Source of the DNA: an uncultured bacterium
GTDB taxonomy: Bacteria; Acidobacteriota; Thermoanaerobaculia; Thermoanaerobaculales; Thermoanaerobaculaceae
Direction of reading: 5' to 3'
DNA: 60,214 nucleotides
Assembly: GCA_937924755.1 (NCBI GenBank)
Contig: CALEVZ010000030.1
Span: 1-60,214 of the forward strand
Shown: piece by piece, positions 1 through 60,214 of the stretch
How positions within the stretch are numbered: the first letter of the stretch is position 1
Layout: the number at the start of each line of letters is the position of its first letter
Notes under the pieces: model-generated
What the model was told of the DNA's origin: nothing
The model's database searches: none
What the model saw: only the letters and a program-made list of their open reading frames with translations
Program-made: the position numbers and the translations under genes

Positions 1-248
1 TCGAGGCGCTGCTCGGTGCGCTGTTGCGCCGCGGCCAGCTCCTCGACGCGCTGCTCGGTGCGCCTCTGCGCCGCGGCCAGGTCGGCAACCACGCCTTGGA
101 GTTCTCGCAACTCGGCCTTGGTCACCTGGTCGCGCATCTCATCGTGGAGGACGGCCAAGACCCGGGTCAGAGAATGGCCCAGCGCCGGATCGACGGTCCT
201 CTGCGCGACTTCGGAGAGCTCCAACAGCGCCGAGGCAAAACTCGACAT
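1..248 (-). CDS. Partial coiled-coil protein with 14-residue repeats (N-terminal 82 residues)
   Basis: The ATG at 248 opens a reading frame that runs off the left edge, so only the N-terminus is present. It begins MSSFASALLELSEV and then enters heptad-like repeats of the form RTEQRVEELAAAQQ. These 14-residue units are matched by an almost exact 42-bp DNA repeat at positions 1-80. Such N-terminal repeats are typical of DUF3782-like coiled-coil proteins that often carry a nuclease-like C-terminal domain, but that domain lies outside the window, so the assignment is only a resemblance. The gene lies 31 bp downstream of ggt on the same strand and could be cotranscribed with it. Confidence 0.6.
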   Translation of the reverse strand, partial: MSSFASALLELSEVAQRTVDPALGHSLTRVLAVLHDEMRDQVTKAELRELQGVVADLAAAQRRTEQRVEELAAAQQRTEQRL

Positions 249-279
249 ACTTGGATCATAGAGGGATTTGGGGAGCAGG

Positions 280-1992
280 TCAAAAAGACCGATGCGGCGG
301 CGAAGCTGGCGGGATGACGGCGGCCGAACCGGGTCCGCGGGGGTCGGCGGCGGCCTCCAGGGTACCGTCGGACAAGCGGCGCACCGCGTTCACCTTGGGG
401 GTGCCCTTGACCGGCTCGATGGTGTGGCCGCGACGGCGGAGCTGCCTCTCGGCGGCCTCAGAAAGGGCGCCGGGCTCGACCGCCAGCACGTCGGGGAGCC
501 ACTGGTGATGCAAGCGCGGCCGCGCCACCGCGGCCGACAGCGGGTCAGCGTCGACAACGGCGTTGAGCAGCACCTGCAGCGTCGCGGTGGGGATTTTCGA
601 GCCGCCGCGTCCGCCGAGCGCGAGGATCTCTCCGCCCCGCCAGGCGATGGTCGGCGCCATGGAGGAGAGCATGCGCTTGCCCGGGGCGATGGCGTTGGCC
701 TCCCCCTGGATGAGACCGAACTGGTTGGCCTGGCCCGGCGCGGTGGTGAAGTCGTCCATCTCGTTGTTGAGAAAAAACCCCGCCTCCGGTACGAACAGCC
801 CGCAGCCGAAGGCACCGTTGAGCGTCGTGGTGAGGGCCACGGCGTTGCCCTCGCCGTCGATCACCGACAGGTGGGTGGTCTCGGCGGACTCCCGCCGATT
901 GTCGACAGGGTAGGGGGGCACCCGGGTGGAAGGAGTGGCGCGGCGGCCGATTTCGCGGGCACGCCGATCCAGCCGGGCGGGCGCCAGCAGCTGCTCGGCC
1001 GTGGCCCACGTTGAGGCGGGGTCGCCCAGTAGCGTGCGGTCGGCAAAGGCCCGCCGCCATGCCTCGGCCAGCAGGTGGGCGCGTGCCACGCCGTCGCGTG
1101 GTCGCCTCGACCAGTCGCGGCGCTCCAGGATGCCGCAGCTGGCCGCCAGGATGATCCCCCCCGAGGAGGGCAGGGGCATGCTCGCCAGCTCCCAGCCAAA
1201 CGCGGCAAACCGTATGGGTTCCCGCCACGCCGGGCGATAGGCCGTCAGATCGGCGGCGGTGAGGACGCCGCCGTGGCGGCGGCTCGCCCTTTCGATGGCC
1301 GCCGCCACCTCTCCCGTGGTGATGGCCGGTGGGCCTTCTTCGGCGTAGGCGGACAAGAGTCGGGCGAGTGCTGGCAGGCGAACGGGGGACCCGGGCGGCG
1401 GCGGTTCGCCCCCAGGCAGCCACACCGATGCGGTCTCGGGGAAGCGCGCCAGCAGGGACGCGGAGGAGCGGAGAGAACGATGGGTCCTTTCGGAGAGAAC
1501 AAAACCGTCGCGCGCCAGCTCCACCGCCGGGGCCACCACCTGCGCCCAGGGGAGCCGCCCGAAGCGGCGGTGCAGCTCGCGGTACCCCGCCGGCGAGCCG
1601 GGCACGCCGGCGGCCAGGGGCCCCACCTTGGAGCGCTCGGGGGCAGGCGCGCCGTGCAGCGAGAACATCTCCGGCGTGGCCGCCGCCGGTGCGGTTTCCC
1701 GGAAGTCCAGCGCCGTTACGGCGTTGCCCATGCGGACCACGGCGAAGCCACCTCCCCCCAGGTTGCCCGCCTCGGGGTGCACCACCGCCAGGGCCAGGGC
1801 GGTGGCCACCGCGGCGTCCACCGCGTTGCCGCCGGCGCCCAAGACGGCGATCCCGGCCGCGGTGGCGTCGGCCTCGTCGCTGGCCACCGCCCCGCCACCC
1901 GTGGCGACCGGATCGGCACCCGGCAACGGGGGTGCGCAAAGTAATCCGAGACCGGCGACGAGAACGGCGCGGAGGAGACCGGACGTTGGCAT
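280..1992 (-). CDS. ggt: Gamma-glutamyltranspeptidase
   Basis: This 570-residue protein hydrolyses or transfers the gamma-glutamyl group of glutathione and related peptides outside the cytoplasm. Residues 1-25 form a signal peptide (LVAGLGLLCAPPLPG). The N-terminal half has the family pattern (ASDEADATAAGIAVLGAGGNAVDAA, given here only as a position near 38-61) and PEAGNLGGGG near 73-82. The motif ETTHLSVIDGEGNAVA starts near residue 371. In this family the chain is cleaved autocatalytically before the first Thr of TTH, here about Thr372, which becomes the nucleophile of the small subunit. Length and motif order are normal, so it should be active. The ATG at 1992 is the only start that keeps the signal peptide. 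Confidence 0.95.
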   Translation of the reverse strand: MPTSGLLRAVLVAGLGLLCAPPLPGADPVATGGGAVASDEADATAAGIAVLGAGGNAVDAAVATALALAVVHPEAGNLGGGGFAVVRMGNAVTALDFRETAPAAATPEMFSLHGAPAPERSKVGPLAAGVPGSPAGYRELHRRFGRLPWAQVVAPAVELARDGFVLSERTHRSLRSSASLLARFPETASVWLPGGEPPPPGSPVRLPALARLLSAYAEEGPPAITTGEVAAAIERASRRHGGVLTAADLTAYRPAWREPIRFAAFGWELASMPLPSSGGIILAASCGILERRDWSRRPRDGVARAHLLAEAWRRAFADRTLLGDPASTWATAEQLLAPARLDRRAREIGRRATPSTRVPPYPVDNRRESAETTHLSVIDGEGNAVALTTTLNGAFGCGLFVPEAGFFLNNEMDDFTTAPGQANQFGLIQGEANAIAPGKRMLSSMAPTIAWRGGEILALGGRGGSKIPTATLQVLLNAVVDADPLSAAVARPRLHHQWLPDVLAVEPGALSEAAERQLRRRGHTIEPVKGTPKVNAVRRLSDGTLEAAADPRGPGSAAVIPPASPPHRSF

Positions 1993-2125
1993 GGTGGGCA
2001 GTGTACGGCGAAAAGTGAGCGCCCTCCCATCGGGGGGAAGACGACATCGCCATCGCGGTTTTCATCGAACGTATGATGGACGCTGACCACGCGAGCGTTT
2101 CCCGGGTCGTGGAAAGGGAGAAAAG

Positions 2126-2734
2126 ATGCGCATCCTCATTCCGTTTTACTCCATGTACGGACACATCTATCAGATGGCCCGGGCGGTGGCGGCGGGGGTG
2201 GGCGAGGCCGGCGGTGAGGCCGTTCTTCGCCGGCTCCCGGAAACGCTGCCGCAAGAGGTCCTGGAACGCATGGGAGCGGCGGAGCCGCAGCGGCAGTGGG
2301 CCGACGTTCCTGTCTGCCGGGTGGAGGAGTTGGCCGAGGCCGACGGGATTGCCTTCGGAACACCCACCCGTTTCGGCAACATGTGCGGCCAGATGAAGCA
2401 GTTCCTCGACGCCACCGGAGGCCTGTGGGGAAAGGGCGCCCTGGTGGGCAAGCCGGGGGGGGTGTTCACCTCCAGCGCCACCCAGCACGGCGGTCAGGAA
2501 TCCACCATCCTCTCCATGCACATCGTGCTGCTTCACCACGGCATGGTGGTGGTGGGGCTGCCCTACAGTTTCCGGGGGCAGACCGGCGTGGAGGAGGTGA
2601 GGGGGTGCTCTCCTTACGGCCCCTCCACCATCGCCGGGGGCGACGGCAGCCGCCAGCCCACGGAGGTGGAGCTGGGCGGCGCCCGCTTCTTCGGCCGTCA
2701 CCTGGCGGACATCGCCGGGCGGCTGCGGCGGTAA
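2126..2734 (+). CDS. wrbA: NAD(P)H:quinone oxidoreductase, WrbA type
   Basis: WrbA is an FMN flavoprotein that reduces quinones by two electrons in the cytoplasm, protecting against semiquinone stress. The 202-residue length is standard. An FMN-binding loop ([10 protein letters not shown]) lies at residues 9-18. [17 protein letters not shown] begins near residue 79, and the signature [14 protein letters not shown] begins near residue 115. A GGGAGAAAAG stretch just upstream of the ATG at 2126 can serve as ribosome binding site. The gene is transcribed away from ggt, with about 130 bp between their starts. Confidence 0.94.
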
Positions 2735-2795
2735 GCAGCGCGCCCCCGTGGAAGGGCTCCACTTCGCCTTGCATCAGCGCCGCCGCGCCGTGGCA

Positions 2796-3389
2796 ATGAC
2801 TTTCTTCGGCAGCCTCCGGTGGAGGTGGCGGAGGCTCTGGCTGGCGATGGAGCGGTACGTCATCTACAACATCATCCGGCTGGTGCGCATCCGCGGTCAA
2901 AGCGAGCGCGTCGCCCGCGGTTTCGCCGCGGGTCTGGTGGTCAACTTTCTTCCCACCTTCGGGTTCGGGGTCCTCATCTCGGGGGCTTTCGCCCGCGTTT
3001 TGGGCGGTAATGTGGTCGCCGGAGTGGTGGGCGGCGCAACGCTCAACTTTGTCTGGCCTCTGCTTTTTTATTTCAACATCAAGGTAGGCAGTCTGTTCCT
3101 GCCCTCCCCCATTCCCGTCGAGGACCTCGACGACGTGACGGAGGGCACCATGTCGGCGTTGATGTGGGGGAAGACCTTCACCATCGGTGCGCTGGTGAAC
3201 ATCGTCACCGTCGGGCTGGCGGTTTACCTGCTGCTGCGCCTGGTCTACCGCACTGTGCGACCAGCCGCTTTAGGGTACTTCCGGCGGCACGCTGTCGACC
3301 ATCAGCGCCGCTTTCGTGCCCAGCGGGAGTTCATCCGGAGAGCGACCCGAGGCGGTGGCGCCGCCGCCGGAGAAAACGGGGCGGCATAG
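2796..3389 (+). CDS. DUF2062 membrane protein
   Basis: The roughly 197-residue protein carries the DUF2062 pattern: a basic N-terminus (RWRWRRLW), then VARGFAAGLVVNFLPTFGFG, then hydrophobic segments (VVAGVVGGATLNFVWPLLFY and LVNIVTVGLAVYLLLRLVY), giving about three membrane spans. The family is widespread, often sits near glycosyltransferase or lipid genes, and has no established biochemical role. The start is uncertain: I chose the ATG at 2796, but a GTG at 2748 is in frame and neither has a clear ribosome binding site. The gene ends 13 bp before the start of the cardiolipin synthase gene, which suggests cotranscription and a possible envelope-lipid link (inference). Confidence 0.78.
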   Translation: MTFFGSLRWRWRRLWLAMERYVIYNIIRLVRIRGQSERVARGFAAGLVVNFLPTFGFGVLISGAFARVLGGNVVAGVVGGATLNFVWPLLFYFNIKVGSLFLPSPIPVEDLDDVTEGTMSALMWGKTFTIGALVNIVTVGLAVYLLLRLVYRTVRPAALGYFRRHAVDHQRRFRAQREFIRRATRGGGAAAGENGAA

Positions 3390-3402
3390 AATCGGCTCGC
3401 CC

Positions 3403-4842
3403 ATGGCCGCTTTCCATCCCCTGGAGCTGCTCGCTCTCACGGCCAGCGTCTTGGTACCGCTCCTGGCGGCCGCCCATGCCGTCCTGTACAAGCGGGACGT
3501 GCGCGCCGCCATTGGCTGGGTCGGGCTGATCATCCTGGTGCCGATTCTCGGAGCCGTGCTGTACGTCCTGCTGGGGATCAACCGTATCCGCAGGCGGGCC
3601 GCCGCCCGCAGCCCCGAAGCTCTGGGTCCGACGGGCGGGCGGCATCGGCCGCTGCCGGAGGCGGCGCTGTCCGCGCGCCTGGGCGAGGCGGCCCATTTGG
3701 CCGCCCTCGCCCATCTGGGCAGCCGCGTGAACCCGTTGCCTTTGCTGGAGGGTAACTGCGTACGGCCCCTCGTCAACGGCGATGAGGCCTACCCCGCCAT
3801 GCTCGAGGCCATCGACGGCGCCGAGCGCTCCGTGGGTCTGTCCACGTACATCTTCGACCGCGACCCGGCGGGGGAGAGGTTCCTGGACGCTCTGGCGCGG
3901 GCCACCCGGCGAGGGGTGGAAGTGCGGGTACTCATCGACGCCGTCGGAGCACGGTACTCGTGGCCCGGCATGTACACGGCGCTGCGCCGCGCCGGGGTGA
4001 GGACGGCGCGTTTCATGCCCACCTGGGTGCCCTGGCGGCTGCCCTACGCCAACTTGCGCAACCATCGCAAACTCCTGCTCGTCGACGGGCGGCAGGCGTT
4101 CACCGGGGGGATGAACATCCGCCACGGCCACCTCCTGGGGGCCAGGCCCCGGCACCCGGTGCAGGACCTGCACTTTCAGCTGACGGGGCCGGTGGCGGCG
4201 GAACTGCAAGAGGTGTTCGTGCACGACTGGCACTTCACCACCGGTGAGCAGCTCGGCGGTGAAGGCTGGTTTCCCCCCCTCGGTCACTGCGGCGATACCG
4301 TCGCCCGGGTCATTGCCGACGGCCCGGATGAGGACTTCGACCGCCTGCGCTGGACCTTCCTCGGCGCCCTCGCGGTGGCGCAGCGCTCGGTGGCCGTCCT
4401 GACCCCCTATTTCTTGCCCGATACCGCCCTCATCACCGCCCTGGGCACGGCTGCACTGCGCGGGGTGGAAGTGGTGATCCTGCTGCCGGCGGAGAACAAC
4501 CTGCGCCTGGTGGCGTGGGCGGCGCAAGCCCAACTCTGGCAGGTGCTGGAGCGCGGCTGCCGGGTGGTGTTGACCCCTCCCCCCTTCGACCACACCAAGC
4601 TCCTGCTGGTGGACGACGCCTGGGCGCTGATCGGCTCCGCCAACTGGGACCCCCGCAGCCTGCGGCTCAACTTCGAGGTGGGCGTGGAGTGCTACGACCC
4701 TCCGCTGGCTCGGGCCCTGGCCGGTCTGGCTCACGCTAAGCAAACCGCAGGCCGGGAGATCACCCTGGCGGAGGTGGACCGTCGGCCCCTGCCGATCCGC
4801 CTGCGCGACGGCCTGGCCCGACTCCTGACGCCCTACCTGTAA
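3403..4842 (+). CDS. cls: Cardiolipin synthase (phospholipase D family)
   Basis: This 479-residue membrane-anchored enzyme joins phosphatidyl groups to make cardiolipin. Two N-terminal hydrophobic helices (LLALTASVLVPLLAAAHAV and WVGLIILVPILGAVLYVLL) precede two PLD catalytic modules. The first HKD motif is HRKLLLVD with His221, Lys223 and Asp228. The second is HTKLLLVD with His397, Lys399 and Asp404, followed by GSANWDPRSL. The ATG at 3403 is preferred because it directly precedes the first hydrophobic helix; an earlier in-frame ATG at 3316 would overlap the DUF2062 gene. The 3' end overlaps the convergent DUF454 gene by 83 bp. Confidence 0.93.
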   Translation: MAAFHPLELLALTASVLVPLLAAAHAVLYKRDVRAAIGWVGLIILVPILGAVLYVLLGINRIRRRAAARSPEALGPTGGRHRPLPEAALSARLGEAAHLAALAHLGSRVNPLPLLEGNCVRPLVNGDEAYPAMLEAIDGAERSVGLSTYIFDRDPAGERFLDALARATRRGVEVRVLIDAVGARYSWPGMYTALRRAGVRTARFMPTWVPWRLPYANLRNHRKLLLVDGRQAFTGGMNIRHGHLLGARPRHPVQDLHFQLTGPVAAELQEVFVHDWHFTTGEQLGGEGWFPPLGHCGDTVARVIADGPDEDFDRLRWTFLGALAVAQRSVAVLTPYFLPDTALITALGTAALRGVEVVILLPAENNLRLVAWAAQAQLWQVLERGCRVVLTPPPFDHTKLLLVDDAWALIGSANWDPRSLRLNFEVGVECYDPPLARALAGLAHAKQTAGREITLAEVDRRPLPIRLRDGLARLLTPYL

Positions 4843-5389
4843 TCGACGCAGACGCCTCCCGCTCCTGGGCATCGGCCACTGCCGCCCGACCGCCGTCGCC
4901 CGCGTCCGTCGTCCCCTTTGGAGGAAGGGAACGGTGCTTGGTGGGAATGAGGAGGATGTGCACGGTGACGGCGGTGGCAATGAGCAGGAGCGAGACTCGC
5001 ACCAGCATCACCTCCACCCAAAGACCGAGGGAAAGGCCTATTCCCGACCACAGCAGGACCACCGCCAGGGCCTTGGTGGTGGCAGGAATCCCCAGCCCGG
5101 CGCGGTACTCGCGCAGGTAGGACCCGAACACCCGGTTGCTCATCATCCAGGCGTGCAGGCGCGGCGAACCCCGCAGGAAGCAGGCGGCCGCCAGGAGCAG
5201 GAAGGGAGTGGTGGGAAGCAACGGCAAAGGCACCCCCAGCACCCCCAGGGAGAGAAAAAACCACCCGGCAGCGGCCCACAGAGGTCTCGACCACCGGGGG
5301 GAGCGGGGAGGCCCGGGATCCGTCGAGGGGGGTACGCCGCACCGCGCCCGTTTGGAACCCCGATCTGGCGATGGGGACCGCGCCCTCAC
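4760..5389 (-). CDS. DUF454 (YbaN-like) inner-membrane protein
   Basis: This 209-residue protein has the DUF454/YbaN pattern: WFFLSLGVLGVPLPLLPTTP, then FLLLAAACFLRGSPRLHAW, then a pair of hydrophobic helices (ALAVVLLWSGIGLSLGL and SLLLIATAVTVHILLIP). The family is a small inner-membrane group of unknown function. The first 30 residues and the last 50 are low-complexity and charged, unlike typical YbaN, so the true start may lie nearer the first helix. The start codon shares ATGA with the stop of the upstream SCP2-like gene, indicating translational coupling. Its 3' end overlaps cls on the other strand. Confidence 0.75.
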   Translation of the reverse strand: MRARSPSPDRGSKRARCGVPPSTDPGPPRSPRWSRPLWAAAGWFFLSLGVLGVPLPLLPTTPFLLLAAACFLRGSPRLHAWMMSNRVFGSYLREYRAGLGIPATTKALAVVLLWSGIGLSLGLWVEVMLVRVSLLLIATAVTVHILLIPTKHRSLPPKGTTDAGDGGRAAVADAQEREASASITGRASGVGPGRRAGGSAGADGPPPPG

Positions 5390-5799
5390 GGAGGTGGGAA
5401 GGAGGCGTCGATGGCGGCGGCGGTGCGCAGGAGCTCCCGTGCGGCTCCGGCGTAGGGGACGAGCGAGGACCAGCGCCCGCGCTCAAACCGGATTTGCCCG
5501 GAGAGAATGGCCAGCACCGGGTCGCCCGATCCTTGCAGCACGCGCCGCCAGGTCTCCGCCGAGGCGGAAAGCATGAGATCACACTCCCCCAGGTCGTTCC
5601 AGCGGGCGGTGCGCGCCGTACGGCAACGTCCGTCCTCGATGGCCAGGAACACCGCGCGATCGCGTTCCAGGCCATTGCCGTTGGCACGCATGACGAAAAC
5701 CAACGAGCCGCTCCAGCCGCTGGCAGCCGCTGCGAAGGCCGGCGAGGCGTCCAGACGCTTCTTCCACTCTTTCGCCCAGGCGGCACTCAATGCTTCCAC
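5386..5799 (-). CDS. SCP2 sterol-carrier-like domain protein
   Basis: The 137-residue cytoplasmic protein resembles the SCP2 lipid-binding fold: an N-terminal helix ([13 protein letters not shown]), a beta region ([23 protein letters not shown]), then [36 protein letters not shown] (quoted as two parts: the helix [16 protein letters not shown] and the strand [13 protein letters not shown]). The last segment matches the usual SCP2 ending, where a helix is followed by a lipid-contacting strand. I chose the GTG at 5799 because GGGAGG sits six bases ahead of it; an in-frame GTG at 5853 lacks such a site. It is coupled to the DUF454 gene. The ligand is unknown. Confidence 0.7.
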
Positions 5800-5996
5800 C
5801 GCGACCCTCCCCCGCGGGCGGCGTGCCGGCGCGCCCTCTAGATTATCGTACACTAGCGGGGGATCGCGGCGAGGACGAATATTGCGCTTGTGCTATCGTT
5901 CACGAGATTTGCGCCGACCTCCGCTCCCCGGGCGGCAGGTGCTGTCGGTTCCGGGCGAAGCGGTTACGAGGCGTGCACGAAACGGAGGCAGCAACG

Positions 5997-7547
5997 ATGC
6001 CGACGGTTGAAGAGGCCATCCTGAAGTTGCGGCAGCTGCGCGCCCAGGCGCGCCTGGGAGGTGGGGAGGACCGCATCGCCGCCCAGCACGAGAAGGGGCG
6101 CTACACCGCCCGCGAGCGCATCGACCTGCTGCTCGACGAGGGCAGCTTCGAGGAGTTCGATACCTTCGTCACCCACCGCTGCACCGCCTTCGGCATGGAC
6201 AGGCAGCGCATCCCTGGCGACGGCGTGGTGTGCGGCTACGGCACCATCAACTCCCGGCAGGTGTTCGTTTTCTCCCAGGATTTCACGGTCTTCGGCGGCT
6301 CCCTGTCGGAGACGCACGCGGAAAAAATCTGCAAAGTAATGGATGCGGCGGTCAAGGTGGGAGCCCCCATCATCGGCCTTAACGACTCCGGCGGCGCCCG
6401 CATCCAGGAGGGGGTGGCCTCCCTCGCCGGCTACGCCGAGATTTTCAAGCGCAACGTGCTGGCCTCCGGGGTGGTGCCGCAAATTTCCGCCATCCTCGGG
6501 CCGTGCGCCGGCGGGGCGGTGTACTCCCCGGCCATCACCGACTTCACCATTATGTCCAAGGGGTCGTACATGTTCATCACCGGCCCCAAGGTGGTCAAGG
6601 CGGTCACCGGCGAGGACGTGGGGGTGGAGGAGCTGGGTGGCTCCATGTTGCACGCCACCAAGAGCGGCGTCTGCCACTTCACCGCCGACAGCGAAGAAGA
6701 GGCCATGCAGGTGATCCGCGAGCTGCTGTCCTACCTGCCACAAACCAACATGGAGGAGCCGCCCCTGGCGGCCTGCACCGACCCCGTCAACCGCGCCGAC
6801 GAAGAACTCATCGGCATCGTCCCGGACGATCCCAACAAGCCCTACGACATGAAGAATCTCATCGCCATGGTGGTGGACGACCGGCACTTTTTGGAAGTGC
6901 AGCGGCGCTTTGCCCCCAATATCATCACCGCCTTCGCCCGCCTCGGGGGGCGCTCGGTGGGCATCGTGGCCAACCAGCCCAAGTACCTGGCCGGGGTGTT
7001 GGACATCAACGCCTCGCGAAAGGCCGGACGGTTCGTGCGCTTTTGCGATTGCTTCAACATCCCCATCGTGACCTTCGTGGACGTGCCGGGTTTCCTCCCC
7101 GGTACCGCCCAGGAGCACAACGCCATCATCCTGCACGGCGCCAAGTTGCTCTACGCCTATGCCGAGGCCACCGTGCCCAAGCTCACCGTCATCACCCGCA
7201 AGGCCTACGGTGGGGCGTATGACGTGATGAGCTCCAAGCACCTACGGGGGGACATCAATTACGCCTGGCCCACCGCCGAGGTGGCGGTGATGGGCGCGCG
7301 CGGCGCGGTGGAGGTCCTCTACAGCAAGCAGCTGGCCCGCGCCGCCGACCCCGAGGCGGAGGCGCAGGCGCTGGTGCGCGACTACGAGGAGCGCTTCATG
7401 AACCCCTACACCGCTGCCGAGCGCGGCTTCGTGGACGACGTCATCGAACCCGAGAAGACGCGCTTTCGGCTCATCCGCGCCCTCACCATGCTGTCCACCA
7501 AACGGGAGGCCAACCCTCCCAGGAAACACGGCAACATACCCCTGTAG
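5997..7547 (+). CDS. mmdA: Acyl-CoA carboxyltransferase subunit (methylmalonyl-CoA decarboxylase alpha type)
   Basis: This 516-residue crotonase-fold enzyme moves a carboxyl group between an acyl-CoA and biotin. It opens with [18 protein letters not shown] and continues with the usual carboxyltransferase landmarks: [53 protein letters not shown], the oxyanion-forming [16 protein letters not shown], and [21 protein letters not shown] lies 12 bases before the ATG at 5997, so the longer frame starting at 5790 was rejected. The three following genes supply membrane and biotin subunits of a sodium pump, which points to a methylmalonyl-CoA or propionyl-CoA-linked decarboxylase rather than a soluble carboxylase. 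The substrate is inferred from that context. Confidence 0.93.
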
Positions 7548-7559
7548 GAGCTCGCGAAC

Positions 7560-8090
7560 ATGGAACGGCACATCGTCGTCGACGCCCCGTCCCGCCGGGC
7601 GGATAGGCCTCGGTCGAGACGCGGGTGGCTGGCTTTGGTGGTGGCGGTGGTGGTGGTCGCCTCGCCGCTCGCCGCCGCCTGGGGTCAATCGGCCAGCCCA
7701 GCCTCGTCCGGCGGGCGACAGACGGAGCAAGGGTGGAACCCGGGCACCGCCCGGGAATCGTTGGCCTTCGGGGTGCGCATGGCGGTGCTGGGCATGGGGG
7801 TGGTGTTCTCCGGATTGATCCTGGTCTACCTCTTCCTGGTCGGTCTGCGTCGCGTCCTGGAGCGACCCCTCACCCGCACAGCCGCCGGCCGCGGTTCTCC
7901 GCGCCCTCCCGAGATCAGTGCCGAGGTGGCACACGCCATCGCCCTGGCGCTGTTCATGGATCTGCGCGCCTTCGACGAGGAAACTGCCCAAGAGGTGACG
8001 ATCCGCAAGATTACTCGCCCGTTCTCGCCGTGGATGGATTCCGGCAAGACCCGCGTGCTTCTCAACAACCAGCTGGTTTTCAAAAAGTAG
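7560..8090 (+). CDS. Sodium-pump decarboxylase small membrane subunit (OadG family)
   Basis: The 176-residue protein matches the OadG/MmdD group, which anchors the carboxyltransferase and biotin proteins to the membrane beta subunit. An N-terminal hydrophobic segment (WLALVVAVVVVASPLAAAW) looks like a signal peptide or anchor. A second one (MAVLGMGVVFSGLILVYLFL, near residues 74-93) is the typical OadG helix. The tail has AEVAHAIALALFMDL and a positively charged end (ITRPFSPWMDSGKTR). AGGAG lies nine bases before the ATG. It starts 12 bp after mmdA and ends 6 bp before the biotin-carrier gene. Confidence 0.84.
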   Translation: MERHIVVDAPSRRADRPRSRRGWLALVVAVVVVASPLAAAWGQSASPASSGGRQTEQGWNPGTARESLAFGVRMAVLGMGVVFSGLILVYLFLVGLRRVLERPLTRTAAGRGSPRPPEISAEVAHAIALALFMDLRAFDEETAQEVTIRKITRPFSPWMDSGKTRVLLNNQLVFKK

Positions 8091-8096
8091 GACGCC

Positions 8097-8519
8097 ATGA
8101 GCACCTTCCGCTATACCATCAACGGCAACACCTACGACGTCTCCATCGACTCCTTCCAGGGGTCGGCGGCGCGCGTGACGGTCAACGGCATCACCTACGA
8201 CATCCAGATCGAGCGGGAGAAACCCACCCCGCCCAAGCTGGTGCGCCCCAAGGTGGTGGCCGGGGAGGGACCGCAACCCGCCCGCATGAAGCCCCAGGCC
8301 GGCCTGGGGGCGGTCAAGGCACCTCTGCCCGGCGTGGTCAAGTCCATCGCCGTCAAGCCCGGGGATGTGGTCAAGCAGGGCCAGGCCATCGTCATCCTGG
8401 AGGCGATGAAGATGGACAACGAGATCTACGCCCCCATAGACGGCACCGTGAGCGAGATCCACGTGTCGGCCGGCCAGGCGGTGCTGGAGGGTGACGTGCT
8501 CGTCACCATCGGAGGCTAG
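8097..8519 (+). CDS. Biotin carboxyl carrier protein of the sodium-pump decarboxylase
   Basis: The 140-residue protein carries the carboxyl group on a swinging biotin. Its C-terminal domain has the biotinylation motif EAMKM at residues 102-106, so Lys105 should be the modified residue. It is followed by the mirrored half APIDGTVSEIHVSAGQAV. The first 60 residues (FRYTINGNTYDVSIDSF, VTVNGITYDIQIE) form the N-terminal beta domain of MmdC-like proteins, and a short Pro-rich linker joins the two. It lies between the OadG-like and beta-subunit genes. A biotin protein ligase must be encoded elsewhere. Confidence 0.92.
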   Translation: MSTFRYTINGNTYDVSIDSFQGSAARVTVNGITYDIQIEREKPTPPKLVRPKVVAGEGPQPARMKPQAGLGAVKAPLPGVVKSIAVKPGDVVKQGQAIVILEAMKMDNEIYAPIDGTVSEIHVSAGQAVLEGDVLVTIGG

Positions 8520-8523
8520 GGCC

Positions 8524-9666
8524 GTGCTCAGCTTTTTGCACGATTTTCTGGCCAACTCGGGGTTCGGCAACTTTGCCTGGGGAAACGCCGCCATGGCAGT
8601 GGTTGGGGGGATCTTCATCTATTTAGCGATCACCCGCCACTACGAGCCGCTGCTGCTGGTACCCATCGGTTTCGGCATGATCGTCGGCAACATCCCCTTC
8701 CCTGAAGGCATGGGCATCGGCTACCGCGAGGACGGCACGGTGCTCAATGTGCTCTACGACGGGGTGCGGCGCGGATGGTTCCCCCCCCTGATCTTCCTCG
8801 GCATTGGCGCCATGACCGATTTCTCGGCGCTGCTCTCCAACGCCAAGTTGCTTTTCCTGGGGGCCGCCGCCCAGGTGGGTATCTTCGCCACCCTGCTGGG
8901 CGCCCTGGCGCTGGATTTCAGCGCCCCTGAGGCGGGCGCCATCGGCATCATCGGCGGCGCCGACGGACCGACGGCCATCTTCTTGTCCTCCAAGCTGGCG
9001 CCGCACCTGCTGGGCGCCATCGCGGTGTCGGCCTATTCATACATGGCCCTGGTGCCGGTGATTCAGCCGCCTATCATGAGGCTGCTCACCACCGACCGGG
9101 AGCGCCGCATCAAGATGAAACCCCCCCGCATGGTTTCCAAGCGGGAAAAGATCCTCTTCCCCATCGTCGGCTTCATCGCCACCTGTTTCATCGTGCCGGG
9201 GGCACTGAACCTTTTGGGGATGCTATTCTTCGGCAACCTCCTGAAGGAATCAGGAGTTACCGACCGGCTGGCGGCCACCGCCCGCACCTCGCTGATTGAC
9301 GCCATCACGATTATTTTGGGGTTCTCGGTTGGCGTGTCCACGGAGGCGCGCTCCTTCCTGACAACCCAATCGGTCCTGATCTTCTCACTCGGGGCTCTGG
9401 CCTTCGCCATCGCCACCGCCGGCGGCGTACTGTTCGCCAAGTTCATGAATCTGTTCCTTGCGGACGGTGACAAGATCAACCCCTTAATCGGCGCAGCGGG
9501 GGTGTCGGCGGTGCCCGACTCGGCGCGGGTGGCGCATCAGGTGGGGCAGGAGTACGATAAATCCAACTTTCTGCTCATGCACGCCATGGGCCCCAACGTG
9601 GCGGGGGTGATCGGGTCAGCCATCGCCGCGGGGGTTCTCTGGCCGGTGCTGTCCAAGCTGCTGTAG
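8524..9666 (+). CDS. mmdB: Sodium ion-translocating decarboxylase beta subunit
   Basis: This 380-residue polytopic membrane protein decarboxylates carboxybiotin and exports sodium ions. Family signatures are present: GIGAMTDFSALLSNAKLLFL, GAIGIIGGADGPTAIFLSSK with an Asp needed for sodium movement, SYMALVPVIQPPIMRLLTT, and near the C-terminus NPLIGAAGVSAVPDSARVA and HAMGPNVAGVIGSAIAAG. I chose the GTG at 8524 because GGAGG at 8511-8515 sits eight bases before it. The ATG at 8491 would overlap the carrier gene by 29 bp. It completes a four-gene operon that converts the free energy of decarboxylation into a sodium gradient. Confidence 0.94.
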   Translation: MLSFLHDFLANSGFGNFAWGNAAMAVVGGIFIYLAITRHYEPLLLVPIGFGMIVGNIPFPEGMGIGYREDGTVLNVLYDGVRRGWFPPLIFLGIGAMTDFSALLSNAKLLFLGAAAQVGIFATLLGALALDFSAPEAGAIGIIGGADGPTAIFLSSKLAPHLLGAIAVSAYSYMALVPVIQPPIMRLLTTDRERRIKMKPPRMVSKREKILFPIVGFIATCFIVPGALNLLGMLFFGNLLKESGVTDRLAATARTSLIDAITIILGFSVGVSTEARSFLTTQSVLIFSLGALAFAIATAGGVLFAKFMNLFLADGDKINPLIGAAGVSAVPDSARVAHQVGQEYDKSNFLLMHAMGPNVAGVIGSAIAAGVLWPVLSKLL

Positions 9667-9673
9667 TCTATCG

Positions 9674-9703
9674 CCGCCGGGTCGCGTCACGCCGTCCCGG
9701 CGG
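9674..9703 (+). terminator. Hairpin after the decarboxylase operon
   Basis: Perfect 8-bp arms (CCGCCGGG and CCCGGCGG) flank a 14-base loop seven bases after the mmdB stop. There is no T-run after it, so it could be a pause, a processing site or a weak terminator between the decarboxylase operon and rfbC. Confidence 0.4.
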
Positions 9704-9733
9704 GGAAGCCCCCAGGAGGTCCCGAGAACGCCG

Positions 9734-10312
9734 ATGCAACGCAGCGATACGCCCTTGCCGGGGGTTGTTCTGCTCCAGCCGCGGGTCTTTGCCGACCACC
9801 GCGGGTTCTTCTTCGAGAGCTACAACGCCCGCACCCTGGCCGACCTGGCCATCGAGGTGGGGTTCGTCCAGGACAACCACTCCCGCTCCCTGCGGGGCGT
9901 GGTTCGGGGGCTGCACTACCAGCTGCACCGGCCGCAGGTGAAGCTCATCCGGGTGACCGCAGGGGCGGTGTGGGATGTGGCAGTGGACCTGCGGCGCGGC
10001 TCGCCCACCTTCGGGCGCTGGTGGGGGGTGGAACTATCCGCGTCCAATTACCTGCAGATCTTGATTCCGGGCGGGTTCGCCCACGGTTTCTGCGTGCTCT
10101 CCGAGGCTGCCGAGGTGCAATACAAGTGTTCCGACTACTACGACCCGGCCGACGAGCGGGGCGTGGCGTGGAACGATCCCCAGCTGCAGATTCCCTGGCC
10201 CCTTGGCGCCGAGGCTCCCGTCGTCTCCGCCCGGGACGCGGCGCTGCCCACCCTGGCCACCATCAAACCTGAGGACCTGCCGTCCTGGCAGGAGGTGGCG
10301 TGGGCTCGCTGA
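9734..10312 (+). CDS. rfbC: dTDP-4-dehydrorhamnose 3,5-epimerase
   Basis: This 192-residue cupin enzyme epimerises dTDP-4-keto-6-deoxyglucose on the way to dTDP-L-rhamnose, a surface polysaccharide precursor. It has DHRGFFFESYN near residue 22, FVQDNHSRSLRGVVRGLHYQ with the catalytic His61, PGGFAHGFCVLSEAAEVQYK with Tyr130, and the closing WPLGAEAPVVSARD. An AGGAGGT stretch lies about 14 bases before the ATG. The end overlaps rfbB by 13 bp. The rfbA and rfbD genes of the same pathway are not in the window. Confidence 0.95.
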   Translation: MQRSDTPLPGVVLLQPRVFADHRGFFFESYNARTLADLAIEVGFVQDNHSRSLRGVVRGLHYQLHRPQVKLIRVTAGAVWDVAVDLRRGSPTFGRWWGVELSASNYLQILIPGGFAHGFCVLSEAAEVQYKCSDYYDPADERGVAWNDPQLQIPWPLGAEAPVVSARDAALPTLATIKPEDLPSWQEVAWAR

Positions 10313-11373
10313 CCCATACGCCGCGGCGGGTGCTTGTCACCGGCGGTGCCGGCTTCATCGGCTGCAACTTCGTCCGCCACCTGCTGGCCAGCGACCAGGA
10401 GGTGCGGATCATCAACGTGGACGCCCTGACCTACGCCGGCCATCGCGCCAGCCTGGCCGGCCTGGAAGATCGCCACGGCGACCGCCACCTTTTCGTCCAC
10501 GCCGACATCCGCGACGAAGCAGCGATGGAGAGCGTGTTCGCCTCCCACCAGCCAGACACCGTGGTGCACTTCGCCGCCGAAAGCCACGTGGATCGCTCCA
10601 TCGACTCGCCGATGATCTTCGTGGATACCAACATCCGCGGCACCGCGGTGCTCCTGGAGACGGCTCGGCGGCACTGGCGGGGGCGCGAGGACGTGCGCTT
10701 CCACCACGTCTCCACCGACGAGGTGTTCGGCTCCCTGGGGCCCGAGGGTGCGTTCAGCGAGGACACTCCCTACGACCCCTCCAGTCCCTACGCCGCCTCC
10801 AAGGCGGCCTCGGATCACCTGGTGCGCGCCTGGCACCGCACCTTCGCGCTTCCAATCACGATCTCGAACTGCTCCAACAACTTCGGTCCATACCAGTTTC
10901 CCGAAAAGCTGATCCCCCTGATGATCCGCTCGGCGCTGGCCGGTCGTCCTCTGCCGGTGTACGGCGACGGTCTCAACGTGCGCGACTGGCTGTACGTGCA
11001 CGACCACTGCCGCGGCCTCGAGCTGGTGCTGCGCTGCGGAGTCCCGGGGCGCACCTACAACATCGGCGGCCACGGGGAGCGCACCAACCTGGAGGTCGTG
11101 CATCGCCTGTGCAACCTGCTGGATGAGCTGCGCCCCCGCCCCGACGGCTCCAGCTACAGGACCCTGATCAGCTTCGTGCCGGATCGCCCGGGGCACGATC
11201 GCCGCTACGCCATCGACGCCTCCCGCATCCAGGGGGAATTGGGCTGGCGGCCCGCAGTCGGGGTGGACGAAGGATTGCGCCAGACGGTGGCCTGGTACTT
11301 GGACAACGAGGCGTGGTGCGAGGAGGTCCTGCGCGAGCGTTACGACCTCCGCCGCCTGGGTCTGCAGGGGTAG
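10300..11373 (+). CDS. rfbB: dTDP-glucose 4,6-dehydratase
   Basis: The 357-residue short-chain dehydrogenase converts dTDP-glucose to dTDP-4-keto-6-deoxyglucose using bound NAD. The Rossmann motif VTGGAGFIGCNF is at residues 10-21. The catalytic region STDEVFGSLG begins at residue 138 with Asp140 and Glu141, and YAASKAASD has Tyr164 and Lys168. FGPYQFPEKLIPLMI and GDGLNVRDWLYVHDH are typical of RfbB. The GTG at 10300 follows GGAGG closely and lies inside the end of rfbC, so the pair is translationally coupled. Confidence 0.96.
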   Translation: MGSLTHTPRRVLVTGGAGFIGCNFVRHLLASDQEVRIINVDALTYAGHRASLAGLEDRHGDRHLFVHADIRDEAAMESVFASHQPDTVVHFAAESHVDRSIDSPMIFVDTNIRGTAVLLETARRHWRGREDVRFHHVSTDEVFGSLGPEGAFSEDTPYDPSSPYAASKAASDHLVRAWHRTFALPITISNCSNNFGPYQFPEKLIPLMIRSALAGRPLPVYGDGLNVRDWLYVHDHCRGLELVLRCGVPGRTYNIGGHGERTNLEVVHRLCNLLDELRPRPDGSSYRTLISFVPDRPGHDRRYAIDASRIQGELGWRPAVGVDEGLRQTVAWYLDNEAWCEEVLRERYDLRRLGLQG

Positions 11374-11385
11374 CTGCTGACCCCT
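11366..11385 (+). terminator. Hairpin at the rfbB / rubredoxin-like convergent junction
   Basis: AGGGGT and ACCCCT pair across eight bases, spanning the rfbB stop codon and the 10-bp gap to the convergent microprotein gene. It is followed by ACCCTTTCTT, a poor T-run on the plus strand. It may end rfbB transcription weakly. Confidence 0.35.
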
Positions 11386-11494
11386 ACCCTTTCTTGGAGA
11401 ACGAATCCTTGGGTGCCCCGCACTTGGGACACTTGGCCGGGCGACAGCGCCCGTCCACCTCGGTCTTGCACGCGCCGCACACCCATATTGGCAT
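11384..11494 (-). CDS. Rubredoxin-like microprotein (36 residues)
   Basis: From the ATG at 11494 the frame encodes MPIWVCGACKTEVDG, then a segment with RPAKCPKCGAPKDSF, then a short basic tail. Cys6 and Cys9 with Cys22 and Cys25 form two CxxC knuckles typical of rubredoxin-like or rubrerythrin-tail iron sites; Cys17 is an extra cysteine. GAGGAG lies just upstream on the minus strand. It starts 23 bp after the nrdJ stop, so it is probably cotranscribed with nrdJ and could be an electron carrier; that link is inferred from position alone. It is too short for most gene finders. Confidence 0.75.
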   Translation of the reverse strand: MPIWVCGACKTEVDGRCRPAKCPKCGAPKDSFSKKG

Positions 11495-11517
11495 GGTCGA
11501 GGCTCCTCTCTTGGGCG

Positions 11518-14247
11518 TTATGAACAGCCATGTACGGTGCCACAGTTGGTGCACTTGTAGCAGGCACCGTTGCGCACCATCACCATACCGCAAAACGGGC
11601 ACGGCGGAGCATCCGCCTGGTTGACGAACAGCTGTGCCTTGTCGTCCTCCATCAGGCCGGGGAGCGCTGTCTGCCTGGCTATCGGCAGAGGTAGCGTGGG
11701 GAGCTCATCCTGGGGGAGCGGCTGCACCCCTACCGCCGCCTGTTGTTCGGGGGTGAGAAACTTCGAGGCCAGCCAGCGGAAGATATAGTCGATAATTGAC
11801 TTGGCGTAGGGAATTTGGGGATTGTTGGTCCACCCCGAGGGCTCGAAGCGGACGTGGGAAAACTTGTTGACCAAAAACTCCAGCGGCACCCCGTACTGCA
11901 GGGTCAGGGAAATGGCGGTGGCGAAGGCGTCCATCACCCCGGACAGGGTCGAGCCCTCCTTGGCCATGGTGATGAACAGCTCGCCCGGGGTGCCATCCTC
12001 GTACAACCCCACGGTGACATAGCCCTCCTGCCCCTCGACGGAGAATTTGTGGGTGAAGGCGACGCGCTCGTCCGGGAGCTTGCGGCGGACGGGCTTGAAC
12101 TCCTTTTCCAACTGGGTGGTCACGGCTGCCGCCAGGGGCTGGGAGCCCTTGCAGTTGTCGCGATAGATGGCCACCGCCTTAAGGCCCAGCTTCCACCCCT
12201 CGATGTACAGGCGTTCAATTTCTTCTGCGGTGGTTTCCTCCGGGACGTTGACGGTCTTGGAGATCGCCCCCGACAGGAAAGGCTGCACCGCCCCCATCAT
12301 GCGCAGGTGGCCCATGGGGGCGATGAAGCGCTCGCCGCCCACCGGGCGGAAGGCGCAATCGAACACCGACAAATGCTCCGGCCTGAGCTCCGCCGCCCCT
12401 TCGATGGTGCCGGTCTCTTCGATGTGCTTGAGGATGGCGGTGCGGCGCGCGGGGTCATAGCCCAGCCGGGTGAGGGCCCGGGACACCGTTTGGTTGACGA
12501 TCTTGATGGTGCCACCGCCCACCAGCCGCTTGACCTTGACCAGCGCCAAATCCGGCTCGATGCCGGTGGTGTCGCAGTCCATCATGAAGCCGATGGTGCC
12601 GGTGGGGGCTAGCACGGTCACCTGCGAGTTGCGATAGCCGCACCGCTTGCCCAGCTCCAAGGCGGCATCCCACGCCGCGGTGGCGTGGTGACGCAGCTGC
12701 GAGGGCACTCCGCGGGTGGGCAGCCGATGGGCCGCATCGCGGTGCATGCCGATTACTTCCAGCATGGAATCCCGATTGGGGGGGTACCCCGGGAACGGTC
12801 CCAGGGCCTCGGCCAGTCGCGCCGACTGCAGGTAAGCCTGCCCGCACATGAGGGCGGTGATGGCCGCGGCGTAGGCGCGCCCCTCGGGAGAATCGTAGGG
12901 CAGCCCCTCGGCCATCAGCAGCGCCCCGAGGTTGGCGTAGCCCAACCCCAGCGGCCGGAAGTCGTGGGAGTTGACGGCGATGCGGGTGGTGGGGTAGTGG
13001 GCGAAGTCCACCAGGATCTCCTGGGCCAAGATCATGATGTCCACCGCGTGCGAAAAGGCCGCCACCTCGAAGCCACCATCTTCGGCAAGGAACTTCATCA
13101 GGTTGAGCGACGCCAGGTTGCACGCCGTATCGTCGAGGAACATGTACTCGGAGCAGGGGTTGGAGGCATTGATGCGGCCCGAGGCCTTGCAGGTGTGCCA
13201 GCGGTTGATGGTAGTGTCGTACTGGATCCCCGGGTCGCCACACACCCACGCCGCCTCGCCCATCAGGCGCATCACCTCGCGGGCCCGGTGGCGGGCCACC
13301 ACCTCGCCGGTGGTCACCGCTCGCAACTCGTACCATCCGTCGCTCTCCACCTGGCGCATGAACTCGTCGGTGACTCGCACCGAGTGATTGGCGTTCTGGT
13401 ACTGGATCGAATCGTACGCCCCCCCCTCGGCGTCGAAGCTGGCGGAGTAGCCTGCTTTGATCAGCACGTGGGCCTTTTTCTCCTCCTCCGCCTTGCAACG
13501 AATGAAGGAGATGATGTCCGGGTGATCAACGTTCAGGATGACCATCTTGGCGGCCCGCCGCGTCTTGCCCCCCGATTTGATCACCCCCGCAAAGGCGTCG
13601 AACCCGCGCATGAACGACACCGGCCCGGAGGCCGTCCCGCCGCCGGCCAGGGATTCACGGGAGGAGCGCAGCACGGAGAGGTTGGTGCCCGTCCCGGAAC
13701 CGTACTTGAAGAGCATCCCCTCGGTCTTGGCGAGATCCAGAATGGAAGACATGGAGTCCTCCACCGAATTGATGAAGCAGGCCGAGCACTGGGGGTGCTC
13801 CTCGATGCCCACGTTGAACCACACTGGCGAGTTGAAGGAGGCCATCTGGTTCACCAGCAGGTGCGTCAGCTCGTGGTCGAAGGCCCGCGCCGCGGCCTCG
13901 TCGGCGAAGTAGCCGCCGGTGCGTCCCCACTCGGTGATGGTATCCACCACGCGGGAGATCAACTGCCGCACCGAGGTTTCCCGCTCCGGCGTGCCCAACT
14001 TCCCGTGGAAGTACTTTTGGGCCACAATGTTGATCGCGGTCTGAGACCACGCTTCAGGCACCTCCACATCGGTCTGCTCGAACACCGTGGTGCCGTCGCT
14101 GCCGCTGATGCGGGCGGTGCGCTTCTGCCATCTCACCGCCTCGAAGGGGTGGCGCGCTCCATCGGTGAACAGACGATTCACTTTCAGCCCCTGGGCACCG
14201 GGGCGCTGGGTGCTGGCGACGGCGAGGGCGGACGGTTCTGCTGACAT
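11518..14247 (-). CDS. nrdJ: Vitamin B12-dependent ribonucleoside-diphosphate reductase (class II)
   Basis: NrdJ makes deoxyribonucleotides with adenosylcobalamin, with or without oxygen. The 909-residue protein has MASFNSPVWFNVGIEEHPQC, then GSGTGTNLSVLRSSRE for allosteric and substrate binding, the active-site NPCSEYMFLDD with Cys365 and Glu367, and VLAPTGTIGFMMDCDTTGIE near the middle. The C-terminus carries CPFCGMVMVRNGACYKCTNCG, a zinc-type or redox-active cysteine cluster common in long NrdJ proteins. AAGGAG on the minus strand precedes the ATG at 14247, so the longer frame up to 14475 was rejected. No cobalamin riboswitch was seen; NrdR-like boxes and a strong promoter lie upstream. 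Confidence 0.96.
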   Translation of the reverse strand: MSAEPSALAVASTQRPGAQGLKVNRLFTDGARHPFEAVRWQKRTARISGSDGTTVFEQTDVEVPEAWSQTAINIVAQKYFHGKLGTPERETSVRQLISRVVDTITEWGRTGGYFADEAAARAFDHELTHLLVNQMASFNSPVWFNVGIEEHPQCSACFINSVEDSMSSILDLAKTEGMLFKYGSGTGTNLSVLRSSRESLAGGGTASGPVSFMRGFDAFAGVIKSGGKTRRAAKMVILNVDHPDIISFIRCKAEEEKKAHVLIKAGYSASFDAEGGAYDSIQYQNANHSVRVTDEFMRQVESDGWYELRAVTTGEVVARHRAREVMRLMGEAAWVCGDPGIQYDTTINRWHTCKASGRINASNPCSEYMFLDDTACNLASLNLMKFLAEDGGFEVAAFSHAVDIMILAQEILVDFAHYPTTRIAVNSHDFRPLGLGYANLGALLMAEGLPYDSPEGRAYAAAITALMCGQAYLQSARLAEALGPFPGYPPNRDSMLEVIGMHRDAAHRLPTRGVPSQLRHHATAAWDAALELGKRCGYRNSQVTVLAPTGTIGFMMDCDTTGIEPDLALVKVKRLVGGGTIKIVNQTVSRALTRLGYDPARRTAILKHIEETGTIEGAAELRPEHLSVFDCAFRPVGGERFIAPMGHLRMMGAVQPFLSGAISKTVNVPEETTAEEIERLYIEGWKLGLKAVAIYRDNCKGSQPLAAAVTTQLEKEFKPVRRKLPDERVAFTHKFSVEGQEGYVTVGLYEDGTPGELFITMAKEGSTLSGVMDAFATAISLTLQYGVPLEFLVNKFSHVRFEPSGWTNNPQIPYAKSIIDYIFRWLASKFLTPEQQAAVGVQPLPQDELPTLPLPIARQTALPGLMEDDKAQLFVNQADAPPCPFCGMVMVRNGACYKCTNCGTVHGCS

Positions 14248-14267
14248 GCGTTCATCTCCTTCCGACG

Positions 14268-14288
14268 ACTTCAAGTAACACTTGAAGT
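14268..14288 (-). promoter_or_regulatory. nrdJ: Perfect hairpin in the nrdJ 5' leader
   Basis: ACTTCAAGT and ACTTGAAGT form 9-bp perfect arms around a 3-base loop. It lies between the predicted transcription start (near 14292) and the ribosome binding site (near 14257-14262). It could stabilise the mRNA or act as an operator. It is not part of the NrdR-like pair. Confidence 0.55.
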
Positions 14289-14298
14289 TTACGCCCCA

Positions 14299-14327
14299 AC
14301 TGTAGAGCGGTGCCCATCGCCTGTCAA
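14299..14327 (-). promoter_or_regulatory. nrdJ: Sigma-70 promoter of nrdJ
   Basis: On the minus strand TTGACA (14322-14327) is separated by exactly 17 bp from TACAGT (14299-14304). The -35 box is perfect and the start codon is about 45 bases beyond the expected start site. Confidence 0.75.
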
Positions 14328-14335
14328 GGGGGAGA

Positions 14336-14383
14336 CCCCCAGATCTTGTGGCCTCCCTCACCGAGTGCCACAATATATTGTGG
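14336..14383 (-). promoter_or_regulatory. nrdJ: Paired NrdR-box-like sites upstream of nrdJ
   Basis: The upstream site CCACAATATATTGTGG (14368-14383) is a perfect 16-bp palindrome close to the NrdR-box consensus ACACwATATATwGTGT. A second, degenerate site at 14336-14351 (CCCCCAGATCTTGTGG) matches it at 12 of 16 bases and is spaced exactly 32 bp away. NrdR repressor sites occur in pairs about three helical turns apart, so this fits. The pair lies just upstream of the -35 box rather than over it. The nrdR gene is not in the window. Confidence 0.75.
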
Positions 14384-15011
14384 GATTGGGGGATACCTGC
14401 CGGTTCGGGGAGAAACCGGGGGATGCCGCGGTGGACCCCTACTCCCCTCACCTTTTTGGGGCGCTGCTCAAACACTTTTGCGGCGCCCTGTCAAGGTGGG
14501 CCACGGCGCAATGTCGACGCTTTTTGAAAATGTTTCCGTTGCTGCAGTTTGAAGATCTCCTTTGCAGCATTCTCCGGCTGGGTGCATCTCCTGGCAACCC
14601 GGAGCCCGTGGCCGCGGACCCCCCTCGCCGTCGCTCGCGGCTCGGCTCGCGCCCTCACCATCGAAGGACCTGGCGTTCCCCGGCGACGGGCCCCGGCGGA
14701 GGTAGGGACACGCCCTAGGAGCTCCCCGAGGTGGGGCGCGTGCTCGGATCCTCACCTGCTCCGATCCCGCTTCGCTGGCTTCCCTGCGGTTGGCGCCTCG
14801 GAGTTGAAGAACTCCGGTGATCTTTTGCCGCGAAGAAGAAAAAAGGGCGAGTCCCCCACGCCCTCTTTGGCGTCACCGCAACGGCAAAAGCGCTCTCCCT
14901 GCCGGGGGCGGCGCGCCGGGCAAACAACATGCGCTTACCGAGCGCATATCTGGAAGCGACGGCGCCTTCAGCCGTGGTTCCGGCGCGGTGGCTGGGCGCC
15001 GCGGCGGAGCG
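14384..15011. other. Non-coding stretch between nrdJ control region and HU gene
   Basis: I see no convincing gene here: the open frames are short, Arg-rich and look like GC-rich shadows. It holds a 7-bp perfect hairpin with a GAAG loop (CGGAGTT / AACTCCG, 14799-14816) and the HU terminator at 14833-14864. The region could be the 3' untranslated part of the HU transcript and the far upstream region of nrdJ. A small RNA cannot be excluded. Confidence 0.4.
14833..14864 (-). terminator. Rho-independent terminator for the HU gene
   Basis: On the minus strand AGGGCG (14859-14864) and CGCCCT (14844-14849) pair across nine bases and are followed by a run of Ts (14839-14844). It lies about 150 bp after the HU stop codon. 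Confidence 0.6.
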
Positions 15012-15299
15012 CTACTTGGCGACCTTGTCCTTGAGGGTCTTGCCGGGCTTGAAGGTCGCGTACTTACGGGCCGGGATCTTGATCGGCTTGCCGGTGGCCG
15101 GGTTTCGCCCCTCGCGTGCCTTCCGCTTGCGAGTCGCGAAGGTGCCGAAGCCAGGCACCGTCACCTTGCGATCGGCATCCAGCTCGACCGCAATGATCCC
15201 CTTGTTGGCATTGAAGATGGCGTCCACGACCTCGGCCGCCTTGGCCTGCGTCAGACCGGCCTTCTTCGCCAGCTTTACAGCGAGCTCAGACTTGTTCAT
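15012..15299 (-). CDS. hup: HU-family DNA-binding protein
   Basis: This 95-residue nucleoid protein bends DNA as a dimer. It starts MNKSELAVKLAKKAGLTQAK, continues with VTVPGFGTFATRKRKAREGR and GRNPATGKPIKIPARK, the conserved DNA-contacting arm, and ends KPGKTLKDKVAK. GGGAGGAGAA precedes the ATG at 15299; the earlier in-frame ATG at 15347 falls within the promoter and was rejected. It is monocistronic, with its own promoter and terminator. Confidence 0.95.
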   Translation of the reverse strand: MNKSELAVKLAKKAGLTQAKAAEVVDAIFNANKGIIAVELDADRKVTVPGFGTFATRKRKAREGRNPATGKPIKIPARKYATFKPGKTLKDKVAK

Positions 15300-15333
15300 C
15301 GATTCTCCTCCCTTGATTACACACTCTTCAGCT

Positions 15334-15363
15334 ATTATTGGGCTCATGATCGGCGTTTGTCAA
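15334..15363 (-). promoter_or_regulatory. hup: Sigma-70 promoter of the HU gene
   Basis: On the minus strand TTGACA (15358-15363) and AATAAT (15334-15339) are 18 bp apart. The -35 box ends seven bases from the start codon of the divergent secreted-protein gene at 15370, so the two genes share a very tight control region. Confidence 0.65.
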
Positions 15364-15369
15364 GGTGTC

Positions 15370-17169
15370 ATGCGCTTTTCCCAGTTTTTCGTCGCCATAC
15401 TGCTCGTTGCCATCGACGTCTTCGCCGCTTCGCCGCCGGAAAAGGCTGCTCCTCTGCAGCTTCCCCGCGTTGACCTGCAGCCCTGGCCGGATCGCGCCTT
15501 TGCCGAGCTGGTCCTGGACGAGCCCAACCTCGCCGCCGCCCTGCTGGCCAACCCGGCGTGGCGCTCGCTGCAGCAGGCGCCGTGGGAGCTTCCGGCCTCC
15601 ACCGCCCTCGCCGAGGAGCTCCACAGGCTCCTCGCCGACGTGAGTTTTCTCCAGCCGGTCACCCTCCAGGTGGTCCTCGGAGCGGTAGAGGGAGCGGCTC
15701 CGAGCGCCACCGTGATCCGCGATTCCGCCGTGGTTCGTTGGCCGCTCTCCCCACCACCCACGGCCGCCGAGCTGGCCCGCCTTCTCGTGCCCGCGTTGCT
15801 GACCGCGGCGCACAGTCCCGCCGCGCCCGACCCCTCGTGCAGCGAGCCGTTGCTGGCCATGGCCGAGGCGCTGGTATTCGGTGGGCGCATTGCCCAGGCC
15901 ACCCTGCCTCCCGCCCTGCGGCCGGTGAGCGAATGGTTCGAGCCCCGAGACGCGACCTCTGCAATTGCAACCTTTGCGGCCCAGGTGCTAGACCCCAAAG
16001 TACCCTGGCGGGTGCGCGAGTCGCACGCCGCGCGCCTGGCTCGGGGTGGGGCCGGTCCCGAGCTGGCCAACGCGGCCGCCGTTCTCCTCGAGGCGTTCGG
16101 TGATGTCCAGGCGGCTAGCCGCCGACCCTGCGAGCTCCTGCGCACCTGGCGCGCGGCGCGCGGCAAGCCCTTCCCGCCCATCCCGACGACCCTCCGCCGG
16201 GCCATCGACGAGGGGGCGAGCGCCGGAATCCCCTCCGACGCCCGCGGTGGCCTGGACCTCCAGCGCGAGGCCGCCGACATCGCTCGCTCGGCGCTGCAAC
16301 GAGTGCTCGATCGCGGTGAGGTGCCGGCCGCGCCGTTGCCGCCCACAACTCCCCTCACCCAGCGCGCCCTGGCCGCCGCCAACGCCCGCGCCGCGGGCTC
16401 CCCCCGGGTGTGCGACCTGCTGGGCGAGACCCTGCCCGCCGGCCTGCGCACCGGGTGCCGGGAGCACAACGAGAGTGGCGGATGGGTGTACGTTCGTCCC
16501 GGGGAGCGTTTCGACATCGTTGCCCGGGCCAGCACCGGCGAAGAGGCGGTGCTGCTGCGATGGCACCGCTGGGTGTTGTTCCCCATGGTGGGTGATATAG
16601 GTCGCGATCTTTTCTTCGTCGATGAGCAGGGGATTCAGCACGTCGACCTGGCCGGCGGCGCGCCTCCCGCCGTGCACTGGGAAGGGTCGTTCCGCACCCT
16701 CGCGCGCCGTCCCGGGGCAGCCGGCCTGGCCGTGGTGTCATGGCCTGCGGGCGAGGTGCTGGTGGAGATCGGTGAAGAGCGCCGGGCCCTGGGCGTCAAG
16801 GCCCGCGCCGGTTTGGCCTGGCTCGACCGCGATCTGTTGGTGGCCGCCGACGACGGAGCCCTGGTGCTCATTTCCCTCACCGGCCAGGCTCGCCGCCTGC
16901 CGCTTTCCGCACCGTGCATCCGATCCTTGGCGGTGTCCTCCGGAGCCGTGCTGGCCGCCCAGGAGATCCCCTGTCAACCCGGCCTGGTGCGCATCAACTT
17001 GGCCGAGGCGACTATCGAGCCGGTGCTCACGCCCGGATTCGCCCCCTTCGGTGTGCTAACGCTCCCCGACGGCACCCTGGTGATGGGCGGCGCGGAGGGG
17101 CTGTATCGGTGGAGCGGCGCCGGGAGTGCCGAGCGAATCGCCGCCGGGATCACCCCGGGGCCGGGGTGA
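15370..17169 (+). CDS. Secreted protein of unknown function
   Basis: I do not recognise the family of this 599-residue protein. It starts MRFSQFFVAILLVAIDVFA, a good signal peptide, then Ser-Pro-Pro. Residues 25-340 are mostly Ala- and Leu-rich helices, like a helical-repeat region. From about residue 350 the pattern changes to repeated beta strands (WVLFPMVGDIGRDLFFVDEQ, LAWLDRDLLVAADDGALVLI, FAPFGVLTLPDGTLVMGG, LYRWSG), which looks like a beta-propeller. An upstream in-frame extension to 14929 crosses the HU gene and was rejected. No ribosome binding site is obvious before the ATG at 15370. Its stop codon lies in a 9-bp-arm palindrome. Confidence 0.7.
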   Translation: MRFSQFFVAILLVAIDVFAASPPEKAAPLQLPRVDLQPWPDRAFAELVLDEPNLAAALLANPAWRSLQQAPWELPASTALAEELHRLLADVSFLQPVTLQVVLGAVEGAAPSATVIRDSAVVRWPLSPPPTAAELARLLVPALLTAAHSPAAPDPSCSEPLLAMAEALVFGGRIAQATLPPALRPVSEWFEPRDATSAIATFAAQVLDPKVPWRVRESHAARLARGGAGPELANAAAVLLEAFGDVQAASRRPCELLRTWRAARGKPFPPIPTTLRRAIDEGASAGIPSDARGGLDLQREAADIARSALQRVLDRGEVPAAPLPPTTPLTQRALAAANARAAGSPRVCDLLGETLPAGLRTGCREHNESGGWVYVRPGERFDIVARASTGEEAVLLRWHRWVLFPMVGDIGRDLFFVDEQGIQHVDLAGGAPPAVHWEGSFRTLARRPGAAGLAVVSWPAGEVLVEIGEERRALGVKARAGLAWLDRDLLVAADDGALVLISLTGQARRLPLSAPCIRSLAVSSGAVLAAQEIPCQPGLVRINLAEATIEPVLTPGFAPFGVLTLPDGTLVMGGAEGLYRWSGAGSAERIAAGITPGPG

Positions 17170-17171
17170 TC
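17148..17171. terminator. Strong hairpin at a convergent gene junction
   Basis: GATCACCCC and GGGGTGATC form perfect 9-bp arms around a GGGGCC loop. The hairpin contains the stop codon of the gene at 15370 and part of the rsgA stop. There is no T-run on either strand, so it may act as a bidirectional RNA end protector or weak terminator. Confidence 0.5.
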
Positions 17172-18081
17172 AGCGCTGCCTGGCCAGCTCCTCCGCCAAC
17201 TTGAGAAAGGAGTTGTAGCGACGGGAAGACAACGCCCCCGTCTCGACGGCCGCCTTGACGGCGCAGTCGGCGGTGGTGGTGGCGTGAGTGCAGTCGGCAA
17301 AGGCGCACTGACCGGCCCACCTGGCGACATCGGGGAAGTAGCCGACCAGTTCCTCGGGCCCGAAGTTCCACAGCCCGAACTCCTTCACTCCCGGGGTGTC
17401 GACCACGAAGCCGGCGCCGGGCAGCGGCAGCAACTGTGCCGTCGTGGTGGTGTGCCGACCCTTGCCGGTGGCCTCCGAAATGGTCCCCTCGCGCAGCTTG
17501 TACCCAGGGTGAATGGCGTTGAGCAGTGCCGACTTGCCAACCCCGGATGGGCCGCAAAACAGGGTGGTGTGGCCTGCCACCGCCCGCTTCAGGGCTCCCA
17601 TACCCCGCGCCGTGCGTGCCGAGGTGAGCACGATGGGGTAGCCGGCGTCCTGGTAGTCACCGACCCAGCCGTCGATGCCTGCGGTTCCCTGGTCGATCTT
17701 GTTGAAGCAGATGATGGGCGAAATCCCGGCCGCATGACAGGCCACCAACAGGCGGTCCAGAAGCCGCGGGTTGGGTTCCGGCGAGCTCGTCGCCATCACC
17801 ACCACGGCCTGGTCCACGTTGGCCGCCACCACCCGCGGCCGTCCGGTCTCCGGCGAGCGCCGCACCAGCACCGTCGTGCGTTTTTCCACCGCGGTCACGA
17901 CGTATTGGGGAGGTCTTCCCTCCAGGAGGACGCGATCCCCCACCACCAGACGGAGATCTTCCTCCGCCCCGAGGAACCGCAGCCGGCGGCGGAACGGTGC
18001 GACCACCGTCTCCTCGCCCACTTGCACCCGCACCAGGGGGCCGAACACGGCGGTCACCACGCCGTGGTGGTGTTCCTTCAC
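17170..18081 (-). CDS. rsgA: Ribosome biogenesis GTPase RsgA
   Basis: RsgA is a circularly permuted GTPase that helps 30S subunit maturation. The order of motifs is permuted as expected: an OB-fold N-terminus (GVVTAVFGPLVRVQVGEE), ICFNKID (G4), VLTSART (G5), CGPSGVGKSALLN (G1, near residue 175), VDTPGVKEFGLW (G3), then a zinc-binding tail CAFADCTHATTTADC. The start is uncertain. A GTG at 18081 fits the family's N-terminus, giving 303 residues; an ATG at 18162 would add a Pro/Ala-rich leader. Neither has a good ribosome binding site. Confidence 0.92.
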   Translation of the reverse strand: MKEHHHGVVTAVFGPLVRVQVGEETVVAPFRRRLRFLGAEEDLRLVVGDRVLLEGRPPQYVVTAVEKRTTVLVRRSPETGRPRVVAANVDQAVVVMATSSPEPNPRLLDRLLVACHAAGISPIICFNKIDQGTAGIDGWVGDYQDAGYPIVLTSARTARGMGALKRAVAGHTTLFCGPSGVGKSALLNAIHPGYKLREGTISEATGKGRHTTTTAQLLPLPGAGFVVDTPGVKEFGLWNFGPEELVGYFPDVARWAGQCAFADCTHATTTADCAVKAAVETGALSSRRYNSFLKLAEELARQR

Positions 18082-18225
18082 GCTTATGAGTGTAACACCG
18101 GCGAGGAGCAGCTTTCGCGCAGCACCGGGGGGAAGGGGCGGCGCGATGCCGGGCGCCGCCATCCCCTGCGGCGCCGGGAAGCGCCGTCTGGCAGGCCGAG
18201 CGGGGTGGTGCCGGCCCGCACAAAA

Positions 18226-18259
18226 TCCCACGTTCGAGGGGTTGACAGGAGAGAGAGTG
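18226..18259 (+). repeat. Cassette-associated repeat element, copy A
   Basis: ATCCCACGTTCGAGGGG is followed at once by TTGACA and then a short GA tract of about four units. It is the most divergent of four copies (GGGGT in place of GGGAT in the right arm). It lies 23 bp before the signal-peptide start at 18282. The arms ATCCC and GGGRT form an inverted repeat around ACGTTCGA. Confidence 0.75.
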
Positions 18260-18281
18260 CTGCCCCGGGAATAACGCGCAG

Positions 18282-19012
18282 ATGCGAGCACAGCGGAGCG
18301 TGCACCGCAGGGCATGGCTGATCGCGGCGTTGGTGGCGACGGCGGCCACGGCCGCCAGCTCGATCGCTACGAGGTGGCCGAACGGGCCGAGGTCATCGCC
18401 GGGGAGCTGGGACTGGCCGAGGCCGGCACGCCGCGCGGCGGCCGCCCTCTGGTGGTCGGAAAAGAGACCTGGTTTGTCCCCGACATGGCCTACGAGCTCT
18501 GGCGAGCCGCCCAGCGCGGCAAACCGTTTCGCCGCCTCGTTCCCCCTGCCTGCCTGGCGGCGACGGCGCGGTTTGCCAGCGCCGAGGAGACCGCCACGCG
18601 CGCCCGCGAGCGGGCCAGACTCTTCCCCGAACCGGTGCGGCGCGCCATCGAGCGGCAGGCGGCCGCCGGGACGTTGCGCCCCATCGTGCAGCGCGCCACC
18701 CGCGGCGTGGCGGCGCGCGGCACACTGGTGGCCGTCCAGCTCACCGATCCGCGCATGGAAGGGGGTGGCCGCCTCGATCTCTGGGACGTGAGTCGCGAAG
18801 AGCTGCTGGCCGTCGTGCCGGTGTCCGCCGCGGCCGGCCTGTTGGCCGTGGGGGACGGCTTTGTCTGGCTGACGCACGAGGGCGAGCTGTTGCGCCGCCT
18901 GCCCCTCCCCGAGGGCGGTGAACCCCTCGCCGACCCCTGCGCGGCGCTGGCGCCGCCGCCAACCGCCGTCGCCGACTCTCCCACCCCCCACCCTCGCCCG
19001 CAGCACCCCTGA
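18282..19012 (+). pseudogene. Secreted-protein gene with an apparent single-base frameshift
   Basis: The ATG at 18282 opens a clear signal peptide (WLIAALVATAATAAS) but that frame then turns into Arg/Pro/Ser-rich shadow sequence. A different frame, one base back, becomes protein-like from about 18359 (LDRYEVAERAEVIAGELGLA, then LVVGKETWFVPDMAYELWRA, then LLAVGDGFVWLTHEGELLRR) and ends at 19012. Joined, they would make a secreted protein of about 240 residues. This suggests loss of one base near 18340-18362, by mutation or sequencing error. An intact alternative would start at ATG 18314 without a signal peptide or ribosome site. Family unknown. It follows repeat copy A, as the other cassette genes follow theirs. 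Confidence 0.55.
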
Positions 19013-19039
19013 CTCTCACGCCGGGGCTTTCGCCGCCGC

Positions 19040-19084
19040 ATCCCACGTTCGAGGGATTGACAAGAGAGAGAGAGAGAGAGAGAG
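19040..19084 (+). repeat. Cassette-associated repeat element, copy B, with (AG)11
   Basis: ATCCCACGTTCGAGGGAT and TGACA are followed by eleven AG dinucleotides (19063-19084) and AATCGC. It lies 47 bp upstream of the start at 19132. TTGACA (19057-19062) equals a -35 box, and the AG tract would lie in the spacer region. Confidence 0.85.
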
Positions 19085-19131
19085 AATCGCGCCAAGCAAT
19101 CGAGGCACGGAAGGTGTCTTAGAGAGGGTCG

Positions 19132-19458
19132 ATGATGAAGAAGGCACGGTCGCTCTCGACGCTGGCAGTTGTGGCGCTGTCGGCGGTCTGCGTGGCACCC
19201 ATCGCCGGCGCCGATGAGATCGATTACGACGACTTTGACCTCTGGTACTGCCTGATCACGGGCTCGTGCTCCTCGCAACAGGGCGGGCCGAACTGTCAAG
19301 GTGGCTGCCTGGTCTGCACGTCGGTTCTCTGGCATTCGTACTGCGAAGCGGCGAACAGCCAGTGGGGAAAGTGCATCTGCACGACGTGGCTGCTGGGGGG
19401 CACCGTCCAGTGCACGCTTTCCGGGCAATCGTGCGACGGTATCATCGTGACGCCATGA
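19132..19458 (+). CDS. Small secreted cysteine-rich protein, cassette 1
   Basis: The 108-residue product has a signal peptide (LSTLAVVALSAVCVAPIAGA) with likely cleavage before DEIDYDD. The mature part of about 81 residues contains ten cysteines (40, 46, 55, 59, 62, 71, 81, 83, 94, 101), an even number suited to five disulfides, plus several Gly and Trp. I do not recognise the family. No RiPP-type modifying enzyme is nearby. It starts 47 bp after repeat copy B. Its stop overlaps the next start as ATGA, so it is translationally coupled to the larger secreted partner. Two start codons (19132 and 19135) are possible. Confidence 0.75.
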   Translation: MMKKARSLSTLAVVALSAVCVAPIAGADEIDYDDFDLWYCLITGSCSSQQGGPNCQGGCLVCTSVLWHSYCEAANSQWGKCICTTWLLGGTVQCTLSGQSCDGIIVTP

Positions 19459-21710
19459 CCGGAATTGCACTCGCTCTGTTGTTGGCGGGCGGGCCGTCCC
19501 CGGCGGCGGTGCCCGTCGAGGTCACGGTACGGCCGGGCGCGTCGGCCGAGCCTCCCCCGCCCGTGGTGCACGTGCGCGCCACAGCGGAGTCCGGCGCCCA
19601 GCAGGAGCGGCGTTGCCCGCTTGATCAGCCCTGCATCATGAGTCTGGCGCCGGGCCAGAGATGGCAGTTCGAGGTGATCGAGAACGATGTCTGGAGCACC
19701 CCCCAGACCCTCGTACCGGAGGCCGGCACCACGACGGGCGTGACGCTCGAAGTGTGGCACGCCGGGAGAGTCGGCGGCACCCTGGTTGTCCCCGAGGGGG
19801 AAGACGTCCCGCCCGGTTCACTGGCGCTGCGGGGAACGGCGGCGGCAGGACCGGTGGCCGGCAGCCTCCCGGCCGCTTTCGAAGTCCTTTGCCCGGTGGT
19901 GGACGGTGGGTTCGACTGCCGAGTGCCTGCCGGTTCATGGGACGTACGCCTCCGCGCCCGAGGCTTCGTCTCCTTCTACCGCTGGAACCTGGCGGTGAGC
20001 AAGGGGAAGCGTGTCGATCTGGGCGGCTTGCGACTGCGGCGGGGAGCCTCCTTGGTGGGCAAGGTCGAGGCCTTCGACGGGCGGGATATTCATGAGAAGA
20101 CGCGTCTCATGCTGGCCCCCCAGGATGTGGGCAGAAACCAAGGGGGCGCTGAGGCCGCTCGTAGCCGTCTGCGAGTCGAGCTCGCGGGCCTGGGGCCGGA
20201 TGGCTTTTTCCACTTCGCAGGTCTTCCGGCCGGCACCTTCGCCCTCGCAGTGTCCCACCCCTCCTACGCGCCCGCCATGGTTTTCCCGCTGACACTCGCC
20301 GAGAACGCGGAGACCGAGCTGCGCCGTCCGGTTGTCCTGGACGAGCCTCTCACTCTCCGGGTGCGGATCGTGCCTGCCCGGACGCCCGACGAGGCGGATT
20401 GGCGCGTGGAGCTCAGCCGTGCCGGCCTGCATCCTGACAACTGGTTGCCCGCGGCGCCCAGTCGGTGGAGCGTCGCGGGCGCGATCGAGTGGGGTCGCCT
20501 TCCGGCCGGCGCTTACCTCGCCGATGTCTACGACGCTACTGGCTCCCGATGGGCGCGCCAGCGTGTGGAGCTTGCCGCCGGCTCCACGGACCACGAGGTT
20601 CGCTTGGGGCGGGTGGTGGTGACGGGCCGCGTGCGAGCGGGCGGCACCCCCGTGGCAGGCTCCCTGGTTTTCGGAGGCCTGTGGGGCGAGGTCAGGATTT
20701 CGGCGGAGAGCGGCGAGGACGGCCGCTTCGTCGCCGTGCTGCCGCGCAGCGGAGGCTGGCAGGTGGGGGTCACGGTGCGGGGAGATCAAGGTTTCGTACG
20801 CGACGGGATCCGCGTCGAGGTCCCCGAAGGGGAGGCGGGTGGGAGGCCGGTTGAGGTGGACATCACACTGCCCGGCGGCGAAGTCTCCGGGACCGTCGTG
20901 TCTTCCAACGGTACCCTACGGGCCGGAGCGACGGTGTACGCCTCCCACCCGGAGGCGAGCGTTGGAGTGACGGCCCGGGTGGTAACCGGTGCCGATGGCG
21001 GGTTTCGTTTGCGGGGCCTGTCGCCGGGACCGCTCTGGCTGTGGGCCACGGCCGGCAACGACAAGAGCGAACAACTCCTGGTGGTGGTCCAGGAGCGCCG
21101 CACCACGGCGGCCGTGCGGCTGCGGCTGCAGGAGCGCCGCCGTCTGGAGGGGCGGGTGATGAGCCCGGCAGGTCCCGTGGTCGGCGCCCAGGTGGTGGTC
21201 ATCCCCATCGGCAGCGTGTTTGTGGAGGAAGCCAGCACCAACCCGGACGGTTCGTTTTCCGTGGAGGTGCCGGCAGTAGCACGGCAGTTCACCGTGCTGG
21301 CGATGGCGTCGGGGTACGCCCTGTCCTGGGCCGGCTACACCAGCGATCGCAACCAGCCTCTGCTGGTCGCGCTGGACAGTGGAGGGGGCAGCGTTCGTCT
21401 CCGCTTCTCCTCCCGCGACCACACCGTTCCCGAGGGCTACTACACCCCGGTGCTGGTCAGGGATGGCAGCCCTGTCTGGATGGGCCTCCTGTACCGCTGG
21501 CTCGCCGCCCACGGCCTCACCTACGGGGAACTGGAATCTCGCGGGCTTCCCAACATGCCCAGCGGGTCGTACAGCGCCTGCCTGCTTCCTCCCGAGGCCC
21601 TCGCCGGCGTGATTCAAGGGGTCGTCGCCGGGGGACACTGCTCCAGCGGGTTTCTCCCGCGCGGCGGCGACATCACTCTCGCCCTCCCTGATCCGCAGCG
21701 GCCCGAGTGA
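19455..21710 (+). CDS. Large secreted protein with repeated carboxypeptidase-regulatory-like beta domains
   Basis: The 751-residue product begins MTGIALALLLAGGPSPAA, a signal peptide. It contains several beta-sandwich units with the CarboxypepD_reg-like rhythm: GGTLVVPEGEDVPPGSLAL, LVGKVEAFDGRDI, VVTGRVRAGGTPVAGSLVF, GEVSGTVVSSNGTLRAGATV and LEGRVMSPAGPVVGAQVVV. Strings such as DGGFRLRGLSPGPLWLWA resemble the DGxFxxxxLpaG strand pair of such domains. There is no enzyme motif, so it is probably a surface or extracellular structural or binding protein. It is coupled to the cysteine-rich gene ahead of it through a 4-base overlap. Confidence 0.75.
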   Translation: MTGIALALLLAGGPSPAAVPVEVTVRPGASAEPPPPVVHVRATAESGAQQERRCPLDQPCIMSLAPGQRWQFEVIENDVWSTPQTLVPEAGTTTGVTLEVWHAGRVGGTLVVPEGEDVPPGSLALRGTAAAGPVAGSLPAAFEVLCPVVDGGFDCRVPAGSWDVRLRARGFVSFYRWNLAVSKGKRVDLGGLRLRRGASLVGKVEAFDGRDIHEKTRLMLAPQDVGRNQGGAEAARSRLRVELAGLGPDGFFHFAGLPAGTFALAVSHPSYAPAMVFPLTLAENAETELRRPVVLDEPLTLRVRIVPARTPDEADWRVELSRAGLHPDNWLPAAPSRWSVAGAIEWGRLPAGAYLADVYDATGSRWARQRVELAAGSTDHEVRLGRVVVTGRVRAGGTPVAGSLVFGGLWGEVRISAESGEDGRFVAVLPRSGGWQVGVTVRGDQGFVRDGIRVEVPEGEAGGRPVEVDITLPGGEVSGTVVSSNGTLRAGATVYASHPEASVGVTARVVTGADGGFRLRGLSPGPLWLWATAGNDKSEQLLVVVQERRTTAAVRLRLQERRRLEGRVMSPAGPVVGAQVVVIPIGSVFVEEASTNPDGSFSVEVPAVARQFTVLAMASGYALSWAGYTSDRNQPLLVALDSGGGSVRLRFSSRDHTVPEGYYTPVLVRDGSPVWMGLLYRWLAAHGLTYGELESRGLPNMPSGSYSACLLPPEALAGVIQGVVAGGHCSSGFLPRGGDITLALPDPQRPE

Positions 21711-21821
21711 GAGAGACGGCACCTGTCGCGTCGCAGCGCCACGCCCGGGCACGCTTTTTGGCTCGGTCGCCCAGCCCGCCCGCGGCACCCATGGCATTCG
21801 CGGTCAAGCCGCCGCCGCCGC

Positions 21822-21878
<57 letters not shown>

Positions 21879-21897
21879 CGTACGAAAGGAGAATGTA

Positions 21898-22293
21898 GTG
21901 ACACGTTGCGTGATGACTCTCAGCCGGCCTCTTCTTTTCGGCGTACGTGGGGCCTTCTTCGGCCTGGCGCCAATGGCGAGTACTGGCACCGCGCCCGACA
22001 ACAGCGACCCGAGAAGCTTACCGAGCGTTCATCGATGCTCCGATCACCCGGCCGCCGTTGCTGCGGCGCATCCCCAGGGCCGGAGTACGGGCGGAGAGGC
22101 GCCCGCATCCGCCGGCCTGGAAGGGGCAGTCGCCGCTGCCGGGTTGAGCGAGCCGCTGCGCCGGGGGGAGTTCCGCGACAACGCGAACTGCGTGCGCAAC
22201 TGGATGGGGGGTACGTGTTTTCTGCAGGACGACTCGGTGTGCAGCCTTTTCGTTTATAAGGTCAACGATAATTGGTACATGGATTGTTACTGA
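21898..22293 (+). CDS. Small secreted cysteine-containing protein, cassette 2
   Basis: The GTG at 21898 follows AAGGAG by six bases. The 131-residue product has a hydrophobic N-terminus (LLFGVRGAFFGLAPMAS) that looks like a signal peptide, a Pro/Ala/Ser-rich middle, and a compact tail with Cys98, Cys107, Cys115 and Cys130 (NCVRNWMGGTC, VCSLFVYKVNDNWYMDC). The tail of aromatic residues and four cysteines may be the functional part and the middle a propeptide or linker (inference). A competing ATG frame from 21876 gives Arg-rich shadow sequence and was rejected. It ends 7 bp before its larger partner. Confidence 0.65.
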   Translation: MTRCVMTLSRPLLFGVRGAFFGLAPMASTGTAPDNSDPRSLPSVHRCSDHPAAVAAAHPQGRSTGGEAPASAGLEGAVAAAGLSEPLRRGEFRDNANCVRNWMGGTCFLQDDSVCSLFVYKVNDNWYMDCY

Positions 22294-22300
22294 CGGCGGC

Positions 22301-23725
22301 GTGATGCGAGGCCTTCCTCCCCTCCGCCGTCCGCACCTACCGCTGACGATCGCGGCCGGCGTCCTGACCGTGGCGGCTGCCGCCGAAAAGCCGCAGCTCG
22401 TTGGTACAAGACTGTTGCAGAACACCTTCGTCACCTCCGTGGCGCCCGCCACCGGTGAGAGCAGAGACGGCAGGATCCTCCGTCTGGCTCGGATCAGCGA
22501 GAAACGCTACCTCGCTCTGGTGGAGGAGTCGCGTTTCCAGATCGACCCCTGGGCCGACACGAAAAAGATGGAAGAGGAGCGGCGAGGCAGCGGGAGCGTC
22601 TCTGCCGCCTTCAAGACCGCCAAGAGCACGCTCTCCCTGGCCATGTTGGACTCCACAGGAAGGATGGTGAAGCGTAGCGCGGGCGGACCGGATCTTTCGC
22701 CCGCCGTGAGCCCCTACCCGAACTCTCACCACCTCCCCCTGGTGATGGAAGCGAGCGAGCGCTGCCCGTACGCCATCCTCCACGCCTCGTCCAGGTCGTT
22801 GATCTGTTTCGATCACGAGCTGGGGTTCGTGGAAAAGGTAGAAATCCCGTTGGATGAAATCGGTGCCCCACGCGTCACCTTGACGGGAGCCAGCTCCACT
22901 ATCTCCTTCTTCGGCAGGCAGTACAGCCAGCGACCGGCCGTCGCGACCTTCAGCCAGGTGTACGACGCAAAACCCGAGATGCCCGTGGGCCTTGGCGTGC
23001 GGTTCGATCTCGAGGAAAGAGCCTGGCGCCCGTTCGCCGTCGAGCCGGCGCAGCTCGCCGGCGATCTCTCGCGCCTGGCGCGCGGCCCCTTGGGGGAGAA
23101 GGTTCAGCTGGCCCCGGCGAGCATCCAAATTGTGCCGTTTCGCGGCATGGATAAGGCCGCCGATTTCGGGGTGCTCATCGAGGCCGCGAGCAGCGAGCGA
23201 TTCGACAGCGCCGTGCGATTCGCGGGCACGCGGCATTTCTTCCGCAGCCGCCTGAGCGGCGAGGGACTGCAGGCGATTGAAGCCCTCCCTTTCTGGATCG
23301 TTCAAGAAGAGCGTGCCGACGTGGACATACGAGCGGTGGCCGGCGGCACCGCGGTGCATCTCCCGGCCTTCGCCAAGTACGCCGATTTGCAGGTCTTCGA
23401 ACGAGGTGAACGGCGCTTCGCCGTGGCGTTCGACCTGGCCTTCAAGGCTCGGCACGCCGACGGCACCTACGACCCGAGCAGCTGGTCGGCCCTCCAAGTC
23501 TTGGTGCTCTTTTCCGGCAGCAAGGTCGACCAGGTCCTTCGCCTGGACGATGAGCTTTTGGCGAAAGCAGCGCAACCGCTCTCGCTCGGCGACCGCTGGG
23601 CGGCTCTCCTCAAACTCGTGGATACTGTGGGCAAAGACGAGTATGCGTTCTGGGCGTTATGTGGCAGTCGCCACAAACCCAACAAGGCGGAGCGTTGCAT
23701 CGCGGTGGCAAGCTTGCGGGAATGA
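22301..23725 (+). CDS. Secreted partner protein, cassette 2
   Basis: I do not recognise this 474-residue protein. It starts at GTG 22301 or ATG 22304, with a signal peptide (LPLTIAAGVLTVAAAAE). The body alternates beta strands (RILRLARISEKRYLALVEES, LDSTGRMVKRSAGGPDLSP, RSLICFDHELGFVEKVEIP, LQALEALPFW-like segments), as in a propeller or WD-like fold. A cysteine-containing tail (FWALCGSRHKPNKAERCIAV) closes it. It follows the small cysteine protein by 7 bp, as in the other cassettes, so a functional pair is likely though its role is unknown. Confidence 0.7.
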   Translation: MMRGLPPLRRPHLPLTIAAGVLTVAAAAEKPQLVGTRLLQNTFVTSVAPATGESRDGRILRLARISEKRYLALVEESRFQIDPWADTKKMEEERRGSGSVSAAFKTAKSTLSLAMLDSTGRMVKRSAGGPDLSPAVSPYPNSHHLPLVMEASERCPYAILHASSRSLICFDHELGFVEKVEIPLDEIGAPRVTLTGASSTISFFGRQYSQRPAVATFSQVYDAKPEMPVGLGVRFDLEERAWRPFAVEPAQLAGDLSRLARGPLGEKVQLAPASIQIVPFRGMDKAADFGVLIEAASSERFDSAVRFAGTRHFFRSRLSGEGLQAIEALPFWIVQEERADVDIRAVAGGTAVHLPAFAKYADLQVFERGERRFAVAFDLAFKARHADGTYDPSSWSALQVLVLFSGSKVDQVLRLDDELLAKAAQPLSLGDRWAALLKLVDTVGKDEYAFWALCGSRHKPNKAERCIAVASLRE

Positions 23726-23845
23726 GCGCACAAGGGCCGGACTCGACGGGGTCTTCGCCGCCATCGCCCGTCATCGCCGGTTGCCTTCGAGGCTGGCATC
23801 CGCTAGCGGCAACCCCGCCAGCCGGGACGTTGCCGGCGGCGCCGC

Positions 23846-23878
23846 ATCCCACGTTCGAGGGATTGACAAGAGAGAGAG
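23846..23878 (+). repeat. Cassette-associated repeat element, copy D, with (AG)5
   Basis: The identical core is followed by only five AG units (23869-23878), then AATGCGTACGGAAGGACAA. The sequence after the tract matches copy C, so these two cassettes share a longer 5' segment. The tract is 20 bp shorter than in copy C. Confidence 0.88.
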
Positions 23879-23898
23879 AATGCGTACGGAAGGACAAA

Positions 23899-24192
23899 AT
23901 GACGTACCGTGTGTGGCGCCTCAGTGGATTCGTCCTTCTTGGCGTGTTTGGTCTCTCCCTTGGCCTGGCCACCCCCTCCCTGGCGAATACCCAGATCGAT
24001 GAGTGCGTGGCCGCCGCCGGCTTCGACAGGCACCAGGAATGCACGTCGAAGACGAGCGGCCTTGGACAGTGCAACATGTGCTGCACTGCCACTCTAAACT
24101 GTACCCTATGGCACGGACGACTGCGGGAGATTCACAGTGCCATCACCGAGGACGAGGGATGCCGTGGCCACTGTCTCGCGGACTGGAGCTGA
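23899..24192 (+). CDS. Small secreted cysteine-rich protein, cassette 3
   Basis: The 97-residue product has a clear signal peptide (FVLLGVFGLSLGLATPSLA) with likely cleavage before NTQIDE. The mature region of about 68 residues has eight cysteines (36, 48, 58, 61, 62, 68, 88, 92), including CNMCC, again an even number. GGAAGGA precedes the ATG at 23899. A longer in-frame start at 23659 would run through the repeat and was rejected. The sequence shares no obvious alignment with the other two small proteins apart from the signal peptide and cysteine richness. It is followed 12 bp later by its partner gene. Confidence 0.75.
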   Translation: MTYRVWRLSGFVLLGVFGLSLGLATPSLANTQIDECVAAAGFDRHQECTSKTSGLGQCNMCCTATLNCTLWHGRLREIHSAITEDEGCRGHCLADWS

Positions 24193-24204
24193 GGAGAACC
24201 GACC

Positions 24205-24969
24205 ATGATCCACGTGCCGCTTTTGGCTGCCGGTGCTGCCGTCACGTTCGCGGCACTTGCGGTTCTTGCCCAGCCGCTCGAAGGACCACAACCCCAGCGC
24301 GTCGATCGTCTCGAGGTGTACTCAGGACACCGCGGAGAGGAGGTGCTGCGCTGTCTGTACTCGAGCTTCCTGCCTCCCCGCGGCGCCCGCGTCGAGGTCG
24401 ATCGCAAGCGTATGGTGTGTGTGCTCGGCGATGGCCAGCGGCTTGCCTGGTACTGGCGCTTTGATGTGGGACGCACTGGGGCGACCGAGCAAGTGGTCGT
24501 CGACGTCGAGCGAGGTCATTGGCTCGCGTGGCGCAGCGACATCGCCATCGAGCCCCGCCGGCCGGGGGAGAGCTGGGAGGCCTGGAAACGCCGCTACCTT
24601 GACGCCGATCCAGCGCTCGTCACAATCCGGCTCGAGACCAACACGCTCAAGCTCGACGCCCACCGCGAGACCCACCTTGAGGAAGCGAGGGTCCGGTGGT
24701 GGGAGAGACTCACGACCGACCAGCCGGAGCTGGCGCAGTTCCTCCGCGCCCTGGTCACGGCGGTCGGGAAGCCCAGTGAGGGCATGGCGGCAACGCTGCT
24801 GATCGCGCCGCTGATACGGGTCGTGTATGGCGGGCAGCGGCCCACCCCTTCGAATCTCATGGTGAAGGTCCATGAGAGCAGACCCGATGCAGACCAAGGG
24901 GTCACAGACCTCGAACGCTCCTTTGGACGCTGGGCGAGCTGGCCAGACCCGCCTAGGCTGCGACCCTAG
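24205..24969 (+). CDS. Secreted partner protein, cassette 3
   Basis: This 254-residue protein of unknown family starts MIHVPLLAAGAAVTFAALAV, a signal peptide, after GAGGAGAA. The mature part begins with a short beta-rich domain (VLRCLYSSFLPPRGARVEVD, RMVCVLGDGQRLAWYWRFDV) holding two cysteines, and continues with helices (ESWEAWKRRYLDADPA, LAQFLRALVTAVGKPSE). No catalytic motif is visible. It is the last gene of the cassette region and lies 35 bp from the end of the convergent clpB gene. Confidence 0.65.
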   Translation: MIHVPLLAAGAAVTFAALAVLAQPLEGPQPQRVDRLEVYSGHRGEEVLRCLYSSFLPPRGARVEVDRKRMVCVLGDGQRLAWYWRFDVGRTGATEQVVVDVERGHWLAWRSDIAIEPRRPGESWEAWKRRYLDADPALVTIRLETNTLKLDAHRETHLEEARVRWWERLTTDQPELAQFLRALVTAVGKPSEGMAATLLIAPLIRVVYGGQRPTPSNLMVKVHESRPDADQGVTDLERSFGRWASWPDPPRLRP

Positions 24970-25004
24970 CCGACGGCCGCCCGGGGCGTGCCCGCTCGTC
25001 AGGC

Positions 25005-27611
<2,607 letters not shown>

Positions 27612-27650
27612 GGTTGCCCTCCCCGGCACTGTGGTTGCCCCAGCACCTGA

Positions 27651-27670
27651 GCTCAATATAAACGTTGAGC
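27651..27670. promoter_or_regulatory. clpB: Inverted repeat over the clpB -10 box
   Basis: GCTCAA and TTGAGC are arranged as an inverted pair with an 8-bp centre that includes the -10 region. Its position would suit a repressor operator, but it does not match the HspR (HAIR) or HrcA (CIRCE) consensus. Confidence 0.4.
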
Positions 27671-27683
27671 GTTTTTCTGTCAA
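27655..27683 (-). promoter_or_regulatory. clpB: Sigma-70 promoter of clpB
   Basis: On the minus strand TTGACA (27678-27683) is 17 bp from TATATT (27655-27660). The start codon is about 45 bases downstream of the -10 box. No CIRCE or HAIR site was found, so the regulation may be by another route. Confidence 0.75.
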
Positions 27684-27880
27684 GTTTTAGATTTTCGAAA
27701 ACCCAAAAATATGCGCATAATACGCTAATTTCGTAACCCGCGCCACCGTCGCCGTTTTCCCCCGGCACTCCTACCGCATCGATCTCGTCCCCCGCTGGCG
27801 CATTCGTATATCATGCCGGCAACACCGCCGCCGGCACCCGGAGAAGGCTCCGGTGCTCGCTGAGTAAAAGGAGGAACGCG

Positions 27881-29920
27881 ATGAGCGAAAAGCCCTTCAC
27901 CCCCTATGTGCCCGCCACCTCGACGATGAGCGAGTTCACCGTGCGGGCGCTGATCCTGGGCCTGTTCATGAGCGTCATCCTGGGGGCCGCCAACGCCTAC
28001 CTGGGGCTCATGGCCGGCATGACCATCGCCGCCACCTACCCCGCCGCCGTCATCGGCATGGCGGTGCTGCGGCTCATGCGCGGCTCCCTGCTGGAAGAGA
28101 ACTTCGCCCGTACCGTCGGCTCTATCGGCGAGTCGGTGGCGGCAGGGGCGATCTTCACCATCCCCGCCTTCGTCATCCTGCAGCTGTGGTCCTTCAACAC
28201 TTTGAAGGACTACCTGCAGGCCACCGCCCTGATGATCGTCGGCGGCATCCTGGGCATCCTCTTCATGACCATGCTGCGGCGGGTGATGGTGGAGGACAAG
28301 GAGCTGCCATTCCCCGAGTCGGTGGCGGCGGCGGAAATTCACAAGGCGGGGCAGCGGGGCTCGGAGGCGGCCCTGCAGCTGTTCCGCGCCATGGGGGTGG
28401 GGGCGCTGGTGAAGCTCCTGGCCTCCCTGAAGGTCTTCCAGGCCTCCCGTGACTTCTTCGTGCACGTGGGGGATCTGGGCAAAAGCGTGGTACGTCTGGG
28501 GTTCCAGAAGGACGCCTACGCCATTTCCAACGTCGGCGGGATCACCACCATCTCCGCCCCCAAGGTAAGCCCCGCTTACATGGGGGTGGGGTACATCATC
28601 GGCCCAGAGCTGGCCTCACTGAACTTCGCCGGCGGCCTGCTGGCCTGGGGGTTGTTCGTTCCCATCCTCGTCTTCTTCCTCGGTCCGGGCATGATGGACA
28701 GCTTTGCCGCCTCCCACAATCTGGCCGCCAACTCCCCCGAGTCGTGGAGCCTGCTGGCCGACCGCCTGTGGAAGTACATCGTCCGCCCCATCGCCGTGGG
28801 GGGGATGCTGGTGGGGGCCGTCTTCACCCTCTACCGCATGCGCAAGAACCTGGCGGCGGGGGTGAAGCGCTCGGTGAGCGACTTGAAGAAATCCGCCCAG
28901 GCCGCCGAGGCCACCAGCCGCGTGGATCGCGACCTCAACTTCAAGGTGGTGCTGGGGGGGGTGGCCGCGGTGTTCGTGGTGATGTGCATGCTCTACGCCT
29001 ATTTCTCTGGGGTGGTGGGCGGCGCCATCACCGCCGCGGTGGTGATGCTCATCACCGGTTTCTTCTTCGCCGCGGTGTCGGGCAACCTGGTGGGCATGAT
29101 CGGGTCCTCCAACAACCCCATCTCGGGTTTGACCCTCGCCACCCTGATCATCGCCGCCTTGACCATGGTGATCATCGGCGTCTCCGGCACCCAGGGCGTC
29201 ATCGCCGTGCTGGGGGTAGCGAGCGTGGTGTGCGTTTCCTCGGCGGTGGCCGGTGAGATGCTGCAGGACCTCAAAGTGGGGCACATCCTCGGCGGTACCC
29301 CTTGGAAGATGCAGGTGGGCAACCTCATCGGCGTGGTGGTATCCGGCGCGGTGATGTTCTTTCCCCTCTATGTGCTGCACTTCTCCAACCTCAAGCAGGG
29401 GGGCTCGGGGTTTGGCGACCGCGCCCTGGCCGCCCCCCAGGCGGGTTTGATGGCCACCCTCTCCCAGGGGATCGTGGGCGGCGAGATGGCCTGGCCGCTG
29501 GTCATCGTCGGCATCCTCATGGGGATCTCCTTGATCCTGGTGAAGGTGCGCAGCCCCATGCTGTTTTCAGTGGGGATGTACCTGCCCCTAGAGACCACCG
29601 CGGCCATCTTCGTGGGCGGGATGATCCGGGCGGTGGTCAACCACCTGCAAGGCCGGCGGCAGTACAACGAGGCGCAACGGGCGCGGGTGGAGAACGCCGG
29701 GGTGCTGGCGGCCTCCGGTCTGATCGCCGGCGAGGCCCTCATGGGGTTGGGGGTGGCGGCCATCGTCTTCTTCCGCGACCGCTTCTGGACCCTCACCTGG
29801 GCCGCCCCGGCGGTGCTCTCCCTGCTGGTGGCCATCGGCCTGGCGCTCTACCTCATCGTCGTGCCGCTGCGCAAGGCCGGGGCGGCCGATGAGCCGGCGC
29901 CTCCCACCGCGGTGATGTGA
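27881..29920 (+). CDS. OPT-family oligopeptide/metal-chelate transporter
   Basis: This 679-residue inner-membrane protein belongs to the OPT/YSL superfamily, which imports peptides or metal chelates. It begins with the usual EFTVRALILGLFMSVILGAA and YLGLMAGMTIAATYPAAVIG, has KELPFPESVAAAEIHKAGQR, which is the conserved cytoplasmic loop, GSSNNPISGLTLATLIIAAL, and LPLETTAAIFVGGMIRAVV. About 14-16 helices are expected. AAAGGAGG precedes the ATG at 27881. It has an AT-rich upstream region shared with the divergent clpB gene. The substrate cannot be told from sequence. Confidence 0.92.
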   Translation: MSEKPFTPYVPATSTMSEFTVRALILGLFMSVILGAANAYLGLMAGMTIAATYPAAVIGMAVLRLMRGSLLEENFARTVGSIGESVAAGAIFTIPAFVILQLWSFNTLKDYLQATALMIVGGILGILFMTMLRRVMVEDKELPFPESVAAAEIHKAGQRGSEAALQLFRAMGVGALVKLLASLKVFQASRDFFVHVGDLGKSVVRLGFQKDAYAISNVGGITTISAPKVSPAYMGVGYIIGPELASLNFAGGLLAWGLFVPILVFFLGPGMMDSFAASHNLAANSPESWSLLADRLWKYIVRPIAVGGMLVGAVFTLYRMRKNLAAGVKRSVSDLKKSAQAAEATSRVDRDLNFKVVLGGVAAVFVVMCMLYAYFSGVVGGAITAAVVMLITGFFFAAVSGNLVGMIGSSNNPISGLTLATLIIAALTMVIIGVSGTQGVIAVLGVASVVCVSSAVAGEMLQDLKVGHILGGTPWKMQVGNLIGVVVSGAVMFFPLYVLHFSNLKQGGSGFGDRALAAPQAGLMATLSQGIVGGEMAWPLVIVGILMGISLILVKVRSPMLFSVGMYLPLETTAAIFVGGMIRAVVNHLQGRRQYNEAQRARVENAGVLAASGLIAGEALMGLGVAAIVFFRDRFWTLTWAAPAVLSLLVAIGLALYLIVVPLRKAGAADEPAPPTAVM

Positions 29921-31134
29921 GATTTCCAACCCCGTGGAACCCGCCCCCGCGGCCTCACCCCGGGGGCGGCGATGTTCCCCCAGGGGGAACCGCAAAGTTC
30001 CGCCTCGTCCACGTGGTTGCCGCTCGCCGGGCGGGGAGCGCCGTCGCCGCCCAGGTCATTCGCCTGGCGATCCGACAGGCGGAGGGCGGGCTCGCGATAG
30101 GGGTGATCGCCCATCCGGCCGTCATCGAGAGGTTGGGTGGGGACGCACCGGTGGCCAGGCGTGCCCTCTCGCTGCGCCTCCCCCTCGACCCTCTCGCCCT
30201 TCTCCGCCTCCGCCGCATCCTCGATCAATGGAGGCCCACCGTGGTGCACGCCCACGGGGTCAGGGCCGCCGCCGCGACACGCCTGGCAGCAGCGGGAAAG
30301 ATCAGTGTGCCGCTGGTCGTCAGCCGCGGTCTCACCTTCCCCTTGAGTCCTCCCTCCTCCGCCCTGCTGCGCAGCCCCGCCGTGGCCGCAGTGGTGGCGC
30401 CGTGCGGGGCGGTGGCCTCCTCTCTCCGGGCCTCCTCTCGCTTGCCCCCCACTCGAGTGTTCGTCTGCCGGGATGGCTCCGACCCGCCGTGGCTGGCAGC
30501 CGCCGCGGTGCGGGCGAAAGACCTCCGCCAGCGCTTGGGGGTGGCCGAGGCCCAGCCGCTGGTAGTTCACCTGGGGGTGAGATCGTGGCGCGGGGGAGGG
30601 GAGATGCTCAACGCCTGGCCGGGCGTGCTCCGCCGCCTGCCCGGGGCGCGGTTGCTGCTGGCCGCCTGTGCGGGCCCGGGCGATAGGGACGAGGTGCTGG
30701 ACCTGGCCGCCGAAATGGGCCTCGGGGGTACGGTGGCGGTGACCGAAGAGGGCTTCGACACCCCGGCGCTGCTGGCCGCCGCCGACCTGGTGGCCGACGC
30801 CTCCTGGGCTGGCGCCGGGGTGAGCATGGCGGTGCGGGACGCCATGGCGCTGGGCCGACCGGTGGTCGCGGTGGCCCGGGACGGCAACCTGGAACTGGTG
30901 CAGGCGGGGCTCAGCGGACTGCTGGTGCCGCCCCGAGACCCACCCACCCTGGCGGCGGCACTGATTCGCCTCGCCACCGACCGGCCCCTGGCGGCGCGGC
31001 TCGCCGCCGCTGCTCCCAAGGCCGTGCACCAAGGCTGGTCCCTGGAGGGCCAGCTGGCGGAGCTGGGCGGGGTCTACCGCCAGCTCGCCGGCGAGTACTC
31101 GGCGGCCGTTGGAGTCAGGCGCGCAGGCAGGTGA
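29917..31134 (+). CDS. Glycosyltransferase, family 4 type
   Basis: The 405-residue protein has a GT-B architecture. The N-terminal domain includes VHVVAARRAGSAVAAQVIRL and RPTVVHAHGVRAAAATRLAA. The C-terminal donor domain has VVHLGVRSWRGGGEMLNAWP, LLAAADLVADASWAGAGVSM and AMALGRPVVAVARDGNLELV followed by SGLLVPPRDPPTLAAALIRL. These match GT4-like enzymes that use a nucleotide-sugar. The GTG at 29917 shares GTGA with the OPT stop codon; it is preceded by low-complexity sequence, so the real start may be slightly downstream. Its 3' end overlaps the convergent YjbQ-like gene by 20 bp. Confidence 0.85.
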   Translation: MRFPTPWNPPPRPHPGGGDVPPGGTAKFRLVHVVAARRAGSAVAAQVIRLAIRQAEGGLAIGVIAHPAVIERLGGDAPVARRALSLRLPLDPLALLRLRRILDQWRPTVVHAHGVRAAAATRLAAAGKISVPLVVSRGLTFPLSPPSSALLRSPAVAAVVAPCGAVASSLRASSRLPPTRVFVCRDGSDPPWLAAAAVRAKDLRQRLGVAEAQPLVVHLGVRSWRGGGEMLNAWPGVLRRLPGARLLLAACAGPGDRDEVLDLAAEMGLGGTVAVTEEGFDTPALLAAADLVADASWAGAGVSMAVRDAMALGRPVVAVARDGNLELVQAGLSGLLVPPRDPPTLAAALIRLATDRPLAARLAAAAPKAVHQGWSLEGQLAELGGVYRQLAGEYSAAVGVRRAGR

Positions 31135-31507
31135 TCCACACCTCACGGCGGCGCGGTCCGTCCAGCTCCAGCAGGAACACCGCCTGCCAGCGCCCCAGCA
31201 CCAGCTCCCCTCCCGACACCGGCAACACCAGACCGGGCCCGATCAACGCCGCGAAGAGGTGAGCGTCGGAGTTGCCTTCTGCGTGGCGGAAGCGGATATC
31301 AGGCACCATCTTCGCCAGGGCAGCCAAAAGGTCGTCGCCCACCGCCGGATCGGCGTTCTCGCTCACCAGCGGGGCAGCCGTGGTATGGGGCACGAAGACG
31401 TGGCAAATTCCCTCCTCCACCTCGCCGGCCCCCACCGCCTGCTGCACGAAGCTGGTGATGTCGATGAGCTGGCGGCGGTGCTGGGATGCTACCTCGATGA
31501 CGTCCAC
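31115..31507 (-). CDS. YjbQ-family protein (UPF0047; secondary thiamine-phosphate synthase-like)
   Basis: The 130-residue protein carries the YjbQ signatures ITSFVQQAVGAGEVEEGICH, VFVPHTTAAPLVSENADP and AEGNSDAHLFAALIGPGLVL, then LGRWQAVFLLELDGPRRREV at the C-terminus. The family has a trimeric fold and a low thiamine-phosphate synthase activity described for some members, with the physiological role unclear. I take the GTG at 31507 as start because the product then has the normal length. It overlaps the preceding lytic transglycosylase gene by 19 bp and is on the same strand. A longer open frame in the same phase up to 33040 is a shadow. Confidence 0.85.
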   Translation of the reverse strand: MDVIEVASQHRRQLIDITSFVQQAVGAGEVEEGICHVFVPHTTAAPLVSENADPAVGDDLLAALAKMVPDIRFRHAEGNSDAHLFAALIGPGLVLPVSGGELVLGRWQAVFLLELDGPRRREVWITCLRA

Positions 31508-33552
31508 GGGTATCCCCCCCTCTCGGGCCAGTACACCAGCCGGTACCCCTCGGCGAAGAGCACCACCCGGTGCACGTAGTCCCAGGTTTCGGGCATCTCG
31601 ATGCCCTCCACGAACTCCGGGCCTTCCCGCCCTCCAGCCCGCTCCCAGGCCACCCGCACCCGGCGCTCGCCGCCGTTGTAGCAGGCCAGCGCCGCCGTCC
31701 ACGAACCGGCGAAGCGGCGCCGCCAGTCGGCCAGCAGCTGGGCACCCAGAGTCAGATTCACCGCCGGTTCGTGGAGCTGGCGCCCCCAGACCTTCGGGTA
31801 CCGGCGGGCCCGGATCAGCTCCCGGGCGGTGGCCGGCAGGAGCTGTGCCAGCCCCACCGCCCCGGCCGGCGAGCGGGCCTGGGGATTCCACGCCGACTCC
31901 TGGCGGACCAGGGCCGCCAACACCCAGGGAGGTACGTCGGCCGCCGCCGCCGCCCGTTCGACCTCGTCCCGCCAAAGCAGCGGTAGGTAGCGAGACAACA
32001 GAGGCCGGGGCAGGCCCTGCCAGGGACCCGTCAGCAGGCGGGGTTCGCCGCGCAACAGCAAGGGGATGGTGTCCGGCGACGCCGGCGTCGCCAGCTCCAC
32101 CCAACCCAGCCATTCCGGGGTGTTGCGCGGGGCCCGCTCCAGTTCCGCCCGCCACCCCAGGACCACGTCGGCGGTCCTTCCCCAGGCCAGCAGAGGGGAG
32201 GCCCAGCTCGGTGGTGCCGCGGCCGCCGGCCCTTGCTCCTCGAGCTGCACCGCCACCCCGGCGAGCCGCAGATCCGCCGCCGCCCACAGCGCCGGCAGAT
32301 CGGGAAACCCGCTCGTCGCCAGCCGCTCCAGTGGCTCCCGGTTCCCTTGGCGAGCCGCCCGGCGAGCGAGCCAGTAGGCCGCCAGCCGCTGCCCCCGCTG
32401 CGTCCCGGCGGAGAGCACCCCCTCGCTCGCCGTCGCCAGGGCCGGGTCGCCTCGGAAGAGGAACAGGCCCCGACGGCGCACCCACTCCCAGCGCGGCAGG
32501 GCAGCATCGCTGGCCGCCAGCAGCGCCAGGCCGCGCTCGCAGTGTCCCAGCTCGAAAAACGCTTCTGCCTGCAGGAGCCGCGCCTCGGTGCCCAGGGACT
32601 GATCGCGCCCTGCGGAGCGCAACGCTGCGTCGGCCGCCGCGATCACCTGGGGGAAGATCCTGGCACGCTCGTCCTCCCCGGCCCGCCACGCCCGCTGCCG
32701 GTGCGCCTCGGCTTTCAGGAGGTGCGCCGGCGCCGACGAGGTGGAACCGAGAAGGGCCAGCGCCTGCTCGGGGCGCCGCAGGGCCAGCGCTGCCCGCGCT
32801 CCCACTTCGGCGCCCGCCCGCCCGGCGCGGCCCGCGGCCTCGAGGGCCTCGGCGCTCCGCCGGGCCCGCAGCCAGGCCTGCGCCTGCCGGGCCCAGTCGG
32901 CCTCCCTGAAGTCGCGGGTCCAGGTCGCCAGCGACTCGCCCTGACACACGGCAGAGAACCGCTCGGGGGCTTCTCGCGCCACGGCGCGGCACGCTTCCTC
33001 CCGCTCGCGCTGCCCCAGCAGCGCCCGCACCCCCCACCAACGCCAGCGCTCCGCCTCATCGACCAGCTCGATGGCTGGCAGCAGTTCTCGGGCGCCGGCG
33101 CTGTCTCCCTGGCGGGCGATTGCCTCGGCCCCCTTAAGGAGCAGCCGCACAGCGACCGCCTCAGGCAGCCAGGGGGCCCGGGCGGCCCGCTGCCACAGCG
33201 GAGCGGATGCCTTGGAGCGCTCCAGGGCGGCCTCCAGCCGGGCGGCCGCCAGGAACGCCGCCCCGTCCCGGGGCCTGGCGAGGGTGAAGGCGGTCACCGC
33301 CGAGGCTGGGGAGTCCGCCTCACACGCCGACAATCCCCACAGGAGGGCAGCTGGAGCTCGCTCCTCGGCGGGTCCCCCTAAGGCCACCCGGAGAAAGGCG
33401 TGCGCCCTCTCGCGGGGGGTCCTGCCGGACTCCACTGTCGAGAGCGATGGCGGCGCCTGCGGTGCCGCACCGCAGGCGGCCAGCGCCAGGGCGAGCGTCA
33501 GGATCCCCGAGGCTGGTCCGGACAGCCTACAGACCCAGAGCGTCCGGATCAC
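31489..33552 (-). CDS. Soluble lytic murein transglycosylase, Slt-type lipoprotein
   Basis: The 687-residue envelope enzyme cleaves peptidoglycan to 1,6-anhydro ends. The N-terminus has a lipobox (LALALAACG) so it is probably anchored to a membrane. The long middle part is a helical superhelix of TPR-like Ala-rich repeats (as in the Slt70 doughnut). The C-terminal SLT domain has VLAALVRQESAWNPQARSP with the catalytic Glu near residue 552, then GAVGLAQLLPATARELI and LACYNGGERRVRVAW. The start codon is GTG at 33552, inside the last 26 bp of the upstream gene, which suggests translational coupling. Confidence 0.9.
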   Translation of the reverse strand: MIRTLWVCRLSGPASGILTLALALAACGAAPQAPPSLSTVESGRTPRERAHAFLRVALGGPAEERAPAALLWGLSACEADSPASAVTAFTLARPRDGAAFLAAARLEAALERSKASAPLWQRAARAPWLPEAVAVRLLLKGAEAIARQGDSAGARELLPAIELVDEAERWRWWGVRALLGQREREEACRAVAREAPERFSAVCQGESLATWTRDFREADWARQAQAWLRARRSAEALEAAGRAGRAGAEVGARAALALRRPEQALALLGSTSSAPAHLLKAEAHRQRAWRAGEDERARIFPQVIAAADAALRSAGRDQSLGTEARLLQAEAFFELGHCERGLALLAASDAALPRWEWVRRRGLFLFRGDPALATASEGVLSAGTQRGQRLAAYWLARRAARQGNREPLERLATSGFPDLPALWAAADLRLAGVAVQLEEQGPAAAAPPSWASPLLAWGRTADVVLGWRAELERAPRNTPEWLGWVELATPASPDTIPLLLRGEPRLLTGPWQGLPRPLLSRYLPLLWRDEVERAAAAADVPPWVLAALVRQESAWNPQARSPAGAVGLAQLLPATARELIRARRYPKVWGRQLHEPAVNLTLGAQLLADWRRRFAGSWTAALACYNGGERRVRVAWERAGGREGPEFVEGIEMPETWDYVHRVVLFAEGYRLVYWPERGGYPWTSSR

Positions 33553-34723
33553 CGTCCGCCAGCGTGCGCACCAGCTCCTCGAAGAAGTAGTTGGTCGTGC
33601 TGCGGATTTCTACCGGCACCCGCTGCTCGTACATCTCGCGCGAGCGATCGATGTCATCCTTCAGGCGCTGGTAAATATCCCTGCTTACCTTGCCGTCCTG
33701 GACCGCCTGTTCGTTATACAGGCGAATTTCGGACACCAGCAGACGGGCGAAGCGGCGCGCCTCGTCGTGCCGCCGCTGCTCCTCCACCGTCCGTTCGGGA
33801 GCAGCGACCACCGGCGGGGCGGGAGCGGGGGCGACCTCCTCTGCGGGAGGAATCTGCGCCCGTGGAGCAACCTCCTCGACCCGTGCCCCCTGGGCTGGCG
33901 GCGGCGCTGGCTGCGCGGCGACGGGCTCAACGACACCGCCGGGGGTCGCTTCCTGGACCTCCTCCTCTGCCTCTTCAACGGCCGCCGGAGGAGCAACGGG
34001 AGCTTCTGCAGTGGCGGGTCCTGGCTCGGCATCGCGCAGCGCCGGGGTGGGGACGTGCGGGCGAACCGCCAGCGTTTCCAGCAAGAGACCCACCAGGTAG
34101 GTCAGCAGCTGCACCGTAAAAGCTCCCGCGGCATCCTTGAGCACCGCGACGACGCAGCCGACAACCTTGCCCCGCAGCGACATGGGGACCAGGAGCACGG
34201 CGCGCTCCTCGGCCGGCAGCCAGGAGCGCAAAACGGCGTCCTTGTCGCCCGCCAGCAAAATGGGCGCCCCTTCGGCGACGCGAGTGAGGATCGCCGAGCT
34301 CCCCAGCTCCGCCTGCCATGTGCGCACCGGATCGCCCTCCCCGAACCCGGCGCCGCTCCAGCCGGCGACCTTGCCTTCCCGGAAGACGACGATCCCCCGT
34401 GGACCGCACCAGGGCTCCAGGCGACTCAAGAACTCCTGCAACACCTCCGACTGGGCCCGGCCAGCGTCGAGGGCGCGGAGCAGCTCCAGCTCCGGCCCCA
34501 CCACCACCACCGGCGCCGTCAAGGCGGCGATGCGCTCGCCGAACGGCGCCACGGGAAACAGCACTTCGGGATCGGGGGGCAGCACCAGGTCGAGCTCGCC
34601 GACCGTCCGCGCCGCAGCCTCCCGGACCTGCTGAGCTACCGCGTCGAGCTTGGCCCGCAACAGGCCAGCCGCGCGCTCTCGGATTCCCTGCAACTCGGCG
34701 AGAAGAATCTCGTGGTCCTCCAT
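33527..34723 (-). CDS. GAF-like domain protein with a Pro/Ala linker and conserved C-terminal helix
   Basis: The 398-residue cytoplasmic protein is of unknown role. Residues 1-220 resemble a GAF-type sensory fold: VGELDLVLPPDPEVLFPVA, LEFLSRLEPW-like helices, GIVVFREGKVAGWSGAGFG, LPAEERAVLLVPMSLRGKVVG. A 100-residue linker rich in Pro, Ala and Glu (PAPPPAQGARVEEVAPRA) follows. The end is a charged helical segment (RRFARLLVSEIRLYNEQAVQ, VSRDIYQRLKDDIDRSREMY). I have the impression that such a C-terminal segment recurs in related bacterial proteins, but cannot check. Its operon also contains the transglycosylase and YjbQ genes, so an envelope or stress link is only a guess. Confidence 0.7.
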   Translation of the reverse strand: MEDHEILLAELQGIRERAAGLLRAKLDAVAQQVREAAARTVGELDLVLPPDPEVLFPVAPFGERIAALTAPVVVVGPELELLRALDAGRAQSEVLQEFLSRLEPWCGPRGIVVFREGKVAGWSGAGFGEGDPVRTWQAELGSSAILTRVAEGAPILLAGDKDAVLRSWLPAEERAVLLVPMSLRGKVVGCVVAVLKDAAGAFTVQLLTYLVGLLLETLAVRPHVPTPALRDAEPGPATAEAPVAPPAAVEEAEEEVQEATPGGVVEPVAAQPAPPPAQGARVEEVAPRAQIPPAEEVAPAPAPPVVAAPERTVEEQRRHDEARRFARLLVSEIRLYNEQAVQDGKVSRDIYQRLKDDIDRSREMYEQRVPVEIRSTTNYFFEELVRTLADGDPDALGL

Positions 34724-34747
34724 GGGTTCCTCCCCGATCGAGTGCCC

Positions 34748-34776
34748 ATTATCAAAGCGCCCTGATAGGGTGTCAA
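34748..34776 (-). promoter_or_regulatory. Sigma-70 promoter of the GAF-slt-yjbQ operon
   Basis: On the minus strand TTGACA (34771-34776) is 17 bp from GATAAT (34748-34753). It is one of the best promoter matches in the window and lies about 25 bp ahead of the start codon at 34723. Confidence 0.8.
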
Positions 34777-34791
34777 GAAAGCCCCGCCGTC

Positions 34792-34820
34792 TTGCACAAG
34801 TGCAACGAGTTTGCTAACAA
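34792..34820 (+). promoter_or_regulatory. Promoter of the lipoprotein gene at 34846
   Basis: TTGCAC (34792-34797) and TAACAA (34815-34820) are 17 bp apart. The match is moderate. The pair is divergent from the promoter at 34748-34776. Confidence 0.5.
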
Positions 34821-34845
34821 GGTCCCGAGCAGGAGGGAGGCCATC

Positions 34846-35622
34846 ATGGCAAGAAAACCCACCACCGCCGTCGTCATCCTGGTCCTCATCGTCGCTTTCG
34901 GCTGTGCTGGCGACAGCGAGAAGAAGGCAGCAGCTCCCGACATCACCGCGGAGTTCGCCAAGGTACAGCAGGCGCGCAGCACCCTGGAGGCGGCCCGCAG
35001 CTCGCTGGAGTCGCTGCGCGGCGAGCTGAACGCGCTCAAAGCCAAGGCCCGGCTCAGCGCCGAGGAGTCCGAACGCAAGGCCGAGCTGGAGGCACGGCTG
35101 CCCGCCGCCGAGCGCGCCTTCGAGGAAGCATACGACGAGGACCAGTCCGCCCTCTCCAACTTCCTCACCTCCGCCCTCAACGACGACGCGCTCAAGGCTG
35201 CCCCGCAGACCCGCCAAGCCCTGCGACTGTACGCCGACGAGGCCCTCCGCAACGCCCGCGACCGGGTGGAGAAATCCGGTGACTACGCCAAGGCCATTGA
35301 GATCCTGCAGACCGCGGAGAGTTACTACGAGTTCGCCGGCCTCGAGATACCCCAGGACTTGCGCGAGAGCCGGGAGCTGGCACAGAAGTACCGGTACCTC
35401 ACCAAGGACCGCTTCGATCAGCTGAAAAAAGGGATGACCCCGGAGGAGGTCAAGGCCATCACCGGGACTCCCCTGTACGCCAACGTCCGTGAGACCGAGG
35501 CACAGGGACGCAAGATCACCATGTGGCTTTTCCCCCGTGATCCGGCGGAAGGCGGCGCGTCGGCTATCTACTTCGATAGGGGCAAGGTGTACGCCATGAA
35601 GTGGGACGCCGCCGCCAAGTAG
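34846..35622 (+). CDS. Lipoprotein with coiled coil and BamE/SmpA-like C-terminal domain
   Basis: The 258-residue protein has a lipoprotein signal ending VAFGCAGDS, so Cys20 would be lipidated. Residues 31-110 form a Lys/Glu/Ala-rich coiled coil ([38 protein letters not shown]). The C-terminal 70 residues ([19 protein letters not shown], then TMWLFPRDP..., then [16 protein letters not shown]) resemble the SmpA/OmlA fold of BamE, with the typical GMTxxEV turn. An outer-membrane assembly role is possible but not shown. AGGAGGGAGG precedes the ATG at 34846. Confidence 0.75.
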
Positions 35623-35663
35623 AGGTATCCAACCCATGTCGTGGAAGAGTGTCCCGATTGACC

Positions 35664-35692
35664 TTGACCGCCGGCGTGAGGCTTGCTATCTT
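35664..35692 (+). promoter_or_regulatory. rpsU: Sigma-70 promoter of the rpsU-mutS2-dnaG-rpoD operon
   Basis: TTGACC (35664-35669) and TATCTT (35687-35692) are 17 bp apart. It lies about 70 bp ahead of the rpsU start and is the only good promoter seen before the long operon. Confidence 0.65.
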
Positions 35693-35765
35693 TAGATTTC
35701 CTGAGCGCGGTGTCACGCCTTTGAAAGAGGGCTGGCAAATCTCGCGGGGAGAGGAGGTGAGCCGG

Positions 35766-35975
35766 ATGCCGACAGTTCATGTGCGGGACAATGAATCGTT
35801 CGAGCAGGCTCTTCGCCGCTTCAAGCGCAAGTGCGAAAAGGCGGGCATCCTCTCCGAGATCAAGAAGCGCCAGTACTATGAGAAGCCGAGCGTGAAGCGC
35901 AAGCGCAAGCTGGTGCAGGCACGCAAGAAGCTGCTTCGTAAGCTGGCACAACAGCGAAAGGCCGGGCTGCTGTAG
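35766..35975 (+). CDS. rpsU: 30S ribosomal protein S21
   Basis: The 69-residue basic protein joins the 30S subunit near the mRNA entry platform. It begins [20 protein letters not shown] and continues with [20 protein letters not shown], then [10 protein letters not shown] and a Lys/Arg-rich tail, all as in S21. GGAGGTGA (a full anti-Shine-Dalgarno match) precedes the ATG at 35766. It heads an operon with mutS2, dnaG and rpoD; the mutS2 start is 12 bp after its stop. Confidence 0.96.
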
Positions 35976-35986
35976 GTTCTCCACCA

Positions 35987-38311
35987 ATGCGAGCCGTACT
36001 CACGGCGCTGGAGTTGGACCGCGTGCTCCGGTTGGTTGCCTCGTTCACGCGCTCTCGGTGTGGGCACGCCCAGGTCCTGGCAACCCTGCCATCGTTCGCT
36101 GCTGGCGAAGGCCAACGCCAGCACGACCTGACCCGGGCGGTGGGGCAGCTCGTTGCCGAGCAGGGGCCACTGTCGTTCCTCGGCCTCGACGCCATCGACG
36201 AGTTGGCCCGTCCGGATCCCAGCCTGCCGGCCCTGACGGCGCTGGTACGAAGCATCGTGGAGGTGCGCGCCCACCTCGGCCGCAGCCTCGGGAGTGCGGC
36301 AGAAATCGCCGCCGCCTTCGCCGCCCTGCCGATGCTGGATGCCTTCCTCGCCTACCTGTCCCAACGCATCGGAGAGGACGGGGAAATCCTGGATTCCGCC
36401 AGCCCCGCCCTGGCCCAGGCCCGGGCCGCCCGCGAGCGCCACCGCCACAACATCGTGGCGCGACTCGAGCAGCTCCGCCACCCTGCCGGCGCGAGCGGGC
36501 CCTACACCCTCCGTCGGGAGCGGTACTGCTTGCCCGTGCCCATGCACGACCGCGCTCGCCTGCCGGGACTGTTGCTGGATGTTTCTGCCAGTGGCGCCAC
36601 CGCGTTCGTGGAACCTCTGGAGGTGGTGGAACTCAACAACGCCCTCGCCGAGGCCAGCAGTCGCGCCCGCGCCGAAGAGGAGAAGGTGCGCCAGGAGGTC
36701 CTCGCCGCCTTCACCCGCCGGCGCGAGGAGCTGGAGCGGGCGGCAGCGCTGTTGGCCACGCTCGATGCCACCCAGGCGCGGGTGCTGTTCGGTCAGGCGG
36801 CCGGGGGTGTCCTGGTGCGGCCTGGCAGCGGAGGCCGCCTGGTCCTGCGCGGCGCCCGCCACCCCCTGCTGGACCCCGCCCTCGCCGCCTTGCGCGGCGA
36901 CTGCCTGGGCGAGGCGGGCAACACGAGACCCGTGGTGCCGTTGGATTTCGATCCCCCTGCTGACGTGAGGGTGGTGCTGCTCTCCGGGCCCAACGCCGGT
37001 GGCAAGACGGTGGCCCTGAAGACCGTGGGGCTGGCCGTGCTGATGGCGCAGGCGGGCATTCCCGTGCTGGCCGAGGAGGGCTCGCAGATCCCCGCCTTCT
37101 CCCGCCTGTGGTGCCACATCGGCGACGAGCAGAGCCTGCTCTCGGATCTCTCCACTTTCTCGGCGGCGATGACTGCCACCGCCCAGCTGCTGAAGGTGGC
37201 CGACGAGGCTACGCTGGTGCTGTACGACGAGCTGGGCTCCGGCACCGACCCGGAGGAGGGCGCAGCGCTGGCGGCGGCCCTGCTGGAGGAGCTGCTGGCC
37301 AGGCGTTGCTTCGTTCTCGCCACCGCCCACCTGACCACCGTTGCCGCCCATCTGGAGGCGCTCCCCGGCGCCGCCAACGCCTCCATGGGGTTTGACGAGG
37401 TGAGTGGAACTCCCACTTTCCGCCTGACTTTCGGCTCCCCCGGGCGCTCCCACGGGTTGGCCATCGCCCGGCGCAGCGGCGTCGCTGCCTCCATCCTCCA
37501 GCGGGCTCGCGAGCTGGTCTCCCGGTCCTTCTTGGCCATCGACTCCTACCTGGCGCGCCTGGACGAGGAACGCCGCCGCCTGGCCGAGGCGGGCCAGGCC
37601 ATGGCCGCCGAGCGCCAGGAACTCCGGGCCGCCCGCAGTGCCCTGGAAGAGGAGCGCGAGCGGTGGCGGCGGGATCGCCTAGAGCTGCGCGCCAGGCTGG
37701 AAGACGAGCGGGAGAAGCTGCGCCAGCGCGCCCGGGCGCAGCTGACGGCGGTCCTCGAGGAGCTGCAGCAGGCGCGGGAGAGGGGCGAGCTGCCCGGCCG
37801 CCGCCGCCTCGCCGCCCTGCGCAGTGCCGCCCTCGACCTCGCCGAGGAGGCGCCATCCTTGCAGGCGACGTTGCCGCTGGCCCTGGGGGACCAGGTGCGC
37901 CTGGCCGGGACACGCAGCCAGGGAGAGGTCACTCAGGTCGTCGGTGACCGCGTGCAGCTCAGCGTTGGCGGCAAGCGCCTGTGGGTGGCGCGGGAGGCGT
38001 GCGAGAAGCTGGGCACCTCCCGCCCCAGCCCCCGGGTCCACGCTCGCCTGATCGAGGGTGCTCCCGAAGCGGCACGGGAGCTCAAACTCATCGGCCTGAC
38101 CACCGAGGATGCCCAGGAGGCACTGGAACGCTTTCTTGACCAGGCCCTGCTGGCGGGCACGAAGACCGTGCGAATCGTGCACGGACACGGCTCCGGCGCC
38201 CTCCGACGCCTGACCCGCGACCTCCTCGGCCGCTATCCGGGAGTGGTTCGAGTCACCCATCCCCCGCAGGCCATGGGCGGCACCGGCGTCACCCTTGTGG
38301 AGCTGGAGTGA
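35987..38311 (+). CDS. mutS2: MutS2 ATPase with C-terminal Smr domain
   Basis: MutS2 is a MutS paralogue that lacks the mismatch-recognition domain and acts on recombination intermediates or collided ribosomes. The 774-residue protein has the clamp region (near 130-330), the Walker A motif LSGPNAGGKTVALKTVGLAV near 332, and DELGSGTDPEEGAALAAALL, the Walker B region. A coiled coil follows (residues 520-620). The C-terminal Smr domain (near 697-760) has IVHGHGSGALRRLTRDLL. Its first Smr motif reads LKLIGLTTEDA instead of the usual LDLRG/LDLHG, so the nuclease activity may be altered. Its stop overlaps the start of dnaG. Confidence 0.95.
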   Translation: MRAVLTALELDRVLRLVASFTRSRCGHAQVLATLPSFAAGEGQRQHDLTRAVGQLVAEQGPLSFLGLDAIDELARPDPSLPALTALVRSIVEVRAHLGRSLGSAAEIAAAFAALPMLDAFLAYLSQRIGEDGEILDSASPALAQARAARERHRHNIVARLEQLRHPAGASGPYTLRRERYCLPVPMHDRARLPGLLLDVSASGATAFVEPLEVVELNNALAEASSRARAEEEKVRQEVLAAFTRRREELERAAALLATLDATQARVLFGQAAGGVLVRPGSGGRLVLRGARHPLLDPALAALRGDCLGEAGNTRPVVPLDFDPPADVRVVLLSGPNAGGKTVALKTVGLAVLMAQAGIPVLAEEGSQIPAFSRLWCHIGDEQSLLSDLSTFSAAMTATAQLLKVADEATLVLYDELGSGTDPEEGAALAAALLEELLARRCFVLATAHLTTVAAHLEALPGAANASMGFDEVSGTPTFRLTFGSPGRSHGLAIARRSGVAASILQRARELVSRSFLAIDSYLARLDEERRRLAEAGQAMAAERQELRAARSALEEERERWRRDRLELRARLEDEREKLRQRARAQLTAVLEELQQARERGELPGRRRLAALRSAALDLAEEAPSLQATLPLALGDQVRLAGTRSQGEVTQVVGDRVQLSVGGKRLWVAREACEKLGTSRPSPRVHARLIEGAPEAARELKLIGLTTEDAQEALERFLDQALLAGTKTVRIVHGHGSGALRRLTRDLLGRYPGVVRVTHPPQAMGGTGVTLVELE

Positions 38312-40008
38312 GCGACTACGACCTCTCCCGCCCAGTCCTGGCCCGCCTGCGCGAGGCGGCGGACATCGTCACGGTGGTCGGCGAGCGCGTGACACTGCGG
38401 CGCGCCGGCCGCAACTACGTCGGCCTGTGCCCATTCCACGGCGAGAAGACGCCGTCGTTCTCGGTCTCTCGGGAGAAGGGCACGTTCTACTGTTTCGGCT
38501 GCAAGCGGGGCGGCGACGTCATCGACTTCGTCGCCGAACTGGACCGCCTGACCTTCGTGGAGGCAGTGGAAACCCTCGCCCGCCGCTTCGGCATCGAGCT
38601 GCCACTCTCTTCGCCCCAGGCGCAGCAGCGCCGCCGCGAGGAGGACGCCCTGCTGGAAGCATTGGAGGCGGCGCAGGCGCACTTCTCTCGCCGGCTGGCG
38701 GACGATCGGCCGCGGGCCTTCCTGGAGGCGCGGGGGGTCTCCCTGGAGCTGGCGGCCACCTTTGGCCTGGGTTATGCGACGGCGGACTGGAGCACCCTCT
38801 TCGACGAGCTGCACCGGCGGTTCTCCGAGCGCGTGCTGATCGCTTCCGGGCTGGTGGTGGAGGGGGAGGGAGGGCGCCGCTGGGACCGTTTTCGCGATCG
38901 CATCACCATCCCCATTCGCCTAGCGCGGGGCACCCTGGTCGCCTTCGGCGGTCGTGCCGTGGGGGACGACCACCCCAAGTATCTGAACTCTCCCGAGACC
39001 GCTCTCTTTTCCAAAAGTCACGTCCTCTTCGCCTTGGATCGCGCCCTGCGAACCTTTGGCGAGCGCCGGCGCGCCGTGGTGGTGGAGGGCTACTTCGATT
39101 GCATGGCCATGCACGCCGCCGGCGTAACCGAGACGGTGGCCACTTTGGGCACAGCGCTCACCGAGCACCACGCCCGCGAGCTGGCCCGCCGCTGCGAGCG
39201 CGTGGTGGTGTGCTACGACGGCGACCAGGCGGGCCGTGCCGCCGCGGTGCACGCCGTACGTGCGCTGCTGGCCTGCGAGTTGGATGTGGCGGTGGTGCTT
39301 CTGCCCGGGGGCATGGACCCCGACGACATCATCCGCCGACAGGGAGCGGCCGCCATGCGGCAGCTGCTGGCCTCGGCCATGGCGCCGGCGGAGTTCTTGC
39401 TGGCCCATCTCGGGGCCACCCGCGAGGAGCGTCGGAGCGGCTTGCGGTCGGCTCTGGCCGTTGCCGACGTCTGCCCCGATCCGGTGCGCCGCTTCCAGAT
39501 CCGCGAGGCCCTGGCCCAGGGGTGCGGTATTCCGGTGGACCAGCTCGGACAGATCGAAGCGCCGCGCCCCGTGACGGTCGCGCCGGACCCCGTTTCCCTT
39601 CCCCCTCCAGGCGAACTGGCCCTCTTACGTTGCCTGCTCGTGGACGCGCCCCCCACCCGGCGCCGCGACATCCTGGCGCGTATTCCCCTTGAGGCTTTGG
39701 AGCACCCGGTGACGCGGCGGGTCATCGAGCGGCTGGCGGCGGCCGCAGCCGACCAGCGTGCCCTTGAAATTTCCGACCTCATGTCCGACATTGAGGAAGG
39801 TGACGCACGGCGGGTTCTCGCCGCGCTGGATTACGAGGCACCGGAGACGCCGGAAAATCGCCTCGAGCTCATACTGAGGGAGCTTTGTCAACGTCATCGA
39901 TTGCGAAAACTCGCCGCGCTCAATCATGCGATCAGACAAGCGGAAGCGAGGAACGATCAGGAGGCCCTCGTGCAGCTCTCGCACGAGTGGAAGAAGCTTC
40001 AGCGATAG
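38308..40008 (+). CDS. dnaG: DNA primase
   Basis: Primase makes RNA primers at the replication fork. The 566-residue protein has the N-terminal zinc domain [20 protein letters not shown] followed by [10 protein letters not shown], the catalytic core with [20 protein letters not shown] and the TOPRIM motif [17 protein letters not shown], then [14 protein letters not shown] and [14 protein letters not shown]. The last 130 residues are helical and diverged, as is normal for the helicase-binding domain. The GTG start at 38308 shares GTGA with the mutS2 stop. The usual rpsU-dnaG-rpoD order is kept, with mutS2 inserted. Confidence 0.96.
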
Positions 40009-40061
40009 AGGTTCATCCTCCTGACGGTGAGTCGGCTGCGGTGCGTGCGGGAGGGACGGCG

Positions 40062-41756
40062 GTGGCCCTGAGTGTGGAAGAGCGCTACCCCGAGCTGGGC
40101 CGATTGCTCGGCCTCGGGCGGGAGCGCGGCTATGTCCTGGTGGATGAGATCGTCGAGGTGCTGCCCGACGAGGTCGCGTCGTTGGCCGAGGAGCTGGACG
40201 AGATCTTTCTCCGCTTCTCGGAAAACGACATCGATATCATCGAGTCGCTGGACAAGCTCGCCGGTGGCGAGGACGACGGCGGTGAACCCCGCGACGGCAC
40301 CGATGCGCCCGTGCAAGCGCCGTTGATCGACCCGGCGCTGCTCGAAAAGACCAACGATCCGGTGCGCATGTACCTGCGGGAGATGGGCACCGTCAAGCTC
40401 CTGGATCGCGACGGCGAGGTGGCCATCGCCAAGCGGATCGAGTCGGGCGAGGCGCGGGTGTTCTGCGCCATGGCCTCCTGCCCGCCGCTGTTGGAACTGT
40501 TCCTGAAGGCCAACGAGCTGGCCCGCCGCGACCGGCGTATGATGCGCGACTTGCTGGGAGGCATCGACGCCACCCTGGACGAACGGGGGCGGGCGCGCGT
40601 CAACGAGGGCCTGCGCCTGTTCTACCGCATCGCCGAGCTGGACAATCAGGTGAAGGCCCTCAAGGAGCGCCTGCGCCGCTGCAAGAAGGGCAGCCGCCGG
40701 GCCGGTGAGCTATTGGAGCAGATCGACGCCCTTAACGGCGACATCTCGGTGCTTGTGCGTTCCACCGATTTCACCACCACCACCCGCAACCGCCTGCTGG
40801 CCTTCTTGGGCGAGGTGGAGCGGCACTTCTCCATCCCCATCTCCACCATCCGCAAGGACGAGGCCAAGTTGAAGACCGAGCGCAACGCCGAGCGCCGCAC
40901 TTTCTACGACGAGCGAGTACGCCGCTACCGCGCCGAGATCGAGGCCTTGGAGAGCCGCTTCCGGGTGCCCTACGACGAGCTCAAGCGAGTAGTCGCCGAA
41001 GTGCGTCGCGGCGAGGAAGAGACCGACCAGGCCAAACAGGAGCTGATCGTTGCCAACCTCCGGCTGGTGGTCTCCATCGCCAAGAAGTACACCAACCGCG
41101 GCCTGCAGTTCCTCGACCTCATCCAAGAGGGCAACATCGGCCTCATGAAGGCGGTGGACAAGTTCGAGTACCGCCGCGGCTACAAGTTCTCCACCTACGC
41201 CACCTGGTGGATCCGCCAGGCCATCACCCGCGCCATTGCCGATCAGGCCCGCACCATCCGCATCCCGGTACACATGATCGAGACCATCAACAAGCTCACC
41301 CGCACCCAGCGCCAGCTGGTTCAAGAAGTGGGGCGCGAACCCACCGCCGAGGAAGTCGCCGAGCGGATGGAGATCCCCGTCTCCAAGGTGCGGAAGATCA
41401 TGAAGATCGCCCAGGAGCCGATTTCCCTGGAGACCCCCATCGGCGAGGAAGAGGACTCCCACCTGGGGGATTTCGTCGAAGACCGCACGGCCCTCTCGCC
41501 CATCGACGCGGTGATCGCCGCCTCGCTGAAGAATCAGGCGGAGGGAGTGCTGCGCACCCTCACCCCCCGCGAGGCGGAGGTGCTGCGGCGACGATTCGGC
41601 ATCGGCGACGGCACCGAGCACACCTTGGAAGAGGTCGGCAAGGCGTTCAACGTCACCCGCGAGCGCATCCGCCAGATCGAATCCAAGGCGTTGCGAAAAC
41701 TGCGGCACCCCTCGCGCTCCAAACTGCTCAAGCCCTATCTCGACATCATCGGCTGA
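40062..41756 (+). CDS. rpoD: RNA polymerase primary sigma factor
   Basis: The 564-residue sigma-70 protein recognises housekeeping promoters. Region 1.1 is present ([20 protein letters not shown]), then [20 protein letters not shown] (region 1.2), a non-conserved insertion, [20 protein letters not shown] (2.1), [18 protein letters not shown] (2.2-2.3), [16 protein letters not shown] (2.3-2.4), then regions 3 and [19 protein letters not shown] and [20 protein letters not shown] (4). I chose the GTG at 40062 since GGGAGGG precedes it; an earlier GTG at 40041 is in frame and the far upstream frame lies inside dnaG. The promoters listed in this window carry TTGACA and TATAAT-like boxes consistent with it. 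Confidence 0.95.
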
Positions 41757-41788
41757 TCACGAGCTCCCACCGATACTTGCCTGTTCGC

Positions 41789-41818
41789 TTGCGGCGCTTG
41801 CCGGGCGAGGCGTACAAT
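41789..41818 (+). promoter_or_regulatory. Promoter of the CAU tRNA
   Basis: TTGCGG (41789-41794) and TACAAT (41813-41818) are 18 bp apart, ten bases ahead of the tRNA 5' end. The -10 box is close to consensus. Confidence 0.55.
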
Positions 41819-41828
41819 CTGGGGCGCT

Positions 41829-41904
41829 GGGTCCATAGCTCAGCGGTCAGAGCTGCCGGCTCATAACCGGTTGGTCCCAGGTTCGAATCCTGGTGGACCC
41901 ACCA
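41829..41904 (+). tRNA. tRNA with CAU anticodon (elongator Met, or Ile2)
   Basis: The acceptor pairs GGGTCCA with TGGACCC, followed by A and an encoded CCA. The D-arm is GCTC/GAGC. The anticodon stem GCCGG/CCGGT holds the loop CTCATAA, giving CAU. The T-arm is CCAGG TTCGAAT CCTGG. The 1-72 pair and the anticodon stem exclude an initiator tRNA. Elongator Met and lysidine-modified Ile2 cannot be separated with certainty by eye; the variable region TTGGTC resembles Ile2 of other bacteria. Confidence 0.93.
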
Positions 41905-41979
41905 CCACGAGGAGGATGGCGTGACCATCTCAACACGGCACGCGCGTTCCGGCAGTCTCCCGACTCACCGGGAGGAGCG

Positions 41980-42705
41980 GTGAGCGAGCGCTCGCTCCTC
42001 GCCGCCTACGTCACCCTGCAACGTCTGCTCACCCAGCGGCTCACCCTCCAGCGGGAGGTGGAGACGCCCCCCGCAGAGCTCGCCGCCCTGCGCGCCCGCG
42101 ACGCCGAGCGCGAGGCCGCCCTGACGGCCAACCGCAAGCGCCGCGGGGAGCTGGAGGCCGAGTACGGCGCGCTGGAGCGCGAGACCGGGGCGCTGTATGA
42201 AGAACGGGAGCACGTGCGTCGGCAGAAGAGCCAGGTGACCAACATGAAGCAGCTTCAGGCGGTGGTTTCCGCCCTCGACCACGTACAGGGCCAAATCGAC
42301 GAGCGGGAGAGCAAGCTCAAGCGCATCATGGAGGAGCTGGACGCCCTCGACGGGCAGGCCGCCGAGCTCACCGCCGAGTCCCCGCAAGAGCGCCAGCAGC
42401 GCCTTCATCTGGAGCAGTTATGGGCGGAGCGTCGGGGAGACAGCGAAGCAGAGCTGGAGCGGGTGCGGGCTCGCCTGCGCGAGGTCCAGCTGGAGCTCGG
42501 CGCCGCCGCCATGGAGGCGTTCAAGAAGCTGTGGAACTTGCGAAAACCACTCGCCGTTGTACCCTTAGATGGCGACTCCTGTTCGGCCTGCCATGCCGTG
42601 TTGCGCGCTGCCCTGCTCCAGCTGGTGCGCGGTGGCGAGACCCTCCAGTACTGCGAGACTTGCCGGCGCCTGCTCTACGATCCCGCCCAGTTCCCGCCGC
42701 CGTGA
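41980..42705 (+). CDS. Coiled-coil protein with C-terminal zinc ribbon
   Basis: The 241-residue protein matches the family with a long antiparallel coiled coil and a C4 zinc ribbon (zf-RING_7-type). Residues 1-200 are coiled coil with heptads (LTLQREVETPPAELAALRA, REHVRRQKSQVTNMKQLQ). The end has CSACHAVLRAALLQLVRG and LQYCETCRRLLYDP, so two CxxC pairs bind zinc. Relatives are suggested to bind nucleic acid or scaffold complexes, but the role is unproven. The GTG at 41980 follows GGAGGAG. The stop overlaps the start of the RNase HI gene. Confidence 0.85.
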   Translation: MSERSLLAAYVTLQRLLTQRLTLQREVETPPAELAALRARDAEREAALTANRKRRGELEAEYGALERETGALYEEREHVRRQKSQVTNMKQLQAVVSALDHVQGQIDERESKLKRIMEELDALDGQAAELTAESPQERQQRLHLEQLWAERRGDSEAELERVRARLREVQLELGAAAMEAFKKLWNLRKPLAVVPLDGDSCSACHAVLRAALLQLVRGGETLQYCETCRRLLYDPAQFPPP

Positions 42706-43220
42706 GCACCCCCCTGGAAAACTCAAACCCGCCAGCCACGGTCTGGGTGGATGGGGGCTCCCGCGGCAACCCCGGCGAGGCCGGGGCGGGGATCGTGCTG
42801 GATTTGGGCGGCGAACGGCAGGAGCGGCACACCCTCTACCTCGCACGTGGCACCAATAACGAGGCCGAGTATGCCGGCCTCTTGGCTGCCTTGGAGCGCC
42901 TCGTGGCGCTGGGCGTCGACAGGGTGAGGGTGTTTTCCGATTCCCAGTTACTGGTCCGCCAAATGAACGGGCAGTACAGGGTGAAGGCGGAGAATCTGCG
43001 GCCCCTGTGGAGCGCCGCGCGCCAACTGGCCAGCTCCTTTCGACACTTCTCCATCGGCCACATCCCGCGCACTGCCAACAGGGTGGCGGACGCCCTGGCC
43101 AACCAGGCGATGGATGGCCGCCGCTCCACTCTCCCGGTGCCCCGCCAGCTGCTGGCACCTCGGCGGTCCGACGGCCACCACCGGGAGCGCCTGCCGTTGG
43201 GCGACAAAGGGACCCCATGA
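42702..43220 (+). CDS. rnhA: Ribonuclease HI family protein
   Basis: RNase HI cuts the RNA strand of RNA-DNA hybrids. The 172-residue protein has WVDGGSRGNPGEAGAGIVL with the first catalytic Asp, NNEAEYAGLLAALERLVAL with the Glu, VFSDSQLLVRQMNGQYRVK with the next Asp, and HIPRTANRVADALANQAM, which supplies the last Asp. The final 30 residues are basic and variable. The GTG at 42702 shares GTGA with the preceding gene, and ATGA joins it to the next, so the three are translationally coupled. Confidence 0.9.
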   Translation: MSTPLENSNPPATVWVDGGSRGNPGEAGAGIVLDLGGERQERHTLYLARGTNNEAEYAGLLAALERLVALGVDRVRVFSDSQLLVRQMNGQYRVKAENLRPLWSAARQLASSFRHFSIGHIPRTANRVADALANQAMDGRRSTLPVPRQLLAPRRSDGHHRERLPLGDKGTP

Positions 43221-43900
43221 GGCTCGCCACCCGCCTCGCCCTGGTCAGAGAGCGCATCGCCGCCGCCTGCCAGCGCAGCGGTCGTGATCCGGCCAGCGTG
43301 CGCATCGTCGCGGTGACCAAGACCCAGCCGGCTGCGCAGGTCGCCGAGGCGATGGCGGCCGGGGTGGATGCCATCGGCGAAAACCGCGTCCAGGAGGCGG
43401 CCGGCAAGCGTCCTCACCTGGCCCCCACCGTGCCTTGGCACCTCATCGGCCCGCTGCAACGCAACAAGGCGCGGCAGGCACTAGAACTCTTCGACGTCAT
43501 CGAAACCGTTGACCGGCCGGCCCTGGCCGATCGCCTGGAGAGCCTCGTGGCGCCGCTGCCGCGGGTCGTCCCCGTCTTTTTGGAGGTCAACATCGGCGGC
43601 GAGTCTTCCAAGCACGGTGTCCCCCCGGCGGAGGTCGAGTCCCTGCTGTCTCACGTCCTCATTCACTGCCCCCACCTGGCGGTGCAGGGGCTGATGACCG
43701 TGCCGCCCTGGTCCACCGACCCCGAACAGGTGCGTCCGTATTTCCGTCAGCTGCGACATCTGGCCGAGGGGCTGGCGGCCCGGCTCGGCCTGGCGAAACT
43801 CGAGCTCTCCATGGGGATGAGCGACGACTTCGAAGTGGCGGTAGAGGAGGGGGCCAGTTGGGTACGGTTGGGGCGGGTGTTGTTCGGGGAGCGCCAGTAA
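43217..43900 (+). CDS. yggS: YggS-family pyridoxal-5'-phosphate-binding protein
   Basis: The 227-residue protein keeps free PLP levels in balance. It begins RLATRLALVRERIAAACQ, has IVAVTKTQPAAQVAEAMAAG with the PLP-binding Lys35, IGENRVQEAAGK, WHLIGPLQRNKARQAL and, at the end, LSMGMSDDFEVAVEEGASWV with RLGRVLFGERQ. All are diagnostic. It is 40 bp ahead of a DivIVA-domain gene. In Gram-positive bacteria YggS-like genes (ylmE) also lie near divIVA, so the neighbourhood is conserved in spirit. Confidence 0.95.
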   Translation: MRLATRLALVRERIAAACQRSGRDPASVRIVAVTKTQPAAQVAEAMAAGVDAIGENRVQEAAGKRPHLAPTVPWHLIGPLQRNKARQALELFDVIETVDRPALADRLESLVAPLPRVVPVFLEVNIGGESSKHGVPPAEVESLLSHVLIHCPHLAVQGLMTVPPWSTDPEQVRPYFRQLRHLAEGLAARLGLAKLELSMGMSDDFEVAVEEGASWVRLGRVLFGERQ

Positions 43901-43940
43901 AACCTGTGCTAGGCTGGGAAAGCATTGGAGGACAAGGGCC

Positions 43941-44459
43941 ATGGCCCGGCTGACACCACTGGAGATCCAGCGTTGCAGTTTTTCCCGCACCCTGCACGGG
44001 TACAAACCCGAGGAGGTGAGCGCACTGCTGGCGCGCATCGCCGAGCAGGTGGAGGACGACGCCCGCGAACGGGGTGAACTGAAGGCGCAGCTCGCCCGCC
44101 TGAAGGCTGAACTGGACGACTACCGGGAAAAGGCCGATGCGGTACGCTCTGCCCTAGTGGCGGCGGAGCGCACCGCCGAGGCCACCGTGGCCCGCGCCGA
44201 GGCAGAGGCGGCACGTATCGTTGCCGACGCCCAGACCCTCGCCGAACGAGTGCTCGACGAGGCGGCGCGGCGCGCCGAAACCATCGAGCTGGTGATCGGT
44301 CAGCTGCGCCAGCAGCGGCGCGCCGCCCGTGCCGACCTCCGTCGCCTCGCCAGCCTGCTGGAGGGGGCGGCCCGGGACGACGAGTTGGCCGAGGAGCGCG
44401 ACGGCGAACGGACCAACCTGGCGATGCTGCGACCGCGCCAGCGCGAAGGCAAGGGATGA
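43941..44459 (+). CDS. DivIVA-domain protein
   Basis: The 172-residue protein begins MARLTPLEIQRCSFSRTLHGYKPEEVSALL, given here as the DivIVA start LTPLEIQ and YKPEEVSALL. A long Ala/Glu/Arg coiled coil follows (residues 35-150). DivIVA proteins bind curved membranes and mark poles or septa. The short C-terminus is Arg-rich. It could organise polar growth or division or, in this non-Firmicute context, act otherwise. Its stop overlaps the hutI start as ATGA. Confidence 0.82.
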   Translation: MARLTPLEIQRCSFSRTLHGYKPEEVSALLARIAEQVEDDARERGELKAQLARLKAELDDYREKADAVRSALVAAERTAEATVARAEAEAARIVADAQTLAERVLDEAARRAETIELVIGQLRQQRRAARADLRRLASLLEGAARDDELAEERDGERTNLAMLRPRQREGKG

Positions 44460-45739
44460 AAACGCCCTCGCTGCTGATCCGCGGCGCCGCCACCCTCGCC
44501 ACCCCCCTGGGCAGGAGCGCGGTGGCGGGGGCGCGGCAGAGAGCCGTCCAAAAGCTGCCCGGGGCAGTGGTGCGGTGCCAGGGAGAGGTCATCGTCTTCG
44601 TAGGCCCCGAGAGCGAGCACGAAGGTCTCTTCCCGCCCCCCGATGTGGTCCTGGAGGCGGACGGGGGGACCATCCTGCCGGGATTCGTGGACCCCCACAC
44701 CCACCTGCCCTTCGCCGGCTACCGCGAGAGTGAATTCGACCGCCGCCTGGCCGGCGAGAGCTACGCAGAGATTGCTGCCGGTGGCGGAGGGATCGTGGCC
44801 ACGGTGGCCGCCACCCGGGCCGCCGGCGAGGACGAGCTGCTGGCCCTGACGCTGGCCCGCATGGACCGTCAACTGCTGCACGGCACCACCACCACGGAGG
44901 CCAAATCCGGCTACGGCCTGGAGCTCGAGAGCGAGCTCAAGCAGCTGCGGGTGCTGCGTACCGCCGCCGCCCACCATCCGATGGACGTCTCCCCCACCGC
45001 CATGCCCGCCCACGAGGTGCCCCCCGAGTGGCGCCACGATCCCGACGCCTACGTGCGCTTGGTGATCGAGGAGATCCACCCGGCCATCGCCGCCGCTGGC
45101 CTGGCCGAAGGCGTAGATGTGTTCTGCGAGACCGGGGTGTTTTCGCCCGAGCAGACCCGCCGGCTGCTGGCTGACGCCCGTCGCCACGGGTGGCGTATTC
45201 ATCTCCACGCCGACGAGCTTTCCCCCCTGGGAGGCGCGGAGCTAGCGGCGGAGCTGGGGGCGGCGTCGGCGTCCCACCTGCTCCACGTCTCACCCGCCGG
45301 CATGCGCGCCCTGGCCGCAGCCGGAGTGGTGGCGGTGGTGCTTCCAGGAGTATCCTTTTTCCTCAAGGAGCGGTTTGCTCCTGCTCGCCGGCTGGTGGCC
45401 GCGGGTGTCCCGGTGGCCCTGGCGACCGACTGCAACCCCGGCTCCTCCCACACCGAGAACATGGCCATGATCATGGCCCTGGCTTGCCTGGGTGCGGGGC
45501 TTTCCACCGACGAGGCGCTCACCGCCGCCACCCTCAACGCCGCCGCGGCCCTGGGCCGAGCCGATCGCATCGGTACTCTGGAGGTGGGCAAGCAGGCGGA
45601 TGTGGTGGTTCTGGACGCCCCCTCCCACGCCCACCTGGTGTACCACTTCGGCGTCAACTTGGTGCGCCACGTGGTGAAGTGCGGCCGGCTGGTGGTGGAG
45701 AATGGCCGGCTCCGCCGCCCCCGGTCAATTGCCGGATAA
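44456..45739 (+). CDS. hutI: Imidazolonepropionase
   Basis: HutI opens the ring of imidazolone-5-propionate in histidine degradation. The 427-residue amidohydrolase has GFVDPHTHLPFAGYRESEF with metal ligands His81 and His83, TTTEAKSGYGLELESELKQL, DVFCETGVFSPEQTRRL, IHLHADELSPLGGAELAAE, SHLLHVSPAG and VALATDCNPGSSHTENMAM with its Asp. The rest of the hut pathway is not in the window. It is coupled to the DivIVA gene and overlaps the convergent DUF389 gene by 15 bp. The first 60 residues form the beta-sandwich domain. Confidence 0.95.
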   Translation: MKTPSLLIRGAATLATPLGRSAVAGARQRAVQKLPGAVVRCQGEVIVFVGPESEHEGLFPPPDVVLEADGGTILPGFVDPHTHLPFAGYRESEFDRRLAGESYAEIAAGGGGIVATVAATRAAGEDELLALTLARMDRQLLHGTTTTEAKSGYGLELESELKQLRVLRTAAAHHPMDVSPTAMPAHEVPPEWRHDPDAYVRLVIEEIHPAIAAAGLAEGVDVFCETGVFSPEQTRRLLADARRHGWRIHLHADELSPLGGAELAAELGAASASHLLHVSPAGMRALAAAGVVAVVLPGVSFFLKERFAPARRLVAAGVPVALATDCNPGSSHTENMAMIMALACLGAGLSTDEALTAATLNAAAALGRADRIGTLEVGKQADVVVLDAPSHAHLVYHFGVNLVRHVVKCGRLVVENGRLRRPRSIAG

Positions 45740-47263
45740 GACCTCGATCCGTACAGTTCGGCTGCCCGGCCCCCGCCGCTCGAGGCCGCCATCGCCGGTC
45801 GACACCAGCTCGACGCTCGCCCCGGCCTTTTCCAGCACTTCGGCCACGTGGGCGGCGCGCCGCTGGGCCAGAGCCGCTCGCTCTCCTGCGTTGCGTCCCT
45901 CCGCCGCAGCGGTTGACCCGGAGACGGCCACCCGGCCTACCCCCCAGCGCCGCAGGGCCCACACCGCATTGGCCAAAGCCTTGGCCCCTTCGCCGTCGGG
46001 AACCGCCTCCCCCGGCGGGAAGCTCACCGGCGGCAGCGGGCGCAACGGCGGCAACAGCTCGACCCGCCACGGGGCGAAGGCTTCCTGAAGAGCCGCTTCG
46101 ACATACCTGATGGCCTCCAGCGAGGCGATAGCGTCCAGGGAGAGCTGGAATCTGGCCAGGCGCTGGGCGGGCGAAACGTCGGCCACCAGCAGCGGAAACG
46201 GGATAGCCCCGCGCAGGCGCCGCGTCTCAGCCTCCCCGGTCTCGGCGGCTGCTGCGCGGCCGGCGCGGATGGCGTCGCTGCCCACCATCAGCTGGTCCAG
46301 CTCCAGCCGCACCGGGATGCGAAGCTCCTGCGCCAGCTCCCGTTCCAGGCGAACCGGTAGCCCACCGTCGAACTCCCGCGCGAACACCACCGCCGCCACC
46401 CGCACTCCCCCATCGGGCTCGGGAGTGACCGCAATCCGTTCCAGGCGGGTGTCCGCCGCCGGGAGGGCGGCGCGCAACACTGCTCCGGCCTGGCGAGAGA
46501 GGATGGTGGTCCGCACCGACTCGTTGAGGGTTTTCACCAGCGGCACCGAGAGTAACACCATCACCACGCCTGCGCCCACGGTCGGCCACACAAGCTCTTT
46601 GGGAGCGTGCAGATTGCCGAAGTTGTACCAGATCGCGCAGGAGGCAACGGAGAAGGCGATGGCCACCAGGTTGGTGAGGAAGAGGTAGAACGCGCCGTTG
46701 AAGACGGACAGCTCGCCCATGGCCAGCCCGTAGCCGGCGGCGGCCAGGGGCGGCATGAGAGCGGTGGCGATGGCCACACCGGCGATGGTCCCTCCCAGCC
46801 GATGAACCACCGCATACCCCCCCACCAGACCGGCGAACACCGCGACGAGGAGATCGAACAGGTTGGGCGAAGTGCGGGCGAGGATCTGCTGGGTGGGGGG
46901 AATGAACGGCGACAGTTTGACGATTGCGATGGAGGTGACCAGCCCCAGCACCACCCCGCACAGCAGAGATTTGGTCGCCCGCAGAGCAAGGGTGACATCG
47001 GTCATGGCAATAGAAAAGCCCAAGGCCACGATGGGCCCCAAGAACGGTGCCACCAACATGGCGCCAATGATGACCGCCGGCGAATCCAGCAGCAAACCCA
47101 AAGTGGCGATGGCAGCGGCCCCCACCGTGAGCACCACGAAGGTGTGACTGGGCGGCGCGTCTACCCGCACCTGCGCCAGCACGGCTTCCCGATCGACGAC
47201 GCGGGCGTGGTCTCGCCACCGTCGCACCAACCCGGCCAGCACATGCGCCACCTGCTCCCTCAT
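45725..47263 (-). CDS. DUF389 membrane protein with an OmpA-like C-terminal domain
   Basis: This 512-residue protein starts with a soluble stretch and then the DUF389 core: FVVLTVGAAAIATLGLLLDS, PAVIIGAMLVAPFLGPIVAL, GVVLGLVTSIAIVKLSPFI and IAGVAIATALMPPLAAAGYG. About eight membrane helices end near residue 280. The remaining 230 residues are soluble; the last 90 (VAVSGSTAAAEGRNAGERAA, LAQRRAAHVAEVLEKAGAS) resemble the peptidoglycan-binding OmpA C-terminal fold. That fusion is unusual for the family. GGAGGTGA precedes the ATG at 47263; a longer frame to 47632 was rejected. Function unknown. Confidence 0.82.
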   Translation of the reverse strand: MREQVAHVLAGLVRRWRDHARVVDREAVLAQVRVDAPPSHTFVVLTVGAAAIATLGLLLDSPAVIIGAMLVAPFLGPIVALGFSIAMTDVTLALRATKSLLCGVVLGLVTSIAIVKLSPFIPPTQQILARTSPNLFDLLVAVFAGLVGGYAVVHRLGGTIAGVAIATALMPPLAAAGYGLAMGELSVFNGAFYLFLTNLVAIAFSVASCAIWYNFGNLHAPKELVWPTVGAGVVMVLLSVPLVKTLNESVRTTILSRQAGAVLRAALPAADTRLERIAVTPEPDGGVRVAAVVFAREFDGGLPVRLERELAQELRIPVRLELDQLMVGSDAIRAGRAAAAETGEAETRRLRGAIPFPLLVADVSPAQRLARFQLSLDAIASLEAIRYVEAALQEAFAPWRVELLPPLRPLPPVSFPPGEAVPDGEGAKALANAVWALRRWGVGRVAVSGSTAAAEGRNAGERAALAQRRAAHVAEVLEKAGASVELVSTGDGGLERRGPGSRTVRIEVLSGN

Positions 47264-47357
47264 CGTCACCTCCCCATCGCACACCCCGCGATCGCCACTT
47301 CGCAGACATACCCTAATATCTGCACCGGCGCACCGCGCTGGTGTCTCCCCCCGCGAC

Positions 47358-47369
47358 CCACTATAGTGG
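47358..47369 (+). promoter_or_regulatory. gpgS: 12-bp palindrome ahead of the osmolyte operon
   Basis: CCACTATAGTGG is a perfect palindrome with a TATAGT inside it that could be a -10 box. It ends 11 bp before the gpgS start codon, so the mRNA would have a very short leader. It could be an operator for osmotic regulation (inference). Confidence 0.4.
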
Positions 47370-47380
47370 ATCAGGCGAGA

Positions 47381-48607
47381 ATGCCCATGGCAGATTTTCA
47401 CCAGATCGGACCCATTACCACCCTCCCCCGCCTCGTAGGGGACCGTCAGGAGGAGGCAGAAACTCAGCTGCGGAGCTTCTCCCGCCGCGCCCCGTTGGCA
47501 TTGCTGATGCCTTGCCTGGTGAAGGAGTTGCAACAGCCGGCGCTGGCCCGCATGGTGGAGCAGCTGGCCGGCACCCCGTACCTTGATTCGGTGTTCATTG
47601 CCCTCGACCGCGCCGACGCCCAGGGCTACCAACGGGCCCTCCGGTTCTTTCGCGCCCTTGGCCTGCCCACCTGGGTGCTGTGGCTAGATGCCGATCCCTT
47701 CGTCGAGGTCATCCGCGAGATCGAAGAGACGGTGGGGCCGCTCGGCCCACGGGGCAAGGGAAGGGCAGTCTGGCTAGGTCTGGGCGCCATCAACGCCCAG
47801 GGGCGCGCTGGGGCAGTGGCGTTTCTCGACGCCGACATCGTGACCTTCCAGCGGTCCCTGCTGACCAACCTGGTCTTCCCCGTGCTCCACCCGGGTCTCG
47901 ACTACGACTACGCCAAGGCCTACTACGCCCGCTTCGACGACCGGCTGTACGGGCGGGTGTCGCGCCTGCTGGTACGCCCCCTCCTGCAGGCGTTGAGTGC
48001 CACTATCGGCCAGCACCCTTACCTCGCCTACCTGGAGGCGTTTCGCTACCCGCTGGCGGGGGAATTTGCCCTCAACGCCTCCCTCCTGCGCCGCCTCCGC
48101 ATCCCCGCCGATTGGGGGCTGGAGGTCGGACTGCTGTTTGAAGTGCTCCGCCACCGGTCGCCCCGGCGGATCTGCCAGGTGGACGTCACCGACCGCTTCG
48201 ATCACAAACACCAGTCCCTGTCCGCCAACGACCCCGGCAAAGGGCTGCACCGCATGGCGGTGGATATCGTCAAGCACCTGCTGCGCACCCTGGCGGCCGG
48301 CGGTGTGGTGGTTCCCTCGTCCAGCCATCAGGCGCTGCGCGTGGCGTTCCAGCGCTACGGCGAGGATGCCGTGCTGGACTCGTGGGCGGTGGCGGAATTC
48401 AACGGCCTGGCTTATGACCGCCACGCCGAGGAGGAGGCGGTGGAGGTCTTCGGCCAGGCGCTGGGAGAGGGGTGCGAGCAGTTCCTCCGCGACCCCCTGG
48501 GCACCCCTTCCCTGCCCAACTGGGCACGGGTGTTCTCTGCCCTACCTGAGGTGGGGGAACGCCTCCTTTCCGTCGTCCGGGACCTCGACGGCGAGCTCGC
48601 CCCGTGA
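47381..48607 (+). CDS. gpgS: Glucosyl-3-phosphoglycerate synthase (GT81)
   Basis: GpgS joins glucose from a nucleotide-sugar to 3-phosphoglycerate, the first step of glucosylglycerate synthesis. The 408-residue protein has ITTLPRLVGDRQEEAETQLR, MPCLVKELQQPALARMVEQL, RGKGRAVWLGLGAINAQGRA, the metal-binding AFLDADIVTFQRSL with Asp150 and Asp152, YYARFDDRLYGRVSRLLVRP and FRYPLAGEFALNASLLRRLR, RIPADWGLEVGLLFEVLRHR and RFDHKHQSLSANDPGKGL. These are characteristic of the GpgS group. The ATG at 47381 or the one at 47387 can be the start. Its stop shares GTGA with gpgP. Confidence 0.92.
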   Translation: MPMADFHQIGPITTLPRLVGDRQEEAETQLRSFSRRAPLALLMPCLVKELQQPALARMVEQLAGTPYLDSVFIALDRADAQGYQRALRFFRALGLPTWVLWLDADPFVEVIREIEETVGPLGPRGKGRAVWLGLGAINAQGRAGAVAFLDADIVTFQRSLLTNLVFPVLHPGLDYDYAKAYYARFDDRLYGRVSRLLVRPLLQALSATIGQHPYLAYLEAFRYPLAGEFALNASLLRRLRIPADWGLEVGLLFEVLRHRSPRRICQVDVTDRFDHKHQSLSANDPGKGLHRMAVDIVKHLLRTLAAGGVVVPSSSHQALRVAFQRYGEDAVLDSWAVAEFNGLAYDRHAEEEAVEVFGQALGEGCEQFLRDPLGTPSLPNWARVFSALPEVGERLLSVVRDLDGELAP

Positions 48608-49362
48608 AGCTGCGGGCCGTTCTGACCGACCTCGACGGGACTCTGCTGGAGCCCGATGGTACCCTTCACCCAGAGGCTGCGGCCATGGTGCGGGCGTTGA
48701 CGAACCGCTCGATTCCCCTTCTGCCGGTGACCTCCAAGACCGCTGCAGAGGTGGCCTGGTGGCTCGAAGAGCTGGGGCTGGCCGGCCCGGGTGGTTTCGA
48801 AAACGGCGCCGGGCTGGTGGATGTAGCCCGGGGTCCTCGCCTGGTCCCCCACGCCGTGCCGCTGGAGAGTTTGCGGTCCGTCGCCGAGGACCTGCGCCGC
48901 GCCACCGGCGCTCCCTTGCGAACCTTGGAAGAGCTCGCCGACGCCGAGCTCTCCGCCCTCACTGCCTTGACCGGGGAGGCCCTGGCGCGGGCGCGGGCAC
49001 GGCTGGCGACCCTGCCGCTGGTGGTGGAGGAGCGATGGGATGACGTCCTGCGGCGTGCGGCGCCGCCGCCGGTGCGGCTGGTGCGGGGCAATCGGTTTTT
49101 ACACCTGCAGGGCCACCACTCCAAGGCTGACCTCGTGCCGGCCCTGCTCGCCGCGGCGGCAGGAGAGGGTGTCGTGGTCGCCTGCGGCGACGCCCCCAAC
49201 GACCGCGAACTCCTAGGCGCCGGGCAGCTGGCGATCGTGGTGCCATCGCGCCAGGGCCCCCACCCCGATCTGCTGGCGGCGTTACCCGACGCCAAGGTGG
49301 CTCCCGCCCCCCACGGACGGGGGTGGGCGGCAGCCCTCGCCGATCTGCTGGACGAGCCATGA
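48604..49362 (+). CDS. gpgP: Glucosyl-3-phosphoglycerate / mannosyl-3-phosphoglycerate phosphatase
   Basis: The 252-residue HAD-superfamily enzyme removes the phosphate made by GpgS to release glucosylglycerate. LTDLDGTLLEPDG carries the nucleophile Asp9 and Asp11, and ALTNRSIPLLPVTSKTAAEV and FENGAGLVDVARGPRLV follow the mannosyl-3-phosphoglycerate phosphatase pattern. VACGDAPNDRELLGAGQLAI supplies the conserved Asp residues. The GTG at 48604 overlaps gpgS by four bases. Substrate is inferred from the pairing with GpgS; sequence alone gives the MpgP/GpgP family. Confidence 0.9.
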   Translation: MKLRAVLTDLDGTLLEPDGTLHPEAAAMVRALTNRSIPLLPVTSKTAAEVAWWLEELGLAGPGGFENGAGLVDVARGPRLVPHAVPLESLRSVAEDLRRATGAPLRTLEELADAELSALTALTGEALARARARLATLPLVVEERWDDVLRRAAPPPVRLVRGNRFLHLQGHHSKADLVPALLAAAAGEGVVVACGDAPNDRELLGAGQLAIVVPSRQGPHPDLLAALPDAKVAPAPHGRGWAAALADLLDEP

Positions 49363-50645
49363 CCAACGCCGACCTCTCATTTCTGTCGGACAAGCTCCGC
49401 GACCAGCTGGGCGAGGTCGGCCAGGCCGACATCCTGGTGGGTATCCCCAGCTACAACAACGCCCGCACCATCGGCCACGTCGTCCAGGCGGTGCAAGCGG
49501 GCCTGGCGCGGCACTTTCCCCACCAACGGGCGGTGCTCCTCAACTCCGACGGGGGCTCCACCGACGGCACCCCGCAGGTGGTGCAGGAGGCCAGCGCCCC
49601 CTCCCAGGACACCATCCTCGCCCGCCACCCGCTGCGGGCGGTCCACCGCATCGTCACTCCCTACCACGGCCTACCCGGCAAAGGTAGCGCCCTGCGGACG
49701 GTCTTCGGCGCCGCGGTAGTCCTCTCAGCGAAGGCCTGCGCGGTGGTGGACGCGGACCTGCGCTCCATCACCCCCGAGTGGATCGAGTTGTTGCTCCAGC
49801 CGGTGCTGGCCAACGGCTTCGATTTCATCGCCCCTCTCTACCACCGCCACAAGTACGACGGGACGATCACCAACTCCATCGTCTACCCCCTCACCCGGGC
49901 CCTCTACGGCGTGCGGGTGCGGCAACCCATCGGCGGGGACTTCGGCTTCTCAGGGCGCCTGGCTCACCACTACCTCCAGCACGACGTGTGGTTTTCCGAT
50001 GTCGCCCGTTTCGGCATCGACATCTGGATGACCACCACCGCCATCACGGGGGGGTTCCGGATCGGTCAGGCCTTTTTGGGGGCCAAGATCCACGACGCCA
50101 AGGATCCGTCGGTGGATCTTTCCGCCATGCTGGCGCAGGTGACCGGGTCTGTTTTCTCCCTCATGGAGGAGCATGCCGCCCGCTGGGCCACTGTGCGCGA
50201 ATCGAAGCCGGTGCCGGTGTTCGGGTTCGAATACGCCGTCGGCCTGGAGCCGGTACGGGTGAACGTCGGGCGCATGCTGGAGCGCTTCCGCGGCGCGGTC
50301 CGGGAGCTGGAGGAGATCCTCTCCCTGGCGTTGGCGAAGGACACCTGGCACGCGGTTCGCCAGCTGGCTGCCCGAGGGGATGACCACTTTACCTATCCTC
50401 CGGAGCTCTGGGTGCGGACGGTGTACGACTTTGCGGCCGCCCACCACCACCGCGCGCTACACCGGGATCTCCTCCTGCGCGCCCTCACGCCTCTGTACCT
50501 GGGGCGCACGGCAGCCTTTGTCATCCAGATGGAACACGCCGACGCCGCCGAGGTGGAGGCGGCGCTGGAAGAGCTGTGTCTGGCCTTCGAGCGGGACAAG
50601 CCATACCTGGTGCACCGCTGGAAGAACAGGGAGGACCCGCCATGA
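49359..50645 (+). CDS. Glycosyltransferase family 2-like enzyme of the osmolyte operon
   Basis: The 428-residue GT-A protein begins ADILVGIPSYNNARTIGHVV, has AVLLNSDGGSTDGTPQVVQE with its SDGG motif, YHGLPGKGSALRTVFGAAVV, AVVDADLRSITPEWIELL with a DAD motif (Asp131 and Asp133), and FVIQMEHADAAEVEAALEEL near the end. It is related to the GT-A enzymes that handle glycerate-linked sugars. Its start overlaps gpgP as ATGA. A likely role is adding a second sugar to glucosylglycerate, but the acceptor is inferred from operon position, not from any residue I can name. Confidence 0.8.
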   Translation: MTNADLSFLSDKLRDQLGEVGQADILVGIPSYNNARTIGHVVQAVQAGLARHFPHQRAVLLNSDGGSTDGTPQVVQEASAPSQDTILARHPLRAVHRIVTPYHGLPGKGSALRTVFGAAVVLSAKACAVVDADLRSITPEWIELLLQPVLANGFDFIAPLYHRHKYDGTITNSIVYPLTRALYGVRVRQPIGGDFGFSGRLAHHYLQHDVWFSDVARFGIDIWMTTTAITGGFRIGQAFLGAKIHDAKDPSVDLSAMLAQVTGSVFSLMEEHAARWATVRESKPVPVFGFEYAVGLEPVRVNVGRMLERFRGAVRELEEILSLALAKDTWHAVRQLAARGDDHFTYPPELWVRTVYDFAAAHHHRALHRDLLLRALTPLYLGRTAAFVIQMEHADAAEVEAALEELCLAFERDKPYLVHRWKNREDPP

Positions 50646-51346
50646 CCACGAGGTTTTCCGACCGACTGCTGGACTCGCTGGCCAGTTTCTTCGAAGCCCT
50701 GCTGCGTTTCCTGCCCGCCCTGGCGGCAGCGATGTTGATCTTTTTCTTGGGGCTTCTGGCAGGCTGGGTGCTTCGCCGGGTGGTCACCCATTTCCTTCGC
50801 GTCACTCGCTTCGACCGCGCCTGCGACGGTGCCGGCCTGCTGCAGTTGCTCGCCCGGGCAGACATCCGTACTCCCCCCTCGGTGCTCGTGGGGCGGGGGG
50901 TGTTCTGGCTGGTCTTTGCCAGTTTCACCATGGCGGCGATGGCGGCACTGCAAGTGAGTTTCATCGACCAGCTGGTGGCGGAGTTCTTCCTCTACGTTCC
51001 CCGCGTGCTATCCGCCCTGCTGGTGGTGCTGGCGGGCTTCCTTTTGGGCGGCTTCCTGGCGCGCGCCGCCCTGCTGACCGCGGCCAACGCCGGGCTTCCC
51101 TCCCCCCGCCTGCTGGCACTGGTGGTCAAGCTCCTGGTGTCCGTCATCGCCCTGGCCATGGCCCTGGAGCAGCTGCGTATCGCCACCTCCATCGTCCTGG
51201 CCGCGTTCATCATCGCCTTCGGGTCGGTGATGCTCGGGCTGGCGCTGGCCTTCGGGCTTGGCGGCCGCGAGGTCGCCCGGCGGCTACTGGAACGCCACTT
51301 AGAGCAGCCCCAAAACCAAGACTCCGACAACCTCTCTCACCTGTGA
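50642..51346 (+). CDS. MscS-like small-conductance channel, transmembrane-helix part
   Basis: The 234-residue membrane protein has four to five hydrophobic helices (LPALAAAMLIFFLGLLAGWV, VFWLVFASFTMAAMAALQV, LSALLVVLAGFLLGGFLARA, LVVKLLVSVIALAMALEQL and IVLAAFIIAFGSVMLGLALA with FGLGGREVARRLLERHLE). The last part, with Gly/Ala and a basic end, is the pore-lining pattern of TM-helix-repeat relatives of MscS. It is shorter than full MscS and lacks its cytoplasmic vestibule. It is coupled to the glycosyltransferase by ATGA, so it may release the osmolyte after downshock. Confidence 0.75.
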   Translation: MTTRFSDRLLDSLASFFEALLRFLPALAAAMLIFFLGLLAGWVLRRVVTHFLRVTRFDRACDGAGLLQLLARADIRTPPSVLVGRGVFWLVFASFTMAAMAALQVSFIDQLVAEFFLYVPRVLSALLVVLAGFLLGGFLARAALLTAANAGLPSPRLLALVVKLLVSVIALAMALEQLRIATSIVLAAFIIAFGSVMLGLALAFGLGGREVARRLLERHLEQPQNQDSDNLSHL

Positions 51347-51376
51347 TCGGTTTGCCCGCTCTCCCGACCGCCGCCG

Positions 51377-53590
51377 CTATGACCGCTCCAGCCTAGCAAG
51401 AGAGGGGATCAAGACCTTGCGGCCGGCGCGGTCGAAATACACCACCACCTTGAGCTGCGCCGCCGTGCCCTGCACCTGCAGCACCACCCCAAAACCGAAG
51501 GTGGGGTGGCGAACCCTCTGGCCCGGCCGCCAACCGTCGGGGTGGGAGCGTCGGCCACTCCCTGCCGACCCTCCTCCACCCCCGGAGGGGGAGCGGGGTG
51601 GGGCCGCGGAGTTGACGGTGGCCGGGCCCGGGGCCCGAGGTCCCTCCGTGTGGGCCCGCCCCGGCTGCGGCAGGTGGGTGCGGAAGGCATCGCGTCCCCC
51701 AGCGAAGCTGCGGTTTTTCACCAGGGCAGGGGGGATCTCCCGGAGGAATCGTGACGGCCGGGTCTCCGCCTGGTGGCCATAGAGTCGCCGCAGGCGGGCC
51801 CAGGTCAGGACAAGTTGCCGCCTCGCCCGCGTCATGCCCACATAGGCCAACCGACGTTCCTCCTCCACGTCGCTCTCGCCCTCCCCGCGACCGAGAGGAA
51901 GCAAACCTTCCTCCAACCCCACCAAGAACACGGTGTCGAACTCCAACCCTTTGGCCGCGTGCAGGGTGGAAAGCACCACCGCCGCGGCAGAGGTGGGAGC
52001 GTCGGCATCGGTGAGGAGCGCCACCTCGTCCAGGAAGGCCGCCAGGTCCAGGCCCCGCTCCCCCGCCTCCGCCGCCGCCGCCAGGAGCTGATCCAGGTTG
52101 GCGCGCCGCGCCCGGTCCTCCTCATCGTCGAGGGAATACTGCTCCTGTAACCCGGAACGCTCCAGCAGCAGGCGCACCGCCGCCGCCGGTCCCGGTGCGT
52201 CGGCCACCGCCGCCAGGAGGGCAAAAAAATCCTCCAGCGCCACTCGGGCGCGGGGGGACAACCCCGCAGGCGAGCGACGAGCCGCCTCGGGCAGCGATAC
52301 CCCCAGCTCCGCCGCCACCCGGGCCAGATGCTCCATGGCCGCCTCCCCCACTCCCCGCGCCGGCACCCGGACGGCGCGGCGAAAGGCCAGCTCGTCGTGG
52401 GGCGCCACCACCAGGCGCAGGTAGGCAATGGCGTCTTTCACCTCGGCACGCTCCCAGAACCGCGTCCCGCCCACCACCACGTAGGGCACCCCCCGCCGCA
52501 CCAGTTCGGCCTCGAAGGGGCGCGACTGGGCGTTGGTGCGGTACAGCACCGCCGCGGTTCCCCCGCCGGCCACTGCCAGCTCGTCGATCACCAGGCGTGC
52601 CTCGTCGATCTCGTCCGCCGCCTCGAGAACGGCGACGGGCGCCCCCGTCCCCGCCTGGGACGACAAATGCTTGGGGCGCCGCCGGGAGTTGTGGCCGATC
52701 AGCGCCGCCGCGGCGGCCAGAATCGGCTCCGCCGAGCGGTAGTTTCGCCCCAGAACGACCACGGTCGTTTGGGGATAAGCTTCCTCGAAACGCAGGATGT
52801 TCTCCACCTCGGCGCCGCGCCAGCGGTAGATCGACTGGTCCTCGTCTCCCACCACCGTCAGGTTGGGGCGTGGACCTCCCAACAGGCGCACCAGCCGAGC
52901 CTGCGCCACGTTGGTGTCCTGAAACTCGTCCACTAGAAGCCAGCGAAAGCGCTCCTGCAGGGCGCGGCGCACCCCCTCCTGCCGCTCCAGCAGTTCCACG
53001 GAAAGCTGTAGCATGTCGTCGAAGTCCACCGCCCCCGCCGTTCGGAGCTGGTCCTGGTACAGGCGATAGACGCTCGCGATGCGCTCCTCGAGGGGGGTAC
53101 GCGCCTGCTGCATGAGCTCCTCCGGGCGGAGGAGGGCGTTCTTGGCCGCCGACAGACGGGCGCGGGCCACCTTCAACGGCAGCTCGGCCTCGGCGATGTT
53201 CATGCTCTTGAGCGCCTGCTGCAGCAGGCGCTTCTGGTCGTCGACGTCGCACACCGCGAAGCGCTCCGGCAAGCCCGCCTCCCTGGGGTGCCGGCGCAGG
53301 AGCTGCAGGGCGAAGCGGTGAAAGGTGCCCACGAAGCCGCCGCGCAGGGGGCCTTCCAGCAGCGACTCCACCCGCTCCACCATCTCGCGGGCCGCCTTGT
53401 TGGTGAAGGTCACCGCCAGTACTTCGTGGGGTCGGGCCCGGCCGGTGGCCAGCAACCAGGCGATGCGGGTGGTCAGCACGCGGGTCTTGCCCGAGCCCGC
53501 CCCGGCAGCGACCAGGAGCACGCCCTCGCCGTGGGTCACGGCGCGACGCTGCTCGTCATCCAGGTTTGCCAGCAGGGCATCCAGCTGCAC
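51377..53590 (-). CDS. uvrD: UvrD/PcrA-type DNA helicase
   Basis: This 737-residue superfamily 1 helicase unwinds DNA in repair and removes proteins from it. It has LLVAAGAGSGKTRVLTTRIA (Walker A near residue 30), VLAVTFTNKAAREMVERVE, LLVDEFQDTNVAQARLVRLL, LTVVGDEDQSIYRWRGAEVE, VVLGRNYRSAEPILAAAAAL, VVLSTLHAAKGLEFDTVFLV and RRLAYVGMTRARRQLVLTWA. The C-terminus ends with a tail (RVRHPTFGFGVVLQVQGTAA) typical of PcrA. The GTG start at 53590 follows AAGGTGA. It lies 70 bp after glmS on the same strand. Confidence 0.95.
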   Translation of the reverse strand: MQLDALLANLDDEQRRAVTHGEGVLLVAAGAGSGKTRVLTTRIAWLLATGRARPHEVLAVTFTNKAAREMVERVESLLEGPLRGGFVGTFHRFALQLLRRHPREAGLPERFAVCDVDDQKRLLQQALKSMNIAEAELPLKVARARLSAAKNALLRPEELMQQARTPLEERIASVYRLYQDQLRTAGAVDFDDMLQLSVELLERQEGVRRALQERFRWLLVDEFQDTNVAQARLVRLLGGPRPNLTVVGDEDQSIYRWRGAEVENILRFEEAYPQTTVVVLGRNYRSAEPILAAAAALIGHNSRRRPKHLSSQAGTGAPVAVLEAADEIDEARLVIDELAVAGGGTAAVLYRTNAQSRPFEAELVRRGVPYVVVGGTRFWERAEVKDAIAYLRLVVAPHDELAFRRAVRVPARGVGEAAMEHLARVAAELGVSLPEAARRSPAGLSPRARVALEDFFALLAAVADAPGPAAAVRLLLERSGLQEQYSLDDEEDRARRANLDQLLAAAAEAGERGLDLAAFLDEVALLTDADAPTSAAAVVLSTLHAAKGLEFDTVFLVGLEEGLLPLGRGEGESDVEEERRLAYVGMTRARRQLVLTWARLRRLYGHQAETRPSRFLREIPPALVKNRSFAGGRDAFRTHLPQPGRAHTEGPRAPGPATVNSAAPPRSPSGGGGGSAGSGRRSHPDGWRPGQRVRHPTFGFGVVLQVQGTAAQLKVVVYFDRAGRKVLIPSLARLERS

Positions 53591-53660
53591 AAGTCACCTT
53601 CTCGTTGGCCGCCCGCAGCGGCGAACAGCGGATTGTAGCGGTCCGTCGGTCGACTGGCCC

Positions 53661-55481
<1,821 letters not shown>

Positions 55482-55617
55482 CACACCCTCCAACCGTGTC
55501 CGGGCGGTCGCGATTCGTGGCACCCGCACCCCAGGGGGCACCGCGCCGCGCGGACACACAACTCCCGCCGGGAGACCTGGACATTGTACCCGGTTGAGCG
55601 TTCCCGAGCCGGCGGAG

Positions 55618-56202
55618 CTAACGCTTGGAGAGTTCCTGCAGCACCAGCTTGGCCACCGCCTTCAGGGTTTCGAAAACCCCGACGCCGGTGGTGGCGACGG
55701 CCTCGAACTCCTGCTCCCCCTTGACGTTCAACATGCGGTGCATGGTCTCCACCGGGACCGCGGTGGGCAGATCACGCTTGTTGTGCTGCAAGACGTAAGG
55801 GATCGTCATCAGGTCGAAGCCGTTCTCGCGCAGGTTGATCTTGAGGTTTTCCAACGACTCCAGGTTGGCGTCCATGCGCGCTTCCTGGGAATCGGCGACG
55901 AACACCACCCCATCCACCCCTTTCAGGATAAGCTTGCGCGAGGCGTCGTAGAAAACTTGCCCCGGCACCGTGTAGAGGTGGAAGCGGGTGCGGAAACCCC
56001 GCACCGTTCCCAAATCCAGCGGCAGGAAGTCGAAGAACAGGGTGCGGTCGGTCTCAGTGGCGAGAGAGATGAGCTGCCCCTTGTTGGAAGGGTTGGTCTT
56101 GGCGTAGATGAACTGCAGATTGGTGGTCTTGCCGCCCAGTCCGGGACCATAGTAGACGATCTTGCAGTTGATCTCGCGCGAGGCGTAGTTTATGAAGCTC
56201 AT
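55618..56202 (-). CDS. mglA: MglA-type Ras-like GTPase
   Basis: MglA switches cell polarity or gliding in Myxococcus and marks poles in other bacteria. The 194-residue protein has [20 protein letters not shown] with the P-loop at residues 19-28, [35 protein letters not shown], where the G3 motif has Thr in place of the usual Asp as in other MglA proteins, and [17 protein letters not shown] with the NKRD motif. It overlaps mglB by the ATGA junction. Its function here is unknown; gliding or polarity is a family inference. Confidence 0.94.
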
Positions 56203-56693
56203 TCGGAGAACAGGTTATCGATATCTTCGTCAGTGATTTCGGCGAACGGGGAGACCACCTCCTCGCCCCGTTGCGCCGCCTTGTCGGCCATCTGAGAAAG
56301 CACCTCCTCCAGCTCCGCGGCTGCCTTGCGCACCCGCAGCCGAACCAGCCCCAGCGATGACCGCTCATCGAAGATCACCACCAGGATGAGCCGCTGGCCG
56401 ACAATGGATATGTGGATGTTGTCCCGCTCCCCCTCATGAAAGAGGATGGAGAACTCCTTTTCGCCGATCAGGCGGGCCAGGCCATCGGTGGCCGCCACGT
56501 TCCCCGCTGTCAACGATGCCAGCGAGGTGGTGTCCACCTTGTCCAGATCGCCCTTGGCCGCCAGTTGCTGACCATTCTTGTCGACGAGAAAAACGATTTT
56601 GGCGTTCGCGTCGACCCACAGACGGGCGAGGACGGAGCTAATGCGTTCGAACTCCTCCTCATATATCACCATGCTCTGACTCAAGATGGCCAT
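56199..56693 (-). CDS. mglB: MglB-type roadblock/LC7 protein (MglA partner)
   Basis: The 164-residue roadblock-fold protein is the GTPase-activating partner of MglA in characterised systems. It begins [20 protein letters not shown], has [19 protein letters not shown], the roadblock beta turn, [20 protein letters not shown] and [20 protein letters not shown], and ends with an acidic tail ([13 protein letters not shown]). The ATG at 56693 is preferred; an earlier in-frame ATG at 56777 lies inside recR. A TATACT box at 56723-56728 on the minus strand may be its -10. Confidence 0.9.
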
Positions 56694-56773
56694 GACACCC
56701 CGCCTCCGCGCGTCCGTCGCGCAGTATAGCGCACTTCCCCAGCTGCGCCGCCAGAGGGTCCTCCCATATGGGG

Positions 56774-57376
56774 TCACTCCATCCTCTGGCGGCCCATCAG
56801 CGAGCGTGAGAGAGTTACCTGATCGGCAAAGGAGATCTCTCCCCCGGCCGGCAAGCCGAAGGCGATCCGGCTCACCCGCACGCCGCTTCCCTTGAGCACT
56901 CCCGCTACGAAATGAGCCGTGGCTTCCCCCTCCACCGTGGGGTTGGTGGCCAGGATGACCTCCTGCACGGGCTCGGCCCGCACGCGGTCGACCAGCGCCG
57001 CAACGGTCAGCTGCTCCGGTCCAACCCCGTGCAAGGGGTCAAGCGTTCCCAAAAGAACATGGTAAAGCCCATCGAACTCGCCGGTGGCCTCGATCGACCA
57101 GGCGTTGATGGGATCCTCCACCACGCAAAGCAGGCCCCGATTGCGCCCGCTGGCGCGGCACACCGAACAGGTTTCTTCCTCGGCGGGCAGGAAGCAGACC
57201 GCACAGGGCCGCACCCCGTCGGCGGCCCGCACCAGCGCCGCGGCCAGCCGCCGGGCCCCGGCCGGCTGGCGCAGCAGGTGCTGGGCCAGGCGAACGGCGG
57301 TACGCGGACCCACCCCCGGGAGCTGTTCCAGCTCCTCCAGCAGCACCTGCACCGCGGCGGGCCGCAGGTCGATCAC
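56774..57376 (-). CDS. recR: Recombination protein RecR
   Basis: RecR acts with RecF and RecO to load RecA. The 200-residue protein has the helix-hairpin LEQLPGVGPRTAVRLAQHLL, the zinc finger CAVCFLPAEEETCSVC, the TOPRIM region LLCVVEDPINAWSIEATGEF and the conserved tail ATNPTVEGEATAHFVAGVLK with LPAGGEISFADQVTLSRSL. The GTG at 57376 shares GTGA with the ybaB stop, so the two genes are coupled. The order dnaX-ybaB-recR is the standard one. Confidence 0.96.
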   Translation of the reverse strand: MIDLRPAAVQVLLEELEQLPGVGPRTAVRLAQHLLRQPAGARRLAAALVRAADGVRPCAVCFLPAEEETCSVCRASGRNRGLLCVVEDPINAWSIEATGEFDGLYHVLLGTLDPLHGVGPEQLTVAALVDRVRAEPVQEVILATNPTVEGEATAHFVAGVLKGSGVRVSRIAFGLPAGGEISFADQVTLSRSLMGRQRME

Positions 57377-57672
57377 ACCAGCCCCTCGAGGCCGGGGGGC
57401 AGCCCCATGGCGCCCAGCGCCTCTTTCCTCTGCTCGGTCACGCGCCGGGTGGCGTCCTCCCACGCCGCCATGATGAGGTCTTCGACCAGCCCGGCCTCCT
57501 CCCCCGCGAGAGCGCGGGCATCGATAAAGACACCTCGCAACTCCTTGAGGCCATTGAGGCGCAACTTCACCAGCCCGCCCCCGGCCGACCCTTCCACTTC
57601 GATGGCCGCCAGGGCGGCCTGCATCTGTTGCTGAGCGCGTTGCGCCTGCTGCAGCAGTTTGGCGACGTTCAT
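57373..57672 (-). CDS. ybaB: YbaB/EbfC nucleoid-associated protein
   Basis: The 99-residue protein binds DNA non-specifically as a dimer. It opens MNVAKLLQQAQRAQQQMQAA, continues with IEVEGSAGGGLVKLRLNGLK and GVFIDARALAGEEAGLVEDL, then EDATRRVTEQRKEALGAMG, all as in EbfC. The ATG at 57672 overlaps the dnaX stop as ATGA. Confidence 0.94.
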   Translation of the reverse strand: MNVAKLLQQAQRAQQQMQAALAAIEVEGSAGGGLVKLRLNGLKELRGVFIDARALAGEEAGLVEDLIMAAWEDATRRVTEQRKEALGAMGLPPGLEGLV

Positions 57673-59225
57673 ACCTTCTCCTCCACCCGCTCAAGCTTCC
57701 CGCCAAAAATCTCCAGCACCCGCTGAACTCCCTCGTGCGACTGTACTTTCAGCAGCAGCTCAGCAGGCGTCGGCGAGGAAGGGGTAGCGACAGCGGGGGA
57801 CAATTCCACTCTCACCTCCTGGGCGATGCCCGCCGCGCGCGCCGCCCCGGCAAGCTCTGCCAGGCCCTCCTGGGCGGCCTGCCCGTTGGCCGCCGCCGCG
57901 GACGGGTAGACGAGATACAGGACCCCGCCCTCTACCCTGGCCGCGCTCGCCGACACCACCCCGGCGGCCAGCAGATGCGCCCCGGCGTCATCCAGCGCCG
58001 CGGCCAGACGGCGCCGGAGATCGCCCAGTGTGCCCCCCGCCTCGGAGGCGAGCCTTGGCGCCGCCACCTGACCATCAGACACCGGTACGCCTGCCGCAAC
58101 CGCCTGACCACTTCCCGCCAGGAGCTCTTCGATCAGTCGCACCCGTGGCCACAGCGCCAGCCGCCCCAGCGCCACCGCCACCGCCAGTCGACTTTGATCG
58201 GCTTCGGCAATCAACCGACGATGCTCCACCAGCTGACCCAGCAGCCGCACGAGGCGCAGCTGGCCCGCCGCTCCGGCGCGCGCCACCAGCGCTGGGCGCT
58301 GGTCGGCGGCGTAGGGGATCGGGCAGTCGGGAGCACACGCCAGCAGCAGGGCCGTATGGGCAAAGGTCGTCAACGCCTCGTAGACCGCCACCGGGTCGGT
58401 GCCCTCCGCCTCCACCTCCCGCAGGAGTTGCAGGACGGCGGCAACGTCACCACCGAGCAGCGCGTCCCAGGTCTTGAGTACCACCTCGAAGCGGGGCAAT
58501 CCCAGCACCTCGGCCACCGCCGTCTCGTCCACGCCGGTCGGAGAAAAGGCGCGCACCCGGTCCAGCAGGGACAGCGCGTCGCGCACACTCCCTTCCGCCG
58601 ACTGAGCGAGCATCAGCGCCGCTCCGTCGGGCAGCGCAAAACCCTCCGCTCGGGCCACTTCGGCGAGATGGGCGCGCAGCGTTTCGGCGGGCACCGGCCG
58701 AAAGTCCAGCTGCTGGCAACGGGACAGGATTGTCGCGGGGAACTTCTGCTTGTCCGTGGACGCCAGCACAAAAACCACGTGCGGAGGCGGCTCTTCGATG
58801 ATTTTCAGCAGCGCCCCCCAGGCGTCGCGGGAGAGCTGATGCGCCTCATCGAGGATGAACACCCGGAAGCGGTCGCGCACCGGCATGGCGCGGGCGGTCT
58901 CTCGCAGCTCCCGCACGTCGTCAATGCCGCGGTTGGAGGCGGCATCGATCTCCAGCACATCCAGCGCTCGCCCCTCGGCGATGTCCACGCAGGCGCTACA
59001 CTCGCCGCACGGGTCCGGAGTCGGTCCCTGCTGGCAGTTGAGGGCCCGGGCCAGGATCCGCGCCGCAGTCGTCTTGCCCACCCCCCGCAGTCCGGCGAAC
59101 ACGTAGGCATGCGCCGTCTCGCCGCTCGCCAGGGCATTGCGTAGGGTGCGGACCACCACGTCCTGGCCGATCAAATCCTCGAAACGCTGCGGTCGGTAGC
59201 GCCGCGCCAGTACCAAGTGACTCAC
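57669..59225 (-). CDS. dnaX: DNA polymerase III subunit gamma/tau
   Basis: DnaX is the clamp-loader motor subunit. The 518-residue protein begins SHLVLARRYRPQRFEDLIGQ, has GLRGVGKTTAARILARALNC (Walker A), the zinc motif CGECSACVDIAEG, FILDEAHQLSRDAWGALLKI (DEAH) and PATILSRCQQLDFRPVPAET (sensor 1). Domains I-III end near residue 370; the rest is a variable tail. It is shorter than the E. coli tau form and there is no obvious A-rich slippery site. The GTG at 59225 follows GGAGGAGACACAG; the earlier ATG at 59336 lies near the SRP RNA and was rejected. Confidence 0.94.
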   Translation of the reverse strand: MSHLVLARRYRPQRFEDLIGQDVVVRTLRNALASGETAHAYVFAGLRGVGKTTAARILARALNCQQGPTPDPCGECSACVDIAEGRALDVLEIDAASNRGIDDVRELRETARAMPVRDRFRVFILDEAHQLSRDAWGALLKIIEEPPPHVVFVLASTDKQKFPATILSRCQQLDFRPVPAETLRAHLAEVARAEGFALPDGAALMLAQSAEGSVRDALSLLDRVRAFSPTGVDETAVAEVLGLPRFEVVLKTWDALLGGDVAAVLQLLREVEAEGTDPVAVYEALTTFAHTALLLACAPDCPIPYAADQRPALVARAGAAGQLRLVRLLGQLVEHRRLIAEADQSRLAVAVALGRLALWPRVRLIEELLAGSGQAVAAGVPVSDGQVAAPRLASEAGGTLGDLRRRLAAALDDAGAHLLAAGVVSASAARVEGGVLYLVYPSAAAANGQAAQEGLAELAGAARAAGIAQEVRVELSPAVATPSSPTPAELLLKVQSHEGVQRVLEIFGGKLERVEEKV

Positions 59226-59397
59226 CTGTGTCTCCTCCACCCAACCCGGGCGGGGGCCCCGCTCGCCGCCCCGCCAGCGGCACAGCGCCCGAAAGCGGAG
59301 GTTGAACCCTTCTGGCCCGCCCCGTCCAGCGCCCATCTCTGCTGCGGCGGCCGGAGAGTGCTCGCCGGGGTCTCAGGGTGGCCGTGGGTGGCGAACC

Positions 59398-59502
59398 AAG
59401 GAGCCCGGGAGGGCCGCGGCGCCCGGCGTGATCCCCTTATCGCTGCTCCCTTCCGGGCCTGACGAGGTTCGGGGGCACCGTCGCGCGGTTCCCGGACTCC
59501 TT
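59398..59502 (-). ncRNA. ffs: Signal recognition particle RNA, small bacterial type (4.5S-like)
   Basis: On the minus strand the 105-nt molecule opens AAGGAGTCCGGGA and closes TCCCGGGCTCCTT, which pair as the terminal stem. The middle holds CCCCGAACCTCGTCAGGCCC, then GGAAGGGAGCAGCGATAAGG, the conserved hairpin with the GGAA tetraloop and the symmetric and asymmetric internal loops bound by Ffh. It lies between tRNA-Ser and dnaX, a common location for this gene. The exact ends are estimated from pairing. Confidence 0.9.
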
Positions 59503-59570
59503 GCTTCCCACCGCCGCCATCATACCCGGCACCAAGGTCGACGGTCAGGTCGGTCTTCCTCACGCCAGGA

Positions 59571-59660
<90 letters not shown>

Positions 59661-60214
59661 ACGCGGTAATCATCGCACACTCCCTCGCGGGCGTCACCCG
59701 TGGGCATCGATGCCCGGGGTCCGCGCGCCGCTCCTTGATTATTCGGCGGGTCCGGTCGCCCCTCACCCATCCTCCTCGACCTCGACCCCCCGAGGCCCCC
59801 CTCGGCGGGGCGGCGGAGCCGCACACACCTCATTTCTCCTCTCCAATCCCCCGGCCAACCTCTCCTCCCAGCCCCTGCACATCAGCGGAATTCGCCGATC
59901 CCCGCGCCTGGGTTTGGTCGACCCCCAACCACCCCCCGCGAGTCCAAACCCACGCCCCGTGGGTTCTCACCCACCCTCTCCGCACCTCCGCCCCGGACGG
60001 ACCCCTCTCCGCCCCTCAAAAGTATCGCGTTGTCTCGCTCGATATCGGTCCGACTGGCGGAGAGGGTGGGATGGCGGGATCACCGCCAGCTCACGCTCCT
60101 CACCTCTCCACTCCCCCCACCCACCCGCCCACTGCCACGCCCCTCCCCTTTCCACCCCGCGACTCGCCCCCCAACCACCCCCCGCGAGTCCAAACCCACG
60201 CCCCGTGGGTTCTC
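59661..60214. other. C-rich non-coding region at the right edge
   Basis: No plausible gene: frames are short and composed of Pro, Arg and Gly. The plus strand is strikingly C-rich with few purine runs. The region contains a 47-bp direct repeat (listed separately) and an AT-richer patch near 60020-60050. It may precede a gene or operon outside the window. Confidence 0.5.
59922..60214. repeat. Pair of 47-bp direct repeats, the second cut by the window edge
   Basis: The same 47-bp sequence occurs at 59922-59968 and 60168-60214, starting CCCCCAACC and ending GTGGGTTCTC, spaced 246 bp apart start to start. Each copy contains an 8-bp hairpin (AACCCACG / CGTGGGTT with a CCC loop). The second copy ends exactly at the window edge, so its full length is unknown. 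Confidence 0.85.

Follow-up and report, generated by a model that had tools for sequence, protein, structure and literature searches.

A glycosyltransferase gene paired with a vestibule-less MscS-like gene in a putative glucosylglycerate operon of Thermoanaerobaculaceae and in other bacteria

Introduction

What do a glycosyltransferase gene and a channel-like gene do when they overlap, end to end, with two genes for the synthesis of a compatible solute? Solute synthesis and the sensing or release of osmotic pressure at the membrane are usually thought to run via separate, unlinked proteins. The arrangement in question lies in a 60,214-nucleotide stretch of DNA, hereafter the window, from an uncultured member of the Thermoanaerobaculaceae (Acidobacteriota; contig CALEVZ010000030.1 of GenBank assembly GCA_937924755.1). 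An earlier note on the window interpreted the four genes as a unit that makes a di-glycosylated glycerate and releases it on dilution.

Results

A four-gene operon in Thermoanaerobaculaceae

As the earlier note described, four open reading frames follow one another on the positive strand, joined by three 4-base overlaps, all of which are exact (GTGA at 48604-48607, ATGA at 49359-49362, and ATGA at 50642-50645).

47387 to 48607, positive strand: gpgS, predicted glucosyl-3-phosphoglycerate synthase, 406 aa; start from alignment; match to GpgS_Meth
48604 to 49362, positive strand: gpgP, predicted HAD-IIB glucosyl-3-phosphoglycerate phosphatase, 252 aa, GTG start; match to TIGR01486; 4-base overlap with gpgS
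49359 to 50645, positive strand: GT, mannosylglycerate-synthase-like glycosyltransferase, 428 aa; from comparison of its AlphaFold2 model with mannosylglycerate synthase (MGS)
50642 to 51346, positive strand: CH, MscS-like membrane protein, 234 aa; PF05552; directly 3' of GT

The start of gpgS had been placed at 47381, two codons too early. Alignment with 27 other GpgS sequences moved it to 47387, where the protein begins with MADFHQ, matching the conserved M-x-DF-x-Q, and the whole-genome profile match to GpgS likewise begins at this position. Against the NCBIfam model GpgS_Meth, the protein scored 306 bits over residues 5-400 (equivalog cutoff, 700 bits). The acceptor motif of GpgS, GR-V-[ST]-R, reads GRVS in the window protein, and G191, R192, and R195 of the motif (P0001 numbering) are invariant in 28 sequences. 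GpgP matched the MPG-phosphatase family TIGR01486 with an E value of 1.8e-39 and 135.6 bits, under the cutoff of 164.75, and the HAD family Hydrolase_3 over the cutoff. The analysis supports the glucosylglycerate (GG) route originally suggested for this pair. Judging by homology, GpgS would join NDP-glucose to 3-phosphoglycerate, and GpgP would then remove the phosphate.

The order gpgS-gpgP-GT-CH is conserved within Thermoanaerobaculaceae. Six further genomes of that family share it (L003-L008), as do L026 and L114, a recurrence that argues against a chance arrangement. The GTs of L008 (genome G006, from the window's family) and L026 (an uncultured Thermoanaerobaculum) are identical, which makes Thermoanaerobaculaceae the most probable family of the window. 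Upstream of the operon and divergent from gpgS, a gene at 45725-47260 on the negative strand encodes a DUF389 membrane protein, possibly a further envelope or stress gene. A UvrD helicase gene lies 3' of the operon in convergent orientation. A promoter scan returned no usable site on the positive strand.

GT resembles mannosylglycerate synthase in predicted fold and acceptor residues

In Pfam, GT matched Glycos_transf_2 over the cutoff and PF21969 (MGS_GT) just under it (26.6 bits; cutoff, 27). The AlphaFold2 model of GT, built with 89 sequences, had a pLDDT of 89. It matched MGS over its full length, including the helical C-terminal domain (Z 34.0, 359 residues), at a sequence identity of 18-19%, whereas the match to GpgS covered mainly the catalytic domain (Z 19.9, 226 residues). 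Two motifs could be placed by alignment with MGS.

49749 to 49757, positive strand: GT metal/nucleotide motif D131-A-D133, aligned with DAD 100-102 of MGS
49845 to 49871, positive strand: GT acceptor motif R163-x3-D167-G-T-I170-T171, from a profile alignment to 2y4k/2bo4

Across 89 GTs, D133 is invariant and D131 is conserved in at least 90%. R163, D167, I170, and T171 of GT correspond to R131, D135, I138, and T139 of MGS and are all invariant in the 89 sequences; R131 and D135 of MGS presumably contact the acceptor as well. GTIT of GT stands at the position of GRVT in GpgS. The acceptor carboxylate is bound by V186/T187 in GpgS and by I138/T139 in MGS (PMC2581804). The retained MGS acceptor residues, together with GTIT in place of GRVT, favor D-glycerate as the acceptor of GT.

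A polysaccharide or lipid acceptor, the outcome that the earlier note had set against its own proposal, was considered and is disfavored by the predicted fold, which is that of MGS over the full length; lipid-type glycosyltransferases score far lower (Z 16). The same note had placed GT in the GG pathway as the enzyme adding a second sugar. The fold agrees with a sugar-glycerate role but lends the second sugar no support of its own, the closest full-length solved relative being the one-step MGS; the second-sugar idea draws instead on the co-occurrence of GT with GpgS.

GT and CH are paired across bacteria

A scan of species genomes for GT yielded 80 named loci, spanning Acidobacteriota, Nitrospirota, Thermodesulfobacteriota, Pseudomonadota (Gallionellales, Sulfuricella, and others), Zixibacteria, KSB1, and Myxococcota. 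When the channel gene was sought in these loci, CH was found directly 3' of GT, in the same orientation, in 78 of the 79 with enough sequence; in L030, outside this count, the sequence stops too early. The sole exception was L033. The two genes mostly overlap or are separated by 10-30 bp. Other genes near GT vary, with GpgS present in 39 of the 80 loci, GpgP in 32, glycerate kinase in 18, TreY in 17, TreZ in 16, and GlgC, for ADP-glucose, in 9. By these counts, most GT-CH loci sit in compatible-solute gene clusters. The two-gene unit, composed of an enzyme of the MGS/Ggs type, intact or dead, and a vestibule-less MscS-like protein, is widespread. No paper in the literature searched linked this GT to an MscS-like gene, and within that literature the unit seems undescribed.

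Several loci had further distinctive features. In a Gallionellales locus (L042:4741-6954, positive strand), a GpgP-like phosphatase is fused to a glycerate 2-kinase (DUF4147-MOFRL) beside GT, CH, and GpgS, and GpgP/glycerate kinase pairs, adjacent or fused, were also found in L036, L048, L055, L057, and L060. A 387-residue protein that matched nothing in Pfam or NCBIfam is encoded between GpgP and GT in three Thermodesulfobacteriota-type loci (L028, L046, and L065; L065:5800-6963, positive strand).

CH is predicted to retain the MscS transmembrane core

A domain search of CH returned PF05552 only. The MscS beta domain (PF00924) and the C-terminal vestibule domain are absent, both by the domain search and in the model, which consists entirely of helices (pLDDT 87). 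Residues 118-200 of CH aligned with residues 27-111 of Escherichia coli MscS, which comprise TM1-TM3 (Z 9.6, 83 residues, rmsd 5.2, VIA-align ranks 1-2). A profile of 82 CH proteins gave weak matches in the PDB (E 0.07-0.6), all of them to MscS chains, and a Foldseek search of CH against the PDB gave no significant match (best E 1.2), so the assignment to MscS rests on the VIA-align ranks, the weak profile matches, and PF05552. As modeled, CH consists of a transmembrane core of the MscS type, preceded by two additional helices, and has no beta or vestibule domain. Of the MscS-like channel that the earlier note attached to the operon, the conserved linkage and the transmembrane core stand, but the channel role becomes putative because the beta and vestibule domains are missing. 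MscL and one MscS-domain protein are encoded elsewhere in the genome from which the window derives.

Variants of CH were also encountered. At L024:8267-9923 the reading frame is apparently split, with about 950 bases between the halves, and L153 and L154 encode longer CH-family proteins of four tandem CH-like segments with no GT nearby.

GT co-occurs with GpgS, and degenerate GTs keep CH

Among 247 Acidobacteriota genomes, GT was found in 48, GpgS in 46, and both in 40 (Fisher p 1e-31). We considered GT-CH pairs lacking a local GpgS as a sign that GT is independent of GpgS and rejected this idea, since 35 of the 38 genomes without GpgS beside GT have it elsewhere, one match being marginal (E 6e-7). 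Such co-occurrence is odd for an enzyme able to make GG by itself and better fits an enzyme that needs GG; it is the strongest point in favor of the second-sugar view.

A GT-like protein precedes CH in four near-complete Acidobacteriota genomes with no GpgS (G091, G163, G257, and G265) and in two more, G214 and G182, the copy in G182 being cut by the contig end. Where the motifs are readable, these proteins have largely lost the DxD and acceptor motifs and the metal-site His; because of this degeneracy, near-complete genomes with GT and without GpgS were rejected as proof of a one-step route. Even more degenerate copies occur in seven further genomes of family f19, in which the GT-CH examples scanned adjoin TreS-maltokinase and GlgE. 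The pair has survived the loss of GT catalysis. Pairwise dN/dS values of 0.11-0.36 indicate that the degenerate GTs are maintained proteins under purifying selection.

In a quick tree, a single branch separated all degenerate GTs from the others, and the GTs without CH formed one group, with L033 apart. By this tree, catalysis was probably lost in a single event, so the degenerate GTs do not count as repeated evidence. Degenerate GTs lie directly 5' of CH in L129, L133-L137, and L144-L150, all from Acidobacteriota, and those tested at the phylum level have no GpgS.

A candidate contact between GT and CH

The C terminus of CH carries a short conserved motif.

51338 to 51343, positive strand: CH C-terminal tail His233-Leu234, candidate docking motif; H-[LIVFM] end conserved in GT partners

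An H-[LIVFM] end is present in 70 of 82 CH proteins beside an intact GT, in all 13 beside a degenerate GT, and in none of 26 CH homologues encoded away from GT. The linker ahead of the tail is variable and modeled with low confidence. On the side of GT, the C-terminal domain has H371 in 94% of the intact GTs that are paired with CH and in 100% of the degenerate ones, against 0% of the GTs without CH. In the GT of the window, Leu occupies this position. Since the CH-less and degenerate GT groups are clades, the pattern of H371 and the tail may only reflect shared descent.

Discussion

The simplest reading is that GT is probably a one-step glucosylglycerate synthase (Ggs). Its fold, acceptor residues, and gene context suggest that GT transfers a sugar directly to D-glycerate; the sugar would most likely be glucose, with ADP-glucose or another NDP-glucose as the donor. 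This reading draws on the full-length match to MGS, well above that to GpgS, on the invariant acceptor residues, on the GlgC and glycerate kinase neighbors, and on the fusion of GpgP to glycerate kinase. The operon would then make GG by two routes, one of them with a membrane partner encoded alongside, a proposal to which we assign a probability of about 0.5. Evidence against the proposal as a whole, membrane partner included, comes from the co-occurrence of GT with GpgS (40 of the 48 genomes with GT; 35 of the 38 without a local GpgS), from the Leu at position 371 of the window GT, and from the confinement of the informative groups to single-branch clades.

As for the membrane partner, GT and CH most likely form a physical complex that would couple the synthesis or release of compatible solutes to membrane tension. 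The linkage in 78 of 79 loci, the degenerate GTs that keep CH, the tail motif, and the H371 pattern all point to such a complex. The flexible tail of CH, ending in His-Leu, probably docks CH on the C-terminal helical domain of GT, so that the two would act as one membrane-associated unit. How this unit might work can be outlined tentatively. Lacking a vestibule, CH could take GT as its cytoplasmic domain, with tension gating synthesis, or with the solute or nucleotide state of GT gating the pore; in GpgS-less Acidobacteriota, a dead GT, encoded with CH next to trehalose genes, would have a purely regulatory role as a subunit.

Ranked second after the one-step Ggs reading, and in our judgment doubtful, is the idea that GT adds a second sugar. 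Its acceptor would be GG or the phosphate of GG, the product would be glucosyl- or mannosyl-glucosylglycerate, and CH would release this product on dilution. GT is nearly always accompanied by GpgS and has lost its catalytic residues where GpgS is absent, as expected if GpgS supplies the acceptor. Moreover, Persephonella marina contains both GG and glucosyl-glucosylglycerate, and we know of no enzyme that accounts for synthesis of the latter in this organism. However, GT invariably keeps the residues with which MGS binds glycerate, though GG would place its glucose, and not glycerate, near the donor, and both glycerate kinase and GlgC genes adjoin GT. The joint loss of catalysis and GpgS is one event on the tree and could equally mark the end of all GG synthesis.

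It is likewise unlikely that CH is a self-sufficient mechanosensitive valve for the release of GG whose link to GT is a mere convenience of the operon. The match of residues 118-200 to TM1-TM3 of MscS (Z 9.6) and the fact that every weak PDB profile match is MscS favor such a valve, as does the kamA-ablB-ynaI operon of Methanoperedens, another case of an MscS-like gene among osmolyte synthesis genes (PMC11337218). Yet CH has neither the beta domain nor the vestibule and carries a pair-specific tail, it tracks GT specifically, even where the accompanying solute genes differ or GT is catalytically dead, and the genome already encodes MscL and one MscS-domain protein. Finally, GT might be an MGS-like mannosylglycerate synthase, the operon yielding both glucosylglycerate and mannosylglycerate, but this is improbable: set against the closest full-length solved relative and the subthreshold MGS_GT match are an identity to MGS of only 18-19% and the ADP-glucose pyrophosphorylase genes beside GT, which point to glucose, although the donor is not readable from sequence.

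If GT and CH act jointly, they would represent a widespread coupling of compatible-solute synthesis to osmotic sensing or release at the membrane. For a subfamily of PF05552 that pipelines annotate only as "mechanosensitive ion channel", this would supply a name together with a function. Both the tail motif and the dead GTs make the idea cheaply testable.

Comparison with known systems

The first three genes, gpgS-gpgP-GT, are arranged much as in a known operon, and what seems new at the locus, within the literature searched, is the GT-CH pair. Work by Fernandes et al. in 2007 is said to have described a gpgS-gpgP-ggs operon in P. marina, in which Ggs reportedly uses ADP-glucose and D-glycerate to make GG in a single step. 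That operon, like the one in the window, combines GpgS and GpgP with a third glycosyltransferase gene, a likeness drawn from gene content. Ggs is classified as EC 2.4.1.268, and the 2007 P. marina paper (J Bacteriol 189:4014) is cited in PMC3899277.

The MGS of Rhodothermus marinus (GT78; 2BO4, 2Y4J-M) shares with GT the full-length fold, the DAD motif, the R/D/I/T acceptor residues, and an aligned metal-site His; it differs in sequence, at the identity given above, and in using GDP-mannose as the donor. To our knowledge, it has no GpgS or CH partner. Mycobacterial GpgS (GT81; 3E25, 4Y6N, 7P5L) has in common with GT the GT-A catalytic domain, to which the match is mainly limited, and a Thr that contacts the carboxylate of the acceptor, but it acts on 3-phosphoglycerate and carries GRVT rather than GTIT.

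CH shares the TM1-TM3 core with MscS and the PF05552 helices with proteins of the MscS/CmpX kind, CmpX being compared at the level of the family. In contrast to these proteins, CH has no beta domain or vestibule, ends in a His-Leu tail, and is strictly linked to a glycosyltransferase. The kamA-ablB-ynaI operon of "Ca. Methanoperedens" parallels the one in the window in uniting solute synthesis and an MscS-like gene, but its solute is N-epsilon-acetyl-beta-lysine and its MscS-like protein is YnaI (PMC11337218).
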